Assembly (NCBI GenBank): GCA_947449255.1
Contig: CANFQX010000002.1
Location: 62,001-126,000 of the forward strand
Direction: 5' to 3'
Source: Pseudobdellovibrionaceae bacterium
GTDB lineage: Bacteria; Bdellovibrionota; Bdellovibrionia; Bdellovibrionales; Bdellovibrionaceae
Length of the DNA: 64,000 nt
A program made the position numbers and the translations under genes. This document shows positions 1 to 64,000 of the stretch, in pieces. Each line of letters begins with the position of its first letter. Position 1 is the stretch's first letter. The notes below the pieces were generated by a model, which was given only the letters and a program-made list of their open reading frames with translations, was not told where the DNA came from and did no database searches.

Positions 1-2
1 GC

Positions 3-608
3 CACCCTGCCTATGAAGTGACTGAGGGTGAAGTTAAATATGAGATCAATTTCCAAATGCAAAATCTGTTGGATTTGAGTCCTGACCTCAGGGCTAAAGA
101 AGGCATTTTTCTTGGCTTTCAATATCCTATTGAAGTTCCTGGTGTTTCCAATCTGACCTTTCTTCACACAGCTTTTAATTCTATTTTAGAACACCAAGGA
201 TCTGAGCCGATGCCTGAGGGCGAATTCCGGGAATTCCTAGTGCAAAAATTAAAACTGGTCGGAATGAAGCCGGAATACTTGGAGCGTCCAGTGAACACTG
301 GATTTTCAGGTGGAGAAAAAAAGAAAAATGAGATCTTACAAATGGCAGTCCTTGCACCAAGATTGGCTTTGCTCGATGAAACTGATTCTGGCTTAGACAT
401 CGATGCCTTGCGAGTTGTTGCTGATGGTGTCAATAAACTTCGTCGCAAAGACAATGCGATCGTTTTGATCACCCATTATCAGCGCCTATTGGATTATATC
501 AAACCAGACTTTGTGCATGTTTTACTTAATGGCAAAATTGTGGAAACCGGCGACAGTTCCTTAGCTCATAAACTTGAAGAGCAAGGTTACGATTGGCTGA
601 TTAAATAA
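3..608 (+). CDS. sufC: SufC, Fe-S assembly ATPase (5' end outside window)
   Basis: ATPase of the SufBCD scaffold complex that builds Fe-S clusters in the cytoplasm. The reading frame is open from the first bases, so the N-terminus and Walker A lie upstream of the window. Visible are the SufC-typical block GIFLGFQYPIEVPGVSN, the ABC signature FSGGEKKKNEILQM, Walker B with LALLDETDSGLDID, and the switch histidine in ITHYQR. A GTG at 18 is an internal codon, not a start, because homologous sequence (HPAYEVTEGEV) precedes it. It is followed by sufD after 52 bases in the same direction. sufB is presumably upstream, which is inference. Family assignment is secure. Confidence 0.95.
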   Translation, partial: HPAYEVTEGEVKYEINFQMQNLLDLSPDLRAKEGIFLGFQYPIEVPGVSNLTFLHTAFNSILEHQGSEPMPEGEFREFLVQKLKLVGMKPEYLERPVNTGFSGGEKKKNEILQMAVLAPRLALLDETDSGLDIDALRVVADGVNKLRRKDNAIVLITHYQRLLDYIKPDFVHVLLNGKIVETGDSSLAHKLEEQGYDWLIK

Positions 609-660
609 TTTTACTGGTCCAATTCTCTGGAAAAGATTTCGTTATGAAGGGTTATTTACG

Positions 661-1950
661 ATGAACTTACTGACAACCTACGACAGCTTCAATCGAGCTC
701 ATCCTGCTAGTGATATTTTGGCTGAGGGAAAGCTGGCTCAATTCCGTCAGGCAGCCTTTAATTATGCTACCACTCATGGCTTACCGACACGCCAAAATGA
801 AGATTGGCACTACACCAGCGTCAAAGTCCTCAATGAAATTCAATTCATGCCGAGCGTATTCAATCTCATGGAGCCTTGCTCTGAAACAGCACTTCAGATC
901 AAGGACAATTTAAATTCTGCTTTTACAAATCTGGTCTTTTTCAATGGCACCTTAAATAAGTCCCTTTCATCTGATTTGCCTTTGGGCATTTCTATTCACG
1001 AAAATTTAAATGCTTCTGAAATCACATCGACTTTCCATGATACTTTCGAAGCCCTCAATGCCGCCTACATGATCAAACCCTTCATTATTAAGGTCGCCAA
1101 AGAAACCATTGTGGATAAACCTGTGAATATCATGTTTTTCACTTCCGTTGAAGGTGGTCCGGCGTTGATGGTTCATCCCCATGTTCGGTTTGTTGTCGGC
1201 GAACGCTCTTCAGTAAAAATTCTGGAAAGTCATTATGGCAAAAACGGCGTTTCTTATTTTGTAAATTCATTTTTTGATTTGCAACTCAACGATAATTCCA
1301 AGGCAACTTATTCGCGAATTCAATCTGACAGTGAAAATGCTATTAATATCGGCCGAACACAAATTTCATTGCAAAAAATGGCACACCTGGAAAGCCTATC
1401 TTTTGCCACTGGGGCTGGTCTTTCGCGTCACAGCCTTGAAGTCACCTTAAAGGGACAAGGGGCCTACGCCGACGTCCTTGGTGTCTACGTCGCAAGAGAC
1501 TCTCAACATATTGATAACACCACGGTGATTGACCATCAGGTTGGCGATTGCAACACGAATCAATTGTATAAGGGCCTCATCGATGGCCAAGCCAAGGCTG
1601 TTTTTTGTGGCAAGGTCATCATTCGCAAAGACGCTCAAAAAGCCAATTCAAGCCAACTCAATAACAATCTGCTCTTAAGTTCCAAAGCAGAGGCAGACAG
1701 CAAACCTAGTTTAGAAATTTATGCTGATGATGTTAAAGCCTCCCATGGCTCAACAGTCGGCCAAATGAATTCTGAAGAGCTTTTTTACCTTCTCTCCAGA
1801 GCCATTCCAAAACCCAAAGCCATCACCATGTTAAGCTACGGATTCCTGTCCGAGGTCATCTATAAAATCTCTAATCCTGAAATACAAAGTTGGCTTTCAA
1901 AACATTTGGAAGCGGCCTTTGCAAAAATTCAGCTGGAGTCTGCGAAATGA
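661..1950 (+). CDS. sufD: SufD, SufBCD scaffold subunit
   Basis: SufD is the beta-helical partner of SufB in the SufBCD Fe-S scaffold. At 429 residues it has the normal SufD length. The C-terminal half carries the family hallmark DDVKASHGSTVGQM followed by EELFYLLSRAIPKPKA and GFLSEVI. The less conserved N-terminal third contains the usual QNEDWHYT segment. The ATG at 661 has AAGGG about nine bases upstream. The stop overlaps the sufS start in an ATGA, so translation of the two is probably coupled. It belongs to the sufC-sufD-sufS-nfu run. SufD rather than SufB is chosen from length and from Ala in the DDVKASHG motif. Confidence 0.93.
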   Translation: MNLLTTYDSFNRAHPASDILAEGKLAQFRQAAFNYATTHGLPTRQNEDWHYTSVKVLNEIQFMPSVFNLMEPCSETALQIKDNLNSAFTNLVFFNGTLNKSLSSDLPLGISIHENLNASEITSTFHDTFEALNAAYMIKPFIIKVAKETIVDKPVNIMFFTSVEGGPALMVHPHVRFVVGERSSVKILESHYGKNGVSYFVNSFFDLQLNDNSKATYSRIQSDSENAINIGRTQISLQKMAHLESLSFATGAGLSRHSLEVTLKGQGAYADVLGVYVARDSQHIDNTTVIDHQVGDCNTNQLYKGLIDGQAKAVFCGKVIIRKDAQKANSSQLNNNLLLSSKAEADSKPSLEIYADDVKASHGSTVGQMNSEELFYLLSRAIPKPKAITMLSYGFLSEVIYKISNPEIQSWLSKHLEAAFAKIQLESAK

Positions 1951-3182
1951 TTTCAACAGACCTCCATTTATTATTTTCAAATATTAGAAAAGAATTTCCG
2001 GCTTTGACTCAGAAAGCTTATGGCAAAGATTTGGTTTATCTGGATAGTGCCGCAACCACACTCAAGCCTCAGTCGGTGATTGACCGAATGACACAGTTCT
2101 ATTCCTATGAAACTGGCAACGTTCATCGGGGGGCTCATTTCATCGCCGATAAAGCGACTCAAGCTTTTGAAAATGCCAGAATGCGAACAGCACAGTTTTT
2201 AGGCGCAGAATCCGCTGATGAAATTATTTTTGTAAGAGGCACCACTGAGGGTATAAACCTAGTGGCTCAAACCTATGGAAAAATGAACTTAAAAGCCGGT
2301 GATGAAATCTTATTAACCGAGATGGAACACCATGCAAACATCGTCCCTTGGCAAATGATCGCCGAACAGACAGGCGCAAAAATTCTTGCTGTTGGCCTTC
2401 TTGAAAATGGCGAGTTGGATTTAAATGATTTTAAATTAAAACTTTCTTCAAAAACTAAAATATTTGCCTTTACTGCTTGTTCAAATGTCCTGGGTACCAA
2501 CAACGATATGAAGTTTTTAACTGCATTGGCTCACCAGGCGGGGGCTAAGGTCCTGATTGATGGGGCACAGATCGTTTCTCAAGCGCCAATCAATGTTAAA
2601 GATTTAGATTGTGATTTTTTTGTTTTTTCAGCCCATAAACTTTTTGGACCTTTTGGTCTTGGTGTTGTGTATGGCAAGAAATCCATTTTAGAATCCTTGC
2701 CTCCTTACCAAGGTGGCGGCAGCATGATCTCCAAGGTGACCTTTGAAAAGACCACCTACAACGACATCCCCTATCGTTTTGAAGCTGGAACTCCCCATGT
2801 TGCCGGGGCCGTGGGTCTGCATTCTGCTATCGATTTTGTTGAGCGCCTCGGTTTTAAAAATATTCATGCCTTCGAGTCCGAATTATTGTCCAAGGCCACT
2901 TCAAGCTTACTGCAAATCCCAGGTCTAAAAATATTTGGAACATCAGCCACTAAAGGGCCTATGGTTTCATTTAATATCCAGGGGGCTCACCACTCTGACC
3001 TCAGCCAAATTATCGACCAAGAGGGCGTCGCTGTGCGCGCAGGACACCACTGCACCCAACCCCTGATGGCCAAACTTGGAGTCCAAGGGACAGTGCGCGC
3101 TTCGTTTTCAGTTTATAACAATACAGATGATATTGAACATTTAGTCAAAGCCGTTGAAAAGGCGCGGGAGATGTTATTATGA
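1947..3182 (+). CDS. sufS: SufS-type cysteine desulfurase
   Basis: PLP-dependent group II cysteine desulfurase that supplies persulfide sulfur to the SUF system. The PLP lysine is seen in FSAHKLFGPFGLGVVYG, and the active-site cysteine in VRAGHHCTQPLMAKLG. The N-terminal VYLDSAATTLKPQ and NVHRGAH motifs are also typical. The ATG at 1947 overlapping the sufD stop (ATGA) gives 411 residues, the usual family length. An upstream in-frame start at 1890 would add 19 residues lying entirely inside sufD and is unlikely. The 3' end again overlaps the next gene by ATGA. No SufE or SufU follows in the window, so the sulfur acceptor must be encoded elsewhere. Confidence 0.95.
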   Translation: MISTDLHLLFSNIRKEFPALTQKAYGKDLVYLDSAATTLKPQSVIDRMTQFYSYETGNVHRGAHFIADKATQAFENARMRTAQFLGAESADEIIFVRGTTEGINLVAQTYGKMNLKAGDEILLTEMEHHANIVPWQMIAEQTGAKILAVGLLENGELDLNDFKLKLSSKTKIFAFTACSNVLGTNNDMKFLTALAHQAGAKVLIDGAQIVSQAPINVKDLDCDFFVFSAHKLFGPFGLGVVYGKKSILESLPPYQGGGSMISKVTFEKTTYNDIPYRFEAGTPHVAGAVGLHSAIDFVERLGFKNIHAFESELLSKATSSLLQIPGLKIFGTSATKGPMVSFNIQGAHHSDLSQIIDQEGVAVRAGHHCTQPLMAKLGVQGTVRASFSVYNNTDDIEHLVKAVEKAREMLL

Positions 3183-3739
3183 GTACTCAAGATGTTTTAA
3201 TTCGTATCCAAGCTACACCAAATCCTAACGCCTGGAAGTTCGTTTTAGACCGTCCCGTCTTGGCAGAGGGAAAAGCAACCTATGCTGACGCTCAAGAGGC
3301 CGAACAAAGCATCTTGGCCTCAAGTCTCTTCCAAGTTGAAGGTGTCCGCCAAATACATTTTTTTCAAAACGTGATTACAATCACTCACAGTTTTGATGCT
3401 GACCCAGAAGAAATTCAAAAAAATGTTTCTTCTGTGATTCAGACTCGAATGGCCGCCCACAATCCGAATCAAACTCAAACTGATGAGAAAAAAATGCGTC
3501 GGGCAAATTTAACTCCCGATTTGCAAAAAATTGAAGAGATTCTGGACCGCACCGTCCGTCCGGGTCTGCAAGGCGATGGTGGGGATGTCGAAGTTGTGAA
3601 GTTTGAAGACAACAAATTGTATGTCTTTTATCAAGGAGCCTGCGGCACTTGTCCAAGCGCCACCTCCGGCACTTTAATGGCCATTGAGGGGATATTGCGG
3701 GATGAGTTTCATCCTGAGATTGAAGTTATTCCTATGTAG
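3179..3739 (+). CDS. Nfu-type Fe-S carrier with N- and C-terminal Nfu domains
   Basis: The protein has two domains. Residues about 5-90 match the Nfu N-terminal domain (TPNPNAWKFVLDR at 13-25). Residues about 112-185 match the NifU C-terminal domain, with the cluster-binding CxxC at C155 and C158 (GACGTCPS). This architecture, like mitochondrial NFU1, carries 4Fe-4S clusters to target proteins. The start overlaps the sufS stop as ATGA, making it the last gene of the suf operon. The linker at about 92-110 is polar and probably flexible. Placing an Nfu carrier at the end of the operon suggests it receives clusters from SufBCD, which is inference from context. It could equally be named NifU-family protein. 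Confidence 0.88.
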   Translation: MSTQDVLIRIQATPNPNAWKFVLDRPVLAEGKATYADAQEAEQSILASSLFQVEGVRQIHFFQNVITITHSFDADPEEIQKNVSSVIQTRMAAHNPNQTQTDEKKMRRANLTPDLQKIEEILDRTVRPGLQGDGGDVEVVKFEDNKLYVFYQGACGTCPSATSGTLMAIEGILRDEFHPEIEVIPM

Positions 3740-4157
3740 GGGGGGGCTTGTTGCCTGACTAAATGTTTTTGCCGATTGAGACTGATTTTCAGGTGTATCT
3801 ATGCAAGTCTCATCATCTGAATGCAGTATCAAAATTGAATTTTATTTTTTATTCAGCTCGGCGGCGAGTGTTAACTCGCCACACAGACCGTAATTAGTTT
3901 TGAACCGAGCCTTTGAAAATACAAGTTTGTAGAAAATTTTTTTCAGTAACATCTTTTGGCTGTATTGAATCTGTCCTAAAAGGTCAAATTTCTTATTTTT
4001 AATTTTTTTCAAAACGGTATGTGAAACCTTTGAATCTGCATAATCTCTTCAGAGCAAGTCAGTGAAGTTTGAGCTTATGATCAGCCTTTATTATTTTTTA
4101 AACGCAGGTGAACTTTACCGTGGAGGAAGAAGTCTCCAGTTCCATAATCAATTTAAC
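3740..4157. other. Gene-poor stretch between suf operon and HEPN/MNT pair
   Basis: No convincing gene is visible. A perfect 7-base-pair hairpin lies at 3863-3880 (GGCGAGT, loop GTTA, ACTCGCC) but has no T-run, so it is not a typical terminator. A run of seven G follows the nfu stop at 3739. An ORF of 43 codons (4077-4208, plus strand) overlaps the end of the MNT gene antisense and is not supported by a clear ribosome binding site. Confidence 0.5.
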
Positions 4158-4469
4158 TTAGGATCCTTCATAAAAAATTTGGCCAACGCGTTGGATATGT
4201 TCAACTAGGTGAGTATTTTCAATCTGATGAAGCAGAGAAAGATCTATTTTATAGGGCAGATAAAGATCGTCAATTTCATTCTCAATTTGCAATAATTCTA
4301 CCAAATTCATTGAGGGGGCAATCAAACTTATATCGATGTCAGACCCGAGCTTGAAATTACCTTTTGCTCTTGATCCATAGATAAGAGCTTTCTGGATCAA
4401 GGGGTGTTTACTGAACACAAGCTGAATAGATTCTCGAACATCATGATTTAAACCAAATAAATCAGACAT
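4158..4469 (-). CDS. MntA-like minimal nucleotidyltransferase antitoxin
   Basis: Minimal nucleotidyltransferase (MNT) protein of about 103 residues. The catalytic signature GSX10DXD is complete: GSRAKG, then SDIDIS. A third acidic position follows in KIDLSLL. Proteins of this kind neutralise HEPN toxins, in studied cases by adding AMP groups near the HEPN active site. The ATG at 4469 overlaps the stop of the upstream HEPN gene by 8 bases. A second in-frame ATG at 4490 would add 7 residues. Toxin first and antitoxin second, in overlap, is the usual HepT/MntA order. The other possible reading is a DNA polymerase beta-like orphan nucleotidyltransferase, but the partner makes the TA reading stronger. 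Confidence 0.85.
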   Translation of the reverse strand: MSDLFGLNHDVRESIQLVFSKHPLIQKALIYGSRAKGNFKLGSDIDISLIAPSMNLVELLQIENEIDDLYLPYKIDLSLLHQIENTHLVEHIQRVGQIFYEGS

Positions 4470-4887
4470 TTTGCTTTTCTTTAATTTCATTCATTTTTTT
4501 TTCAAAAATCAAAAATTCAGGGTAATATTCATTGAAGATCTGAGCGAGGATGATCTTGGAAACATTTTTATTGTAGGTATGTGAAGTTTTGTTTCTGCTT
4601 TTGACCATTTCCATCCAGGCTTGCCCATTAATAATAAGACCCTTCTGAAAGGCTTCGCGTGCAGCGTCCTTGGAGCCTGTGATCGAAGAGTTGCCCTGGT
4701 CTTGAAAATAGTCCTTCAAAACATTCCATGCAAGCTCATGAGTGTATTCAAAGGCCTGAATCACTCCTTGATTTTCGAGCTCCGATAATGTCCGCGTCTG
4801 CGCTAATTGAAAAGCTTCTTTTAGTTGGGAAAGAGCCTGGCTGTAATTTTCTAGTCGCTGTTGCCATCGAATATCTGAAACATTCAT
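4462..4887 (-). CDS. HEPN-domain toxin (HepT-like, HI0074 family)
   Basis: A helical protein of 141 residues annotated in older databases as nucleotidyltransferase substrate-binding protein. It carries the RNase motif RX4HXY as R98-NKTS-H103-T-Y105. The conserved FEYTHELAWNVLKDYF and GSKDAAREAF segments of the HI0074 group are also present. Such proteins cleave RNA, often tRNA 3' ends, unless held by the MNT partner, which is encoded immediately downstream with overlapping ends. The start has a strong GGAGG seven bases upstream. Activity as a toxin is inferred from the intact motif. A defence or stress role is plausible but not shown by sequence. Confidence 0.87.
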   Translation of the reverse strand: MNVSDIRWQQRLENYSQALSQLKEAFQLAQTRTLSELENQGVIQAFEYTHELAWNVLKDYFQDQGNSSITGSKDAAREAFQKGLIINGQAWMEMVKSRNKTSHTYNKNVSKIILAQIFNEYYPEFLIFEKKMNEIKEKQNV

Positions 4888-4913
4888 TTACCAGCCTCCA
4901 TCAATGTGATGAA

Positions 4914-4944
4914 AGTATAGCGATAAAATTGCCGGAGGGGTCAA
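4914..4944 (-). promoter_or_regulatory. Candidate sigma-70 promoter of the HEPN/MNT pair
   Basis: Read on the minus strand, TTGACC (4944-4939) is followed after 19 bases by TATACT (4919-4914). The GGAGG ribosome binding site and the HEPN start lie about 25 bases further on. The long spacer makes this only a fair candidate, possibly a weak promoter. Confidence 0.35.
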
Positions 4945-5003
4945 GGAAAAATTGGTAATCGCCTGGAGTTCCATTTACCTTTACGTATATAAAAATAATG
5001 GGC

Positions 5004-5023
5004 AAAAAAAAGGCCCGAAGGCC
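5004..5023 (-). terminator. Intrinsic terminator of 6S RNA
   Basis: On the minus strand GGCC-TTCG-GGCC forms a UUCG tetraloop hairpin followed by eight T. This is a classical Rho-independent terminator. It lies directly behind the 6S RNA-like sequence and ends that transcript. Confidence 0.9.
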
Positions 5024-5181
5024 ACTCTGAAAAATAAACCTGTTTTAGCTAAGGTGGGTGACCATGATAACGACTTCAGGCTTCTCAGTACGAGCTGAGC
5101 TTGCACACCATCGTCAGGGAAAGTCCCCAATAATATGCTTGTAAGGTTTAATTTCGATGAGCTTTACGCCGCCGAACCTCT
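5004..5181 (-). ncRNA. ssrS: 6S RNA
   Basis: Regulatory RNA that mimics an open promoter and binds the housekeeping RNA polymerase. On the minus strand the apical stem reads CTCAG-loop-CTGAGAAGCCT (about 5095-5072). This matches the GCUCGG...CCGAGAAGCCU block of E. coli 6S RNA and is followed by a TCACCCACCTT segment like the TTCACCTT of that RNA. A closing stem pairs bases 5154-5144 with 5041-5031 (TAAACCT with AGGTTTA, one T-T mismatch). A sigma-70 promoter ends at 5189 and a terminator ends at 5004, giving about 178 nt, the normal 6S size. The identification is by eye. A covariance search with the 6S model should settle it. Confidence 0.8.
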
Positions 5182-5188
5182 GACATCC

Positions 5189-5216
5189 ATAATATCACGA
5201 AGTTTGAAATCGTCAA
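5189..5216 (-). promoter_or_regulatory. Sigma-70 promoter of 6S RNA
   Basis: Minus strand TTGACG (5216-5211), 16-base spacer, TATTAT (5194-5189). The predicted transcription start is about 5181-5182, which fits the 6S RNA size. Confidence 0.7.
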
Positions 5217-5270
5217 TATCCGCTATCATTCAGGACTCGATGTAATTCTAAAAAGTCCGATAAAATACAC

Positions 5271-5489
5271 ATGACACCGCAAAAACTTGATTTTATTTTT
5301 CCTTTTATCGTTTTTTTATATGGACTGATAGTTGTGTTTGTGCTGGAAACGCCCTTTTTAGTTAAAATTGGGCAAGAAAAAATGGGGACAGCCTTTCAAA
5401 ATCTGGCTAGACACAAAAGCCTGGCCTGGATCTGTTTCTTTGTGGGTGGTCTTTGGGCGGCACAAAATATCTGGCACTCATCGCTCTAA
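5271..5489 (+). CDS. Small two-helix inner membrane protein, unknown
   Basis: A protein of 72 residues with two hydrophobic segments, about 10-28 (FIFPFIVFLYGLIVVFVL) and 50-66 (SLAWICFFVGGLWAAQ), joined by a polar basic loop around KIGQEKMG. I do not recognise a family. Codon use and composition look normal for the region, and the ATG is preceded by no strong ribosome binding site. It lies between the divergent 6S RNA promoter and xseA. Its role is unknown and nothing in the neighbours suggests one. Confidence 0.55.
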   Translation: MTPQKLDFIFPFIVFLYGLIVVFVLETPFLVKIGQEKMGTAFQNLARHKSLAWICFFVGGLWAAQNIWHSSL

Positions 5490-5492
5490 GTA

Positions 5493-5521
5493 TTGACTCC
5501 TATGTCCCCGAATTATAGCTT
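5493..5521 (+). promoter_or_regulatory. Sigma-70 promoter of xseA, possibly leaderless
   Basis: TTGACT (5493-5498), 17-base spacer, TAGCTT (5516-5521). The expected start of transcription is 5528-5529, one or two bases before the xseA ATG at 5530, so the mRNA may have essentially no leader. No Shine-Dalgarno sequence is visible before that ATG. Confidence 0.5.
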
Positions 5522-5529
5522 CCTGGTTC

Positions 5530-6945
5530 ATGTCTGAAAATTCAAAACCATCAAATCAGCCCCTAGTAAAATCAGAACTCAGTTCTCAATTAACTTTGGG
5601 TGTGAAAAATCCGTTTCAAAATGAGCCTACGGCAGCTGTTCTTTCTGTTGAACAACTCAACATTCAGATCAAGCAGCTTTTAGAGGGTCAGCTTGGGCAA
5701 GTCTGGGTTAAAGGCGAGCTCTCAAATTTTAAGGCGCACACTTCGGGACACTTTTATTTCAGCCTCAAGGATTCTAAATCCCAGGTCACGGCAGTCATGT
5801 TCAGGGGACACAACACACGCCTCAAATTTAAGCCGACCGATGGAATGGAAGTGATCGTGCGTGGACGCATCACCGTCTATGAACCTCGAGGCAACTATCA
5901 ATTGATGGTTGAAATGATGGAACCGGTTGGAGCCGGTGCCCTACAAAAAGCCTTCGAACAACTCAAGGCTAAATTAAAAGCTGAGGGATTATTTGATTCT
6001 GCTCGCAAGCGACCAATTCCTGCCTTTCCTCGGCAAATTGCAGTTGTCACCTCACCCACTGGTGCCGCCATTCGAGATATTTTAAATGTTCTTTCACGCA
6101 GAGCAAAGTCAATTCAAGTTACAGTGGTCCCTACAATTGTTCAGGGTGAATCCGCAGCACCACAAATTTGTGAGGCCTTAAAAAAAGCCATCGCTCTGCC
6201 CAATGTTGACGTGATCATCATCGGAAGAGGTGGTGGTTCGATTGAAGACATGTGGTGCTTTAATAACGAAGCCTTGGCCCGTTTAATTGCCGAAAGCCCC
6301 ATTCCCATTATTTCAGCTGTTGGTCACGAAATTGACTTTACAATCGCAGATTTTGTGGCTGACCTCAGAGCGCCAACGCCCTCTGCAGCTGCTGAATTGG
6401 TCGCTAAAAGTGCTGTTGAAATTTCGGCAAAAATTGTTGCTGCTGAACGGATGCTCAATCTGTCTTGGGAAAAGAAAGTAAAATATTTACGTGAAAAAAT
6501 GCTTGGACTTTCCAAGCGTCTGGTTGATCCCAAGCGTCGATTGCAAGATCTTGAACTCAGAAATGATGATCTTTTAACTAGATTAGAGTTAGCCATACAA
6601 CGAGCGCTCAGTGTGCGAACTCATCGTGTTGAATTGCTCGAGGAAAAAATCGGGAATCCCCAAAATCTTATCGACAAGAAAAAGAAGGCCTTGGAATACC
6701 TGACGGAGCGATCAAAAAAGGGACTTATTTTTTCATTAGAAAAAAAGAAATCTAAGTTGGGACGCTCTATGGCCGTCTTAGATAGCCTAAGTCCACTCAA
6801 GGTTGTTGAGCGCGGTTATTCCATCGTCACCCAAAATACAGTTGTAATTAAATCTGCAACACAGATAAAAGCAGGACAGAAAATAGACATTCGACTGGCG
6901 CAGGGCTCACTCACAGCCGTCGTTGAAAGTATCAAAGAGGAATAA
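5530..6945 (+). CDS. xseA: Exodeoxyribonuclease VII large subunit
   Basis: Catalytic and DNA-binding subunit of exonuclease VII, which degrades single-stranded DNA from both ends. The OB-fold begins near residue 40 (LSVEQLNIQIKQLLEG, VWVKGELSNFK, GHFYFSLKD). The catalytic domain has FPRQIAVVTSPTGAAIRDI and the strongly conserved IIGRGGGSIEDMWCFNNE, followed by SAVGHEIDFTIADFVADLRA. A long helical region then precedes the C-terminal segment that binds XseB. Length is 471 residues, about 15-20 more than E. coli because of a polar N-terminal extension. Only one base separates the stop from the xseB start, so the two subunits are co-translated. Confidence 0.96.
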   Translation: MSENSKPSNQPLVKSELSSQLTLGVKNPFQNEPTAAVLSVEQLNIQIKQLLEGQLGQVWVKGELSNFKAHTSGHFYFSLKDSKSQVTAVMFRGHNTRLKFKPTDGMEVIVRGRITVYEPRGNYQLMVEMMEPVGAGALQKAFEQLKAKLKAEGLFDSARKRPIPAFPRQIAVVTSPTGAAIRDILNVLSRRAKSIQVTVVPTIVQGESAAPQICEALKKAIALPNVDVIIIGRGGGSIEDMWCFNNEALARLIAESPIPIISAVGHEIDFTIADFVADLRAPTPSAAAELVAKSAVEISAKIVAAERMLNLSWEKKVKYLREKMLGLSKRLVDPKRRLQDLELRNDDLLTRLELAIQRALSVRTHRVELLEEKIGNPQNLIDKKKKALEYLTERSKKGLIFSLEKKKSKLGRSMAVLDSLSPLKVVERGYSIVTQNTVVIKSATQIKAGQKIDIRLAQGSLTAVVESIKEE

Positions 6946-6946
6946 A

Positions 6947-7171
6947 ATGGATTTCGAAAAAAAATTAAGTCGACTTGAAGAGATTGTACAAAAAATGGAA
7001 AAAGGCGATTTGGCACTTGAAGAGTCACTAAAGCTTTTTGAAGAAGGTGTTCAGCTTTCTCGGGAATGTCACTCTCGCCTAAGCGAGGCAGAAACAAAGG
7101 TTAAACTCTTAATGAGTGTCAGTTCCGATGGAACACCTGTGACCAAAGATTTCACTACTGAGGAAAATTAG
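6947..7171 (+). CDS. xseB: Exodeoxyribonuclease VII small subunit
   Basis: A protein of 74 residues with the XseB signature: FEKKLSRLEEIVQKMEKGDLALEESLKLFEEG, a helical hairpin that wraps the XseA coiled region. The ATG at 6947, one base after the xseA stop, is chosen. GAGGAA within the end of xseA serves as ribosome binding site. An upstream in-frame start at 6923 would add eight residues overlapping xseA and is not needed. The next gene, ispA, starts two bases after this stop, continuing the operon xseA-xseB-ispA that is common in many bacteria. Confidence 0.95.
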   Translation: MDFEKKLSRLEEIVQKMEKGDLALEESLKLFEEGVQLSRECHSRLSEAETKVKLLMSVSSDGTPVTKDFTTEEN

Positions 7172-7172
7172 T

Positions 7173-8042
7173 TTGGAAAAAACAGCCACGCTTGAAAGTG
7201 AAATCGCACTCCGCACTCAAAAAGTAAATGAATTTGTAGAGCAATATTTTTTAACCATGGAATTGCCCAATATTGATTCGATTTTAGAGTTACGCAATTC
7301 CATGAGCTATTCTGCAAATAATGGCGGAAAACGGTTTCGACCTGTTTTAGCACTTCTGATTGCAGAGTTGTTTCAAGTTCCTCATGAAAAAGTTCTGCCC
7401 TTTGCTGCGGCTGTTGAAATGATTCACACCTACTCACTCATACATGATGACTTACCTTGTATGGATAATGATGACATTCGACGAGGCAAACCAACAAATC
7501 ATAAAGTCTACGGAGAAGATTTCGCACTTCTTGCCGGCGACGCCCTGCTGACTGAGTCCTTTTTAGTTCTTGCAAACGCCTATGGCGATAATGCGAAAGT
7601 GTTTCCTGAGCTTATTAAATTGCTCTCTGATGCTGCTGGAATTCGTGGAATGGTTGGCGGTCAAGCTATCGATCTTCGGGCCGGGCGAAAACAAATGACG
7701 CTGGCTGAGCTCACTGAACTTCATCGGCTTAAAACCGGAGCTCTAATCCGTGTTTCCGTCGAGGGAGCCGCCTTAATCTCAGGTGCTGATAGGGATCAAA
7801 CGCAGAATTTAAGAAAATTTGGCGAAGGCTTGGGTTTAGCTTTTCAGGTGGCTGATGACATTCTCGACCATGGTGAAAAAGATCAGGATTTAAGAAGCTT
7901 TACTGGACTTTTGGGATTCAATGAGACGAAGGTATATCTAGATAATCTCAGCAAAATGATTTCAGATTTACTACATACTGTGACAGATCAATTTCCATTG
8001 CTGGAATATTTAGTCTGGTTTAACCAGAACAGAAGTGTTTGA
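7173..8042 (+). CDS. ispA: Short-chain polyprenyl diphosphate synthase (IspA-like)
   Basis: Trans-prenyltransferase making farnesyl or geranylgeranyl diphosphate for quinone, undecaprenyl and related lipid synthesis. The first Asp-rich motif is DDLPCMDNDD in IHDDLPCMDNDDIRRGKPTNH. The second is DDILD in FQVADDILDHG. GGKRFRP and GQAIDL are also present. The start is TTG at 7173, with GAGGA eight bases upstream inside xseB. The next ATG would delete the conserved first helix. Length is 289 residues. The residues before the first Asp-rich motif (AVEMIHTYSLIHDD) resemble the farnesyl/geranylgeranyl class, but chain length cannot be fixed from sequence alone. Confidence 0.92.
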   Translation: MEKTATLESEIALRTQKVNEFVEQYFLTMELPNIDSILELRNSMSYSANNGGKRFRPVLALLIAELFQVPHEKVLPFAAAVEMIHTYSLIHDDLPCMDNDDIRRGKPTNHKVYGEDFALLAGDALLTESFLVLANAYGDNAKVFPELIKLLSDAAGIRGMVGGQAIDLRAGRKQMTLAELTELHRLKTGALIRVSVEGAALISGADRDQTQNLRKFGEGLGLAFQVADDILDHGEKDQDLRSFTGLLGFNETKVYLDNLSKMISDLLHTVTDQFPLLEYLVWFNQNRSV

Positions 8043-8092
8043 TATTGGTATTGATCCCTATAGCGATACGAACGCCAACCAGGAAGGTTTTG

Positions 8093-9145
8093 ATGATTTT
8101 TTTATTTTTAGAAAAAAAGGTCTTAAAAAATTTCAGCCCTAAGTTTATACTTTCGGGATTAATTTTTTCCAATCTCATAGGCTGTCAAAGCTTTGAACTC
8201 AAAACCAGAGATGATCTAAAAAATGTAAAACAGACTCCCTCAGAGGAGCGGCAATCCTTTCAGAGCTCTACTGCGAAGGATAAAGAACGGGAAAAGGAAA
8301 AAACTCAAACAGCAAATGAATTGACTGCCCCCAATCCAGCGCTTCCAACTCCCCAATTTCCTCAAGCTCCTAATATTCCGGCCATGCCTAAAATTGCCAT
8401 CATACTTGGTGCAGGCGGAGCAAAAACTTTCGCACATATTGGATTTCTTCAAGAGTTGAGCAAATATAAAATACCGCTTCACTCTGTTGGTGGCATCGAA
8501 TTCGCAGCCCCCATAGCCGCGCTCTATGCGCATCGTGAAATGGCTAACGACGTTGAGTGGCAAATGTTTAAACTCAAAGATGAAGATGTTGTTAAAAAAA
8601 ATCTCTTAGGCTCATTATCCAAGAATCTGGATGTCACTGTCTTAAAAGATTTTGTCTCAACTGCTTTCAAAAAATCTAAAGTTGAAGAATTTAAAATCCC
8701 CTTTATTTGTCCAAGCTATAATTTGAAAAAAAACCAGGTTTTTTTAATGAACCGAGGTGGTCTCGATCAGGTGTTGTCCTTCTGTTTGGCTTACCCTCCC
8801 TTTTATCAGCCTTATCTCGGGAACATCAGTGCCGTTCGTGAGGTCACTTCGATGGCCAACTATCTTCGCCAAAAGGGTGCGAATTACATTTTATTCGTGA
8901 ACGTTTTGCAAGGACCCGGGCTTGCTAAACCTTATACTTCAGACGCCTTCACCGCAGACAATATCCTTTGGAGTGAAATTGCAGGTTATTACAATAAACC
9001 AATCCAAGGAATAGATGCTGTGATTTCACTCGATAGCAGTGAATACGGTATAATGGATTTTAATAAACGCAGAGAGATTATGAATAAGGGTGCTGAGTCA
9101 GCAGCCAATCAGTTAAAAATATTGACTCGTAAATTAGGCCTATAG
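8093..9145 (+). CDS. Patatin-like lipoprotein with degenerate active site
   Basis: A lipoprotein of 350 residues. The signal peptide ends in LIGC with the lipidated cysteine at C31. A charged, Pro-rich linker (about 35-98) leads to a patatin-like fold starting IAIILGAGGAKTFAHIGFLQEL, the oxyanion-loop block of bacterial patatins. The following nucleophile elbow, normally GTSIG, reads GGIEF (133-137), so the catalytic Ser is absent (Ile at 135). The later DGG motif with the catalytic Asp is replaced by GNISAVREV. Hydrolysis is therefore unlikely. The ATG at 8093 has AGGAAGG five bases upstream. An upstream TTG at 8039 lacks that support. It may act as a lipid-binding or structural envelope protein; this is inference. 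Confidence 0.8.
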   Translation: MIFLFLEKKVLKNFSPKFILSGLIFSNLIGCQSFELKTRDDLKNVKQTPSEERQSFQSSTAKDKEREKEKTQTANELTAPNPALPTPQFPQAPNIPAMPKIAIILGAGGAKTFAHIGFLQELSKYKIPLHSVGGIEFAAPIAALYAHREMANDVEWQMFKLKDEDVVKKNLLGSLSKNLDVTVLKDFVSTAFKKSKVEEFKIPFICPSYNLKKNQVFLMNRGGLDQVLSFCLAYPPFYQPYLGNISAVREVTSMANYLRQKGANYILFVNVLQGPGLAKPYTSDAFTADNILWSEIAGYYNKPIQGIDAVISLDSSEYGIMDFNKRREIMNKGAESAANQLKILTRKLGL

Positions 9146-9155
9146 GAGCAACAAA

Positions 9156-10475
9156 ATGAGAAAACCAGCCTACGACATGAATATTTTCAGAGAGAGACGA
9201 TCAAAATTAGGTCAGGACATTCAAGGCGCCGCCTTGATAGTTGCGTCTCATCCAGAAATGATCCGCAACCACGACGTTCATTTTCCTTATCGTCAGGATT
9301 CAAACTTATTTTACCTCACTGGATGGGAAGAACCTGAATCTATATTTGTTTTCCGGCCAGGATTAATTCCAGAGACCGTGATGTTTGTGCGCTCTCGGGA
9401 TCCAGAAAAAGAAACTTGGAATGGTTTCCGCTATGGACCGGAAGGCTGTGAACAAGAATTCAAAATTGATAGATGCTATCCCATTGAGGAGTTCGCAACC
9501 CAAGCTCCCAGACTCCTTAAAGAAGTAAATAGACTCTATTACCGGCTCTACAAAGACAAACATTCTGATGAAAAGATTCAAAGTGCATTGGAAAACGTCA
9601 AGTCACTTCAAGGGCGCACAGGATTTGGTTTGCTGCCGATACATGATGCTGACACTTTAATAGGTGAACATCGCCTGATCAAATCTGAATATGAGTTGTC
9701 TCAAATGCGCGAAGCCTGCGAAATCTCTGCTCAAGGGCATTTAGCTGCAATGCGATTCACCAGGCCGGGAGTAAACGAACGACAAATCCAAGGTGTTCTG
9801 GCGCATCAGTTCTTTATGCGTGGCTCTGCCCGCGAGGGATATGGATTCATTGTTGCTTCTGGAAATTCAGCAACCACTTTGCATTATAATTTTAATGATC
9901 AGAAATGCCGTGACGGAGACCTCTTGTTGATAGATGCAGGGGCCGAATTTAATTACTACACTGGTGATATCACCAGAACTTACCCCGTGAATGGCAAGTT
10001 TACGGATGAACAAGCGAAGGTCTATGAGGCCGTATTAAAAGTTCAAAAAGACATCATTGCCTACCTAAAACCCGGCATCGTATTTAAAGAACTTCATGAC
10101 ATGGGAACATCCATGCTAACTGAAGCCATGTTAGAACTTGGACTGCTTTCTGGACGCAAGGACGACTTAATTCAAGCACTTGCTCAGAAAAAATATTACC
10201 CGCATGGAATCGGACATTGGCTAGGTCTGGATGTTCACGATGCTGGATTGTATTTTAGAAATGGCGAACCTCGCGCCATTGAAGCCAATATGTGCTTCAC
10301 AATTGAGCCTGGCTTGTACATCCCAGCTCACGACAACTCAGCACCAGCGAAATATCGCGGTATTGGAATCCGGATCGAAGACAATATTCGGATAACAAAT
10401 CACGGATCAGAAAATATGACGACTTCAGCACCGAAAGAGATCGGTGATATTGAAGCCGTTGTCGGGAAAAATTAG
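9156..10475 (+). CDS. pepP: Xaa-Pro aminopeptidase (PepP family)
   Basis: Metallopeptidase of clan MG (M24B) that removes an N-terminal residue preceding proline. The N-terminal aminopeptidase-P domain (about 8-140) has the typical HDVHFPYRQDSNLFYLTGW. The catalytic pita-bread domain shows all metal ligands: LLIDAGAEFNYYTGDITRTYP (two Asp), GIGHWLGLDVHD (His), FTIEPGLY (Glu) and GIRIEDN (Glu). Length is 439 residues, matching E. coli PepP. The ATG at 9156 has AGGAG a few bases upstream and lies 10 bases after the patatin-like gene, so the two are probably co-transcribed. Confidence 0.95.
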   Translation: MRKPAYDMNIFRERRSKLGQDIQGAALIVASHPEMIRNHDVHFPYRQDSNLFYLTGWEEPESIFVFRPGLIPETVMFVRSRDPEKETWNGFRYGPEGCEQEFKIDRCYPIEEFATQAPRLLKEVNRLYYRLYKDKHSDEKIQSALENVKSLQGRTGFGLLPIHDADTLIGEHRLIKSEYELSQMREACEISAQGHLAAMRFTRPGVNERQIQGVLAHQFFMRGSAREGYGFIVASGNSATTLHYNFNDQKCRDGDLLLIDAGAEFNYYTGDITRTYPVNGKFTDEQAKVYEAVLKVQKDIIAYLKPGIVFKELHDMGTSMLTEAMLELGLLSGRKDDLIQALAQKKYYPHGIGHWLGLDVHDAGLYFRNGEPRAIEANMCFTIEPGLYIPAHDNSAPAKYRGIGIRIEDNIRITNHGSENMTTSAPKEIGDIEAVVGKN

Positions 10476-10494
10476 CAATTCTAGTCTACTCATT

Positions 10495-10523
10495 GGGGGC
10501 CTTCTCAAAACACGGAGGTCTCC
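10495..10523 (+). other. Imperfect hairpin after pepP
   Basis: GGGGGCCTTC and GGAGGTCTCC can pair over ten positions with several G-U pairs around a nine-base loop. No T-run follows, so it could be an mRNA-stabilising hairpin or a Rho-dependent end of the pepP transcript. Confidence 0.3.
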
Positions 10524-10624
10524 AATATTACGCCCTGATCGAACTGAGCTTGAATGTTGTTTTCTTCTCATTTTGAGACAAAATATTCCGTTCAGAAAAG
10601 CCTGAGATATTCCGAAATAAGACT

Positions 10625-11299
10625 ATGTCTAAAAAGCCGGATGATAAAAACAAGAAGGTCGATCGGCCCCTTGGAAAAAATAACAATCAAAGTGACTCAA
10701 ATAAACTGATTGCATTGCTGCTTTTAGTGTCCGCTGGGCTGCTGTTTCTTTTAGATAAAGGATCTGAAAATACCACTTCAGAAAGCGCAAGGAATGGAAC
10801 GAGAAAAAATCAAATCCCCGCCGCAGTCAGAGGTGCTAAATTTGAAAAGTCTGTGAACCATCACTTGCTGGTGACTGGTGACACTATCGACAATCAACGA
10901 AAAAAAATATGGATAGAAAATATAAATTCGGCAAAAGACCTAAGTTCAACATCTTCCCAATCGAACTATAAAGTACCCACCGAGGGAGCTGAACTTAATG
11001 TTGATGATCGCTCAACTGAACTTGCTGATCTCCTAGGTCGCGGTGCTAGAAAAGAAAGTCCTATTTTAGACCCCAACGATATTATTCAAAATGAATTATT
11101 TAATCAGCAGCAGTGGGATGAGTATTCAAAAGCCTATCGAGAAGAATATGCAAAGCAGTTTATTGAGAATGCCCGTCGTGGCGGCTATAAAATAATTTTG
11201 AACGATGACTTTAAAGTTATTTCAGCTACGCCAATAAGAAAACCAAGCCCTAATGCAAATGAAAATATTCTTAATTTCAAGGGCGGTGGAGTTCAGTGA
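10625..11299 (+). CDS. Single-pass membrane protein, unknown
   Basis: A protein of 224 residues with a highly charged cytoplasmic N-terminus (first 25 residues, Lys/Asp/Asn rich), one transmembrane helix at about 28-45 (LIALLLLVSAGLLFLLD), and a polar periplasmic domain. The C-terminal part is helical and charged (YSKAYREEYAKQFIENARRGGY) and ends in a short beta-like segment (KIILNDDFKVISATP). No family is recognised. Topology with a short N-in anchor suggests an envelope adaptor or scaffold, which is inference. It stands alone between pepP and the convergent radC-like gene. Confidence 0.6.
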   Translation: MSKKPDDKNKKVDRPLGKNNNQSDSNKLIALLLLVSAGLLFLLDKGSENTTSESARNGTRKNQIPAAVRGAKFEKSVNHHLLVTGDTIDNQRKKIWIENINSAKDLSSTSSQSNYKVPTEGAELNVDDRSTELADLLGRGARKESPILDPNDIIQNELFNQQQWDEYSKAYREEYAKQFIENARRGGYKIILNDDFKVISATPIRKPSPNANENILNFKGGGVQ

Positions 11300-11309
11300 A
11301 TAAGATTAT

Positions 11310-11732
11310 CTAAAGTGAAACCTGTAAATCTAATTTATTGAGTCTCTTCCACTTACTAAAAAAACCATGATCAGCCATGCTAAAGTATTTTTCATCTGAA
11401 AAGATAATGTGGTCTTGCAATGGAATCTGCATGAGCACGCCCGACTTTTGGATTTTTCTGGTTAAAGTGATGTCTCTTTCCGAAGGATGAATCTCTTGAC
11501 TGGGATGATTATGAGCTAAAATAAAAGAGCTCGCATTTTTATTAATTAAAAATCTAAATATATCTCTGGGATGAATCTGGCATTGATCTGCAGTACCTCT
11601 AAAGATCATGGCCGTACCTAAGACCTGGAGCTGGGGGTTAAGGGCAATGGCCCAGACTTCCTCCGCAAAAGGATTAAAATTATTTTGAAGTATATTAAAG
11701 GCCTGCATACTGGAAGTGATTTCCTTGTTCAT
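11310..11732 (-). CDS. RadC-like JAB/MPN-domain protein, short form
   Basis: A JAB1/MPN metalloprotease-like domain of the RadC (UPF0758) family. The zinc motif is HNHPSQEIHPSERD, agreeing with the family HxHPSG...S...D pattern except that Gly is replaced by Gln. The usual N-terminal helix-hairpin-helix region of RadC, about 80-90 residues, is missing, leaving about 140 residues. This resembles the short RadC proteins found on mobile elements and some chromosomes. The biochemical role of RadC is unresolved even in E. coli. Start alternatives are ATG 11732 and GTG 11741. It is convergent with the preceding gene with only ten bases between stops. Confidence 0.82.
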   Translation of the reverse strand: MNKEITSSMQAFNILQNNFNPFAEEVWAIALNPQLQVLGTAMIFRGTADQCQIHPRDIFRFLINKNASSFILAHNHPSQEIHPSERDITLTRKIQKSGVLMQIPLQDHIIFSDEKYFSMADHGFFSKWKRLNKLDLQVSL

Positions 11733-11914
11733 AGTCCCCACTCTTGCAACCTAGATTGCATACCTTGCTCACCTAAAATTCATCTAGTGTTCGAATATTG
11801 GACACCTTGCTTGAAATTGGAGAGTATGACTTGCGAACATTTTACAATAAGAATAGACTTTTCGATATTACGTATCAGAGATACCATTTTTTCTTATTCA
11901 GAAAGGTCACACCC

Positions 11915-12514
11915 ATGAACGCAAAACTTTCATTATGCACCCTTATCGCTGCAACTATTGCAATTTCAGCCTGCGGCCCTCAGGCTTTTGTTAAAGGAAA
12001 TTATGATAATGTTGAAAGGGAAAATCTTTTAAATGATCAGTGGTCAGAAACTGATATGCAAAAAGCTGTTCATGATTTGGTCGCAAGTGCATTGAGTTCA
12101 CCAGCACTTTCATCGGCTAAAAAAATGCCAGTTGTCATGGTGACTAATTTACAAAACAAAACTAGCGAACACATCGATACGCAAAGCATTATGGACATGA
12201 TTCGCGTTGAGCTCATGAAATCAGGAAAAGTGGGTTTCATCGACAAAGAAGCTCGTGAAGACATTAGCAGCGAATATGAATATCAAGGAGCTGGTAACGT
12301 TACTGCTGAAACAAAAAAGGGTCCTGGAGGACAAATCGGAGCTGATTATATTATCAATGGCCGCCTTGATTCCATCGTTCAGGAGGTGGGCAAGGACAAG
12401 TCTGTTTACTATAAATTAACTCTTAATTTAACAAATTTGAAATCCAGCATGATCAGCTGGTCTGACCAGAAACAAATTCGTAAAACTTACAAAAAGAAAA
12501 CAATCGGTCTCTAA
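11915..12514 (+). CDS. LpoB-like lipoprotein (penicillin-binding protein activator family)
   Basis: A lipoprotein of 199 residues. The signal peptide ends at ISAC, with lipid on Cys near residue 20. The mature part matches the LpoB/YcfM family: WSETDMQKAVHDLV, PVVMVTNLQNKTSEHIDT, GKVGFIDKEAR, GADYIINGRLDSI and SMISWSDQKQIRK. In E. coli LpoB crosses from the outer membrane to activate the peptidoglycan synthase PBP1b. Whether this homologue contacts a PBP is inference. The ATG at 11915 begins the signal peptide; a start at 11798 would add 39 non-homologous residues. Its stop overlaps the next start by one base (TAATG), so the two lipoproteins are co-translated. Confidence 0.85.
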   Translation: MNAKLSLCTLIAATIAISACGPQAFVKGNYDNVERENLLNDQWSETDMQKAVHDLVASALSSPALSSAKKMPVVMVTNLQNKTSEHIDTQSIMDMIRVELMKSGKVGFIDKEAREDISSEYEYQGAGNVTAETKKGPGGQIGADYIINGRLDSIVQEVGKDKSVYYKLTLNLTNLKSSMISWSDQKQIRKTYKKKTIGL

Positions 12515-13776
12515 TGCACCTGTTTTCAAGCCAAAGACTTGCAGCCCTTGTGAGTCTTCTTTTATTCATAAGTTTCAATCTCATTGGGTGTGCAACTTAC
12601 CAAGGTAAAGTTGCACAGGCGCGGAGTGCCTTGATAGAGCGCAATTACCAAAAGGCTCTGAATAATTTAAGACCGTTAGCTCTGGAAAATAATGGCGATC
12701 AATTGGTCTATCTTTTAGATTTTGCAACGACTCTTCAAATTTCTGGTAACTATCAGGAGAGCATCAAATATTTTTTGATGGCAGATCGCCTTTCAGAGCA
12801 ATTAGATTATCAGTCTATTAGCCGCCAAACAGGCTCAATGCTGTTAAGCGAAGAAATGAATCAGTACAAAGGCGATACCTTTGAAAAAATATTCATCAAT
12901 GCCTACCTCGCCATGAATTACTTAGAGATCGGCAAATTCGATGATGCCCTGATTGAAGCAAGGCGAATCAATGAAAAATACTTAAAGTACAGGCATGATG
13001 AAAAGAAGGCCTTTGAGCTGAATTCATTCAGTAAATACCTTTCCGCAATGATCTGGGAAGCAACCAGAAACTATGACGACGCCTACATAGGCTACAATGA
13101 AGCCTTTGAAATAGACCCTAATATCAGACCTATTAAGAGGGACCTGATTAGGACTGCAAAACTGGCACGCCGAATGGACACATACAAAAGTTTGAAGGCA
13201 AAGTTCTCCGAGGTTAAGGAAGAGCCCTCTTGGTATGATAAGACAAAAGGGGAACTCATCATAATCTATCAACAAGGATGGGGCCCGCGCAAATATGAGC
13301 CGCACTACACTGACCTTCATATTCCAGAGCTGGCAGCGGTCCATTCAAAAACAAAAATTGCGAGCCTCTCTATAGAAGGAATTGAAAGCAGCAAATTAAA
13401 TTCAACGCTTATTTATGATGTAAAATTAGCGGCCATTCAGACCCTCAAAGAAGATATGGCACCATTAATCGCTAAGAGGATTGCAGCAAGGGTGGCAAAA
13501 GTTGCCGCTTCAAGAGAAATTGGAAAAAACAATAAGCTGCTGGGCGATCTATCCATAATTGCAATGACACTTTCAGATCGGGCTGACCTTCGCCAATGGT
13601 CAATGCTTCCAGAAAGCATTCAAATAATACGGACAGAGCTTCCTGAGGGTGCATATAAATTTAGCTTGAATGGACTTGATGAATCATTGCTTCCGACAGG
13701 AGAAAATCTGTCGAATCAAGAGGTCCACATTAAAAATGGTGAGAAAAAGTTTATAATCTGGCGTTCCCTAAAATAA
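12514..13776 (+). CDS. TPR-type lipoprotein of the LpoB-associated COG3014-like family
   Basis: A lipoprotein of 420 residues with lipobox LIGC (Cys at about 26). The N-terminal half has TPR-like helical pairs (ARSALIERNYQKALNNLRPL, YLLDFATTLQISGNYQESIKYF, FINAYLAMNYLEIGKFDDALIEARRIN). The C-terminal half has GELIIIYQQGWGPRKY, and a later stretch in LSDRADLRQWSMLPESIQIIR that fits the COG3014 family found beside lpoB-like genes in many Gram-negatives. It starts within the stop of the LpoB-like gene, so the products probably act together, perhaps in peptidoglycan synthesis control. The function of the family is not established. A weak hairpin follows the stop. Confidence 0.72.
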   Translation: MHLFSSQRLAALVSLLLFISFNLIGCATYQGKVAQARSALIERNYQKALNNLRPLALENNGDQLVYLLDFATTLQISGNYQESIKYFLMADRLSEQLDYQSISRQTGSMLLSEEMNQYKGDTFEKIFINAYLAMNYLEIGKFDDALIEARRINEKYLKYRHDEKKAFELNSFSKYLSAMIWEATRNYDDAYIGYNEAFEIDPNIRPIKRDLIRTAKLARRMDTYKSLKAKFSEVKEEPSWYDKTKGELIIIYQQGWGPRKYEPHYTDLHIPELAAVHSKTKIASLSIEGIESSKLNSTLIYDVKLAAIQTLKEDMAPLIAKRIAARVAKVAASREIGKNNKLLGDLSIIAMTLSDRADLRQWSMLPESIQIIRTELPEGAYKFSLNGLDESLLPTGENLSNQEVHIKNGEKKFIIWRSLK

Positions 13777-13802
13777 AAAAGGCCCCGTTTTACGGAGCCT
13801 TT
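13777..13802 (-). terminator. Intrinsic terminator of the phaR-like gene
   Basis: On the minus strand AAGGCTCCG-TAAAA-CGGGGCCTT forms a stem with one mismatch, followed by six T. It lies just behind the minus-strand regulator gene and can also stop plus-strand transcripts weakly. Confidence 0.8.
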
Positions 13803-13827
13803 GAACATCTAGCTGCTTGTTTAAAAT

Positions 13828-14376
13828 TTAATTATTCAAACCAAGAGCAGAACCTGGAAGATTTGGAGTCTCTTCATCCTGATGTAAACCAGGAAGAACA
13901 GTTGCTTTTTCAGCTGCAACTTTAGCAGTTGTATCTGTATTGTAGCGAGTAGCAGCTGTCGCTACACGGTTTTCCAAATTTTGTTTGCTGTTATCACCAG
14001 AGATATGCTCAACAACAGTATTAACTTGCTGCTTAGTCATATAGTCCTGAGGGAAAGCACCTAATTTAGCTAAATATCCAGAAATGCTTCCATTGCCATT
14101 TTGAATGATTTCACGAAGAGTGAAAAGTGGTGCATACTGAGATGCTCTTTTCTCAGCTTCAAAAATAATCTGAGTCAAAGTAGCAGCAGTGATATCGTTT
14201 TTAGATTTATTATCGATAACCATGACTTCTTCGTTAATACGAATCATCTTTGCAATATCATCTAACGTTACATAACAGCTTTGCTGAGTATCGTAGAGCT
14301 TGCGGTTTTGATAGCGCTTGATGATTTTAACTTTAGAATTTGGCTTTGACGCCATTGTTTCGTTTTGGTTGATCAA
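13828..14376 (-). CDS. PhaR-type (polyhydroxyalkanoate regulator) DNA-binding protein
   Basis: The N-terminal part carries the PHB/PHA accumulation regulator DNA-binding domain: IIKRYQNRKLYDTQQSCYVTLDDIAKMI, followed by VIDNKSKNDITAATLTQIIFEAEK. In PHA-producing bacteria the family represses phasin and synthase genes, but it is also common in bacteria without PHA, where targets are unknown. The C-terminal part (about 110-182) is polar and Ala/Thr rich. TTG at 14376 is preferred as start because GGGAGG lies five bases upstream; the ATG at 14355 has no ribosome binding site. No PHA synthase gene is nearby. A consensus-like promoter lies upstream. Confidence 0.8.
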   Translation of the reverse strand: MINQNETMASKPNSKVKIIKRYQNRKLYDTQQSCYVTLDDIAKMIRINEEVMVIDNKSKNDITAATLTQIIFEAEKRASQYAPLFTLREIIQNGNGSISGYLAKLGAFPQDYMTKQQVNTVVEHISGDNSKQNLENRVATAATRYNTDTTAKVAAEKATVLPGLHQDEETPNLPGSALGLNN

Positions 14377-14459
14377 AAGTGCCTCCCAATTTGAGAATTT
14401 AACAAAATACCAAGACATAAAGTGCTAAAGTAAACAGCATTATTCCTAGCGATGGGCGC

Positions 14460-14488
14460 AAACTATCGCCGACGCCACCCCTTGTCAA
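14460..14488 (-). promoter_or_regulatory. Sigma-70 promoter of the phaR-like gene
   Basis: Minus strand TTGACA (14488-14483), 17-base spacer, TAGTTT (14465-14460). Transcription would start near 14453, leaving a leader of about 75 bases before the TTG start. Confidence 0.65.
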
Positions 14489-14658
14489 GCTGTCGTCCAA
14501 TCAAAAGAAAAGACTCTATGCATTAGTCTAGGTCAGCGAAAAACTACACCCAAGATGGGTTTTATATAAAAAAATAGATTTTAGGACTTTGGTCTAAAGT
14601 AATCTGGGGAGTCAGCCGAACAGTATGTAATAAAATATTAAAGATTGGAAACGGTCTA

Positions 14659-15147
14659 ATGAAAAGTGAATTAAACCAAGAGCTTAAGTCATTCGGCGTC
14701 TTAACTGTGTTAGGTTTGATTGGATTTTCAGCTATGGTTATTGCTGCTCCATGGAAACATTTTGAAACAAGCTCTGAAAATCACCTTATGAGGCAAAGAG
14801 CTGAAATCATTGGCTATCAAGTTGCCCAAATAAGACACGATAAGGCGGAAAAGGTAAAAACTGGTACAGATTTGCAAAACTCCAGGCGCCTTCCGTCCTC
14901 AATAACTTTGAAGAGCGAAGAGCTAGGGCGCGTTGGAAAGATGGGAACGGATCCTTGGGATCAACCTTACCATTACAGGATTTTATCCCCCGAGAATGCC
15001 AAGACTATAGAGGTCCTGGTCTGGTCAACAGGTCCTAATCAAAGGTCAGACAGCTCTGATTTAGATGATGAGTCCATGTTGCCCAGCAAGAAGCCCAAGT
15101 ACGGAGGGGACGACGATGGAGTTCTCCTCAAGGTGAATGAAAATTAG
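14659..15147 (+). CDS. Pseudopilin-like membrane protein (GspG-like C-terminus)
   Basis: A protein of 162 residues with one N-terminal hydrophobic helix (about 13-30, GVLTVLGLIGFSAMVIAA) and a periplasmic domain. The segment GTDPWDQPYHYRIL, followed by VLVWSTGPNQRSD and an acidic YGGDDDG, resembles the C-terminal calcium-loop region of GspG major pseudopilins. However, the prepilin peptidase site and Glu+5 are not recognisable, and no secretion genes are adjacent. It may therefore be a pseudopilin-derived anchored protein. The start has GGAAACGG upstream. Confidence 0.55.
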   Translation: MKSELNQELKSFGVLTVLGLIGFSAMVIAAPWKHFETSSENHLMRQRAEIIGYQVAQIRHDKAEKVKTGTDLQNSRRLPSSITLKSEELGRVGKMGTDPWDQPYHYRILSPENAKTIEVLVWSTGPNQRSDSSDLDDESMLPSKKPKYGGDDDGVLLKVNEN

Positions 15148-15279
15148 ACACCATTGAATGAGCTTGGCTCGAAAGCCGCATTTGCTGGAAAGACCAAGGT
15201 CTAGATGATGGAGTTAATACCACTCATCCTTTAAGAATCTTTTAGTTCTTCCGATCAGTCTAGTGACTAAGGAGACTTC

Positions 15280-17145
15280 ATGCTTCCACTCATTAGAACA
15301 TTGATTTGGGCGCCAATTATCTTGCTAACCGCTTGTGCGACAGTGGCCTCAAATGAGCACGATAGTGCTCCCTATTACGAAGCTTCCTTTGATGACAAAA
15401 ACCGAGCACCTGCCTCATTGGTTCCCGCACCACTTGAAAATAAGAATGGCGAAGACAACCTAGGACCACTTTATATGAGAACGCAGGCCGACTATTATTT
15501 TGCAGTCGGAGAGGCCTACAGCCTTGAGGGCAATGCCACAAAAGCCATTGAGGCTTTCAATTCAACTCTTATCTATGATCAAAAATCTCCACTTGTTAAT
15601 ATTAGACTTGCTGGTGAGTACCTCAAGCAAGGCATGATATCCGAGTCGCTCAACCAAGCTGAACAGGCTGTACTTAAAGATCCGAAAAACACGGATGCAC
15701 TATTGCTTTTAGGTGGATTGTACTCCTCGATGAAGTTGTATCCTAAGGCGATGCTACAATATGAAAACGTGCTTAAAATTAATCCTTCAGACATGGAAGC
15801 GCCACTCTATATGGGGGCACTGTATTCAGAGCAAAAACAGCATGAAAAAGCCATAAAATTTTTTAATTCATTAATCAAGAATCCCGAGTATTCTACGCCA
15901 TACTTAACCCATTATTACATCGGACGAGTAAGGATGGAGCAGCCTGGTAAAAAATTTGAAAAGGCCGCCGAGGAATCCTTTAAAAAAGCACTCAGCCTAA
16001 AACCCGATTTTGTCGAGGCCGTGCTTTCATTGTCAGCACTTTATTCCAAACAAAAGCAGGATACAAAGGCTATAGCCTTATACCGAGCTTATCAAAAACA
16101 GAATGTTCCAAGCCCTAAAATAGCTGAAATATTGGCCCAGTTTTTTATTGAAAACGAAAGCTATGATTTGGCTCTGGAACAACTTGAGATATTAGATCGC
16201 AGCAGTGAAGACTCACTCAATATCAAAATGAAAATTGCTCTAATTCTTATTGAACAGAAAAAGGTCATCAAAGCAATTGCCAAGCTTGAGGAGATTTTAA
16301 GCATCGCTCCTGAATCTGACAAAGCCAGATTTTACCTTGCTGCAGTTTATGAGGAATCAAATCAAAAGGAGCTTGCCGTCCGTGAATTCAAAAAAATACC
16401 GACTAGCAGTACCTTCTTTGGCGATTCGATCGCGCATGCAACTTTTCTTTTAAAGGGAATGGGCAAAATTGAAGAGGCTGTTGAAGTGGTATCAAAAGGA
16501 CTGACCGCAAGAACCGATCAGCCACAAATCTATTCAATATACGCCTCGCTCCTTGATGAAAAAGCAGACTACAAGGGAGCTGCCAACTTACTAGAACAGG
16601 GCTTAGGTAAGTTTCCAAATAATACTCAGTTAAGATTTTATTATGGTGCTATTAATGACCGACTTGGAAACAAGGATATAGTTATTAGTCAAATGAAGAA
16701 AGTGCTAGAGCTTAATCCAGATCATGTCCAAGGCCTCAACTATCTCGCCTTCACTTTTGCGGAACTCAATACCAATTTACCTGATGCGGAAAAATTAGCA
16801 AGAAGAGCCATGAAATTAGAACCAGAAGATGGCTACATATTGGATACACTTGGTTGGATTCTCTTTAAACAAAGTAAAATGAATGAATCCATCAAACTTC
16901 TTGAAGCCGCCTATAAATATCAAGGTGCAGTCAGTGTAATCGCTGAACACCTTGGAGATGCTTACTATAAACACTCAATGGTCAATAAAGCCAAAAAAAT
17001 GTACAACCGTGCAGTGATTCTGGAGACCGACAAGCGTAAGATTGCCGAAATCAGAAGCAAAATTTCAGCCATTGAAAATCAAGAAATAAATTCTACCCGG
17101 CTTCCGGCAGCAATACGACCACAGATAACAGAATCCTCAAGATAA
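15280..17145 (+). CDS. Large TPR-repeat lipoprotein
   Basis: A protein of 621 residues. A signal peptide with lipobox LLTAC (Cys about 19) is followed by an acidic linker and then tetratricopeptide repeats from about residue 70 to 600. Clear repeats are AIEAFNSTLIYDQKSPLVNIRLAGEYLKQGM, the AMLQYENVLKINPSD region, and the GLNYLAFTFAEL...EDGYILDTLGWILFKQ block that is common in outer-membrane TPR lipoproteins. Such proteins serve as protein-protein scaffolds on the inner face of the outer membrane. The partner is unknown. The gene is convergent with the next one, with only six bases between stops and no terminator visible. Confidence 0.82.
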   Translation: MLPLIRTLIWAPIILLTACATVASNEHDSAPYYEASFDDKNRAPASLVPAPLENKNGEDNLGPLYMRTQADYYFAVGEAYSLEGNATKAIEAFNSTLIYDQKSPLVNIRLAGEYLKQGMISESLNQAEQAVLKDPKNTDALLLLGGLYSSMKLYPKAMLQYENVLKINPSDMEAPLYMGALYSEQKQHEKAIKFFNSLIKNPEYSTPYLTHYYIGRVRMEQPGKKFEKAAEESFKKALSLKPDFVEAVLSLSALYSKQKQDTKAIALYRAYQKQNVPSPKIAEILAQFFIENESYDLALEQLEILDRSSEDSLNIKMKIALILIEQKKVIKAIAKLEEILSIAPESDKARFYLAAVYEESNQKELAVREFKKIPTSSTFFGDSIAHATFLLKGMGKIEEAVEVVSKGLTARTDQPQIYSIYASLLDEKADYKGAANLLEQGLGKFPNNTQLRFYYGAINDRLGNKDIVISQMKKVLELNPDHVQGLNYLAFTFAELNTNLPDAEKLARRAMKLEPEDGYILDTLGWILFKQSKMNESIKLLEAAYKYQGAVSVIAEHLGDAYYKHSMVNKAKKMYNRAVILETDKRKIAEIRSKISAIENQEINSTRLPAAIRPQITESSR

Positions 17146-17151
17146 TTTTTA

Positions 17152-17811
17152 TCAAAAGGCCTTTCGAATCTTAAAGGCCTCGCGTTTCGTCAACTCAATA
17201 AATTGAAAATGACAAACCGAAAAAATAAACGGCACCGAAATAACCCAACCATACCCTAATAAAAAATCAGCAACAAGAATAGATATCCCCATGAAAAAAC
17301 TTGTAATCAAATAGAGCTTAAATTGCTTAAATATGGAAAGAACTGAGACATCTAAAGATTTAGCAAGTCCTTGATGACTTTCAAGGTTGATCGAAACTCC
17401 GTGACTAAATATTAAAAATACAAAGCTGCATAAAAACAGCAGCCAAAATGCAATCATAGTTTGCTCAAGTTGATCTTGTTGACTGTGCAATAGCCCCAAA
17501 GCGGATCCAAATAATACACCAGTCGGTGTAACTGCTAAGCCTCCAATTAAAAAACCGCGAATACTCTTTTTAAGGAAAGAAAGGTTACAAGCCAGGGATA
17601 GATATGAAGCCAAACTAGGTGATGGCAGTGAAGCAGTTATAATTCTACCAAAGACATTTCCTAAAATGAGGACCAGGAAGGAAGCTGGCAGAACTCCATA
17701 GGACCCGCATAAATTGAGCAAAAGGATAGCCAAACTCACTATAATTCCAAAAATCAAACTGACTTTCCATTGATGAATTATTGCGATCAGGGCTTGAATA
17801 ATTAGATTCAT
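17152..17811 (-). CDS. Polytopic inner membrane protein, unknown
   Basis: A protein of 219 residues with about five or six hydrophobic segments: 18-34, 40-58, 86-108, 119-137, 168-187 and 190-206. GFLIGGLAVTPTGVLFGSALG in the middle and a charged end (ELTKREAFKIRKAF) are visible. I do not recognise a family. Its start codon lies only 18 bases from the divergent lipoprotein start at 17830, so the promoters of both must lie inside the opposite reading frames. Confidence 0.6.
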   Translation of the reverse strand: MNLIIQALIAIIHQWKVSLIFGIIVSLAILLLNLCGSYGVLPASFLVLILGNVFGRIITASLPSPSLASYLSLACNLSFLKKSIRGFLIGGLAVTPTGVLFGSALGLLHSQQDQLEQTMIAFWLLFLCSFVFLIFSHGVSINLESHQGLAKSLDVSVLSIFKQFKLYLITSFFMGISILVADFLLGYGWVISVPFIFSVCHFQFIELTKREAFKIRKAF

Positions 17812-17823
17812 TTAAACTATGCT
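17794..17823 (+). promoter_or_regulatory. Candidate promoter giving a leaderless mRNA
   Basis: TTGAAT (17794-17799), 18-base spacer, TATGCT (17818-17823). The expected transcription start coincides with the A of the ATG at 17830. No Shine-Dalgarno sequence precedes that ATG, which fits leaderless translation. The promoter lies inside the 5' end of the divergent membrane-protein gene. Confidence 0.45.
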
Positions 17824-17829
17824 AATCAA

Positions 17830-18480
17830 ATGAAATCTAGGTTCAATCTCTTTCTTACATTTTATGCAACTATAACTGTTTTATTTCAAATTGGTTGTGT
17901 CACCAATAAGATCGCAGACAATGAAAAGGATTCTAAGGGTTATAAGTCGGGTCAATGGGAAACTCAGGCACTTATAAAAAACCACAAGAGCAAAAAAAGT
18001 CAAACGCTAGACATCGACATCTTTGCAATTCAAAATGAGAAAGCTCGCTTCGAAATCTCTGCACTTCTAGGTTTTCAGGTCGCAAGCTTGGTCATTTCAG
18101 GCCAAAATTTTTCATATATTGTATATCCCGAAAAAGCCTATTTTTTTGGAGATAGCTCAAGTCAAAGTCTTGAAAAATCTATTGGCCTACCACTCAATAT
18201 TATGAATTTAGCCAATATCGCTTTTGAGCAACCTATTCGAGGACCTGGCTGGAAATGCAGTGAGGACTCTCGTGGGGTCTTAGCTAAATGTGAAAACCCT
18301 AGTCGAGGGCTTTCAGTTGCATGGTTTGATCGAAGCCAGGGTCAAAAGAATGTTCTAATATCAGCGCCTCAATTTGAAATGCGATGGCGCTTTAATTCCC
18401 CCAAGACCCAAGTCCAGTTTAAAGCTGGGATCTTTACGCTAAAGCAACCTGAAGGGTTCAAAGCAATACACCTCAATTAA
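17830..18480 (+). CDS. LolB-like / DUF4292-like outer membrane lipoprotein
   Basis: A lipoprotein of 216 residues with lipobox QIGC (Cys about 23). The mature part begins GQWETQALIKNHKSKKSQTLDIDIF and continues with RFEISALLGFQVASLVISGQNFSYIVYPEKAYFFG. This beta-rich pattern resembles LolB and DUF4292 proteins, which bind lipoprotein acyl chains. Similarity is at the level of fold-like pattern, not strong identity, so a lipoprotein-insertion role is a hypothesis. The short distance from the TPR lipoprotein gene fits the clustering of envelope genes here. Transcription may be leaderless, as described under its promoter. Confidence 0.5.
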   Translation: MKSRFNLFLTFYATITVLFQIGCVTNKIADNEKDSKGYKSGQWETQALIKNHKSKKSQTLDIDIFAIQNEKARFEISALLGFQVASLVISGQNFSYIVYPEKAYFFGDSSSQSLEKSIGLPLNIMNLANIAFEQPIRGPGWKCSEDSRGVLAKCENPSRGLSVAWFDRSQGQKNVLISAPQFEMRWRFNSPKTQVQFKAGIFTLKQPEGFKAIHLN

Positions 18481-18557
18481 TTTTCTCGTTAACTGTTCAA
18501 AACTGAGGCATAATTTGACTATGAATCTATGTCATCCATCACCATACGGGAGATATT

Positions 18558-20633
18558 GTGGCTTCAAGTTTTAACCTTCAGACCTTGGTAACTAATTGGC
18601 AAAATTCAAGCTCAAATGCAAAAATTCATTGGAGTGGTACATTTGATGAATATTTAGACCTTGTGAAATCAAATCCGAAGGTTACGCGAAATGCCTACCA
18701 ACGAATGTTTGATATGATCGTCGAAGAAGGCTCTGAAATTTACACTGATTTCAAAAAAGAAGTCGTTAGATACAGGTTCTTTGACGACAAGTTCAATAAT
18801 GGTAAAGACGCTGTTTTTGGATTGGACGTGCAACTGATGAAGTTGGTCAACGTATTGAAATCCGCTGCTCTTGGCTATGGGACTGAAAAGAGGGTGATAC
18901 TACTTCATGGACCAGTGGGAAGTGCAAAATCAACAATTTGCAGAATGCTAAAAAAAGGACTGGAACGATATTCTTATTCGGATGCTGGCGCACTTTATAC
19001 TTTTGAGTGGATCGATGAAAAATTAGAACTTGATGGTATTTTAGGAAAGGGGATAAAAGCTTTCCCCACTCCAATGAACGAAGAACCTCTTCTTTTAATT
19101 CCAGAAGATTTGCGTCCCTCAGTTTATGAGCAGCTAAATAAAGGTCAAGACGGCTCTTTCAGAGTCAATGTTGATGGTGAATTGAGTCCACCTTCTAGAT
19201 TTATTTTTAAATCCTTAATGGAAAAATACGATGGCGACCTGATGAAAGTGTTAAAACATGTTCGAGTAAAACGCTTTTTCCTTTCGGAAGCAGATCGTAT
19301 CGGAATTGGTACTTTCCAACCAAAAGATGAGAAAAATCAAGACTCGACCGAGCTGACTGGGGATATCAATTACCGCAAAATTGCCGAATATGGATCTGAT
19401 TCTGACCCACGAGCATTTAATTTTGATGGCGAATTTAATATTGCTAATCGCGGATTGATTGAGTTCGTGGAAGTTCTTAAGCTTGATGTCGCCTTCTTAT
19501 ATGACTTACTAGGCGCCTCCCAAGAGCATCGTGTGAAACCTAAAAAATTCGCACAGACTCATATAGATGAAGTGATCATTGGACATACAAATGAGCCCGA
19601 GTACCGGAGACTTCAAGACAATGAGTTTATGGAAGCCCTTCGGGATCGGACAGTAAAAATAGATATTCCCTACATCACTCGTTGGAATGATGAAGTGAAT
19701 ATTTACAAAAGAGACTTTAATTCTCAAAAAGTTCGTGGCATTTCAATTGCTCCTCATACAGTTGAAATGGCTGCAATGTGGGCTATTTTAACAAGACTAG
19801 AAAAGCCAAAAAAAGCAAATCTGACTCGCTTGCAGAAGCTAAAACTGTACAATGGCAAAACCTTACCTAACTACACTGAAGACAACGTCAGGGAGCTTAG
19901 AAAAGAAACAAATCGTGAAGGCTTGGAAGGAATTTCTGCCCGGTACATTCAAGATAAGCTATCAAATGCACTTGTGGCTGCTCAGCAATCAAACAAGGGT
20001 TCTTTAAATCCATTCATGGTTTTTAAGGAACTGGAGTCAGGCTTAAAAAGTCATTCCTTGATTTCGAATGAAGATCTGAAAAACGAATACAAAGAACTTC
20101 TTGGAATTGTCCTGCAAGAATACGAAGAAATTATTAAAGCAGAAGTCCAAAGAGCCATCAGTGCTGATGAAAGCGCCATGGCCAGACTTTGCGCGAACTA
20201 TATTGATAATGTAAAGGCCTACACTCAGAAAGAGCGTGTACGCAATCAGTTTACTGGTAACGATGAGGAACCCGACGAGCGCCTAATGCGTTCAATTGAA
20301 GATAAAATAGAAATCCCTGAATCCAGAAAAGATGATTTCCGCCGTGAGATTATGAATTACATTGGTGCCTTAGCTTTAGAAAATAAGAAGTTTAACTACA
20401 AAATGAACGAGCGCCTTCATAAGGCGATTGAGTTAAAGCTTTTTGAAGATCAAAAGGACAGTATTAAGCTCACTACACTGGTGAGCAATGTAGCTGACAA
20501 AGACACTCAAGAAAAAATTGACATTGTTAAGACACGTCTTATTAAAGACTTCGGGTATGATGAAATATCAGCAACGGATGTTTTACATTATGTTGCAAGC
20601 ATATTTGCCCGAGGCGATGTAAAGAACAAATAA
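18558..20633 (+). CDS. prkA: PrkA/YeaG family serine kinase or AAA+ protein
   Basis: A protein of 691 residues. The N-terminal PrkA AAA domain includes Walker [10 protein letters not shown] and the family motifs [12 protein letters not shown] and LYTFEW. The C-terminal PrkA domain includes the helical [18 protein letters not shown] and the [15 protein letters not shown] end. E. coli YeaG and B. subtilis PrkA respond to starvation and sporulation; kinase versus protease activity is still debated in the literature. The GTG at 18558 has GGGAG seven bases upstream. It is followed one base later by the YeaH homologue and then SpoVR, the conserved three-gene unit. Confidence 0.93.
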
Positions 20634-20634
20634 T

Positions 20635-21732
20635 ATGTCAATACGGGAAGACAACAACAGGTTTAAAGAGATCGTCAAAGGAAAGGTCAAAGAAGACCTT
20701 AGGAAATACGTTTCCAAAGGCGAACTCATTGGAAAACGTGAAGACGAATTTGTTAAGATCCCACTTCCTAGAATTGATATTCCAAATTTTAGATATGGAC
20801 CAAAGCAGTCTGGTGGTGTTGGCCAAGGCGAAGGTCAGCAAGGTGAAGACGTAGGAGATCCCGGCGAAGGTGGTCAAGGCAATGCTGGCGAGGCTCCAGG
20901 AGAGCACTTATTAGAAGTTGAATTGTCCATGGATGAACTTGCTGATATTCTTGGAGAAAAGCTTGAGCTTCCTCGTATTGAGCCCAAGGGATCGAAAAAC
21001 ATTGAAGCTATAAAAACAAAATTTACGGGACTCGCCCCAGTGGGGCCAGAGGGACTCAGACATTTTAAGTCATCCTATAAGCGAGCACTAAAACGATATG
21101 TTTCCTCTGGAACCTATAATTCTGAAGATCCGCTAGTCATTCCAATACGAAGAGACATGCAGTACAAGTCCTTCAAAAAAGTCACCAAACCACAAACTCA
21201 AGCTGTTGTTATCTACATGATGGACGTCTCGGGCAGCATGGGCGATGAGCAGAAGGAAATTGTTCGACTTGAAAGTTTTTGGATAAATACTTGGCTTAAA
21301 AAGCACTATAAGGGCCTAGAGACTAGATTTATAATTCACGATGCTGCTGCAAAAGAAGTCGATGAAGATACTTTTTTTAGGACGAGTGAGTCAGGTGGGA
21401 CATTGATTAGCTCTGCCTACAAACTATGCCAGGAAATTATCCTAAAGGATTATCCCGTCAATGAGTGGAACATTTATCCATTTCATTTTAGTGATGGCGA
21501 TAATTGGAGCAGCGACGACACCCGTGTGTGTGTTAAAATGTTACAAGAATTTTTTCTGCCAAACTGCAATGCCTTTAATTATGGTCAGGTAGAGAGTAAA
21601 TATGGCAGCGGTCAATTTTTAAAGGATTTGCAGAAAGAATTTGGATCCGATGAAAGACTGAATCTAAGCCAAATCGAATCCCGAGATAAAATTCTAGATT
21701 CTATAAAAGATTTTTTAGGAAAAGGCCGCTGA
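20635..21732 (+). CDS. YeaH/YhbH family protein (DUF444) with vWA-like domain
   Basis: A protein of 365 residues. The N-terminal basic part ([24 protein letters not shown]) is followed by a Gly/Glu-rich flexible linker (about 63-90). A von Willebrand A-like domain follows, with the metal-site motif [12 protein letters not shown] and [14 protein letters not shown]. YeaH works with the YeaG kinase in stress adaptation in E. coli. The ATG follows the prkA stop after one base, and the spoVR gene follows, so the three are one transcription unit. Confidence 0.9.
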
Positions 21733-21769
21733 ACCCAAATTAAAAAAACCTTTAGGAGGGGAATCCGAC

Positions 21770-23272
21770 ATGGCAAATTTAACTCCTGAGCTTGAAGCAG
21801 AACGAGTTCGTATATGCCAGATCGCTAAGGATGCGGGCCTAGATTGCTTTGAGACAATATTTGAATTAATCACTTACGACCAAATAAACCAATTCGCTGC
21901 CTACGGGGGTTTTCCAGTACGTTATCCACATTGGAAATTTGGGATGGAATATGAACATCTCTCGAAGAGCTATGAGTACGGTCTTTCAAAAATATATGAA
22001 ATGGTTATCAATACGGACCCCTGCTATGCCTACCTGATGGAAGGCAATGCTATGATGGACCAAAAACTTGTTATGGCGCATGTTTATGGTCACTGCGATT
22101 TTTTTAAAAATAACGTTTGGTTTTCAAAAACCAATCGAAAAATGATGGATCAAATGGCGAATCATGCAACGCGAGTGCGAAGATATATGGATCGCTACGG
22201 GATCGACGTTGTCGAAAATTTTTTAGATGTCTGTCTAAGCATAGAAAATTTAATTGATCGCCACAGCCCTTACATTGAAACCTCATCCGTGCGCCAAGCC
22301 CCCCAGGTTCAAGAAAATAATTATCTATTGCGCGTTGATCGCGACTATATGCGCGACTACATTAATCCTCCTGCCTATGTGGACGAACAAAAGAGACGCT
22401 CTGAGCATGAAGCCTATATGAAGGCTCATAGATTTCCCTCAGAGCCCGAAAAAGATATTCTGAAATTCTTAATGCACAATGCACCACTGGCTGACTGGCA
22501 AGTGGATATACTTACTTTAATACGTGAAGAGGCCTATTATTTCGCGCCCCAAGGTATGACTAAGACAATGAATGAAGGCTGGGCTTCATATTGGCACTCA
22601 AAACTGATGACAACAAAAATTCTAAATGACTCAGAAATCATTGATTTTGCAGACCATCATGCAGGAACCATGGCCATGGCGCCCAATGGCTACAATCCTT
22701 ATAAAGTTGGAATTGAGTTGTTCCGTAATATTGAAGAGCGTTGGAATAAGGGCCAATTTGGCAGAGAATGGGAAGAGTGTGATGATGTTAGAGCTAGAAA
22801 AAACTGGGATCTAAAACTAAATCTTGGAAGAGAAAAGATTTTTGAGGTTCGCAAGGTTTGCAATGATGTCACTTTTATTGATCAATTCTTGACGGAAGAC
22901 TTTTGCCTAAAAAATAAATTATTTGTTTATAAATTTAATAAAAAAACTCAGAAATTTGAAATTGATACTTCAAACTTTAAAGCAGTAAAAGCGCAAATCC
23001 TGTTTCATATGACTAATTTTGGACAGCCCATTATTAAAATTGAAGACGCGAACTTTGAAAATCGCGGAGAACTTTTACTAAGTCATTTGCATGAAGGCAT
23101 TGATATGCAGCCAGATTTCATGAGCGAAACTCTAAAAAATGTTTACAAACTATGGAAGCGGCCTGTAAATATTATCACCGTTATGGATGATAGTCCGCAG
23201 CTTTTCAAATTTGACGGAAGAGATTATACAACTCAGAAGTTAAATGAGGAGCCAAGCACAAAGACTTCATAG
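21770..23272 (+). CDS. SpoVR family protein (YcgB-like)
   Basis: A protein of 500 residues with the SpoVR family blocks: FETIFELITYDQINQFAAYGGFPVRYPHW near the N-terminus, MAHVYGHCDFFKNN, WQVDILTLIREEAYYFAPQGMTKTMNEGWASYWHSKLM, and GYNPYKVGIELFRNIEERW. SpoVR is needed for spore cortex in Bacillus, and YcgB is part of the RpoS regulon in E. coli, but its activity is unknown. GGAGGGGAAT is a strong ribosome binding site in the 37-base gap after the yeaH gene. A role in dormancy or stress of this non-sporing bacterium is inference from context. Confidence 0.93.
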   Translation: MANLTPELEAERVRICQIAKDAGLDCFETIFELITYDQINQFAAYGGFPVRYPHWKFGMEYEHLSKSYEYGLSKIYEMVINTDPCYAYLMEGNAMMDQKLVMAHVYGHCDFFKNNVWFSKTNRKMMDQMANHATRVRRYMDRYGIDVVENFLDVCLSIENLIDRHSPYIETSSVRQAPQVQENNYLLRVDRDYMRDYINPPAYVDEQKRRSEHEAYMKAHRFPSEPEKDILKFLMHNAPLADWQVDILTLIREEAYYFAPQGMTKTMNEGWASYWHSKLMTTKILNDSEIIDFADHHAGTMAMAPNGYNPYKVGIELFRNIEERWNKGQFGREWEECDDVRARKNWDLKLNLGREKIFEVRKVCNDVTFIDQFLTEDFCLKNKLFVYKFNKKTQKFEIDTSNFKAVKAQILFHMTNFGQPIIKIEDANFENRGELLLSHLHEGIDMQPDFMSETLKNVYKLWKRPVNIITVMDDSPQLFKFDGRDYTTQKLNEEPSTKTS

Positions 23273-23320
23273 TGAAAACTGCCTGTGTGGCTACAGACCT
23301 TCGTTTTCGGAAAGCATTTT

Positions 23321-23683
23321 ATGAAAAATACCCGATTAGTCTACAGCACAGATCCAAAAGATGTCGTGGTCTGTTCTAGTTGCAAGAAATTAAAGAGTGA
23401 GTGCAATTGCATTATTCAGGAAACGGTTGAAGGTTTAAAATTCATCGTTATTTTTCGCCTCGAAAAAAATGGACGTGGTGGAAAAATAGTTACCGTACTT
23501 GATGGCTTACCTAAAAACGAAAATTATCTAAAGGAGTTATCCAAAGAGCTAAAGGCAAAGTGCGGCGTTGGGGGATCTTTCCTGATCGGCGAGAAGCATG
23601 GCATTATCGAGATCCAAGGAGACAAACGGGACCAACTCAAAAAAATTCTTGATCTAAAAGGAATGAAATACAAAGGCATGTAG
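23321..23683 (+). CDS. yciH: SUI1/eIF1-like translation factor (YciH family)
   Basis: A small eIF1-like protein of 120 residues. The SUI1 domain is in the C-terminal 75 residues: ENGRGGKIVTVLDGLPKNE, LSKELKAKCGVGGSF and GEKHGIIEIQGDKRDQLKKIL. Bacterial YciH influences start-codon choice and stress responses. An N-terminal pair of cysteines (VVCSSCKKLKSECNC) could bind zinc. The ATG at 23321 has GGAAAG upstream; a GTG at 23285 would add 12 residues without homology. It is the last gene of the plus-strand run that includes spoVR. Confidence 0.85.
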   Translation: MKNTRLVYSTDPKDVVVCSSCKKLKSECNCIIQETVEGLKFIVIFRLEKNGRGGKIVTVLDGLPKNENYLKELSKELKAKCGVGGSFLIGEKHGIIEIQGDKRDQLKKILDLKGMKYKGM

Positions 23684-23703
23684 CCAAAACCCCTCTCAAA
23701 AAA

Positions 23704-24633
23704 CTAAATTCCCTTTTTTCGAGCGATCTTGATTAGTTTTTGGATCGCCCATAGTATGTCCTTACTATAGGAAAAAATTCTGCCTACTTGATTTAATGGA
23801 ATCCAGTCTACTCCTCGATGGTAGTCGGCATCGATAATCTTTTTTGGTTCATTCCAAGCTTGATCTAGGACGCCAACAAAAAAAGATGTTTCACAATGAT
23901 TTACAATTCCATCCCAGTAAAATTCATACTTGCGAATGAATGCGGGTTCAGAAAGTATTTTTATTTTGTATCCTGTTTCTTCAAAAGTTTCTCTTATTCC
24001 TGCCTCCTGGGGCGATTCACCTTTTTCAATCTTTCCCCCGGGTAAAAAGAAATAAGACTCACCTGATTTAGGATCAACACCATGAAAACCCAGTATTTTA
24101 TTTTTATGAATGACGACGACTGAAGCTCGCCTACGATAAATTTTCTCTGCCTCTAAATTTTTCAATGCCAAGCGCCGACGAGCAAAGAAATCAGTCAGAA
24201 GTAATGAACATTCTTGTTTTAATACTCCTGATGACAATTCAACTTGGTGATTAAGGCGGGAGTCCTGAAGAACCGAGTAAAGACTTTCGACTGCGCCCGC
24301 TTTTGAATCCTTTGCACCATAAACGACCCGATCAACGCGGGCCTGCTGAATAGCTCCGGCGCACATCAAACAGGGCTCAAGAGTGACATATAAGGTGCAT
24401 CCAACCAGTCGCCAAGATTTAAGCTTCTTGGCAGCCCGATGCAAGGCCAGCACCTCTGCGTGACCCAGGGGAGTCATCAATTTTTCCCTGTTATTAGATG
24501 CCCAAGAAATCAATTGACCCTTGGAGTCAACAACTACGGCTCCCACGGGAACATCGCCATGTGATGCCGCCTTTTTGGCTAATTCCAGCGCAATCCCCAT
24601 CCACTTTTCATCCCGTGAATTTTGTTCAATCAT
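23704..24633 (-). CDS. tadA: tRNA adenosine deaminase TadA fused to a Nudix hydrolase domain
   Basis: Residues 1-150 are TadA, which converts A34 to inosine in tRNA-Arg(ACG): zinc motif GHAEVLAL, PCLMCAGA, and VVYGAKDSKAGAVESL. Residues 165-305 are a Nudix domain: GFHGVDPKSGESYFFLPGGKIEKG followed by the Nudix box GESPQEAGIRETFEETGY. The box residues are intact (G, E, RE, EE, G), so hydrolase activity is expected; the substrate is unknown. The join is continuous in frame with no stop or frameshift. The usual TadA is about 150-160 residues. The start has GAGGAAA upstream. The matching tRNA-Arg(ACG) gene lies in this window at 36169. Confidence 0.9.
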   Translation of the reverse strand: MIEQNSRDEKWMGIALELAKKAASHGDVPVGAVVVDSKGQLISWASNNREKLMTPLGHAEVLALHRAAKKLKSWRLVGCTLYVTLEPCLMCAGAIQQARVDRVVYGAKDSKAGAVESLYSVLQDSRLNHQVELSSGVLKQECSLLLTDFFARRRLALKNLEAEKIYRRRASVVVIHKNKILGFHGVDPKSGESYFFLPGGKIEKGESPQEAGIRETFEETGYKIKILSEPAFIRKYEFYWDGIVNHCETSFFVGVLDQAWNEPKKIIDADYHRGVDWIPLNQVGRIFSYSKDILWAIQKLIKIARKKGI

Positions 24634-24877
24634 TCTATTTCCTCAAAAAATTTTAAACCTATAAACATGAGATTCGATTAAAGCCTAAAATACTGACATA
24701 CAATACATCTATTTAATTAACAATTCCAACATGATAGGAAATTCCTAATGAATTATCTGGTCTCTATTTAAAGGTCCGGCCTTGATTTCTTAAAATTACT
24801 CATTCTTGGCCTGATCTATCTAAAACACCTGTATAGGACCTAAAAACTAAAGTCTCTGCGCATTAAATCTGGAAGAC

Positions 24878-24906
24878 TTGCCCATTTGCTGCCTGTTTGT
24901 TATACA
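24878..24906 (+). promoter_or_regulatory. Sigma-70 promoter of rpsU
   Basis: TTGCCC (24878-24883), 17-base spacer, TATACA (24901-24906). The predicted start is about 24913, giving a leader of about 29 bases before the GTG at 24942. The stretch 24634-24877 before it contains no gene; I see nothing else definite in it. Confidence 0.6.
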
Positions 24907-24941
24907 CTCGAAGATTCCACACTGAAGGGCAGGTGATTGTC

Positions 24942-25142
24942 GTGGCATTAGTTAAGATCAAAGACGGTGAGTCTTTCGAATCTGCGTTCAGAAAATTCAA
25001 AAAATCTTGTGAAAAAGCAGGTATTCTTTCTGACGTTAAAAAACGTGAACACTTTGAAAAACCTTCTGTAAGACTTAAAAAGAAGTCAATAGCAGCTCGT
25101 AAACGCGCTGTTAAAAAATCCAGAAAAGGTTGGGGCGAATAG
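24942..25142 (+). CDS. rpsU: 30S ribosomal protein S21
   Basis: A protein of 66 residues with the full S21 pattern: [49 protein letters not shown]. The GTG at 24942 gives the normal N-terminus [10 protein letters not shown]; a longer start at 24897 would put the promoter inside the reading frame. It heads the macromolecular-synthesis cluster rpsU-yqeY-dnaG-rpoD. A strong terminator follows it, so ribosomal protein output can be higher than that of the downstream primase and sigma factor genes. Confidence 0.95.
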
Positions 25143-25237
25143 TTCCAATGAGTTCACTCTTTTAATTTTTCGAATCAGATAATTATTTTGAATAACATTT
25201 AGAATAATTAGTAAAAACGAATAAATAATTAGTAGAT

Positions 25238-25270
25238 AAAACAGAGGCGACCACAAGTCGCCTCTGTTTT
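25238..25270 (+). terminator. Strong bidirectional-looking hairpin between rpsU and yqeY
   Basis: AAAACAGAGGCGAC and GTCGCCTCTGTTTT pair perfectly over 14 bases around the loop CACAA, with A/T ends. It can terminate or attenuate transcription between rpsU and the yqeY-dnaG-rpoD part. Confidence 0.85.
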
Positions 25271-25310
25271 ATTCAAAATAAATCTACGAATGATAAACAT
25301 GGAGCTCCTC

Positions 25311-25760
25311 ATGGAAATCAGAGAAAAAGTCGCAGCTGATGTAAAAGCCGCAATGATCGCAAAAGAATCAGTTAAATTGGGAGCACTTCGTATGCTCCAA
25401 GCAGCCGTGAAAAATCGTGAAATAGAGATGCGCCCTGATCCAATTACTGGCGATGAAGTTCTTGGCGTTTTAAAAAAATTAGTTAAGCAGCGCAAGGAAT
25501 CCATTGATCAATTTCAACAAGCTGGTCGCCAAGATCTAGTTGATCAAGAGACTGCAGAACTTAAGGTGCTTGAAGTCTATTTACCAGCGCAAATGAGTCG
25601 TGAGCAAATTGAGACTCTGGTTTCTGAAGTCATCACAGCCCTCAATGCAAAAACCGTTAAAGACATGGGCCCTGTAATGAAAGAAGTCATCGCCAAATCC
25701 GGCGGTGCTGCTGACAATAAAATTGTGAGCGAAGTTATTAAATCTAAACTCAGCTTATAA
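25311..25760 (+). CDS. yqeY: YqeY family protein (GatB/YqeY domain)
   Basis: A helical protein of 149 residues resembling the C-terminal tail domain of GatB. It contains KEKVAADVK-like REKVAADVKAAMIAKE, LGALRMLQAAVKNREIE, KRKESIDQFQQAGR-type KQRKESIDQFQQAGR, ELKVLEVYLPAQMS and GGAADNKIVSEVIKSKL. It is often encoded next to rpsU and dnaG. A role with tRNA or translation is assumed for the family but not established. The ATG at 25311 has GGAG six bases upstream and matches the usual length; earlier ATGs at 25290 and 25299 would only extend a non-conserved tail. Confidence 0.92.
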   Translation: MEIREKVAADVKAAMIAKESVKLGALRMLQAAVKNREIEMRPDPITGDEVLGVLKKLVKQRKESIDQFQQAGRQDLVDQETAELKVLEVYLPAQMSREQIETLVSEVITALNAKTVKDMGPVMKEVIAKSGGAADNKIVSEVIKSKLSL

Positions 25761-25776
25761 AGCTGGTGGACTTTAA

Positions 25777-27645
25777 ATGAAATTTACTGATGAATTTATT
25801 GAGAGGGTTCAAGAGGCAAATAATATTGTCGACCTTATCTCTCAATACACTCAGTTAAAACAGAGTGGAAGCGGCCTAATGGGTCGCTGTCCATTTCCCT
25901 CCCATGTAGAGAAAACGCCCTCTTTTTCAGTTTCCGAAACGAAGCAGCTTTATCACTGCTTTGGTTGTCATAAAAGTGGTAACATATTTACGTTTATTCG
26001 AGAGTATCAAGGAATGAGCTTCCGAGATTCTCTGGAGTTTCTTGCAAATCGCGCAAGTATTCCTATTCCAACACAAGATAAAGATAATTCTGAACAAGAA
26101 TTATTTAGTGAAAAAAAGAGAACTCTGATTAAAATAAATAAAATCGCAACCGAATTTTATATTAATCAATTAAAAGAAACTTCTCAAAATCATCCTGTCA
26201 GAAAATACATTGCAAGCCGAGGACTCACTCAAGATACGATTGAGGCCTTTAGTATTGGTTATGCTCTGCCAGATTGGGACGGACTTGAACGCCATTTAGT
26301 ATCAAAACAAGTTCCTTTAAATTTAGCCGAGGAAGCTCGTTTAATCAAATCACGACAAAGCTCCCCTGGACAGTTCGATTTATTCCGCGATCGCCTCATG
26401 TTTCCAATTTTTTCTAGCATGGGAGAGCCCATTGCTTTTGGCGGTCGCTATATTGAAAAAAAGGAAAATGAGCCCAAATATTTAAATTCCCCTGAAAGCC
26501 CCGTCTTTATCAAAGGAAAGGTGCTTTACGGCCTCACTCAGACTGCCAGATATATTCGCAGCGAAGATAGAGCCATTATTGTTGAAGGATATATGGATTT
26601 GGTGTCCCTCTATCAGTCAGGAATTCGTAATTCTGTAGCTACTATGGGGACGGCACTCACCGCGGAACACGGTAAACTCCTCAAAAGGATGACAAAGAAT
26701 GTTGTTGCCCTCTTCGATGGAGATACAGCAGGAATTGAAGCTGCAGAGAGAAGTTTACCTATTTTACTCGCAGCTGATCTCTATCCAAAGGGACTGACTC
26801 TACCAAACGCCATGGATCCAGACGACTATATAAAGAAATATGGAGCAGAGGCCTTACAAATAGAACTCGATAGAGCGCCAGATCTTTTTGTAATAATTAT
26901 AGGCCGTTGGATGGAAGGTTATCGTGGAGATGCTTCTGAAAAAGTAAAGTTAGCCGATAAACTAAAACCTATATTTGAGATCATTCCTGATCTACGTTTG
27001 CGTGATTTATATCTGGCAGAGGCAGCTCAAAGAATGTCAGTGACACTGCCATGGCTGCGTCAGGCTGTCGGCTTACAAAGCAGTGGAGTTGTCTATTCAC
27101 AGAATAAGCCCAGCATCTCTAGGACGGCGCGGCCAAGTAATGCCACAGACGCCCAAATACCGCAAATAATACCTGACCCGAATTTACCGACAGAGAATGG
27201 TAAGATCAGCCTTCAAGGCAGCTCTAAGGCCGAGTTGCTGTTGCTTGGGATTACACTCAAAAGTCGTGCCAACTTTGAAAGTTTTTTAACTGAAAAGACA
27301 TTTGAATACATCATGCATTCTGGGGTAAAAAAGATCCTAGAGAAGGCTATTGATGTCTATAGACAAGACCTTAATAAGTTTGATAAATTGACCAGTCTCC
27401 TTGTCTCTTATGTGGATCATCCTGAATTATTATTTGTAGCTGAGCCAACCTCACAAGGCGAAACAGGATTTGAAATAGAGACTGAGCAGAAACTTTTGCG
27501 TGATTGCTTTAAGCGCGTGCGTGATAACTCCTTACGCGACCAAGCAAAGCAGTTGGCTCGAGAATTAAAGCTCGAACCAAGTTCAGAAAAAATGGAACAG
27601 ATAATGAAAGCTCATAGAGATCGACTCTCTTTGAATAAAGGGTAA
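25777..27645 (+). CDS. dnaG: DNA primase
   Basis: Primase of 622 residues that makes RNA primers for replication. The N-terminal zinc-binding domain has [13 protein letters not shown] and [11 protein letters not shown]. The spacing Cys-x4-His is two residues longer than the usual CPFH. The catalytic core has YALPDWD, the RNA polymerase basic segment with FRDRLMFPI and PIAFGGRY, and TOPRIM motifs [15 protein letters not shown] and [10 protein letters not shown]. The C-terminal helicase-binding part (about 470-622) is poorly conserved as usual. The ATG at 25777 follows yqeY by 16 bases with GGTGGA upstream. Confidence 0.96.
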
Positions 27646-27658
27646 AGGCGAGGTATTG

Positions 27659-29488
27659 ATGATGCAAAACCTACCAAACAAACAAGAGAAAGAACCTTTA
27701 AAAGTTCTTTCGTTGCAAGAACAAGAAGCTTTAATAAAAGAAGAAATTCAAAAGTTTCTTAAGCTTGCAAAAGAGAAGGGTGCGTTGACGATCGAAGAGA
27801 TCAACGACCACCTTCCACCTGAAATTATTGCACCTGCTGCATTGGATGCATTCATGCATGGCCTCGAAGGCAGCGGTGTCGTTATTTCGGACTTGTCTGA
27901 AACTTCGAAAGATGATGAAGCTGAAGGAACATTCCTTGAAAGCCCAGATTCTGACGATGAAGAAGTAGATGATGAAGAAAAAGCTGAAAGTGAAGACGTA
28001 AAGGGCAACGACCCCGTACGGCTTTATTTGCGTAAAATGGGTAGCGTTTCACTTCTTACTCGTGAAGGAGAAGTTGAAATTGCTCGTCGTATTGAAAAGG
28101 GTGAACGAGAAATCGTTAGGGCTATGCTCTTATCACCTCTTGGGACGTTTGAAATCATTCAACTGGGAAGACGTCTTGACGAAGGACGTATTAAAGTTAA
28201 ATCGATTTTCCGCGGCCTTGAGGATGAAGACACTCAGTACGATGAAAAAGAATATATCGATAAAATTCATGAACTCATCGGCAAGGTGACTGAGTATCAA
28301 AAAACTTCAGCGAAAAGGTTTGAGATTCTTCGAAAAGAAGAAACTAACACACCAGCTCGCCAAGCGGCCATGAAGGAACTCGTTGTACTCAACGATAAAC
28401 TAATGGCTAACTTTGAGTCCGTGAATTTCAACCGAAAAACGATCAATCGAATCGTCATTAAGTTTAAAAACTTGGTGGGTCGAATTGGGACTCTTCGTCG
28501 TCGTATCAAAGACGGTGTTGAGCGTACGTTCTCTAAAGACGTAGCTTCAATGGTTGAGCGTATGAAACTTGTTGAGAGTAATGAAAAAGAACTCACAAGA
28601 ATGACACGTGATACAGGATTGAACTATCAAAAGTACAAATCTTATGTTGTTCAAGCTCAAGAAGCCGAAGTGCGTATTACTCGTTTGGATGCAGAAACGG
28701 AAATGAATCACAACTGGGTAAAAGAAACTTACACAGCCATCTGGAAAGGTGAGCGGGAAGCCGATGCAGCAAAATCTGAATTGGTTGAAGCTAACTTACG
28801 TCTTGTTGTTTCTATTGCTAAGAAATACACAAACCGAGGCTTGCAGTTCTTGGATCTAATTCAAGAGGGCAATATCGGTCTAATGAAGGCAGTTGATAAG
28901 TTCGAATACCGCCGTGGTTATAAGTTTTCAACTTATGCGACTTGGTGGATTCGGCAGGCTATTACTCGTGCTATTGCCGATCAGGCTCGTACGATTCGTA
29001 TTCCTGTTCATATGATCGAAACAATCAACAAATTGGTTCGTACATCACGGTATCTTATTCAGGAACTTGGCCGAGAGCCAACCCCTGAAGAAATTGCTGA
29101 AAAAATGGACATGCCCGTTGATAAAGTTAGAAAAGTTTTGAAAATCGCTAAGGAGCCTATTTCTTTAGAAACCCCAGTGGGTGAAGAAGAAGATTCACAT
29201 TTAGGCGATTTTATCGAAGACAAAAAAGTTATCAACCCAGCGGAAGCCATTGTTAACCTGAATTTGGCAGAGCAAACTCGCCGGGTTCTTTCTACTTTGA
29301 CTCCAAGGGAGGAAAAGGTTCTTCGGATGCGTTTCGGCATCGGTGAAGAGGCCGATCATACTCTCGAAGAGGTAGGTCAGGATTTCAATGTGACAAGGGA
29401 ACGTATCCGTCAGATTGAAGCCAAGGCCCTTCGCAAGCTTCGCCATCCATCTCGCAGCAATAAGCTTAAGTCTTTTGTTGAAGGATAA
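27659..29488 (+). CDS. rpoD: Housekeeping sigma factor RpoD (sigma-70)
   Basis: Primary sigma factor of 609 residues. Region 1.1 (about 20-85) is followed by a very acidic segment (about 100-122). Region 1.2 starts [22 protein letters not shown] long non-conserved insert of group 1 sigma factors spans about 150-370. Region 2 contains [19 protein letters not shown] and [19 protein letters not shown]. Region 4 contains [15 protein letters not shown] and the helix-turn-helix [17 protein letters not shown]. The ATG at 27659, eight or nine bases from dnaG's stop region and preceded by GGCGAGG, is chosen over the TTG at 27656. It should recognise the TTGACA/TATAAT-like promoters noted in this window. 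Confidence 0.97.
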
Positions 29489-29517
29489 GGGCAAGTTAAG
29501 GTACAGAATTTAATTCT

Positions 29518-29548
29518 AAAAAGGGGAAGGCAACTTCCCCTTTTTTTT
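29518..29548 (+). terminator. Intrinsic terminator of rpoD
   Basis: AAAAAGGGGAAG, loop GCAA, CTTCCCC and eight T. A canonical terminator about 30 bases after the rpoD stop. Confidence 0.92.
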
Positions 29549-29573
29549 AGGCATCTAGCGTCGCACAGTCTCT

Positions 29574-29602
29574 TTGAAAGTCTCGAATCTTTTTGCTAGA
29601 GT
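29574..29602 (+). promoter_or_regulatory. Sigma-70 promoter of tRNA(CAU)
   Basis: TTGAAA (29574-29579), 17-base spacer, TAGAGT (29597-29602). The start is expected about 29609, a dozen bases before the mature tRNA end. Confidence 0.6.
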
Positions 29603-29620
29603 GTTATCACCAATCTATGT

Positions 29621-29697
29621 GGGGAGTTAGCTTAGTTGGTTAAAGCAGCCGGCTCATAACCGGCGGATCGGGGGTTCGAATCCCTCACTCCCTACCA
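29621..29697 (+). tRNA. tRNA with anticodon CAU (Met elongator or Ile2)
   Basis: A 77-base cloverleaf with encoded CCA. The anticodon arm is GCCGG-CTCATAA-CCGGC, with anticodon CAU and T-arm GGTTCGAATC. It is not an initiator tRNA because the three G-C pairs and A1-C72 features are absent. CTCATAACCGG in the anticodon arm resembles lysidine-modified tRNA-Ile2 of many bacteria, while the gene could also be elongator Met. The first acceptor pair is G1-U72. Identity cannot be settled from this single gene. Confidence 0.92.
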
Positions 29698-29712
29698 TTC
29701 AATGAATTTTCT

Positions 29713-32700
29713 CTATTTGGCTATTGGCAGTTGAATCACGAAGCAAGTATTTGGATTTTTGAGATCTATTTTGAACTCACCATAATGAGCTTTTATAATT
29801 CCGAGAGATATACTCAATCCCAAACCCGTTCCAACACCAACTGGTTTGGTAGTAAAAAAGGGTTGCATTATTTTTTCGACGATCTCAGGTGAAATCCCCT
29901 GGCCCGAATCAATAACAGAAATCAAGACCTGATCCATTTGCTTCTCAACTTCGACCCGGATCCATGGATATTGGGTTTTGAAAACAGCATCATGAGCATT
30001 GTTGAGGAGATTTAATAGCACCTGACTGATCTGTGTGGGATTGCAGACTATAATCGCATCTTCAGGAATCTTAGAGGTGACAGTAATGCCATGCTGGTGA
30101 AGCCTTTCTCCACACAGAACAAGAGTTTCTTCTATAATTTGAGTCACCGAGTTCTGTGTAAACTGAACTTTAGAAGTGTCCCTGGAGAACATTCGCAGTC
30201 CTTTTACAATCTTTGAAATACGCTCGGTGGTCGATTCAATTTTCGATAGAAAATCCCTGGCTATTTCTGTGGTGAAGTTTCCAGAATCAATAAGTCTACG
30301 CAATTGGGATGACTTGCCTTGTATGATTGACAAAGGATTGTTAATTTCGTGTGCTATACCACCCGCCATCTCTCCTAAAGAAGACATTTTAGCTGAGTGC
30401 TGCAGGCTTAACTCCGCCTCTTTTTGCGCCGTTATATCAAATAGAATAAATAGGTACTCACTGATCAAGCCCTGATCACCAAATACTGGCGAAATATTTG
30501 CATTCACCCAATAAGATGTCCCATTTTTCTTGAAAAAATTATGGTCACCATTCCAGATAATACCCCGACTCAAAGTGGTATAAATTTCCAGAAAGAATTC
30601 ATCTGTTCGAGTATCAGAGGTTAGAATTTTTATTTCATTTCCAAGAAGATCTGAAGATGAATATTGTGATACGTGGGTGATTTTGTCATTCACGTAAGTA
30701 ATAATACCCTTCACATTTGTTTTCAGGACTATGGCAGAACTGTTTAAAGCATTGTATAATTGATCAATTTGGGATCGTTGATCAAAGGTGATCCGCTCAA
30801 GCTCTTTTACATCATTAATGTCCTTTAATATCACCAGAACAGTCGGATGAATTGAACCTCGAGCCATAATCTGAGCAGTCGTAAGTTCGCCCCAAACAAT
30901 CGTACCATCTTTTCTAACATATCTTTTCTGCTGTTTGGAAAACTTTGGAAGATCATCCAGATCTCCATTCGCCAAACCAAAATTTTTCTGCAAATCATCG
31001 GGATATAGTATACTTTCAATTGATTTATTTCTCATTTCTTCAGCTGAGTATCCAATGAAAGACAAAAGCTCCTTGTTCATGGTCAAGAAATGAAGTTTAG
31101 AATCAAGGGTTGCAATTCCCGTTGGGGCAAGCTCGATTAACGATTTCACATACTCTTCGCTTTGTGCCAACTTTCGTGTCTGAACTTCAACCTCGTTTTG
31201 CAACCGTCTTGAGAACTGTCCCTTCTCGTTAAGAAATAGAGTTGATATAAGCAAAATTATTGTCAGCAAAGTCGCCAGTGAGACTGAGGTTAATTGATTA
31301 TTCTCAAGGAAAAAATCTAAAGTAGGGTAAAATTTGACCTTAATGGGTAAACTGTAAATATAGAGGTCTTTAGAAAATAGGTATTTTGAATTGAATTCCG
31401 CAGGACGCCGATCAGAACTAGAATATATCAGGTTATTATCTAACGTTATTTTTAAACTTAAATCAGACAAATATCCAGAAAATGCTTCTTCAAAAAAATA
31501 TTCAAAAACTACCGGAGCAAAAGCCCAGCCTAAAAAAATAGATTTTTTATTAGTTGATTTAGAATACCACGTTGGTGAGTAAATTAGAAATCCCGGTCTT
31601 TCTACATTATCTTGAACCAATTGAATTGGCCGAGTGGCGACAACTGATTTAATTTCTTTCGCCTTTTCTGCAGCTTCCCTTCGGTTTCTTTCGCTCCCTA
31701 TATCTAATCCCAATGCAGCTCTATTATTTTCAATCGGCTCTATCAAATCAATCACATATCGATTCGTAAACTGACTAGCGTATTGATTATCTAAAATTCG
31801 GATTTCTCTTTGAGTCCTTGAAGCTGCTAAACTTGAAACTTGAGAGTGCTCGCTATTGTGGTGATCAAAGTAATCAATAAATCCCAAGCCGTTTATAGCA
31901 ACAGGGTATTTGTCATTTTTCAAAGTCTGGCTAAACTGCCTCCACTCTAGGGGTGTGGTCATTGGATTTACAGAAAAGTGAGCCGAAGCAGAAAGCAGGT
32001 AACTGCCAACAGAGGTCTCAACTTGCTGAAGGTGATCAATTGCAGTATCCACTATATTTTGATATTCTGCACGACTGTGCTGCTTTTCAACTTGCGACAT
32101 TAATCCGACAACTAAGACAGCAGCTAACCAAACAAATGAATTTAAAAAACTGATATTATGAATGCTCTTAGACTCATTATGCTTGAGTTGATCTGACAAC
32201 AAAGAGGCCCATCCAATCGAACTCAGTAGGCATTGTAGATAGATGATGTTTAAAACAAGACTTCCATGCTCAAATGGCCCTTCAAACCGATAGCTCATGG
32301 AGATCAGAAATAGACTCGTAATAAGTACAGTCAAATACGTTCCTATTCGTCCAATTTTTCTTCCATTCAAAAAAATTAATGGGCAAATTAACCATAGAAC
32401 TGCATGATCATGAAAAATTAAATTGGCAGTTAATACTAGCCCAATGCTAAAAAATAGGACTAACAAAGTATTCTGATATGCCTGCAAGGCTTTTAGAAAT
32501 TTGCGCGCCTGAAAAAGCTTAAGAACCTCAAAAAAAATGGGTAGAAAAATGAAGCACCCTAGACCGCTCCCACTCCAATATTCTAACCAATTATTCAGGA
32601 GCCCATCAGATTTATCCAAATTAGTATAATAGGTTAATAGGGTAAAAATAGATGCACTGAAAATTGGGGCAATTAGAGAAGACAAGAAATAGGCTGCAGA

Positions 32701-33060
32701 CTTAGAATAGGACATTAAGAAGCGATTTTGCTTTCTTATATAAATAAATAGTTTGGCTCCTAAATAAGCTTCAACCAAAGATCCACTAGCGGATATAAAT
32801 GCACAGAGACCTTGAAAATGGAGACCCTTATCGGCAAGCAATGAACCTATGAAAATTGCTGGTAAGATGCCAATCCCGAATCGGATCATAAGTCCGATAC
32901 CTAAGCCTGTGACAGGCCAAAAGACGGCTAAATGCCCATCAAAGGTTGCAAGATTTCTCGATAGGCTAGCTAGTGCCAAATAAATTAGACATACAAACAG
33001 AGACAAAAATAATTTTAGACTGTAACTTTCAAAATATTTATGCGATTGCTTGACCTTCAA
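29713..33060 (-). CDS. MASE1-CHASE-PAS-PAS sensor histidine kinase
   Basis: A large membrane kinase of 1115 residues. A MASE1-type membrane region (about 15-300, about eight helices, with [15 protein letters not shown]) is followed by a CHASE extracellular domain (about 320-560, e.g. [10 protein letters not shown] and FLIYSPTW), another helix near 605, two PAS domains (about 645-890, including [15 protein letters not shown] and [15 protein letters not shown]), and a kinase core. The H-box is [17 protein letters not shown], and ATP-binding motifs are [16 protein letters not shown] and [14 protein letters not shown]. It has no receiver domain of its own. The start is TTG at 33060 with GGAG seven bases upstream. 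The Hpt-like/receiver gene 85 bases upstream is the likely partner. Confidence 0.93.
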
Positions 33061-33145
33061 TTTATCAGCTCCGAATTCTTAATATTAAAAAGCATATGAT
33101 TTTGAACATTGCATATTTGCAAATTATTCATATACCTTTACGTTT

Positions 33146-34126
33146 TTATTTTTGCTTAAATTCTCTGAGCTCTCTTCGGAATAAAATAAGCTGACTAAGC
33201 TCGGCCCTGATAGTTCGTCTAATATCATCTTTCCCATGTTCTGCCAATACGGCATCAATATCGCTAAATTGATAAAGAATCAGATTGATGCTGCGATTTA
33301 AAAACTTAGTCATTTGACGCTGTTTGAGTGCGTTTTTAACATGGTTAAGCAGTGTTTTCTCATTGAAAGGCTTTTCAATTGCAGCAAAAACCCCAAATTC
33401 AAGTGCATCCATTAAATTTTCCTTATCTAAAAATCCGCTGATAAAGATTACTGGAACATCTGGATCAAGTTTTCTTATTGCCTGCAAAACTTCCTGCCCC
33501 GAGCAGCCAGGCATCTTCATGTCCGTCAAAACTAAATCAGGTTGATTCTGTTTGAATGCTTTATAAAGTTCGTTCGGATCGGTGAAAGTCAGACATTCCA
33601 TACCAACCTGCTCCAATTCAAATTGAATGATATCCAGAATGTCTTGTTCATCGTCTATGGCATAGATCATAGGCTTTAGATCACTCAGATCCGTCAAGTT
33701 TACACTAGGACTCTTGATACCCTCAGCCTTCACATTTTGTTCTATTTTTTTCTGAGGTTCGGAGGCACCAGCCGATTCTGCTGTTGGAGTTGTTTTTTTT
33801 ATGCGTGCTTCATTTGAAGTAGTTGCTAAAATGCCTCGCGCCCCTTCAATGGTTTTTAGCAAAATAGCCAGTGCCTCACTTGGCACTGCGGTCTTTCCCC
33901 TGAGTCCAGCAAATATACTATCAAGGATGTTCATTTGCTTTTGAAGGGGGTCGATTCCCATCATATTTGCCCCACCCTTTACGCTATAAAATACTTTGAA
34001 AATAGCTTCATAATATTTCTGTATAGACTCACCTTTATCAATAGCTATGAGCGCTTTCTCAACCGATACCAAGAGCTCAGTGGCTTCTGAACAGAATTCT
34101 TCCATGTCTTGACCAATAAAACTCAT
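33146..34126 (-). CDS. Hpt-like / receiver protein with Tyr replacing phospho-His
   Basis: A protein of 326 residues. The N-terminal helical domain matches Hpt/CheA-P1 (FKVFYSVKGGANMMG), but the position of the phosphorylated His is Tyr 47. A Ser/Thr/Pro-rich linker follows (about 102-148). A receiver domain (about 152-270) has an intact acidic pocket (AIDDE), the phospho-acceptor Asp 202 (LTDMKMPG), Ser (FISG) and Lys (EKPF). The C-terminal helical tail is about 55 residues. The start has GGAG with good spacing. It lies directly upstream of the histidine kinase in the same direction, so the receiver is its probable target; the Hpt-like domain likely serves binding only. Confidence 0.88.
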   Translation of the reverse strand: MSFIGQDMEEFCSEATELLVSVEKALIAIDKGESIQKYYEAIFKVFYSVKGGANMMGIDPLQKQMNILDSIFAGLRGKTAVPSEALAILLKTIEGARGILATTSNEARIKKTTPTAESAGASEPQKKIEQNVKAEGIKSPSVNLTDLSDLKPMIYAIDDEQDILDIIQFELEQVGMECLTFTDPNELYKAFKQNQPDLVLTDMKMPGCSGQEVLQAIRKLDPDVPVIFISGFLDKENLMDALEFGVFAAIEKPFNEKTLLNHVKNALKQRQMTKFLNRSINLILYQFSDIDAVLAEHGKDDIRRTIRAELSQLILFRRELREFKQK

Positions 34127-34201
34127 TTTCGTTCTCCTGATTTACTCTATCTTAAAGTCCTTAAGGGACTCGGTTAATATTTTTCAGTGAAATTTCTAGA
34201 C

Positions 34202-34657
34202 CTAAAAATTGCTCTTTTCAGTTTTAAGATGGGCCTTGATTTCATACAAAATGCGAGTGTTTTTTTCGAACCAATCCTCACCATATTCCAAATGTACGCC
34301 GCTTCTGCGAAGGGTCACCTTTATCTGGACCTCACTGCTATACTGTTCGAGCCATTCATACTTGTTCTCATCAAAGGTTCCTACGACAACACCTTCTCTG
34401 ATTAAATTCTGACCGTTCTTGACGAGGTTCAGCGGTTCTTCGGCCATCGTGATATAGTAGCAGTTGAGTTTACCAGAGATTCTTTTTAACTCCTGTGGGC
34501 TCTCTTTAAATTGAAAACTCACATCAAAGCAATTAGTTCCACTCCCCCGATAATTCCACAAACCCCAACCACCCCAATTTCCATTGATATCAGAAAATGC
34601 CTTTGAAGAATTAAATAAGAAGAAGAATAAAAGCATGGAGTGTTTAACTGATTTCAT
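34202..34657 (-). CDS. Secreted protein, unknown
   Basis: A protein of 151 residues with a cleavable signal peptide (hydrophobic MLLFFFLFNSSKA, cleavage probably after SKA near residue 20). The mature part starts with a Trp/Gly-rich stretch (NGNWGGWGLWNYRG). Two cysteines (NCFDVSF and LNCYYIT) could form a disulfide. I do not recognise a family. It is a single gene between the Hpt-like/receiver gene and a small membrane protein, with no operon partner visible. Confidence 0.6.
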   Translation of the reverse strand: MKSVKHSMLLFFFLFNSSKAFSDINGNWGGWGLWNYRGSGTNCFDVSFQFKESPQELKRISGKLNCYYITMAEEPLNLVKNGQNLIREGVVVGTFDENKYEWLEQYSSEVQIKVTLRRSGVHLEYGEDWFEKNTRILYEIKAHLKTEKSNF

Positions 34658-34844
34658 AAGAAAAGATATCGGATTTTTTTAGAATTTCAAAATGATGAAG
34701 GGAGAAAAGAATGGGGCTAAATGAAAGAACTGAACCTAAGTGTTGTCTCAATTTATGACGAATTATCGAAAGAAATAAAAATCATGTTTAGTATTCAAGA
34801 TATAGAATTAAAACTTATCTTATATTGATATTTCGTTTTAAATT

Positions 34845-35129
34845 TTAATAGGGAAATTTGCGGTATTCGGCGCGCCATTGAATAATTTTTGCAGCAACAA
34901 TAACAAGAAAAATTCCACAGATTTGACTAACATCAATCAGTGAACTTGGTTTGATTTCGATCAGATATTTTTCGAAGATGCCAAAGATGCCAATGAAAGA
35001 AATAAAATAAGGACGCCATTCATAAAACCAGTCGTATTTTTCTTTTGTATATTTCACCAAAACCTCCGATTCAATAAAATGGAAGGCTGCAAAAGATAGA
35101 CCGTCTAAAAACGACCCTATATTGACCAA
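34845..35129 (-). CDS. Small two-helix membrane protein, unknown
   Basis: A protein of 94 residues with two hydrophobic segments, about 42-56 (PYFISFIGIFGIFEKYL) and 67-83 (VSQICGIFLVIVAAKII), and a charged end (RAEYRKFPY). No family is recognised. The surrounding sequence is AT-rich and gene-poor, so this is only moderately supported. Confidence 0.45.
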   Translation of the reverse strand: MVNIGSFLDGLSFAAFHFIESEVLVKYTKEKYDWFYEWRPYFISFIGIFGIFEKYLIEIKPSSLIDVSQICGIFLVIVAAKIIQWRAEYRKFPY

Positions 35130-35464
35130 ATGCCAAATGAAATCATTTTTCTGTTAGCTAGCTGACAACTGAAAAAATCTTCAACAAATTTTATTTTTGA
35201 TATTGCCCTGAACCTAAAATTGAAACGATTCAATTTGATATTTATCAAAAATATAATAGCTTAGACTGTATCAAAAAATACCGGCCTTCCCCTTTTTATC
35301 CCTAAAAAATCTCAATTTGCAGTTTTGCTGCGCTTATAAAATAAGCTCCGCGATTACATTGTATAAGTATTGTGCGATTTAATTTTGATTTAAACTATAT
35401 GCCTGATTGCAATCTTGAAATCGGACTAATAAGAAGCCGCTGGTCTTTTTAGTAATACAAAAAA
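35130..35464. other. AT-rich gene-poor stretch before tRNA-Asn
   Basis: No gene is visible. A hairpin GCTTAT-AAA-ATAAGC lies at 35332-35346 without a T-run. I see nothing else definite. Confidence 0.5.
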
Positions 35465-35540
35465 TGGCTCAGGAGGAGGGACTCGAACCCCCGACCCAGC
35501 GGTTAACAGCCGCTTGCTCTACCGACTGAGCTACTCCTGA
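35465..35540 (-). tRNA. tRNA-Asn(GUU)
   Basis: A 76-base cloverleaf on the minus strand: acceptor TCAGGAG/CTCCTGA, anticodon loop CTGTTAA, T-arm GGTTCGAGTC, discriminator G and encoded CCA. The U1-A72 pair and G73 are typical of bacterial tRNA-Asn. Confidence 0.97.
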
Positions 35541-35557
35541 ACATTCGGTGAACAAAT

Positions 35558-35586
35558 AAGTTAGTGTCTTGTATCATTCTTGTCAA
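35558..35586 (-). promoter_or_regulatory. Sigma-70 promoter of tRNA-Asn
   Basis: Minus strand TTGACA (35586-35581), 17-base spacer, TAACTT (35563-35558), ending about 17 bases before the tRNA. Confidence 0.75.
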
Positions 35587-35616
35587 ATAGAAATCTGTAT
35601 CGAAAACATTTAACTG

Positions 35617-36060
35617 CTAGAGGGGCCGCTCCAAAACTTCCTCTAGCATTTTTGAACTGAAAACCAGACCTTTAATTCTAAACAGCTTTTTATCATCAGA
35701 TTGTTCAAGATAATTGATCTGATTTCGATAAATAGAGTATGATTTAGCTCGATTTTTAAAATGAGCAGCGTCTAGGTGATCCTTTTTAACACTGCCAATC
35801 AAAATTTTGCAGAATGAACTGACTTCTGCCTCCAATTCAATTTTTTTTATTGTGGCTCCATCGTTGGATATGATCTCTGCAGTATTAACATTTTCTGGGC
35901 ACCAATTGAAGGGACGAAGGTCAGCGCCTATTAAAATTTCCATACTAGCCATAATTGGACTTTTTTGAAATCCTGGGGCATTCAATTTCCAAATCCCGAA
36001 TAAAACTAAGACGAATAAGACACTCAATATAAAAACCTTCGATATTTCTTTATTAGCCAT
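35617..36060 (-). CDS. Membrane-anchored protein, unknown
   Basis: A protein of 147 residues with one N-terminal helix (about 8-25, VFILSVLFVLVLFGIW) and a small periplasmic domain with two cysteines (FNWCPENVN and SSFCKILIG). The periplasmic part alternates beta-like segments. No family is recognised. It sits between tRNA-Asn and tRNA-Arg on the same strand; its relation to them is only positional. Confidence 0.55.
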   Translation of the reverse strand: MANKEISKVFILSVLFVLVLFGIWKLNAPGFQKSPIMASMEILIGADLRPFNWCPENVNTAEIISNDGATIKKIELEAEVSSFCKILIGSVKKDHLDAAHFKNRAKSYSIYRNQINYLEQSDDKKLFRIKGLVFSSKMLEEVLERPL

Positions 36061-36168
36061 GCCTCATTAGCCCAAGTTAATAGACCTTAAACAAGAAAAT
36101 TGAGACTGCGGGTCGAGGAGTATTGTGTTTTGCGTTATTTTTGAAGATTTTCAAAAGAAGGAGAGAAA

Positions 36169-36245
36169 TGGTGCACTCGAGAGGATTCGAACCTCTGACC
36201 ACATGATTCGTAGTCATGTACTCTATCCAGCTGAGCTACGAGTGC
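36169..36245 (-). tRNA. tRNA-Arg(ACG)
   Basis: A 77-base cloverleaf: acceptor GCACTCG/CGAGTGC, anticodon arm CATGA-CTACGAA-TCATG with anticodon ACG, T-arm AGGTTCGAATCCT, A73, encoded CCA. A34 is expected to be converted to inosine by the TadA-Nudix protein encoded at 23704. Confidence 0.97.
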
Positions 36246-36262
36246 ACTGTGAAAGAGACGTA

Positions 36263-36291
36263 TGTTTAAGCTGCGTATCCAAAAAAATCAA
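36263..36291 (-). promoter_or_regulatory. Sigma-70 promoter of tRNA-Arg
   Basis: Minus strand TTGATT (36291-36286), 17-base spacer, TAAACA (36268-36263), about 17 bases before the mature tRNA. Confidence 0.6.
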
Positions 36292-36389
36292 GCATTCTTC
36301 CCGGAAATTGCAAAAAGGACATGACCATTCCCTTGCTTTGCAGGAACCTTTATGGCACCTTCAAATCCTAGTCGCTTTATATCGACCGC

Positions 36390-36482
36390 GGGAAGGTGGG
36401 TGAGTGGCTGAAACCAAGCGTTTGCTAAACGCTCGTACACCCAAAAGGTGTACCGCGGGTTCAAATCCCGCCCTTTCCGCCA
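36390..36482 (+). tRNA. tRNA-Ser(GCU)
   Basis: A 93-base class II tRNA with long variable arm (GTACACC-CAAAA-GGTGTAC), acceptor GGGAAGG/CCTTTCC with one G-U pair, anticodon loop TTGCTAA (GCU), T-arm GGGTTCAAATCCC, G73 and encoded CCA. The start at 36390 is fixed by placing T at position 8. Confidence 0.96.
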
Positions 36483-36580
36483 ATTTTTTTCTTGCCGAGC
36501 TGCAGATCATATATTTCTGTTCTTTTATTTCTTTTTTTTATAGTGTTTATCGATCTCTTAGCACTATAGGATGTGATTCA

Positions 36581-37219
36581 ATGCCCTTGATTATAGATTA
36601 TATTTTCCACCTTGATCAGCATCTTGTTGGTTGGATTGCCTACTTTGGGCCCTGGACCTATTTCATTATGTTTTTCGTCATATTTTGTGAAACGGGTTTG
36701 GTAATTACTCCTTTTTTACCCGGGGATTCGTTACTTTTTGCCTTGGGTGCTCTCACAAGCATAGAGAATGGTTTAAACCTATGGATCATCCTAGCTACGC
36801 TTACGCTTGCAGGAATTTTAGGAGACACTGTAAACTACCATATTGGAAAATTTCTTGGCTCGAAAGCCTTTGAAAAAGAAAGTGGTATATTTAAGGGGAA
36901 ATATTTAGAAGAAACTCAGGCTTTCTATGCACAATGGGGTTCATTTACTATTGTCGCAGCTAGGTTTGCGCCCATCGTTAGGACTTTTGCACCATTTGTT
37001 GCGGGCGTTGGCACCATGAATTATAAAAGGTTTCTTTTCTTTAATATTATAGGGGCAGTGGCCTGGGTTTGCACATTTACTCTTGCAGGACATTTTTTTG
37101 GAAATTTTCCGATCGTGAAACGCAACTTTCATATCGTTATAATTGGGGTTATCCTGGTTTCTTTAATGCCCATAATTGTACCATGGGCAAAAAGCAGATT
37201 TAACTTAAAGAGTAAATAG
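36581..37219 (+). CDS. DedA family membrane protein
   Basis: A protein of 212 residues with about five membrane segments. The DedA/VTT signature is clear: FCETGLVITPFLPGDSLLFALGAL and FTIVAARFAPIVRTFAPFVAGVGTMNYKRF. DedA proteins are linked to recycling of undecaprenyl phosphate and other lipid carriers across the inner membrane. The ATG at 36581 gives a normal N-terminus (MPLIIDYIFHLDQHL); an upstream reading frame extends into the tRNA-Ser gene and is not coding. AGGA lies about nine bases before the start. Confidence 0.92.
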   Translation: MPLIIDYIFHLDQHLVGWIAYFGPWTYFIMFFVIFCETGLVITPFLPGDSLLFALGALTSIENGLNLWIILATLTLAGILGDTVNYHIGKFLGSKAFEKESGIFKGKYLEETQAFYAQWGSFTIVAARFAPIVRTFAPFVAGVGTMNYKRFLFFNIIGAVAWVCTFTLAGHFFGNFPIVKRNFHIVIIGVILVSLMPIIVPWAKSRFNLKSK

Positions 37220-37369
37220 ATGGGCAACTTCACAAATAGACTACTCTGCCAAAAGATTATTAGTGACCATATTTTAGTCACTCTGTTCTTCTTTTCATTG
37301 AATTGAAAAATCATCGCATTATGCCAGAAAATGGGTATTTTGGGGGACTATTAAACGAGGATCCAAAGT

Positions 37370-38278
37370 ATGGGTATTTCAAAAATTAGACCATCTATAA
37401 AATATTTTCTGTGGATTTGGCTCATGATCTACAGTAGCTTTTTGCTCCTGCTAAATTCATGTTCAGAAATATCATTAAATTTTTCAGAGTTAGAGCGGAC
37501 TTCTGGTTTTCAAATTTCTGATCCGCGAAATCAGTTAAAGCAGGATATGGAAAATAAAGCTACATTCGATAATCCCACAGAGAACAAAGAAGGGCGCGAG
37601 GAAAAAACTACCTCCAAGCCGGCTAATGCCTCAGAAATTGATATTATGAATACTCCTATGAAAGTTGAAGAAAATGGCAACTTAACCTCAAGCATATATT
37701 TTTTTCCTGTCCTTGATGAAGACAAAGTCCATTGCAATAGTGGTCTAAAAAAACAATTGCGAAACTCAAGTGGCAGATCATTAATCCATGTCTGCGAAAA
37801 AACTTGGAATGCTTGCAACCTCCAAGGCACCTGCGCTGTTATTCAAAAAGAATTAATACATATGTATAATGTTTCGGATCGAATTTTTGGGGAAAATCGA
37901 TTTGATGAAGTTCCAAAAGATGGCTGCAAATTTGGATATGGCGTAATGGATTACTGCTTGGATCCTTTCTACTCTGTGGCTGCTGATTTGCAATATTACA
38001 GGCCAGGAGATGTAATATTTGTCCCGGCGACAGTAGGACTTCTTCTGCCAGATAATTCCATGCACAATGGCTATTTCATAATTAGAGACCAGGGCAGTAA
38101 TATCAATGGCAAAGGTCGGTTCGATTTTTATTCTGGTTTTCTAAGTTGGAATGATCCAAAAAATCCCTTTAAAAAAATTGGCTTGGATGACAAAAACACT
38201 AAATTGACCTATCTGAAAATCTCTGGCGAAAGGGCAGCATTAATTCGCAAAGAGCGCCTCTTTCCCAAAGTTCCTTAA
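37370..38278 (+). CDS. Lipoprotein with 3D (Asp-Asp-Asp)-like domain
   Basis: A protein of 302 residues. The hydrophobic signal ends in LLLNSC (Cys about 31). A charged linker (about 55-105) follows, then a Cys-containing segment (HVCEKTWNACNLQGTCAV) and a C-terminal 3D-like domain: PGDVIFVPATVGLLLP, YFIIRDQGSNINGKGRFDFYSGF. The pattern of Asp before Gly and the RxDFYxG end resembles the MltA/YabE 3D domain, a double-psi barrel that cleaves peptidoglycan. The third Asp of the classical motif is not obvious, so activity is uncertain. The start has GAGGAT upstream. No operon partner is identified, and the product is probably periplasmic. Confidence 0.65.
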   Translation: MGISKIRPSIKYFLWIWLMIYSSFLLLLNSCSEISLNFSELERTSGFQISDPRNQLKQDMENKATFDNPTENKEGREEKTTSKPANASEIDIMNTPMKVEENGNLTSSIYFFPVLDEDKVHCNSGLKKQLRNSSGRSLIHVCEKTWNACNLQGTCAVIQKELIHMYNVSDRIFGENRFDEVPKDGCKFGYGVMDYCLDPFYSVAADLQYYRPGDVIFVPATVGLLLPDNSMHNGYFIIRDQGSNINGKGRFDFYSGFLSWNDPKNPFKKIGLDDKNTKLTYLKISGERAALIRKERLFPKVP

Positions 38279-38315
38279 TAGCTAACAAAAATTAATGCAA
38301 AGAAAGTATAGTCTA

Positions 38316-38828
38316 ATGAAAAAAAAAACTGGCCGTGATGCAAAAGAATTGAAAAACTTCTCTTTAGGAGAAATTCAAACACATTATCCACAGACGTATG
38401 CGCCAGAAGTATTAGAGGCATTTGAAAATAAAAACCCTGAAAAAATAGCATGGACTACTTTTATCTGCACAGAGTTCACTTCGCTTTGTCCAAAGACCAG
38501 TCAGCCCGATTTTGCAAAGATATTCATTAACTATATTGCTGATAAAAAAATGGTGGAGTCAAAATCTGCAAAATTATATTTATTTAGCTTTAGAAATCAT
38601 GGGGATTTCCACGAAGACTGTGTTCAAAAAATTTGTGATGATCTTGTAAAACTACTAAATCCTAAATATTTGGAGGTTATAGGTGAGTTTACTCCACGAG
38701 GTGGTATAGCTATTTATCCATATTCCAGTTATTCAAATCCCGATAAATTTTTTAAAAAACTTTGGGAAAAAAGACTCTCTGATTTTGCCCCGGGAAAATA
38801 TTCTATGGATTTAGGTAAATTGTATTGA
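38316..38828 (+). CDS. queF: NADPH-dependent preQ0 reductase QueF
   Basis: Type I QueF (about 170 residues), which reduces preQ0 to preQ1 in queuosine synthesis for tRNA. The catalytic Cys is in FTSLCPKTSQPDF, with the Asp two residues after Gln. The family motif VESKSAKLYLFSFRNHGDFHE is intact. The start at 38316 has a purine-rich AAAGAAAG about nine bases upstream. An alternative ATG at 38295 would add seven residues. No other queuosine genes are nearby. Confidence 0.93.
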   Translation: MKKKTGRDAKELKNFSLGEIQTHYPQTYAPEVLEAFENKNPEKIAWTTFICTEFTSLCPKTSQPDFAKIFINYIADKKMVESKSAKLYLFSFRNHGDFHEDCVQKICDDLVKLLNPKYLEVIGEFTPRGGIAIYPYSSYSNPDKFFKKLWEKRLSDFAPGKYSMDLGKLY

Positions 38829-39074
38829 TGATCAATAAATCCAAAATCTCCTCAATTTTTATATCATATTCGATATAAAGATGGCTCTTGTATAATTTCT
38901 ATTTAAAAACAAGAGCTGGATACATTTCTATATCCTCAAGATCAAACTTTTAAGCTCGATAATACCATATCTAAGTCCAGAGCTGAGCCTTATGGAATCA
39001 ATCACATTTAAAAAAATTGCGCTCCTTTGTTTAGCAGATTAATCTCTAGCTATAAAATAAAAAAGGGGCTCCTT

Positions 39075-39962
39075 GTGGTTGGATATCAAATCGAAAAAAA
39101 GCGAAGCTATATCAGTTGTTTTTGCCTAAGCCCCGATGACATTGCATCTCTAGCAAAATGTGGTGAAGAGCTGGGGTTTGCTGTAATAAATTCTAATAAT
39201 TTAGAGGAATTAAACGAAGCCCTTGATCTAATTCAGCACTGCCTCGGTATCTTTGTTCAAGAGTCAGGCGACGGAATGATTAACAATCAACTTATAGAAA
39301 TATCTGTCAAGAATACTTTTCCGATTAGATTTTTTACGAAATCAGAAACAATACCTGAGTCAATGAGGGCCCCTAAAAATTTAAGGCCACACCAGTATAT
39401 TACTGCCTTTCTAGATGAAATTGTCCCTGATAAATTTCGTGAACTGTGCTTATTTGCAGTGGACAAGGTTACTTCAAACTTGATTCCAGATTATACTACA
39501 AAATGGAAGCTTACAGATCAGTCTGCACCGAAGGCGAGTGCAGATTTTCTAATTTTTTGCGAGGCTGCATTTGACAACTTTATTTGTGCCGTGACCGTGA
39601 GATCTGAACTTCGGCATGTCGAATCAAAAAGTGAAACACTCCACAGCATGGATGAACAAGATATCATTGAGTATTTTAATGAGGTCAGCAATCAAGTTCT
39701 TGGAGTTATTAATATTAATTTAAGGAAAATTAATATCAATTCAAGAATAGGACTTCCTGTAGTAGTGCGGGGAGATAACATCACGGACTTCAAACGAAGA
39801 AGCTCCTATTTTTTGCCATCTCTAAATATCAGCGATGATGACGGTAGTTTGAATATATCTTTTCAGTTTTTGTTTCCATTTCTGAAAAACACCCCCTTTT
39901 TGCGGGATCTGGACTTCCAGGTTGGATCTGCTACACCAGGGGAAGCACTCTTAATCCTTTAG
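39075..39962 (+). CDS. CheX-like phosphatase-type protein with degenerate N-terminal receiver-like part
   Basis: A protein of about 295 residues. The first 110 residues look like a receiver domain that has lost its acidic pocket (SPDDIASLAKCGEELGFAVI, LGIFVQESG, FPIRFFTKS). The C-terminal half resembles CheX/CheC: CEAAFDNFICAVTV, then YFNEVSNQVLGVININL with the phosphatase E-x2-N arrangement and GLPVVVRGD about 21 residues later. CheX proteins dephosphorylate CheY. The GTG at 39075 is chosen because GGGG lies six bases upstream; a TTG at 39027 would add 16 residues. The CheY-like gene follows after 65 bases, which suggests an enzyme-substrate pair. Confidence 0.65.
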   Translation: MVGYQIEKKRSYISCFCLSPDDIASLAKCGEELGFAVINSNNLEELNEALDLIQHCLGIFVQESGDGMINNQLIEISVKNTFPIRFFTKSETIPESMRAPKNLRPHQYITAFLDEIVPDKFRELCLFAVDKVTSNLIPDYTTKWKLTDQSAPKASADFLIFCEAAFDNFICAVTVRSELRHVESKSETLHSMDEQDIIEYFNEVSNQVLGVININLRKININSRIGLPVVVRGDNITDFKRRSSYFLPSLNISDDDGSLNISFQFLFPFLKNTPFLRDLDFQVGSATPGEALLIL

Positions 39963-40027
39963 ACTCCTTGGATTGTCCACTGAACCTTAAAATCAAATAT
40001 TTCTAGTAGTAGCTATGGAGTTATTAA

Positions 40028-40405
40028 ATGAAGACAGTTATGATTATTGACGACTCTAAACCAATACGAATTCAAATAAAAGCCTTTATGGACAAAGTTG
40101 GTTTTGAATCGTTTGTCGCAATAAATGGCTCAGATGCACTTTCGCAACTTGAAACCCTACCGAATCTTTCGCTCTTCATCGTAGATGTTAACATGCCAAT
40201 AATTGATGGCTTTGAATTCTGTCGGATATTACGCAAAAATTCAAATTATGCTAGCACTCCAGTTATAATGGTCACCACAGAAAACCCATCAGAAATGATT
40301 GATATTGCAAGACCACTTGGAGTTAGAGCTTGGATACTGAAGCCCTTTGAGACTCCAAATCTAAAAAAGGCTCTCGAGATGTTGGGATTATTAAATCAGA
40401 ACTAA
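40028..40405 (+). CDS. CheY-like single-domain response regulator
   Basis: A receiver domain of 125 residues with all functional residues: acidic pair in IIDDSK, phospho-acceptor Asp in FIVDVNMPI, Thr in MVTTEN and Lys in LKPFE. The ATG has GGAG eight bases upstream. It has no output domain, so it signals by protein contact, as CheY does. It lies between a CheX-like gene on the same strand and a convergent STAS-CheX gene whose 3' end overlaps it by four bases. This suggests a small phospho-signalling module; whether it acts on the flagellar motor is unknown. Confidence 0.92.
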   Translation: MKTVMIIDDSKPIRIQIKAFMDKVGFESFVAINGSDALSQLETLPNLSLFIVDVNMPIIDGFEFCRILRKNSNYASTPVIMVTTENPSEMIDIARPLGVRAWILKPFETPNLKKALEMLGLLNQN

Positions 40406-41226
40406 ACTTTTGATAGTTCTATCCAAAAATCGCCGTAGAGACACTTAAAAGGCATAATCATTGTTACTTCCTTACCAGACGGCGCCAAATCAGAAAGCAT
40501 CCCTATTAGAATTGAAGGAAAGTTTTTTTGCAAATGGTAGCCTTTAGCCACCATTTCGGGTTGAATTTTAGCAAAATAATTTTGCACATAGAGCTCAATA
40601 ATATCGATGATATTTTGAGCAATTCCACCCATCTCCTTTTTATATTTCTCCGTTTGAAGCTTTGTTAAAAAGGCATCTGGAAAGTAAAACTTAACAGCAC
40701 CTATCAAATCAACTTCAACTAGGCTTATAATCCCTAAAATCCCTATCCCTGTTGCTAAGGGGCCACTTTTTACAAAGGGTTTCCCTCGAAATGGTTCAAT
40801 TTCGAAAATACTACTAAATGTGGGAGCTACTCCGCCCAAGAGGATATTGAGGGAATCCACCTCAAGAATAGTACGTACCTTAGCTTTTGTGCTCAACTGA
40901 TCCTGAATATTTTTAAAATTTTCAGAAATTGAAAAAATACCCTCGACGCCACCCTGGTAAATTGTCTTGGCTACTTCTTTTGACATATTAATGGAATATA
41001 GAGCGATTCCATTTTTCTTCAATTGCAATTTAAATTTTGCAATTACCGGAAATCCAATGTTATGAAATTTTTCACATCTCTTGAAGTCAAAAACAACACT
41101 GCGAGTATTCTCTTGGACCCAATATTGGGAGACCTCATTAAAATCTTTTATTTCTTCCTTATATATAATTTCAGGGAATTCAACTATAACGTAGTCATTA
41201 TATTTTGATAATGTAAATTGCGTCAT
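40402..41226 (-). CDS. STAS-CheX fusion protein
   Basis: A protein of about 274 residues. Residues 1-105 are a STAS/anti-sigma-antagonist-like domain (FTLSKYNDYVIVEFPEIIYKEE, SVVFDFKRCEKFHNIGFPVIAKF, VEGIFSISENF). The Ser normally phosphorylated is replaced by Asn in HNIGF. Residues 120-274 are CheX-like (GAVKFYFPDAFL, YKKEMGGIAQNIIDIIELYVQ, PFKCLYGDFWIEL). The Asn of the E-x2-N phosphatase motif is kept, but the Glu position appears to be Ile. The ATG at 41226 has GAGG six bases upstream. It faces the CheY-like gene and overlaps it at the stop, so it may bind rather than dephosphorylate that regulator; this is inference. Confidence 0.7.
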   Translation of the reverse strand: MTQFTLSKYNDYVIVEFPEIIYKEEIKDFNEVSQYWVQENTRSVVFDFKRCEKFHNIGFPVIAKFKLQLKKNGIALYSINMSKEVAKTIYQGGVEGIFSISENFKNIQDQLSTKAKVRTILEVDSLNILLGGVAPTFSSIFEIEPFRGKPFVKSGPLATGIGILGIISLVEVDLIGAVKFYFPDAFLTKLQTEKYKKEMGGIAQNIIDIIELYVQNYFAKIQPEMVAKGYHLQKNFPSILIGMLSDLAPSGKEVTMIMPFKCLYGDFWIELSKV

Positions 41227-41229
41227 CAA

Positions 41230-41599
41230 AGACCTCGTCCTATAAATGTCGGATTTTCCTCTAAAAAAATCAAACCTTCATGCATTTTTTTAACCATTTT
41301 CTAGACCCAGAGTCATTACAGTCCATTTTATTAACTTATAAAAATGGTAATGGAATAAATTTAGAGTCTGTCTTTAGCGCACTCAATTATGTTTAATCTT
41401 GATTTTATAGCCCCTCGTTTTAGAAGCCTTTTAATATATAAGAAATTGAGCTGTGGAATGACAATTTATGAACTATCACAGACTGAAGATACTATTGGAA
41501 TACTACACTTATGCAGCAAGTCTTCTCTTTAATATAATTTTGTATTTTTTATGATTAAAATCTATGCGGCTTTTGTGCATCACCAGGGCGAACCCTGAG
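41230..41599. other. Gene-poor stretch between STAS-CheX gene and tRNA-Ser
   Basis: No clear gene. Two small plus-strand ORFs of 38 codons (41280-41396) and 47 codons (41389-41532) overlap by eight bases. Neither has a ribosome binding site, but their composition is not low-complexity. I see no promoter or terminator that I trust. Confidence 0.45.
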
Positions 41600-41689
41600 T
41601 GGCGGAGAGAGAGGGATTCGAACCCTCGAGCCCCGCGAAGGGCTGCCAGTTTTCAAGACTGGTGTATTCAACCGCTCTACCATCTCTCC
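41600..41689 (-). tRNA. tRNA-Ser(UGA)
   Basis: A 90-base class II tRNA on the minus strand: acceptor GGAGAGA/TCTCTCC, anticodon arm CCAGT-CTTGAAA-ACTGG with anticodon UGA, long variable arm with GCCC-TTCGC-GGGGC, G73 and encoded CCA. It lies 78 bases downstream of serS in the same orientation. Confidence 0.96.
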
Positions 41690-41767
41690 GTCGACCGTTT
41701 TATGGTTTTTCAGTTAGAACTTCAAGCAGTTGTTTTTATTAACGCACTGTAGATTAAATTTTACCCT

Positions 41768-43063
41768 CTAATTTCGAATTTCAGTTCGCCCGCCCATGTA
41801 GGGCCTGAGCGCTCCTGGAATAGCAATTGAACCGTCTTCACGCTGATAGTTTTCAAATATAGCGATAAGCGTTCTTCCTACAGCCAAGCCTGAACCGTTT
41901 AATGTGTGAACAAACTGTGGCTTGGTATTTCCCATTTTAAAGCGAATGTTTGCACGTCGCGCTTGAAAATCTTCAAAATTAGAGCACGAGCTAATTTCGC
42001 GAAATGAATTCTGCCCAGGCAGCCAAACCTCTAAATCATAGGTCTTAACTGAACCAAATCCTAGGTCGCCAGTAGATAGAAGCATGCGCCGAAATGGCAA
42101 CTCTAGATCTATCAAGACTTGCTCTGCATGCGATGTTAAACCTTCATGCATCTCATGGGATTGATCTGGAAGGCAAAACGTCATCAATTCAACTTTATCA
42201 AATTGGTGCTGACGAATTAACCCCTTCGTATCCCTACCAGAACTTCCTGCCTCAGATCTAAAGCATGGAGAATAAGCACAAAAACTTTGAGGTAGATCTT
42301 TTTCGTCCAAAATTTCATTATTATAATAGTTTGTTACTGGAACTTCGGCAGTTGGAATAAGGTATAAATCAGTATTTTCCAATCGAAATACATCTTCTTT
42401 GAACTTAGGAAACTGCCCGGTACCCAGCAGACTATTACTATTTACTATAAAGGGTGGAATCATTTCTGTATATCCGTGCTTACTTGAGTGTAATTCCATC
42501 ATGAATTGTATTAGAGCCCGCTCCATTTGAGCCGCTGCTCCTTTAAGAAAAGCAAATCTCGTTCCGGTGGTTTTGGCCGCACGTTCAAAATCAATAATTT
42601 TTAAGGTCTCGCCTAACTCCCAATGTTCTTTTGCTTTGAATGAAAAAACTGGAATTGTGCCAACCGTTTTCATAACTTTATTGTCGTCGGCCGTGGTACC
42701 AATTGGAACAGAAGCATGTGGTTTATTCGGAAGTGTAAGAGCTATGTTTGTCACAGCATAATCAGCTTCGGCTGCTTTTGCTTCCAATTCTTTAACTTGG
42801 ACTTTCAGTAAATCAACTTCAGCCAAGAGGATCGAAGCATCAGCTCCCTCACGCTTTAATTTTCCTATTTCGCTACTTAATTTATTTTGCTGAGCTTTTA
42901 CCGTTTCAGAATTATTTATAAGCTCTTTGCGTTTTCGATTCAGGTCCATGATTTGCTCAAGCACCTCTGTTGAAGCGCCACGATTTAGTAAACCACTTTT
43001 ATATTCATCAAAGTAAGAAGCGCCGGATTCGACTTTTTTTTCCAATAGTTTGATATCAATCAT
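41768..43063 (-). CDS. serS: Seryl-tRNA synthetase
   Basis: Class II synthetase of 431 residues that charges tRNA-Ser. The N-terminal coiled-coil arm spans about residues 25-105. Motif 2 is [27 protein letters not shown], and motif 3 is [27 protein letters not shown] and [10 protein letters not shown] are also typical. The ATG at 43063 has AAGGAAA upstream. It follows a small membrane-protein gene by 18 bases and precedes tRNA-Ser(UGA), one of its own substrates. Confidence 0.97.
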
Positions 43064-43081
43064 AATTGAACTTTCCTTAAT

Positions 43082-43390
43082 TTAAGGTGCGACCAGTATA
43101 TACATTCTCATAAGCATAGCGAGCAAAACAACAATGAGATCAAAAATTAAAATTTGACTGATACTCCATGGTGAAAGAATTTTAATAATAATAGCGAGCA
43201 CCACGACTGCTGCGAAGACTAATGCTAATGTTTCATATCCCATTAATTCTTGGCCTATAAGAGCCATAGTTAACCCAACAAAAAGACCCGTCACCAATCT
43301 AAGACTAAAATGAAAAGCAGATAAGCTCGTTGATTTAACACCAACCTGTACGTTACTCACAAAGCCTCGCATATTGTCGCCGATTCCCAT
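43082..43390 (-). CDS. Small membrane protein upstream of serS, unknown
   Basis: A protein of 102 residues with three hydrophobic segments, about 28-45 (LRLVTGLFVGLTMALIG), 52-70 (TLALVFAAVVVLAIIIKIL) and 78-98. GGAGG seven bases before the ATG is a strong ribosome binding site. No family is recognised. It is probably co-transcribed with serS, but no functional link is evident. Confidence 0.65.
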   Translation of the reverse strand: MGIGDNMRGFVSNVQVGVKSTSLSAFHFSLRLVTGLFVGLTMALIGQELMGYETLALVFAAVVVLAIIIKILSPWSISQILIFDLIVVLLAMLMRMYILVAP

Positions 43391-43431
43391 TTTCGCCTCC
43401 TAGATTACCTTTAATTTTACATGCTCGTTAA

Positions 43432-46374
43432 CTAATACCCTAAGCGATTTAGTCTGTTTGCTATATCATCACGATCTGGAGCATTTGGGGAGAGGCCAAT
43501 ATATTTATTGTATGCTGTTGCTGCGGAGCGAGCATCTCCTTTTAGTTCATAGATAGCACCCTGCTCCCTATAGATGTCAGCATAGCCACTCTCCCGCGCT
43601 GCTGCTAGACTAAGCATATCTTCAGCAACATCCAAAGACCCTGACTGCCTATAGCACTGTGCGGCCTTTACATATATTTCCGCAACCTGCGCCCTTAACT
43701 TCAGCGCCAGAGAATATTCACTTGCACACTCTTGATATTGACGACGTGACGCATGCACTTCAGCAGCAAGGACATACGAATCTGCAATGTTAGGGTTCAT
43801 TTTTTTTTCTGCACTTGCAGCCTCCATTGCTGCATTAAAGTCTCCGGCTGCAAAGGAAGCCCTTCCAATATAATAATTTGTCCGTGGGTAGAATGGGCTT
43901 AATCTCTGAACTCTCTTAAACTGCTGAATGGATTCCTCATATCGGCTAGTCTCTAAATACAACCTTCCAGCTTGAAACAAGGCCTCGCCATCGGTGGGAT
44001 CCAGAACCGCTGCCTGCAAAAATGCTTTGAGTGCTTTATCGTTAAGTCCCAAAGCTTTTTTTGATTCGCCCAAACCTAACCAGGCCCGCTTATTTTTTGA
44101 ATCCATTTCAGTCACTTTTTCATAAATTCCATCAGACTGCGTCCAGCGATCCTCTGTTTTATAGATCTCAGCTAGCGCAAGTTGATAATCCAATGTGTAT
44201 GAATATCTTTTGATTAACTCGCTTAAATAGGAAATACCTGAATCCACCCCATTTGCTATTGCAATAGTTTTTGCGTAATTTATCTGAGCTTCTGGATTTG
44301 TCGTATCTAACTCTACGGCCTTGGTTGCATACCTTATTGAATCTTTTGCAGCATTTTCTTTACGCTCAATCTCTTTCTTGTTTAAAGGAGCTATCGATTG
44401 AGATAACAAGGAGTTGGCCTTAGAAAGCAAAATATATGTTTCAATATCTCCATCATATATTTTTGCTGCACGAGAGCCATAATTCAATGCACCCAACATA
44501 TTATTTTTTCTGAACTCAAGCCAAGCAAGTCCTCGCAGGACTTCATAGTTATTGGGGGATATCCGGGTTGCATTTGCTAACGCGATTGTTGCTCCCCCAA
44601 AATCAAATCTTTGAGATAAATAGTCCGCTAGCAAAACGTAGGCAGAAATAAAATTTGGCTCTGCCTTAATAGCCTTATTTAGCCACTCAATAGCTTCATA
44701 ACTTTGATTTAATTGCCAAAGGCATTTGGCAGCCTTCATCGCAGCAATGCCATTTTTTGAATCTAACTCAAAGGCAGCCTTAAATTCAGCTTGAGCGGCT
44801 AAAAAATCACCCTGCCTTACATACTGATCACCCATAAATAGTAATTCGTTATTTTGATCTTTATTATTAGTCACTTTATCAGAGCCACCAAGCCGCACCA
44901 CTAACTGACGTAATTCACTATTACTTGAGTTCAGCACATAAGCTTTTTGGGCTATTGGAAGTGCTTTGCCTTTTTCATTTCGATAAGCATAAATTTCCGC
45001 CAGGGCAAACAGTCCCTGGCTTTCTATGAGCTGAGGAACTTTACCCTTTGAATTATTTGCGGATGATAAAAGTGTAAATGCTGCGTCAGTATTTTTGAAT
45101 CCGCGATATTCAACAACTCCCAATAAGAATTTTCCTTCTCGGTGGTTTGGATTTCGCTTCAGTACCTGCTGAAGAGTGCTCGCTGCCGCAGTAAAGTTCT
45201 GTTTTTCATAAAATAATTCAGCAATCTTAACTTGAGGATGTAGCCACTTATCCCAAAGTTGGGTGGATTTTTCGTAATATGGTACTGAATTAACAAAGTC
45301 TTTTTCACCTTCAAGCAGCTCAGCTTTATAGTCGTATAAAACTGGCAACATAGTAAAAGATTCAGAAGTCTCCAAAATTGACTCAACTGCACTGCGTGCT
45401 TCTCTATAGCGCCCGGCCGTTACAAGCTTTACCACCTCACAAACCTGACCTAAAGGGCTAATAATATTGAGAGCTTTAGTTGATTGAGTTAATACAGAAA
45501 TGGTTTTAATGTCTTGAGTATCTTGCTTAGCGTAAGGCCAAAGCTCTCTGTAAACCATACACAACAAGGCCCTGACTTCGATATTACTGGGAGCACCCTC
45601 TACTAGGTTAACTAATTTATTTTCAGCCAGCAAATAGGAATCAAAAGTATCCTGCTCTATATTAAACAAAGATTCATTCAAGCTCCTCTTTACCTGCTCC
45701 TCTGATAGGGCGGAAGTACTGGGGCCAGGAGGGATTAGATGAATCTTCTCAGAATCAGAAGATCCGCTTTCCCAGATCACTGCTATTACGATTACAAGTG
45801 ATAGTAGCAAAATTAATAGTGGCACCTTCAATGCAATCCAAGTTCCACGATTGGCAAGATTTGGTAAACTCGAAAGATCGATAATAAAATTCTTTGAATT
45901 TTGTTTTGAATTAGAGATCGACTTAGAGATAGGAATAGCTGGAGGAAAATCTTTATTTTTGTATTCAATTGTTTGAGATGGCACGTCAGATTTAGTTTTT
46001 TTAAGATTGTTATTTTTAGAATAATCTTTAATTGTGGGTCGAGCTTGCTTAAGATTTTCAAAGTTAGGAAGTTCTGCTCTCTGTTTAGAGCCTAGCGGCT
46101 GTGGTTCAATAATCACTGTTTCTACTTCGATTGATTTTTGCTTTTTTGGCTTAGTTTTAACAACACCCTCAAGAACTTCTAAAAGTTTGTCGTAAAAATC
46201 AGGTTCCTTAGAGATTTGCGTCCATCTGCCATCTGGCAGTTTAGAAATTGACTCTTGACCTGAGAAGGCCCCATCGCCAATCATTTTGAGAATGACCTCA
46301 GTTGTATATGGCCCTTTAACTTGACCTGACTGATTTCGAACAATCCAAGTGATCTGATTTTTCCCCATAGGCAT
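43432..46374 (-). CDS. GYF_2-TM-TPR protein
   Basis: A protein of 980 residues. The N-terminal GYF_2-like domain (about 8-62: WIVRNQSGQVKGPYTTEVILKMIGDGAF, DGRWTQI) would lie in the cytoplasm. A polar linker follows (about 65-175), then one transmembrane helix near 182-202 (VPLLILLLSLVIVIAVIW), and finally a long array of TPR repeats to the end, presumably periplasmic. GYF_2 domains are thought to bind Pro-rich peptides and often sit on membrane proteins. The combination suggests a scaffold linking cytoplasm and envelope. Start choice is between ATG at 46374 and 46368; neither has a good ribosome binding site. Confidence 0.8.
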   Translation of the reverse strand: MPMGKNQITWIVRNQSGQVKGPYTTEVILKMIGDGAFSGQESISKLPDGRWTQISKEPDFYDKLLEVLEGVVKTKPKKQKSIEVETVIIEPQPLGSKQRAELPNFENLKQARPTIKDYSKNNNLKKTKSDVPSQTIEYKNKDFPPAIPISKSISNSKQNSKNFIIDLSSLPNLANRGTWIALKVPLLILLLSLVIVIAVIWESGSSDSEKIHLIPPGPSTSALSEEQVKRSLNESLFNIEQDTFDSYLLAENKLVNLVEGAPSNIEVRALLCMVYRELWPYAKQDTQDIKTISVLTQSTKALNIISPLGQVCEVVKLVTAGRYREARSAVESILETSESFTMLPVLYDYKAELLEGEKDFVNSVPYYEKSTQLWDKWLHPQVKIAELFYEKQNFTAAASTLQQVLKRNPNHREGKFLLGVVEYRGFKNTDAAFTLLSSANNSKGKVPQLIESQGLFALAEIYAYRNEKGKALPIAQKAYVLNSSNSELRQLVVRLGGSDKVTNNKDQNNELLFMGDQYVRQGDFLAAQAEFKAAFELDSKNGIAAMKAAKCLWQLNQSYEAIEWLNKAIKAEPNFISAYVLLADYLSQRFDFGGATIALANATRISPNNYEVLRGLAWLEFRKNNMLGALNYGSRAAKIYDGDIETYILLSKANSLLSQSIAPLNKKEIERKENAAKDSIRYATKAVELDTTNPEAQINYAKTIAIANGVDSGISYLSELIKRYSYTLDYQLALAEIYKTEDRWTQSDGIYEKVTEMDSKNKRAWLGLGESKKALGLNDKALKAFLQAAVLDPTDGEALFQAGRLYLETSRYEESIQQFKRVQRLSPFYPRTNYYIGRASFAAGDFNAAMEAASAEKKMNPNIADSYVLAAEVHASRRQYQECASEYSLALKLRAQVAEIYVKAAQCYRQSGSLDVAEDMLSLAAARESGYADIYREQGAIYELKGDARSAATAYNKYIGLSPNAPDRDDIANRLNRLGY

Positions 46375-46532
46375 TTGATTATACTTAGAAATTCACCAAA
46401 GAACCAAATATCGAAACATGCTGACATAAGGTCTGTGCTTTAGTCCAATTATCTAATCAATTTAGAGTGTCTCTAGAAATAGCACTTTCATATTTCAAAA
46501 GGTCAAAAAAACGAAAAAGTGGTTCCAGAATA

Positions 46533-46568
46533 GAACCTAAGTCCCATTATGGGATTAATCTAAGGTTC
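46533..46568 (+). promoter_or_regulatory. Nested palindromes, candidate activator site
   Basis: A 13-base palindrome TCCCATTATGGGA (46542-46554) lies between inverted arms GAACCTAAG (46533-46541) and CTAAGGTTC (46560-46568, eight of nine positions matching). The block is about 70 bases upstream of a sigma-54 promoter, a position where enhancer-binding proteins usually bind. Confidence 0.5.
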
Positions 46569-46635
46569 CGAAATGGAATTTTTTAAAAAATTGCGAGCCC
46601 CAAATGCATTGAAACGAATTTGGTCGAAAAAACTA

Positions 46636-46651
46636 TGGCACGGTGTTTGCT
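46636..46651 (+). promoter_or_regulatory. Sigma-54 promoter (-24/-12)
   Basis: TGGCACG-GTGT-TTGCT matches the sigma-54 consensus, with GG and GC ten bases apart. The predicted start is about 46662, 36 bases before the GTG of the downstream gene. Confidence 0.8.
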
Positions 46652-46697
46652 TATAGATAAATTATCGGTTTATTTAACTTTATCTAAGGACAGTTGA

Positions 46698-47096
46698 GTG
46701 TTCAAAAACGCGTTGATAGCATTTTACATCTTGTTAGTTCTGGCTATATCAGCTGTTGCTCGCGCGGGTGTTTTTCCTAACAATGCGACTCAAGGTGATG
46801 AGCTTTCTGATTCATCAACTCAGAAGTTAGATTTTAAAACTCATGTGGGTTCAGTTTTGGTTTTGGAAGATGGGTCGATAGTATTGTCGGTCAATCAGCA
46901 AAATCATTTTATTCTACGATCACAAAGTGATCTCACATCTTATGTTGGTTCTAAGGTTATGATTAGTGGTATCGAGCTAGATCAACAAAGTTCTCTTCCT
47001 TATGAAAGTGATTCCAAGGGCCCCCTCCCTAGAGTTAACTCACAGGTTGATAACTTAGTTACTTTCTTCGTGCTTGGTATCTCTGAGGTTAGATAA
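46698..47096 (+). CDS. Small exported protein, unknown
   Basis: A protein of 132 residues with a signal peptide (about 1-23, YILLVLAISAVARAG). The mature part contains HVGSVLVLEDGSIVLSV, HFILRS and YVGSKVMISGIELD, a pattern that could form a small OB-like beta barrel. No family is recognised with confidence. The start is GTG with AAGGA upstream. It is expressed from a sigma-54 promoter and is followed by two C-rich-loop hairpins, so expression should depend on an enhancer-binding activator. Confidence 0.6.
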   Translation: MFKNALIAFYILLVLAISAVARAGVFPNNATQGDELSDSSTQKLDFKTHVGSVLVLEDGSIVLSVNQQNHFILRSQSDLTSYVGSKVMISGIELDQQSSLPYESDSKGPLPRVNSQVDNLVTFFVLGISEVR

Positions 47097-47112
47097 TAAC
47101 CTTTGTTCATTC

Positions 47113-47156
47113 AGTCTCAGCCCCAATCCCCTCCGTGGGCTGAGACTTTTCTTTTC
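47113..47156 (+). terminator. Hairpin 1 with CCCCTCC loop
   Basis: Stem AGTCTCAGCCC/GGGCTGAGACT (11 base pairs), loop CAATCCCCTCCGT, followed by T-rich sequence. It ends the transcript of the small exported protein and may have another role through its loop. Confidence 0.85.
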
Positions 47157-47161
47157 GTTCT

Positions 47162-47199
47162 AAAAAGGCCAGTGGACCCCCTCCATACTGGCCTTTTTC
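47162..47199. terminator. Hairpin 2 with CCCCTCC loop, also murA terminator
   Basis: Stem AGGCCAGT/ACTGGCCT, loop GGACCCCCTCCAT, flanked by A-rich and T-rich sequence on the two sides. It works in both directions and closes the murA transcript on the minus strand. Confidence 0.85.
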
Positions 47200-47222
47200 T
47201 TTTTAAAATCCCTCAAAAGCCA

Positions 47223-48473
47223 TTACGATCTTCTGATTTTTGCGCCTAAACTGGAAAGTTTATCTTCCAGTTTTTCATAGCCACGATCTAAGTGATAAAT
47301 GCGATTTACTACAGTTTCTCCGCTTGCGACTAGTCCTGCTAGGACCAAAGATGCACTAGCTCGCAAATCGGTTGCCATGACGGGGGCGCCAGTTAGTTGC
47401 CCAGGGACTCCGCGAACAACAGCCACTCTGGTCTTGGGAGTTATATCAGCACCTAGTCGACATAGCTCCGTAACATGCATAAAGCGGTTTTCAAATACTG
47501 TTTCTGAAATGACACTTGTACCGTGCGCAACGGCCATAAGAGCCATGAATTGCGCCTGCAAATCCGTTGGAAATAATGGGTGAGGAGCAGTTGTAATATC
47601 GACGGCCTCCCACTTCTCAGTTGGAAATACAGTCATTGTGTCTGAAGTTGTTTCAATTTTAAATCCAGACTCCCGAAGCTTAATAATTAAAGCTTCGAGA
47701 TGAGAAGGTATACAGTTCGTTACCGTTACCTGCCCCTTTGTAATCGCACCGGCAATAAGCAAAGTTCCCGCCTCAATTCGATCAGCCATTATAGTGTGCT
47801 CTGCAGGAAATAACTTACGAACACCTTCGATGCGAATAACACTCGTGCCATGTCCTGAAATTTTTGCGCCCATTTTGATAAGGTACTCTGCAAGGTCTAC
47901 AATTTCAGGTTCTTTCGCTGCATTTTCAAGGACTGTAATACCCTCTGCGAGAGTTGCAGCCATCATTACATTCTCAGTTCCACCTACGGTAACAGTTTCA
48001 AATAGGAATGTTCCACCTTGAAGTTTTTTTGTAGCAGCATGAACATAGCCCTCTCTTTGAGTTATCTCCGCACCTAAAGCTTTAAATCCTTCTAGATGTA
48101 AATCAATAGGACGACTTCCTATGGCGCAGCCACCTGGCTGAGAAACCACAGCCTCTCCATATTTCGCTAACATTGGCCCCATACAGAGGAAACTTGCTCG
48201 CATTTTTCTGACTAAATCATAAGAAGCTTCATAGGACTGAAGTGCACTTACGTTGACCTTAAATAGATCGCCGTCCCAACTTGTTTCGCAGCCCAAACTT
48301 TGTAAAAGCTCAGCTGTGGATTCTATATCTTTAAGCTTTGGTACATTCCTAAAGATATGTTGCCCTTCTGCTAACAAAGTCGAAAAAAGAATTGGCAATG
48401 CTGCGTTCTTCGCACCACTAGCTTTTACTGTTCCACGAAGTGGGCCACCGCCCGTAACAACCATTTTATCCAT
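47223..48473 (-). CDS. murA: UDP-N-acetylglucosamine 1-carboxyvinyltransferase
   Basis: First committed enzyme of peptidoglycan synthesis, 416 residues. It has the N-terminal GGGPLRGTVKASGAKNAALPI, the active-site Cys in QPGGCAIGSRPIDLH and the conserved Arg-Asn region near MVMAA (ENVMMAA). The ATG at 48473 overlaps the prmC stop by eight bases; a longer reading frame from 48533 is not supported. Fosfomycin resistance would be associated with loss of this Cys, which is present here. It is part of a prfA-prmC-murA run. Confidence 0.96.
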   Translation of the reverse strand: MDKMVVTGGGPLRGTVKASGAKNAALPILFSTLLAEGQHIFRNVPKLKDIESTAELLQSLGCETSWDGDLFKVNVSALQSYEASYDLVRKMRASFLCMGPMLAKYGEAVVSQPGGCAIGSRPIDLHLEGFKALGAEITQREGYVHAATKKLQGGTFLFETVTVGGTENVMMAATLAEGITVLENAAKEPEIVDLAEYLIKMGAKISGHGTSVIRIEGVRKLFPAEHTIMADRIEAGTLLIAGAITKGQVTVTNCIPSHLEALIIKLRESGFKIETTSDTMTVFPTEKWEAVDITTAPHPLFPTDLQAQFMALMAVAHGTSVISETVFENRFMHVTELCRLGADITPKTRVAVVRGVPGQLTGAPVMATDLRASASLVLAGLVASGETVVNRIYHLDRGYEKLEDKLSSLGAKIRRS

Positions 48474-49347
48474 GCTTAACCCCACAAATAATTCTATCGC
48501 GTCCTGAAAGATCCATAATAACACGGACTTCATTAAATACTTCTAGATTCTTATAATACTCAAGCATAACAGGTCCTTGAGTCATGCCCATTTCCATCAA
48601 CATAATTGCATTAGTAGACAAAAATCCTGAATAGGACTTTGACCATGATTTTAAAAAATGAAAACCTTGATCGTCAGCGAATAAAGCTGATGCAGGTTCA
48701 AATTTTTTAACATTCACCTCGATCAACGGATCACCAACTGCGATATATGGTGGATTTGAGATTAGAATATCTATTTTTTCCTGCTTAGTGAAAGCTTGAA
48801 ATTCAGACATGATCAAATCGTCATCTGCAGCACTCGCCAATAAAAAATGTGCTCTTTCCGACAGGCCCAATTCAACAGCATTTCGCTTTGCAACTTCAAT
48901 GGCCCCTGATGAAATGTCGACGGACATCAAACGAGCATTAGGGAAAATTTTTAAAAGACTTAATCCGATGCAACCTGATCCGCAGCCTAGATCAAGCAAT
49001 CCAAAATGATCCTCTTTGGCTTGAGCCCAATTCGAAACTTCCTCGACCAAATGCTCGGACTCAGGTCGTGGAATTAATGTCGCTGCATTCACCGCAAATC
49101 GATGACCAAAAAATTCACGATATCCCAATATATAAGCAACCGGTTCGCCAAGAGAACGCCTTCGAACCAATTCCCTTAGGACTGAAAGTTCTGCCTCTTG
49201 TAAGGGTTGATCAAACTTTAAGTAAAGTTGAATTCTCTCCATCTTCAAGGCATGAGCAAAAATAAGCTCTGCATCCAGACGAGGAGTCTCAAGTTTTTTG
49301 TCTTTGAAAAATATAATTGTTTTGTCGAGTACTTCTTTGAGTTTCAT
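48466..49347 (-). CDS. prmC: Peptide chain release factor glutamine methyltransferase
   Basis: SAM-dependent enzyme that methylates the GGQ glutamine of release factors, 293 residues. Motif I is LLDLGCGSGCIGLSLL, and the substrate-binding NPPY is in ILISNPPYIAVGD. LIPRPESEHLVEEV is the usual PrmC helix before motif I. It lies five bases downstream of prfA, its substrate gene, a classical pair. The stop overlaps the murA start. Confidence 0.95.
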   Translation of the reverse strand: MKLKEVLDKTIIFFKDKKLETPRLDAELIFAHALKMERIQLYLKFDQPLQEAELSVLRELVRRRSLGEPVAYILGYREFFGHRFAVNAATLIPRPESEHLVEEVSNWAQAKEDHFGLLDLGCGSGCIGLSLLKIFPNARLMSVDISSGAIEVAKRNAVELGLSERAHFLLASAADDDLIMSEFQAFTKQEKIDILISNPPYIAVGDPLIEVNVKKFEPASALFADDQGFHFLKSWSKSYSGFLSTNAIMLMEMGMTQGPVMLEYYKNLEVFNEVRVIMDLSGRDRIICGVKHG

Positions 49348-49352
49348 TGATC

Positions 49353-50426
49353 CTAAGTAGAGGTCTGCTTTTTTAGTGCCTCTGCCTGGAAGTTAGCAAT
49401 GAGTGGGTCAATCAGCAACTCAAAACTTCCGCTCATCACTTGATCTAATTGATGAATGGTCAAGCCAATACGATGATCTGTTATTCGAGTTTGAGGAAAA
49501 TTATAAGTCCGGATTCTTTCAGATCGATCGCCTGTACCAATTTGCTCAAGTCGGACATCTGAGGCTTCTTTCCTTACTTTCTCGTCTTCAATTTGCTGAA
49601 GTTTTGCGTACAAAATTTGAAAAGCTCGCTCTCTATTAGAAGACTGCGATTTTCCCTCTTGGCATTTTACATCAATTCCAGTCGGCAAATGCACAACACG
49701 AACTGCTGACTCAGTTCTATTAACTGATTGCCCGCCTGAACCCTGTGATCGCATAGTTTCAATGCGAACATCAGTCATTGGAATTTTAATTTCATTGATT
49801 TCAACTTCAGGAATAACTGCCACAGTAACCGTTGAAGTGTGGATTCTGCCAGCAGCTTCTGTTTTTGGAACACGCTGAACGCGGTGAACACCAGACTCAT
49901 ACTTCAATTTACTGTAAACTGAATCACCCATTATGCTAGCAATGATCTCTTTTGCTCCACCGGCATTTCCTTCGGAATAAGAAAGCATTTCAACTTTCCA
50001 TCCAAGTTTTGAAGCAAAATGGGCATAGCCTCTGAAAAGTTCATCAGCAAATAAAGAAGCCTCATCACCACCAGCTCCCGCTCTAATTTCTAGAATAATA
50101 TTTCTATCATCATTGGGATCTTTGGGAATTAGAAGAATTTTTAACTGTTGTTCAATGTCAGGTAGTGCAGCCTCTAGCTCTTTAACTTCTTCCCGAATCA
50201 GCTCTCGCATTTCAGGATCTTGCTCGGCCGTAAGCAGCTCTTTGCTAGATTTTAGATTTTCAGTTTTTTTCCGAAAGTCCCTATAGACAAGAACCACTTT
50301 TTCAAGATTTCCGAGCTCTTTCATAAGCGCACGATATTGCGTCTGATTAGAAGCAATATCAGGCCTTTGAAGAGCCATATTAACTTCTTCATAGCGAGAT
50401 TCAACTGCAGCTAATTTTGAGAACAT
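49353..50426 (-). CDS. prfA: Peptide chain release factor 1
   Basis: RF1 of 357 residues. The catalytic GGQ is in [18 protein letters not shown]. The stop-codon motif region contains the expected PxT-type PKTEAAG stretch, and the N-terminal helical domain spans about 1-100. The ATG has AGGAG eight bases upstream. prmC follows at once. RF1 rather than RF2 is inferred from length and from the absence of a programmed frameshift site near the start. Confidence 0.95.
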
Positions 50427-50540
50427 GGCACTAGCTCCTGGAACGAATGTGAAATCTTGTTCAAGTTCGGAAATAAAAATGCGACTCGAAAGTTGAGCCG
50501 CATTTCATACAAGAAGCTCCTCCGTTTGGAGGTCCGCCAG

Positions 50541-50786
50541 TTACTTTTTGCCGTAACGTTTTTTGAAACGATCGATACGACCTTCAGTATCCATTACACG
50601 CTGTTTACCAGTGTAAAATGGATGAGATGCTGAAGAGATCTCAACTTTAACAAGTGGGTATTCTTTTCCGTCTTCCCATTTTATAGTCTCATTAGAATAT
50701 AAAGTTGAAGTTCCCAAGAATGAAAAATCACAAGAGATATCTTTAAATACCACTGTGTTTACTTTTGGATGCAAGTTTTGTTTCAT
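50541..50786 (-). CDS. rpmE: 50S ribosomal protein L31, type B
   Basis: A protein of 81 residues with L31 motifs: [48 protein letters not shown]. The zinc-binding Cys set of the type A form is absent (one Cys only) and an insert is present, so it is the zinc-independent type B, similar to YkgM/RpmE2. AAAGGA lies before the ATG. It sits between rho and prfA. Confidence 0.94.
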
Positions 50787-50955
50787 GACCGGTTCCTTTT
50801 ATAATTCAAATCTATTTGGTCTTAAGTTTTAAGGGTTTAACACATCAGATTCATGTATGTCGAGCAGAAATCGCTGCTTTTTTTGGCAGCGCTCTCAGTT
50901 ACACATAAAAAGGATCCCTAAAAACCATCGCTCAAAGAAATTTCTGGGCTTTTTA

Positions 50956-50985
50956 GCAGAAAAGTAGCAAATCGCTACCTTCTGC
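50956..50985 (-). terminator. Hairpin behind rho
   Basis: GCAGAA...GTAGC and GCTAC...TTCTGC pair around a five-base loop. On the minus strand it begins 15 bases after the rho stop and is followed by TAAAAAG. Weak T-run, so termination is possible but not certain. Confidence 0.45.
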
Positions 50986-51000
50986 AGGTTTATAAATGAC

Positions 51001-52911
51001 TTAGTTCGGGCCTGACATTGCCTTTAGGAAATCTATATTTGATTTAGTGTTGCCCACTTTATCCAATAAGAATTCCATAGCATCTACAACATTCATCGGA
51101 GCTAGAACTTTTCGTAACACCCAAAGCCTGTTGAGGTCAGCCTTATCAACAAGGAGATCCTCTTTACGAGTACCTGACTTGTTTATATCCATACAAGGGA
51201 AGATACGCTTTTCCATAAGCTTGCGATCAAGATGGATCTCAGCATTACCCGTGCCTTTAAACTCCTCAAAAATAACCTCATCCATTCTAGATCCAGTATC
51301 AATCAATGCTGTTGCGATGATTGTTAATGAACCGCCCTCTTCAATATTACGTGCCGCTCCAAAAAATCGTTTTGGCTTATGAAGTGCATTAGAATCTACA
51401 CCGCCTGACAATATTTTTCCTGAAGGCGGAACAACTGTATTGTACGCACGCGCTAGCCTTGTGATTGAATCTAGGAGAATAACTACGTCGTGCTTATGCT
51501 CAACTAGTCGTTTAGCCTTTTCAATCACCATTTCAGCAACTTGAACGTGACGAGTTGGTGGCTCATCAAAAGTTGAGGAAACGACCTCACCTGCAACTGT
51601 TCGCTGCATGTCCGTCACTTCTTCAGGACGCTCATCGATAAGAAGAACAATCAACTTCACTTCTGGATGATTCGTCGTGATCGCATTTGCAAGCTGTTGC
51701 ATCAAAACAGTTTTACCTGTTCTTGGAGGCGCCACAATCAATGCACGCTGACCCTTGCCAAGTGGAGCCATTAAATCAACAACTCTAGTCGTGTAATCAC
51801 CTGGATTGTGCTCTAGTTTAAGTCGTTTATTTGGGTAAAGTGGCGTTAGATTATCAAATAATATTTTATCTTTACCTTTTTCGGTCGTCTCAAAATTCAA
51901 TGAGTCAACTTTAAGTAAAGCAAAATAGCGCTCTCCCTCTTTCGGGGGACGCACAGTACCCGTCACCGTATCGCCAGTCCTAAGTCCAAATCTGCGAATT
52001 TGTGAAGGACTCACATAAATATCATCTGGCCCTGGAAGATAATTAAAATCTGGCGACCGAAGGAAGCCATATCCGTCAGGGAGAATTTCAAGAACTCCAG
52101 ACCCGTAGATGTCTTGTCCTAATTTAGCAGCTCGCTTCAGAATTTCAAAAATCATATCCTGGCGGCGAAGGCCTGCTGCATTCTCAATTTTTAGTTTTGT
52201 TGCAAGCTCTGTCAGTTGAGTTATGTTTTTTGACTTTAAATCCTTAGACGATAGCCAAGTTTTCTCTTCATCCGTCAATTGAATGTCTGCTAGGTCAACA
52301 TCCTGACTTTGAGCAGGGGCATTAGAATGTTCATCTCCGGACGGCTGAACGTCTTCATTGCTTCTCCCATATCGGAAATCACGACGTGGACCGCCGCCAC
52401 CTGAATGACGATCACCACGTTCGGTACGATCTCCGCCACCGCCGCTACGATCATTGCGGTCGCGATCATGACGATGACCGCCGCCGCCACTGCCGCCTCG
52501 ATCACTTCCACCACCACGATCTCTATTATTGGGACGGAAATCTCGTCTCTGTTGTTGGTGTTGTGGACGGTCTTGTCGCGGTTCTTGCTGTTGTGTTTGC
52601 TGCTGAGGAGCCACAGGGCCTTCTGGTTTCTGTTCAGATTTTTGATCTGATTTTGAATCCGAAGTCGATGGTACTGTTGATTTTGCTTTTGGCATAGCGG
52701 GCTGAGAATTTGCCATTTCCACTGAAGCTTTAAAAACCGATGGTTTTTCTTCAGCCGAAGCATGAGTCCGAACTGGCTCGGGAGTTGGAGCCGCAACCGA
52801 GGCTTCTGCTGCTACTGCTGCTGGTTGTTGAGTTGTTGTTTCTTCTGCCACTTTTGTTCGAGTGCGCTTTTTTACTACCTCAACGCCTTGTTGATCTTTG
52901 GGTTCAGACAA
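51001..52911 (-). CDS. rho: Transcription termination factor Rho with disordered N-terminal extension
   Basis: A protein of 636 residues, about 210 more than E. coli Rho. Residues 1-205 are low complexity: a Thr/Ala/Gln-rich part, then Gln-rich [11 protein letters not shown], then Arg/Gly/Asp-rich repeats (about 125-185). The Rho core follows: [25 protein letters not shown]-binding [20 protein letters not shown], Walker [13 protein letters not shown], Walker [16 protein letters not shown] and the R loop. The start is TTG at 52911 with AAGGAG seven bases upstream. Such extensions occur in several phyla and may add RNA binding or phase separation; here that is inference. Confidence 0.95.
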
Positions 52912-53300
52912 ACTGAGTCTCCTTGTGGGATTGAATAAAGAATAACTGGAAAGATGGGATGTTTGATCGGAATAAATCTAAACCATGTGCCTAGCTCAAC
53001 TTTCATGGAATATGGGATCCTTTGTCAACCGAAAACGTCGGCCCCAAGCCCGTAAAGACTGACTTTTTTTATATAATCTCAGCTTGAGAGCCCTACAAAA
53101 AACATAAGGTTAACTCATTAACAGTAATATTTAGTTTCAATAAAGCACAAATATTCCAATACGTTATCAAATTTCATCACGAAAATCTGTTTTAATTTTC
53201 TATAAATATTTTGTGTTTTAGAGAAAAATCTATAAATTTTTTATAATAAACTCCGAAAGGTAAAAGGTTAGCATTCAACCGTCAGTGAAAGGACTTACTA
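52912..53300. other. Intergenic region between rho and PilZ gene
   Basis: Divergent promoter region. On the minus strand a consensus -35 TTGACA is centred near 53025, but no good -10 lies 16-18 bases further. A very AT-rich part (53095-53255) precedes the PilZ gene. I see no gene here. Confidence 0.4.
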
Positions 53301-53669
53301 GTGGAGAATACAACTTTAAAACCCGCGCCAAGAACTCCTTTGCTTCTTGAAGTTTCTTATAAGCGCAGCTATGCGCGTGAGACTTCGTTAGGGATTATCA
53401 AAAATATTAGCATCTCTGGGGCCTTTCTCGAGATTGATGCCTCTAAAATGAGGGCTGACGAAAAGCTAAATATTATTTTTTCTGTAGCTGGCAGGGAAAG
53501 AAAAGTCGCCGGGCATATTGTCTGGACAAATAGCCATGGCTGCGGCGTTAAATTTTCTCATCATAACAATCGTGATATTCAAATTGTAGATGACCTAATC
53601 TATTATGTTGAAAACGAAAGATCCGAATCAAGATCGGTCATGGACTCAATATTTAAAAAAGTTGGATAA
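53301..53669 (+). CDS. PilZ-like domain protein
   Basis: A protein of 122 residues with the PilZ beta-barrel pattern: VSYKRSYARETSLGIIKNISISGAFLEI and GHIVWTNSHGCGVKF. The second c-di-GMP motif (D/N)xSxxG is present as NISISG. The first motif RxxxR at the expected place is not clear (only Arg in PRTPLL), so ligand binding is uncertain. The start is GTG with AAGGA seven bases upstream. It stands alone with its own terminator. PilZ proteins are numerous in Bdellovibrio, where they affect motility and predation. Confidence 0.8.
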   Translation: MENTTLKPAPRTPLLLEVSYKRSYARETSLGIIKNISISGAFLEIDASKMRADEKLNIIFSVAGRERKVAGHIVWTNSHGCGVKFSHHNNRDIQIVDDLIYYVENERSESRSVMDSIFKKVG

Positions 53670-53692
53670 TTTGATAGTATTTGTCATGTGCT

Positions 53693-53721
53693 AAAAAAAA
53701 GGGCAAATAGCCCTTTTTTTT
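53693..53721 (+). terminator. Intrinsic terminator of the PilZ gene
   Basis: AAAAAAAA-GGGC-AAATA-GCCC followed by eight T. Symmetric, so it can work in both directions, including for the convergent LysM lipoprotein gene. Confidence 0.88.
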
Positions 53722-53765
53722 ATTTAAAATGAATCTTAAGTAAACTAGTTATCGATTTTCATCCA

Positions 53766-55184
53766 CTAAGTTACGTGAGTTCCATCCATTCCCTGAAGCA
53801 TTTCGGCTTCGCGCTCTTTGTTTTTCTTTCTTCTTACAATAAGAATTGCTAAACCAGCAGTAGCTGCACCAATAACTCCAAGAATTATGTTTGTGTTGTC
53901 ATCACCAACTGCACCTGTTGAATCTTCAGATGTTCCATCATTTGTTTTTGCAACATTTTTATGTGGCGCTGACTGCGGAGGAGGTGGTGGTGGCGGGGGT
54001 GACATTTTCGCTGGATCAGCTGCCTCTGGCATGGGAGGTGGCGGAGGAATTTCACCACCACTGACAACAGGCTGTCCTTGAGGCGCAGTTGATGCCTGGC
54101 TCGCAGAAGGATTCGAATCTGGAATTGGTGGCATCTGATCCCCAGGTTGCGCCATTTGATTAGCAGTCTCTTGATTGGTTGAAGATGCAGGTCCCTTTCC
54201 AAGAGATATCTTGCTAGATTCTGGCGGCAAAGCATTTTTTGCTAATTTCGCTTCGTTTACCTTCCAGTAACGAAGCTCCGTTCCCTCTGGAAGTGAATCT
54301 TTTGATTCAACACTATTAGTAGCCCAAACCTCTTTCCAGGCATTGGAGTATCCCAAAAGTTTCTTAGAAACCTTAACGATATTATCACCAGATTTAGAGA
54401 CATAGAGCTCAGGATTAACTCCAGTGTCTTCATAGAAAGTAATCATTTTTGCTGAATCATCCGGTCGCTGTGGTGAATTGTAATAAACTTTATCCCCAGA
54501 TCTTACAGAGCGATTTTTTAATGCTTTATTACCTTTTTTTAACTCTGCTGTTTTATCAGCACCATAAATCATCTGACTGATTTTTGACAAAGTATCACCT
54601 GGTCGAGCGATATAAACAGTGTTGAACCAAATCTTACCAACCTGCCAAGGAGCTTGCGCAATTTTTGAAAGTGCGACTGGCGCCTTTGGAGTCGAGTTAG
54701 CGACAGGGCCTGATTCGGAGGCTGAAGTTCCTGGAGATGGCATATCTGGAGCTGCCGACTCCAAGCCAGGAGTTGGATTCATAGACTCAGTTTGAGCTGG
54801 CAGTGCTGTAGTATCAGAGGTTGAACCTTGTGCAAAGGGGTCTGCAGGTAAATCATTCGAACTTGGTATGTTTGATTGTGCCTCATTACCGGAAGCAACA
54901 TCAGTAGGCGCTGGACCGGTCGCCAGTGATGATTGATCTCCCGCTGGCTTCGATTCACCTAAGGCATCGTCGATTTTTGAGTCAACTTGAGCTGCTACCT
55001 CACCACTTGATTCAGCACCTTTAGCCTGAGGAGCATCTTCACCCTCTAGCTTTTCCAAATCAGCAGAATCAGAATTTTGTGTAACCTCTGTATTAGATTT
55101 TTTTTCACCACTAAATAAACTGCAACCAGTAAGCTGTAAAGCCAGACCATAACATGCGATTAAAATAACAATTCTTTTTAGCAT
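53766..55184 (-). CDS. LysM-containing lipoprotein with C-terminal membrane helix
   Basis: A protein of 472 residues. The N-terminal lipobox is QLTGC (Cys about 21). A long Ser/Ala/Pro-rich linker (about 30-165) leads to a LysM domain (YIARPGDTLSKISQMIYGADK) and a second LysM-like segment (YVSKSGDNIVKVSKKLLGYS). A Pro-rich stretch (about 385-415) with PPPPP runs follows. The C-terminus has a transmembrane helix (IILGVIGAATAGLAILIV) followed by RRKKNKE. Peptidoglycan binding by LysM is expected. A lipid anchor at one end and a membrane helix with basic tail at the other would tie it to two places; which membranes is uncertain. Confidence 0.8.
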   Translation of the reverse strand: MLKRIVILIACYGLALQLTGCSLFSGEKKSNTEVTQNSDSADLEKLEGEDAPQAKGAESSGEVAAQVDSKIDDALGESKPAGDQSSLATGPAPTDVASGNEAQSNIPSSNDLPADPFAQGSTSDTTALPAQTESMNPTPGLESAAPDMPSPGTSASESGPVANSTPKAPVALSKIAQAPWQVGKIWFNTVYIARPGDTLSKISQMIYGADKTAELKKGNKALKNRSVRSGDKVYYNSPQRPDDSAKMITFYEDTGVNPELYVSKSGDNIVKVSKKLLGYSNAWKEVWATNSVESKDSLPEGTELRYWKVNEAKLAKNALPPESSKISLGKGPASSTNQETANQMAQPGDQMPPIPDSNPSASQASTAPQGQPVVSGGEIPPPPPMPEAADPAKMSPPPPPPPPQSAPHKNVAKTNDGTSEDSTGAVGDDNTNIILGVIGAATAGLAILIVRRKKNKEREAEMLQGMDGTHVT

Positions 55185-55306
55185 TTTTCATCCTTGATTG
55201 ATGCACATAGTATACAGATCATGTAAGTCGCTACTAACAAGTTAAAACATAAACCAGAGGTCGTGCAAATATTTATGTTTTTACTGGACTTTAAACAAGT
55301 GAACGG

Positions 55307-55753
55307 TCAGTGAAATTTAAACTTTGAACCTATTTTTATTTTATTTATGTCAAACCAGCCTTTTTTCATTTCTAGGGCATACATCGCTGGTTTTGCACTA
55401 GCATAAGAGGGGAGTAACATCTCGTTAACCTCTTTACCAGACTTCATTTCTTGCACATCAACAAGAACTTTATTCTTATCGAAAAAACCAATTGATAGGT
55501 CTAGAAAAGTATTTTTCATCCAAAAAAAACGCGTCTCTTCATTTTTAAAAACGAAGAGCATACCTTCATCCGCATTCAAGGAGGTTCGAAACATCAGTCC
55601 TCTTTGAAGTTGATCCTGTGTTTCTGCAACTTCCACTTTGACCTCCTTGCCACCAAGAAGGATCTTTTTTTTTGAGAAATCCGTTGCCGATAGACAGGCG
55701 CTACTAAATATCTGTAAGAGAACTAGCGCGAAGCATTTCAATAGCAACACCAT
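55307..55753 (-). CDS. DUF192 family protein
   Basis: A secreted protein of 148 residues with N-terminal hydrophobic signal (MVLLLKCFALVLLQIFSSA). The DUF192 signature is clear: VEVAETQDQLQRGLMFRTSL, GMLFVFKNEETRFFWMKNTFLDLSIGFFD, and ALEMKKGWFD. Function of the family is unknown. The ATG has AAGGAG at good spacing, so the 50-base overlap with the preceding ppx gene appears real and the genes are co-expressed. Confidence 0.9.
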   Translation of the reverse strand: MVLLLKCFALVLLQIFSSACLSATDFSKKKILLGGKEVKVEVAETQDQLQRGLMFRTSLNADEGMLFVFKNEETRFFWMKNTFLDLSIGFFDKNKVLVDVQEMKSGKEVNEMLLPSYASAKPAMYALEMKKGWFDINKIKIGSKFKFH

Positions 55754-56630
55754 ATCTTACTCCTTTTGTTGAAACCACCAAGCTTGATATATCAAGAGCA
55801 TGGAGAATTTTGAGAAGAATTGTTGTACCTCCGAAAATAATATCAGCTCGCCCTGCAAGTTGATACTTTGTTTGCTTTTCCTCGACTGAAGTTTTAGCAA
55901 ATTCATCGGCCCAAAATTGAAGGCGATCCTTGGTGAGCACGAAACCATCCACTTTGTTTTCATCAAAACCACCAACCTCGATAGCTGCAATTGAAGTTGG
56001 CGTCCCTGCTACTGCTATAATTTGATCGATGTTAAATTTTTTAATTTCAGGAATTACGACGCCTATTTGACTGTTTACATAGGTGCTTAAATTCGTCTGT
56101 TCGACTAATTCAATTGGCTGTCGAGTAACAAATTTTTCGGTCACACGAACTGCGCCGATATTTAAACTTTGACTAAAAAGTATTTCATCATTGCGACCAA
56201 CTATGAGTTCAGTGGAGCCACCACCAATATCAATAACTAGTATTGTCTTGCTACCTTTTTCGAGCCCACAGGTCGCACCTTGATAACTTATTCTGGCTTC
56301 GCTTTCTCCAGGAATAACTTCAATTGGAATTTCCAGTTCTTTACCAATATCAAAAAGCTCCTGACCATTGCGAGCATCTCTAGCAGCTGACGTAGCCATC
56401 GCCAAGATTTTTTTAACCTGATGCGCTTCAATTAGCTTTTTGAATTTCTCCAAACATTTTCTAGCTCTTAGCAGTGCATCTGGATGAAGTTCACCAGACT
56501 TATCAACTCCTTGACCTAGTCTAACTACCTCCGAAAAATCACCGTGTATCTTTGTAAGTTTACCAGCGTGGCCTTCTGCTATGAGGCAAAGAAATGTGTT
56601 GGTTCCTAAATCAAGTGCCGCAATTTTCAA
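55704..56630 (-). CDS. ppx: Exopolyphosphatase / guanosine pentaphosphatase (Ppx/GppA), short form
   Basis: A protein of 308 residues with the ASKHA phosphatase motifs: AALDLGTNTFLCLIAEG, ATSAARDARNG, VIPGESEARISYQGA and VIDIGGGSTELIVG. It lacks the C-terminal domains of E. coli Ppx (513 residues), matching the short forms of many bacteria. The substrate may be polyphosphate or pppGpp; sequence alone does not decide. The start is TTG with AGGAG six bases upstream, nine bases after gatB. It continues the gatC-gatA-gatB run. Confidence 0.9.
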   Translation of the reverse strand: MKIAALDLGTNTFLCLIAEGHAGKLTKIHGDFSEVVRLGQGVDKSGELHPDALLRARKCLEKFKKLIEAHQVKKILAMATSAARDARNGQELFDIGKELEIPIEVIPGESEARISYQGATCGLEKGSKTILVIDIGGGSTELIVGRNDEILFSQSLNIGAVRVTEKFVTRQPIELVEQTNLSTYVNSQIGVVIPEIKKFNIDQIIAVAGTPTSIAAIEVGGFDENKVDGFVLTKDRLQFWADEFAKTSVEEKQTKYQLAGRADIIFGGTTILLKILHALDISSLVVSTKGVRYGVAIEMLRASSLTDI

Positions 56631-56639
56631 GGGGAACTC

Positions 56640-58073
56640 CTAGCGCAATTTTTCTTGCAAAATTTTATTTACAATTTCCGGGTTAGCTTGGCCCTTAGAC
56701 GCCTTTAAGACAGCACCAACGAAGAAACCCATAAGATTCTTTTTTTTGCCTGATCTATGGTCTTCAACGTTTTGCTGATTTGCAGATAAAATTTCATCAA
56801 CAATCTTCTCAATAGCACCATGGTCTGTAATTTGAACAAGCCCTTTTTCTTTAATCACAAATTCTGGATCTTTTCCTGTGAGCCACATCTCTTGAAATAC
56901 AACTTTAGCAATTTTTCCAGAAATAGATCCACTATCAATTAGCAATATCAATCTACCTAGTTGTTTGGGACTGATAGGGGACTCTGATATTAATTTTTTT
57001 TCAAGGTTCAGTTCGCGCATGAGTTCTGTCATTACCCAGTTCGATGACGCCTTATAATTTTTAGAAATGGCTGAGGTTTCTTCATAGTAGTCAGCCATCG
57101 ATTTCTCTGATGTTAAAACAAGAGCGTCTGACTCTGGCAAGTTGTGAACTGCCTGGAACCTTTTAGCTCGTGCAATTGGAAGCTCTGGCAATTGTTTACG
57201 ATAGAGTTCAATCATTTCGTCAGAAACGATGAGTGGTAGTAAATCCGGATCAGGAAAATATCGATACTCCTGGGCATCTTCTTTTGTTCTCATAGAAAAT
57301 GTTTTATTTTTATCAGGATCCCAGAGTCGTGTTTCTTGAATTATTCTGTCGCCTCTTTCAATCACTTCTATTTGGCGTTCAATTTCGTATTCAATGGCTT
57401 TTTCAACAAACCTAAAGGAATTAACATTTTTAATTTCAACTTTGGTTCCAAGTTTTTCGGCTCCTATTTTTCGAACAGAGACGTTACAATCACAGCGCAT
57501 GGAACCCTCTTCCAAGTTGCCATCACATACATCTAGATAGCGAACGATCTGACGAATGGTCCTACCATACTCTGCTGCTTCCACAGCTGACCGCAAATCT
57601 GGACCTGTAACGATCTCTAACAAAGGAATCCCTGCTCTATTTAGATTTATTAATGTGCACTCCCCGGAATGATTGGATTTTCCAGCATCCTCCTCAAGAT
57701 GGGCTCTCGAGATACTCACAGTTTTATCCACATTTTCTACCTTGAAAGTGACAGAGCCTCCTTCGCAAATGGGCTGGTCGTATTGGGAGATCTGATATCC
57801 CTTCGGAAGATCAGGATAAAAATAATTTTTTCGAGCAAATACTGATTTTCGACGAATATTGCACCCTAGTGCTAACCCTGTTTTAATTGCAAATTCAATT
57901 GCCTTTTTGTTTACAACGGGCAACGTTCCTGGCATTCCTGCACTCACTGGCGAGACATTTTCATTGTCCCCGGCATTGAACTCGGTTGAATCAGAGCAAA
58001 ATATTTTACTTTCTGTATCTAACTGAACATGAATTTCTATACCAATAACTGGTTCATATCCTCTAAATGACAT
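56640..58073 (-). CDS. gatB: Asp-tRNA(Asn)/Glu-tRNA(Gln) amidotransferase subunit B
   Basis: GatB of 477 residues, the kinase/amidotransferase subunit that converts misacylated Asp-tRNA-Asn or Glu-tRNA-Gln. GatB motifs: YEPVIGIEIHVQLDTESKIFCS, FYPDLPKGYQISQYDQPIC, EEDAGKS, MRCDCNVSVR, EYRYFPDPDL. The C-terminal helical YqeY-like tail is present (about 400-477). The ATG overlaps the gatA stop by 11 bases, so translation is coupled. Confidence 0.96.
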   Translation of the reverse strand: MSFRGYEPVIGIEIHVQLDTESKIFCSDSTEFNAGDNENVSPVSAGMPGTLPVVNKKAIEFAIKTGLALGCNIRRKSVFARKNYFYPDLPKGYQISQYDQPICEGGSVTFKVENVDKTVSISRAHLEEDAGKSNHSGECTLINLNRAGIPLLEIVTGPDLRSAVEAAEYGRTIRQIVRYLDVCDGNLEEGSMRCDCNVSVRKIGAEKLGTKVEIKNVNSFRFVEKAIEYEIERQIEVIERGDRIIQETRLWDPDKNKTFSMRTKEDAQEYRYFPDPDLLPLIVSDEMIELYRKQLPELPIARAKRFQAVHNLPESDALVLTSEKSMADYYEETSAISKNYKASSNWVMTELMRELNLEKKLISESPISPKQLGRLILLIDSGSISGKIAKVVFQEMWLTGKDPEFVIKEKGLVQITDHGAIEKIVDEILSANQQNVEDHRSGKKKNLMGFFVGAVLKASKGQANPEIVNKILQEKLR

Positions 58074-59535
58074 AGGGCTTTAATCCTTTCACTGGTGAGA
58101 CACTCTCAAGTGCAGCCGCAACATTCAACATCCGCTGCTCATCATAATGCTTTGCTGTGATCTGCATACCTATGGGCAGGCCCTGCTTTGATATACCAAA
58201 GGGTATGCTCATTCCTGGCAAGCCAGCAAGGTTTGTCGAAGTGGTAAAAATATCATTTAAATACATCTCTAAAGGATCGTTGATCCTTTCACCAATTTTA
58301 AAAGCTGGAGAAGTTGTCACGGGGCTCAGAATGACATCGCATTTCTGAAATCCCTCTAAATATTGATTTGTAAGCAATCTTCGAACTTGGCATGCTTTTA
58401 AATAGTAAGCATCATAATAGCCACTTGATAAACAGTAGGTTCCCAACATGATTCGACGCTTTACCTCACTTCCAAATCCTTCTCCGCGAGTCTTTCCATA
58501 AAATTCATCAAGACTAATGGAAGATAGATTCTTGAAATCAGAGCGATATCCATATCTGACTCCGTCATATCTTGCCAGGTTCGAAGAAGCCTCACACCCG
58601 GAAACCAGATAATATACAGGAACAGAAAAATCGGTCATGGATATTGAAAGTTCAATAATCTGTGCACCCATTTTTTTGAGAGCTTCAATGGATTCATCAA
58701 AAGTTCGTTGTACATCGGCATCAAGACCGCCTCTCATATACTCTTTGATAAGCCCAACCTTGATGCCATTCATGTTTGTTGAAATATTTTTTGACCATTG
58801 CGGAACAGGTCTCTGTGAAGTCGTTGAATCCATTTCATCATGCCCACAAATTACTTCTAGTGTTAGTGCAGCATCTTCTACTGAGCTAACCATGGGCCCT
58901 GCTTGGTCCAAAGAGGATGCGAATGCAACAACTCCATACCTACTAACCCTTCCATAAGTTGGCTTTACACCGACTATTCCGCAAAAACTGGAAGGCTGAC
59001 GAATGGATCCGCCCGTATCAGTGCCAATACTGCCAGCAACTAAACGAGCTGCTTGCGCTGCTGCCGAACCTCCTGAGGACCCCCCGGGGACAAAATCTAA
59101 GTTCCAGGGATTCTTAACACTACCGTGAAATGAAGTCTCATTTGATGAGCCCATTGCAAACTCATCTTGATTAAGTTTCCCAAGAATAATTGAATCTGAA
59201 GCCTTCAATCTTGAAACAACTGTTGAATCGTAGGGAGGAACAAAATTACTTAACATTTTCGAACCTGCAGTAGTTTGTATTCCCTTAGTGCACAGCATTT
59301 CTTTTATTCCAAAAGGTACGCCCGCAAGAACTCCAACGGCTTCACCATGAGCAATTCGTACATCGAGATCCTCAGCCTGCTTGATTGCCTTTTGATTTAA
59401 TGCAGTGAAAGAATTCAGCTTTGAATCTAAACTTTCAATTCTATTTAAAAAATAAGTTGTAATTTCCTTCGCACTTATTTTTTTATCTTTAACAGCCCTG
59501 GCAATTTCGGCGATTGATGCAAATTTCAATTCCAT
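58063..59535 (-). CDS. gatA: Asp-tRNA(Asn)/Glu-tRNA(Gln) amidotransferase subunit A
   Basis: Amidase-signature glutaminase subunit of 490 residues. The Ser-cisSer-Lys triad is visible: Lys in GIKEMLCTKG, Ser in PGGSSGGSAAA, and the nucleophile Ser in GTDTGGSIRQP. It releases ammonia that is passed to GatB. The ATG has AAGGAAA upstream. It lies nine bases after gatC and overlaps gatB. Confidence 0.96.
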   Translation of the reverse strand: MELKFASIAEIARAVKDKKISAKEITTYFLNRIESLDSKLNSFTALNQKAIKQAEDLDVRIAHGEAVGVLAGVPFGIKEMLCTKGIQTTAGSKMLSNFVPPYDSTVVSRLKASDSIILGKLNQDEFAMGSSNETSFHGSVKNPWNLDFVPGGSSGGSAAAQAARLVAGSIGTDTGGSIRQPSSFCGIVGVKPTYGRVSRYGVVAFASSLDQAGPMVSSVEDAALTLEVICGHDEMDSTTSQRPVPQWSKNISTNMNGIKVGLIKEYMRGGLDADVQRTFDESIEALKKMGAQIIELSISMTDFSVPVYYLVSGCEASSNLARYDGVRYGYRSDFKNLSSISLDEFYGKTRGEGFGSEVKRRIMLGTYCLSSGYYDAYYLKACQVRRLLTNQYLEGFQKCDVILSPVTTSPAFKIGERINDPLEMYLNDIFTTSTNLAGLPGMSIPFGISKQGLPIGMQITAKHYDEQRMLNVAAALESVSPVKGLKPYVI

Positions 59536-59544
59536 GTAATTTCC

Positions 59545-59826
59545 TTAGACAACTGGTGGGACTTTAAAAAGATGACCTGTTCTTGCTGGCGCATTGGCCA
59601 ATATCTCATCAGAAGTAAAATTTTGTTGAGCAATATCTTCACGCCAAAATGATTCAATTTCAGTTGGAGTAATCATAGGCTCAATACCCGTCGTTTCGAT
59701 CTTAGATATCTGTTCAAAATTATGTAAAACCTTTTCAAGCTGAACACTGAACTCTGATGCTTCTGAATCAGTTATGTTCAGTCGAGCTAACTTAGCAATA
59801 ATCTCGATGGTCTTCTTGTCAATCAC
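59545..59826 (-). CDS. gatC: Asp-tRNA(Asn)/Glu-tRNA(Gln) amidotransferase subunit C
   Basis: A small GatC of 93 residues that stabilises GatAB. IAKLARLNITDSEASEFSVQLEKVLHNFEQI is typical. The GTG at 59826 is chosen because GGAG lies six bases upstream and the N-terminus then matches the family; a TTG at 59838 has no ribosome binding site. It heads the gatCAB-ppx-DUF192 transcription unit. The presence of gatCAB indicates that the indirect route for Asn- and/or Gln-tRNA is used. Confidence 0.93.
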   Translation of the reverse strand: MIDKKTIEIIAKLARLNITDSEASEFSVQLEKVLHNFEQISKIETTGIEPMITPTEIESFWREDIAQQNFTSDEILANAPARTGHLFKVPPVV

Positions 59827-59981
59827 AAGACGCTCCAATTCTATTTGTTAGGTGGACGACTCAAAGATAATAAAAAATTTAGGGCCAGTCACCAAGTCAC
59901 TTTTAAACTAGATGGTAACAGCGAGTTGACTAATGGCGCTAAGTGCTTCTCGCGTGACACGCATGCCACTTACTATGTTAA

Positions 59982-61994
<2,013 letters not shown>

Positions 61995-62000
61995 GTTAAG

Positions 62001-62030
62001 ACCCATGGTGCTAAGCCATGGGTTTTAAAA
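62001..62030. terminator. Bidirectional terminator between ligA and histone gene
   Basis: ACCCATGG, loop TGCTAAG, CCATGGGT, followed by TTTAAAAAA. It can serve both converging transcripts. Confidence 0.7.
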
Positions 62031-62052
62031 AAGCTGAAATGAAATATAAAAA

Positions 62053-62247
62053 TTAGATGTGATCAATCATAATATCTCGAGCCATAACGGTTTTTCGCCC
62101 GTCGGCTTTAGCGCTATCGACGCCTTTCAAACAAAGTTGCTCGATTGCCTTGCTAAGTATATCGATAGTTTCTGCAGAAGTGTTCATCCCACCTTTTTCT
62201 TTGATCAACTTTTTTACCTTACTTGTTACAATTAGAACATCTGTCAT
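62053..62247 (-). CDS. Bacterial histone-fold protein (Bd0055-like, DUF1931)
   Basis: A 64-residue single histone fold: VTSKVKKLIKEKGGMNTSAETIDILSKAIEQLCLKG, and the loop-and-third-helix pattern ADGRKTVMARDIM. This is the arrangement of archaeal-type histones and closely follows the pattern I recall for Bd0055 of Bdellovibrio bacteriovorus, a major chromatin protein that binds DNA end-on and is essential in that species. It has no tails. The ATG has GGAG about ten bases upstream. It lies 97 bases after the phosphoesterase gene on the same strand. Homology is from memory of the pattern; an alignment would confirm. Confidence 0.88.
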   Translation of the reverse strand: MTDVLIVTSKVKKLIKEKGGMNTSAETIDILSKAIEQLCLKGVDSAKADGRKTVMARDIMIDHI

Positions 62248-62344
62248 GATTTAAAATCTCCATCCATGTTTATTTTTTACTCTAAAAGGTTTGCATAGCG
62301 TCCAGAAATTGACAAAGAAAATTGGTTTTTGCGGTGCGATAAAC

Positions 62345-63805
62345 CTAACGCACGGCTGGTTTAGTAAGCTCTGATTTTCCATCGAAAAACTTCTTAAGTT
62401 CAGCTTTTCTAGGGCCAGCTTTAGTTGGAGCGATCCATATGAAAGTTTTCTGATCAAGAGGTTTAGTACATTCTAAATCAAGAAAAGCAGGGGACCAGCA
62501 TCCACTATTTAAGTGTTCAACCGCACCTATTATTTCATGGCGACTGTGGTGGGTGTGTCCATAGATAATTCGCTTAACTTTTGTGATTGCACTTGTCATA
62601 GCTAAAACCCGATCATCAGGCTCTTTGTAGCCCGAGACATGTGAATTTATAGACCGACTGTAAAACAAGAAAAAAGGTAATAATGCAAACAATGGAATAA
62701 ATGCCCAAAATATTGAAATGTCCAGTACTGCTCTGATAAACACAAAAAGCTGGAATATTAAAAAAAATCCCAAAAAAATTATGAAGGCTCTATCCAACCA
62801 AAGCTCTCTTGCTAATAGCATGGGGTTGCTTGCGGCTGGAGCGACAAAAAGCTCCTTCATTTCTCTGACCATACGAGGCTCAGCATTAGATTTTTCGGAA
62901 ATGTAAGATATCCTGTCTTCAATTCGAAGTGGATTCCGAATAGGTGCCGATAGCCGATCAATAAACGAATGCACCAAAGTAGCCATAGCGCCCCAAAACC
63001 AAGTAAAAATTAATCCTGGCTGGGCTTTCCACATGTATCTAAAAAAGAATTTTACATACTCTGCAAGTGACATAATATAATTAGTATCAACATGTGGATT
63101 GAAGAAACCCATCCCGTTCATAATATATCGGCAAGCTAAGTTCCCAAATGGCAGCTTCAAGGCAATATAATTGTAGCCCTTTACATAGGGATTAATAGGA
63201 TCTTCACAAAGGCAATAGGGGTCATACTGATTTCCGTGCTCAATCAATGTGTCTTGGTTGCTGATATAGAACCATTCGATGAACCTCACTTGAATTCGAT
63301 TTTCCAGAGGAATACTGAAGTGCTTTAGGATCTCTTCCTGAACAACTTTAAAATGCATCTCTAAATCATGATTTCCCATGATAAATACAACGCGGTGTCC
63401 TCTATTAATAAATCCGCTGAGTGCCTGCATAAATTCAGCATGATCCTCTAAAATTTTAGATATTTTAAATTGAGACCGCTCTGGCCGAGCATAAAGTCCC
63501 CGGTGCCGCTCCAGCCAACTTATGTGAAAAATAGGTTCATCTGGCAATGCCATGACACTATCAAAATCAAAAACATCCCCGTTTAAAATCAACTCGACCT
63601 TTGCTCCATTAGCGCATTCTTCAATATGTTTCAAAAAATTTGTAAAAATATCGTCGAAAAAAAACTGTCTTGTCTTAAACTTCTTCCACAAGGGAAAGCG
63701 CAGATTGACGGGCTCTGCTTCCGACAAATGCAAGTCACTTATTACAGCGGTAAATGTTGCTGATCTGAAATCGGAATTTAGATTGTTCAAAAAAGAAGTG
63801 GGCAA
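62345..63805 (-). CDS. Membrane-associated calcineurin-like metallophosphoesterase
   Basis: A protein of 486 residues. The dinuclear-metal motifs are complete: DLHLSE, GDVFDFD, GNHDLE and GHTHHS. An insert (about 210-400) carries two or three hydrophobic segments (including FIIFLGFFLIFQLFVFIRAVL and FWAFIPLFALLPFFLFY), so it is anchored in a membrane. The GNHDxE form recalls LpxH-type UDP-2,3-diacylglucosamine hydrolases, but the size and the membrane part argue for another substrate. The start is TTG with GGGAGGA five bases upstream. It lies 17 bases from the divergent murD start. Confidence 0.88.
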   Translation of the reverse strand: MPTSFLNNLNSDFRSATFTAVISDLHLSEAEPVNLRFPLWKKFKTRQFFFDDIFTNFLKHIEECANGAKVELILNGDVFDFDSVMALPDEPIFHISWLERHRGLYARPERSQFKISKILEDHAEFMQALSGFINRGHRVVFIMGNHDLEMHFKVVQEEILKHFSIPLENRIQVRFIEWFYISNQDTLIEHGNQYDPYCLCEDPINPYVKGYNYIALKLPFGNLACRYIMNGMGFFNPHVDTNYIMSLAEYVKFFFRYMWKAQPGLIFTWFWGAMATLVHSFIDRLSAPIRNPLRIEDRISYISEKSNAEPRMVREMKELFVAPAASNPMLLARELWLDRAFIIFLGFFLIFQLFVFIRAVLDISIFWAFIPLFALLPFFLFYSRSINSHVSGYKEPDDRVLAMTSAITKVKRIIYGHTHHSRHEIIGAVEHLNSGCWSPAFLDLECTKPLDQKTFIWIAPTKAGPRKAELKKFFDGKSELTKPAVR

Positions 63806-63822
63806 ATCTTCCTCCCAAGAAT

Positions 63823-64000
63823 ATGATCAACCAAATGAAAAAATATATCAAGAACCTCAAGACCCCAATTGCTATTATCGGTATGGGAAAAAGCGGCGAA
63901 GCGGCAAAACGCCTTCTTCTTTTGTCTGGATTTTCTGAAGAGGAAATAGTCACCTTTGATTCTAAAGTAGCGTCGGTGGATTTCAAAGATCCCAGACAGC
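63823..64000 (+). CDS. murD: MurD-like UDP-N-acetylmuramoylalanine-D-glutamate ligase, 3' end outside window
   Basis: Only the first 59 codons are visible. TPIAIIGMGKSGEAAKRLLLLSGF matches the Rossmann-like N-terminal domain of MurD ligases (GxGxSG...R). MurD adds D-glutamate to UDP-MurNAc-L-Ala. The start at 63823 is the first in-frame ATG; there is no clear ribosome binding site, and a second ATG lies at 63835. The start codon is only 17 bases from the divergent phosphoesterase start. Confidence 0.75.
   Translation, partial: MINQMKKYIKNLKTPIAIIGMGKSGEAAKRLLLLSGFSEEEIVTFDSKVASVDFKDPRQ

Follow-up and report, generated by a model that had tools for sequence, protein, structure and literature searches.

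In the 64,000-nucleotide stretch of Pseudobdellovibrionaceae DNA analysed here (hereafter 'the window'), the plus-strand locus between a TPR gene and murA is, on the comparison of related genomes, almost certainly a real conserved RNA element of predatory Bdellovibrio, and it has the look of a regulator of translation initiation, acting as a block, that has not been described before. The reading that we favour, which we think is probably, though far from assuredly, correct, is that of a dual-function RNA, driven by sigma-54 and independent of Hfq, whose repeated anti-Shine-Dalgarno (anti-SD) loops pair in trans with Shine-Dalgarno (SD) sequences of the form GGAGGGG. Below, we set out the evidence for the element, its distribution and its possible partners, and weigh the other explanations of its loops.

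Architecture and conservation of the locus

A sigma-54 promoter, TGGCACggtgtTTGCT (TGGCAC-N5-TTGCT; written out in full, TGGCACGGTGTTTGCT), is a perfect match at positions 46636–46651 of the plus strand, and a transcript starting near 46662 and spanning approximately 46662–47205 is predicted. All 24 genus genomes have a match to this promoter, as do nearly all of the related loci in other families; the sigma-54 control of the RNA that the first-pass annotation had proposed is thereby supported. Its label 'sigma-54 gene' is wrong, because the gene in front of the hairpins (46698–47096) has a sigma-54 promoter and does not encode sigma-54. Just upstream of the −24 element, most genus genomes carry TGTCTCA, which is absent in the window; GTCTCA also recurs within the stem of hairpin B.

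The gene itself is a plus-strand open reading frame (ORF) of 132 amino acids with a GTG start and without a Pfam family, and its third-position variation indicates that it is a real protein-coding gene. The N-terminus is conserved, (V)I(R/K)NALIAxYILVVLAISAVARAG, and resembles a signal peptide or a membrane helix, with the remainder variable between genera; a protein search over the genome contigs confirmed nothing. The convergent neighbour is murA (47223–48533, minus strand; EPSP_synthase family), and the order TPR (minus), RNA (plus), murA (minus) is kept in family f1 and in one genome (G092) of family f10. Elsewhere in the window, a 6S RNA (RF00013, 73 bits) lies at 5006–5183 on the minus strand.

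Two hairpins at 47113–47199 had been read directly from the sequence as carrying 13-nt loops alike at nine of 13 positions on unrelated stems, a description that stands. Hairpin B (plus strand; sequence, folding and alignment) has an 11-bp stem (47113–47123/47137–47147) and the loop CAATCCCCTCCGT (47124–47136) with CCCCTCC at 47128–47134, and is followed directly on its 3′ side by the terminator-like TTTTCTTTT. Hairpin C (plus strand; sequence, folding and covariation) has a 12-bp stem (47162–47173/47187–47198) and the loop GGACCCCCTCCAT (47174–47186) with CCCCTCC at 47178–47184; having both an A-run and a T-run, it is terminator-like in both directions and common to the convergent murA. Folded together, the two reach −45.6 kcal/mol in the window sequence (z = −6.3), a value equalled by none of 200 shuffles. 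Both hairpins are thus present as described, but a third that also displays CCCCTCC, inside the ORF, had been overlooked.

This hairpin A (47010–47036, plus strand; stem 47010–47015/47031–47036, CCCCTCC at 47022–47028) is supported by covariation: in the genus alignment, 97% of the cells of its stem are paired and 24 changes are double-sided, with cells being counts of sequences rather than of independent events. None of 500 shuffles matches it on paired cells and covariation score, and partners slid out of register do far worse. In the window's genome, loop A reads GCCCCCUCC. Taken by itself, the window's own short hairpin A folds no better than shuffles, so that the case for it rests on comparison; in the full-length minimum-free-energy structure, the region around it pairs more widely. 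A further small plus-strand hairpin, AGGTTA GATAA TAACCT without a C-rich loop, covers the stop codon of the ORF (47086–47102), with 96.5% of such cells paired and three pairs changed on both sides in the 24-genome alignment.

By DNA similarity, the locus is present in 23 of 23 other genus genomes and in none of 16 genomes outside the genus. The alignment of all 24 genus genomes, window included, contains in every one of them exactly three CCCCTCC motifs at near-constant spacing, all invariant. Across the whole-transcript alignment, the only invariant runs of at least seven columns are these three motifs and both arms of hairpin B, and the motifs account for 21 invariant columns out of 21, compared with 83 of 227 overall (hypergeometric p ~1e-10). 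The stem of hairpin C covaries (five pairs with changes on both sides); hairpin B is near-invariant in stem and loop and therefore provides no covariation evidence. The first-pass annotation had held that stems kept while loops were lost would speak against its proposal; what is found is the reverse, with conserved loops and variable stems in A and C.

Selection on the RNA is also visible within the codons. The in-gene motif is read as CCC (Pro) and CTC (Leu), both invariant in 24 of 24 genomes, whereas elsewhere in the window CCC makes up 0.19 of Pro codons and CTC 0.10 of Leu codons. Synonymous variation is suppressed over approximately the last 50 codons and the 3′ region (46935–47206, plus strand), a stretch that we regard as under RNA-level constraint. 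Near-invariant codons, counted by hand from the genus alignment, make up 17 of 24 conserved columns in codons 81–132 versus five of 40 before them (Fisher p = 4e-6), and this concentration places the beginning of the RNA element in the last third of the gene. We consider this a clear case of selection on an RNA loop overriding codon choice inside a gene.

Relatives across the class and beyond

A covariance model of hairpins B and C and a profile of the protein were searched over 144 class genomes. The RNA model matches strongly throughout family f1 and less strongly outside it. In families f1, f10, f4 and f11 (the last from another order), the loci have a sigma-54 promoter followed by one to three CCCCTCC motifs, mostly borne on hairpins; stems differ widely between genera, and in other families this loop is carried by stems of unrelated sequence. 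At one locus of family f6 (G083), the motifs are present and no promoter match was found within the piece read. Most families have, on the same transcript, the gene of a small protein whose N-terminus is conserved; the protein ranges from about 40 to 230 residues, and only that N-terminus, IRNxLIxxYIxVVLxxSAxARA, persists. In three genomes (G079, G042, G050), the RNA scores ~1e-14 or better and the protein matches only the first 23–38 profile positions; conservation of the RNA reaches further than that of the protein, whose match is often confined to the N-terminus.

The terminator pattern AAGC..CCCCTCC..GCTTTTT occurs in 34 of the 144 class genomes, mostly once in each, and its mirror control in none. 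In families f8, f3, f5 and f9, a sigma-54 promoter precedes a free-standing RNA of ~80–100 nt that consists of a 5′ CCCCUC stretch, a hairpin whose sequence is AUCGCCCCACGAU or closely similar, and a terminator loop with CCCCUCC, laid out as UACCCCUCUU, AUCGCCCCACGAU and terminator loop AUCCCCUCC. The two f8 copies read for ORFs (L115, L119) contain none of at least 25 codons; the f3 copy L117 has an open frame of 39 codons without the conserved N-terminus. The earlier proposal of a small RNA at the 3′ end of the transcript is supported in part: the same loop does occur on a short free-standing RNA elsewhere, but the element of the window is larger and starts within the coding sequence. The second constant hairpin of the free-standing RNAs (L183–L188) has the loop CCCCA, and several of these copies adjoin an M16-peptidase-like gene (named by eye).

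When the free-standing pattern was scanned over 369 phylum genomes, no mirror-control match was found among the genomes listed. Two Bdellovibrionota bacterium records (L179, L182) have the same RNA as G037 and G081. A species collection yielded 21 matches, including similar promoter–RNA genes in Deltaproteobacteria/Syntrophobacteraceae metagenome-assembled genomes (L165, L166, L173). These have a sigma-54 promoter, the linker ACUCUUUCCUCCUC and the terminator loop CUAGCCCCUCCGG within ~75 nt, and their sequences possibly represent another anti-SD RNA family. Two Hyphomonadaceae (L178, L181) have a common terminator with the loop GGATCCCCTCCC near a putative sigma-54 promoter, adjoining the same EamA-like gene (named by eye). 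Some of the remaining matches in the collection are likely due to chance. Pattern matches in G025 and G352 were also taken as chance, there being no hairpin around the motif, and extra matches of the R1 model inside the genus genomes that were read were set aside as terminator look-alikes without CCCCTCC. G005 has 17 further ATCCCCTCC sites, and at none of those that were read and folded does the motif lie in a compact hairpin loop; within that genome, the ATCCCCTCC variant looks specific to the locus.

Proposed loop partners, candidate targets and rival explanations

Among 70 motif sites from 30 sequences, 65 have a pyrimidine at position −1 and 47 an A at position −2, from which the loop consensus AYCCCCUCC follows. 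Its reverse complement, GGAGGGGRU, is an SD sequence. The 3′ tail of 16S rRNA in its general form, GGAUCACCUCCUU / AUCACCUCC, provides a comparison: with U at the Y position, the consensus is a single base away from AUCACCUCC, and some C loops (GGAUCCCCUCCUU) equal GGAUCACCUCCUU in 12 of 13 positions. The suggestion that the loops mimic an anti-SD sequence is accordingly strengthened by this near copy of the ribosomal tail.

Under the mechanism that we propose, a sigma-54-activated transcript would encode a small protein bearing a signal peptide, and its last coding third and 3′ region would fold as hairpins A, B and C, each showing AYCCCCUCC. Acting in trans, either whole or as a processed 3′ fragment, this RNA would pair through its loops with the GGAGGGG(R) SDs of other mRNAs and, with no need of Hfq, keep ribosomes from binding; repetition of the loop would lend redundancy and several binding sites per RNA. 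Anti-SD action in trans is the likely mode, although the target tests below came out as suggestive or negative. That the RNA is transcribed and processed, and that it acts in trans, as an inhibitor and not an activator, is our inference, as are its targets. Consistent with independence from Hfq, that protein (PF17209) was found in none of eight genomes by a search that was positive in five of 14 control genomes.

Candidate targets were sought as GGAGGGG-N3-9-ATG, for which nine genomes contain 190 sites versus 83 for the mirrored pattern; of 126 GGAGGGG sites that were read, 78 stand before a reading frame of 60 codons or more. Recurrent ortholog groups with GGAGGGG comprise a secreted subtilase in five genomes, a second subtilase in three, another secreted protein in five, a MotA/ExbB protein in four and an FlgN/FliT-like protein in three. 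The secreted subtilase genes L218, L233, L224, L245 and L332 keep the GGAGGGG SD across species, and Pfam places Peptidase_S8 on L218 and L224. The control GGAGGTG stands against its mirror at 20 versus 18 in G004 and at 45 versus 19 in G005, and this latter excess means that the GGAGGGG excess may partly reflect ordinary SD use; sharing of the exact SD between orthologs was found for GGAGGTG too (two pairs). By a simple home-made hydropathy rule for signal peptides, their share among GGAGGGG clusters lies above the window baseline (p = 0.009) and does not differ significantly from that of GGAGGTG clusters (22 of 49 versus seven of 23, p = 0.18). Predicted targets pair no better outside the 7-mer than decoy sites do (p = 0.50); behind the seed, purines are weakly preferred at GGAGGGG sites (p = 0.06). 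Since the GGAGGTG controls and the signal-peptide and pairing tests temper the signal, we present the GGAGGGG targets as proposals.

Four other explanations of the loops have to be weighed. It is unlikely, though worth keeping in view, that the C-rich hairpins are sites for an RNA-binding protein and titrate it, as CsrB-type RNAs do CsrA. Identical loops repeated on different stems fit the design of a protein sponge too, and many A and C loops have GGA ahead of the motif, where GGA–UCC closure, which in many loops of these types can hide part of the motif, can expose YCCCC. Against this, GGA is absent from the B loops of the genus and from many relatives, which makes CsrA an unlikely ligand; no candidate protein was identified, and the invariant part of the loop is complementary to SDs and nearly equal to the 16S tail.

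A little less credible still is an element acting in cis, on termination (with B and C as tandem terminators), on the stability or decay of its own mRNA, or on translation of the small ORF. The U-rich runs after both B and C, the terminator-like form of C on the murA side and the covarying hairpin over the stop codon would suit such a role. Termination, however, requires stems and U-runs, not an invariant loop, and the loop is also present inside the coding sequence and is kept by the free-standing RNAs of other families. Nor does the ORF's own leader contain a conserved GGAGGGG in the 24 genus genomes, for which reason self-targeting of its SD was rejected.

A decoy role seems to us improbable, in which the loops would either stand in for the 16S 3′ end towards proteins that recognize it, for instance the GTPase Era, or titrate strong SDs on a global scale and so dampen translation. 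The close likeness of consensus and C loops to the general 16S tail is what such decoys would display, but the one base that differs from the tail is an invariant C, and this favours some partner distinct from the standard SD complement GGAGGUGAU. Finally, although a 7-mer common to two loops is not very improbable in the window alone, given many hairpins per genome, a chance similarity between two ordinary terminators has next to no standing, this and any terminator-only reading being ruled out by the invariance in 24 genomes, the third copy and the class-wide recurrence with zero mirror-control matches.

Comparison with known systems

The likeness to alphaproteobacterial anti-SD RNAs that had been pointed out earlier extends to the architecture: the alpha-r14/NfeR1/cuckoo RNAs likewise have three hairpins with an identical anti-SD motif on differing stems, and NfeR1, which is Hfq-independent, represses ntrB via its loops (PMC10746234). 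The cuckoo RNA family goes back to Reinkensmeier and Giegerich (2015), as cited in PMC10746234. The two groups differ in motif (CCUCCUCCC in alpha-r14/cuckoo, which is absent from the loops here, versus AYCCCCUCC), in promoter (sigma-70 versus sigma-54) and in setting, alpha-r14/cuckoo being a small RNA and the present element an mRNA with one hairpin inside its coding sequence. No Rfam family reaches its gathering threshold at the locus, the cuckoo/ar14 model RF02344 included, and a single weak ar14 match in L092 sits elsewhere.

The CcsR RNAs have C-rich loops and are driven by an alternative sigma factor. With ccaF1/CcsR1–4 of Rhodobacter sphaeroides, the present locus has in common a transcript that gives rise to a small protein and, from its 3′ region, to regulatory RNAs (PMC8625941), although cleavage is here only proposed, and the DUF1127 protein of ccaF1 is replaced by an unrelated, signal-peptide-like ORF.

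Pxr of Myxococcus xanthus is alike in its sigma-54 promoter, its three stem-loops and its occurrence in a predator without Hfq, and a single C-to-A change in a Pxr loop abolishes function (PMC5684412, PMC10217877). Pxr lies beside pxrR/pxrK with no ORF described, in contrast to the position between a TPR gene and murA here. On this description, a common origin with Pxr is conceivable.

For Bdellovibrio itself, PMC3627812, which calls itself the first report of non-coding RNAs in this genus, describes eight attack-phase RNAs of B. bacteriovorus HD100, including AP-specific RNAs and merRNA, and gives no targets. These too are regulatory RNAs of the same genus as the present RNA, but all eight of their HD100 positions lie away from the locus (67.6–68.2 kb in G005, taken as HD100). 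The Bdellovibrio literature searched, which did not extend to most subscription journals, describes nothing of this kind, and no regulatory RNA of the genus that acts in trans on known targets was found in it.

More speculatively, and with doubts that outweigh our confidence, we suggest that the locus may belong to a sigma-54 RNA family spanning the class in Bdellovibrionota, mostly coding for a small conserved membrane or signal peptide and mimicking the 16S tail several times over, with one of the copies, in the genus of the window, written in its own codons. Such a family might switch off, in the predatory cycle, a regulon with GGAGGGG SDs comprising secreted proteases, other exported proteins, and flagellar and MotA/ExbB-type genes, and might have a common origin with Pxr and similar sigma-54 RNAs of other deltaproteobacterial groups. 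A sigma-54-controlled RNA conserved over much of the class, whose seed is defined and whose loop can be mutated, would open the predatory cycle to direct tests of post-transcriptional control.

The multi-hairpin anti-SD design is known from Alphaproteobacteria, and the motif, the promoter, the placement in a coding sequence and the lineage are different here; the design was apparently reached independently.
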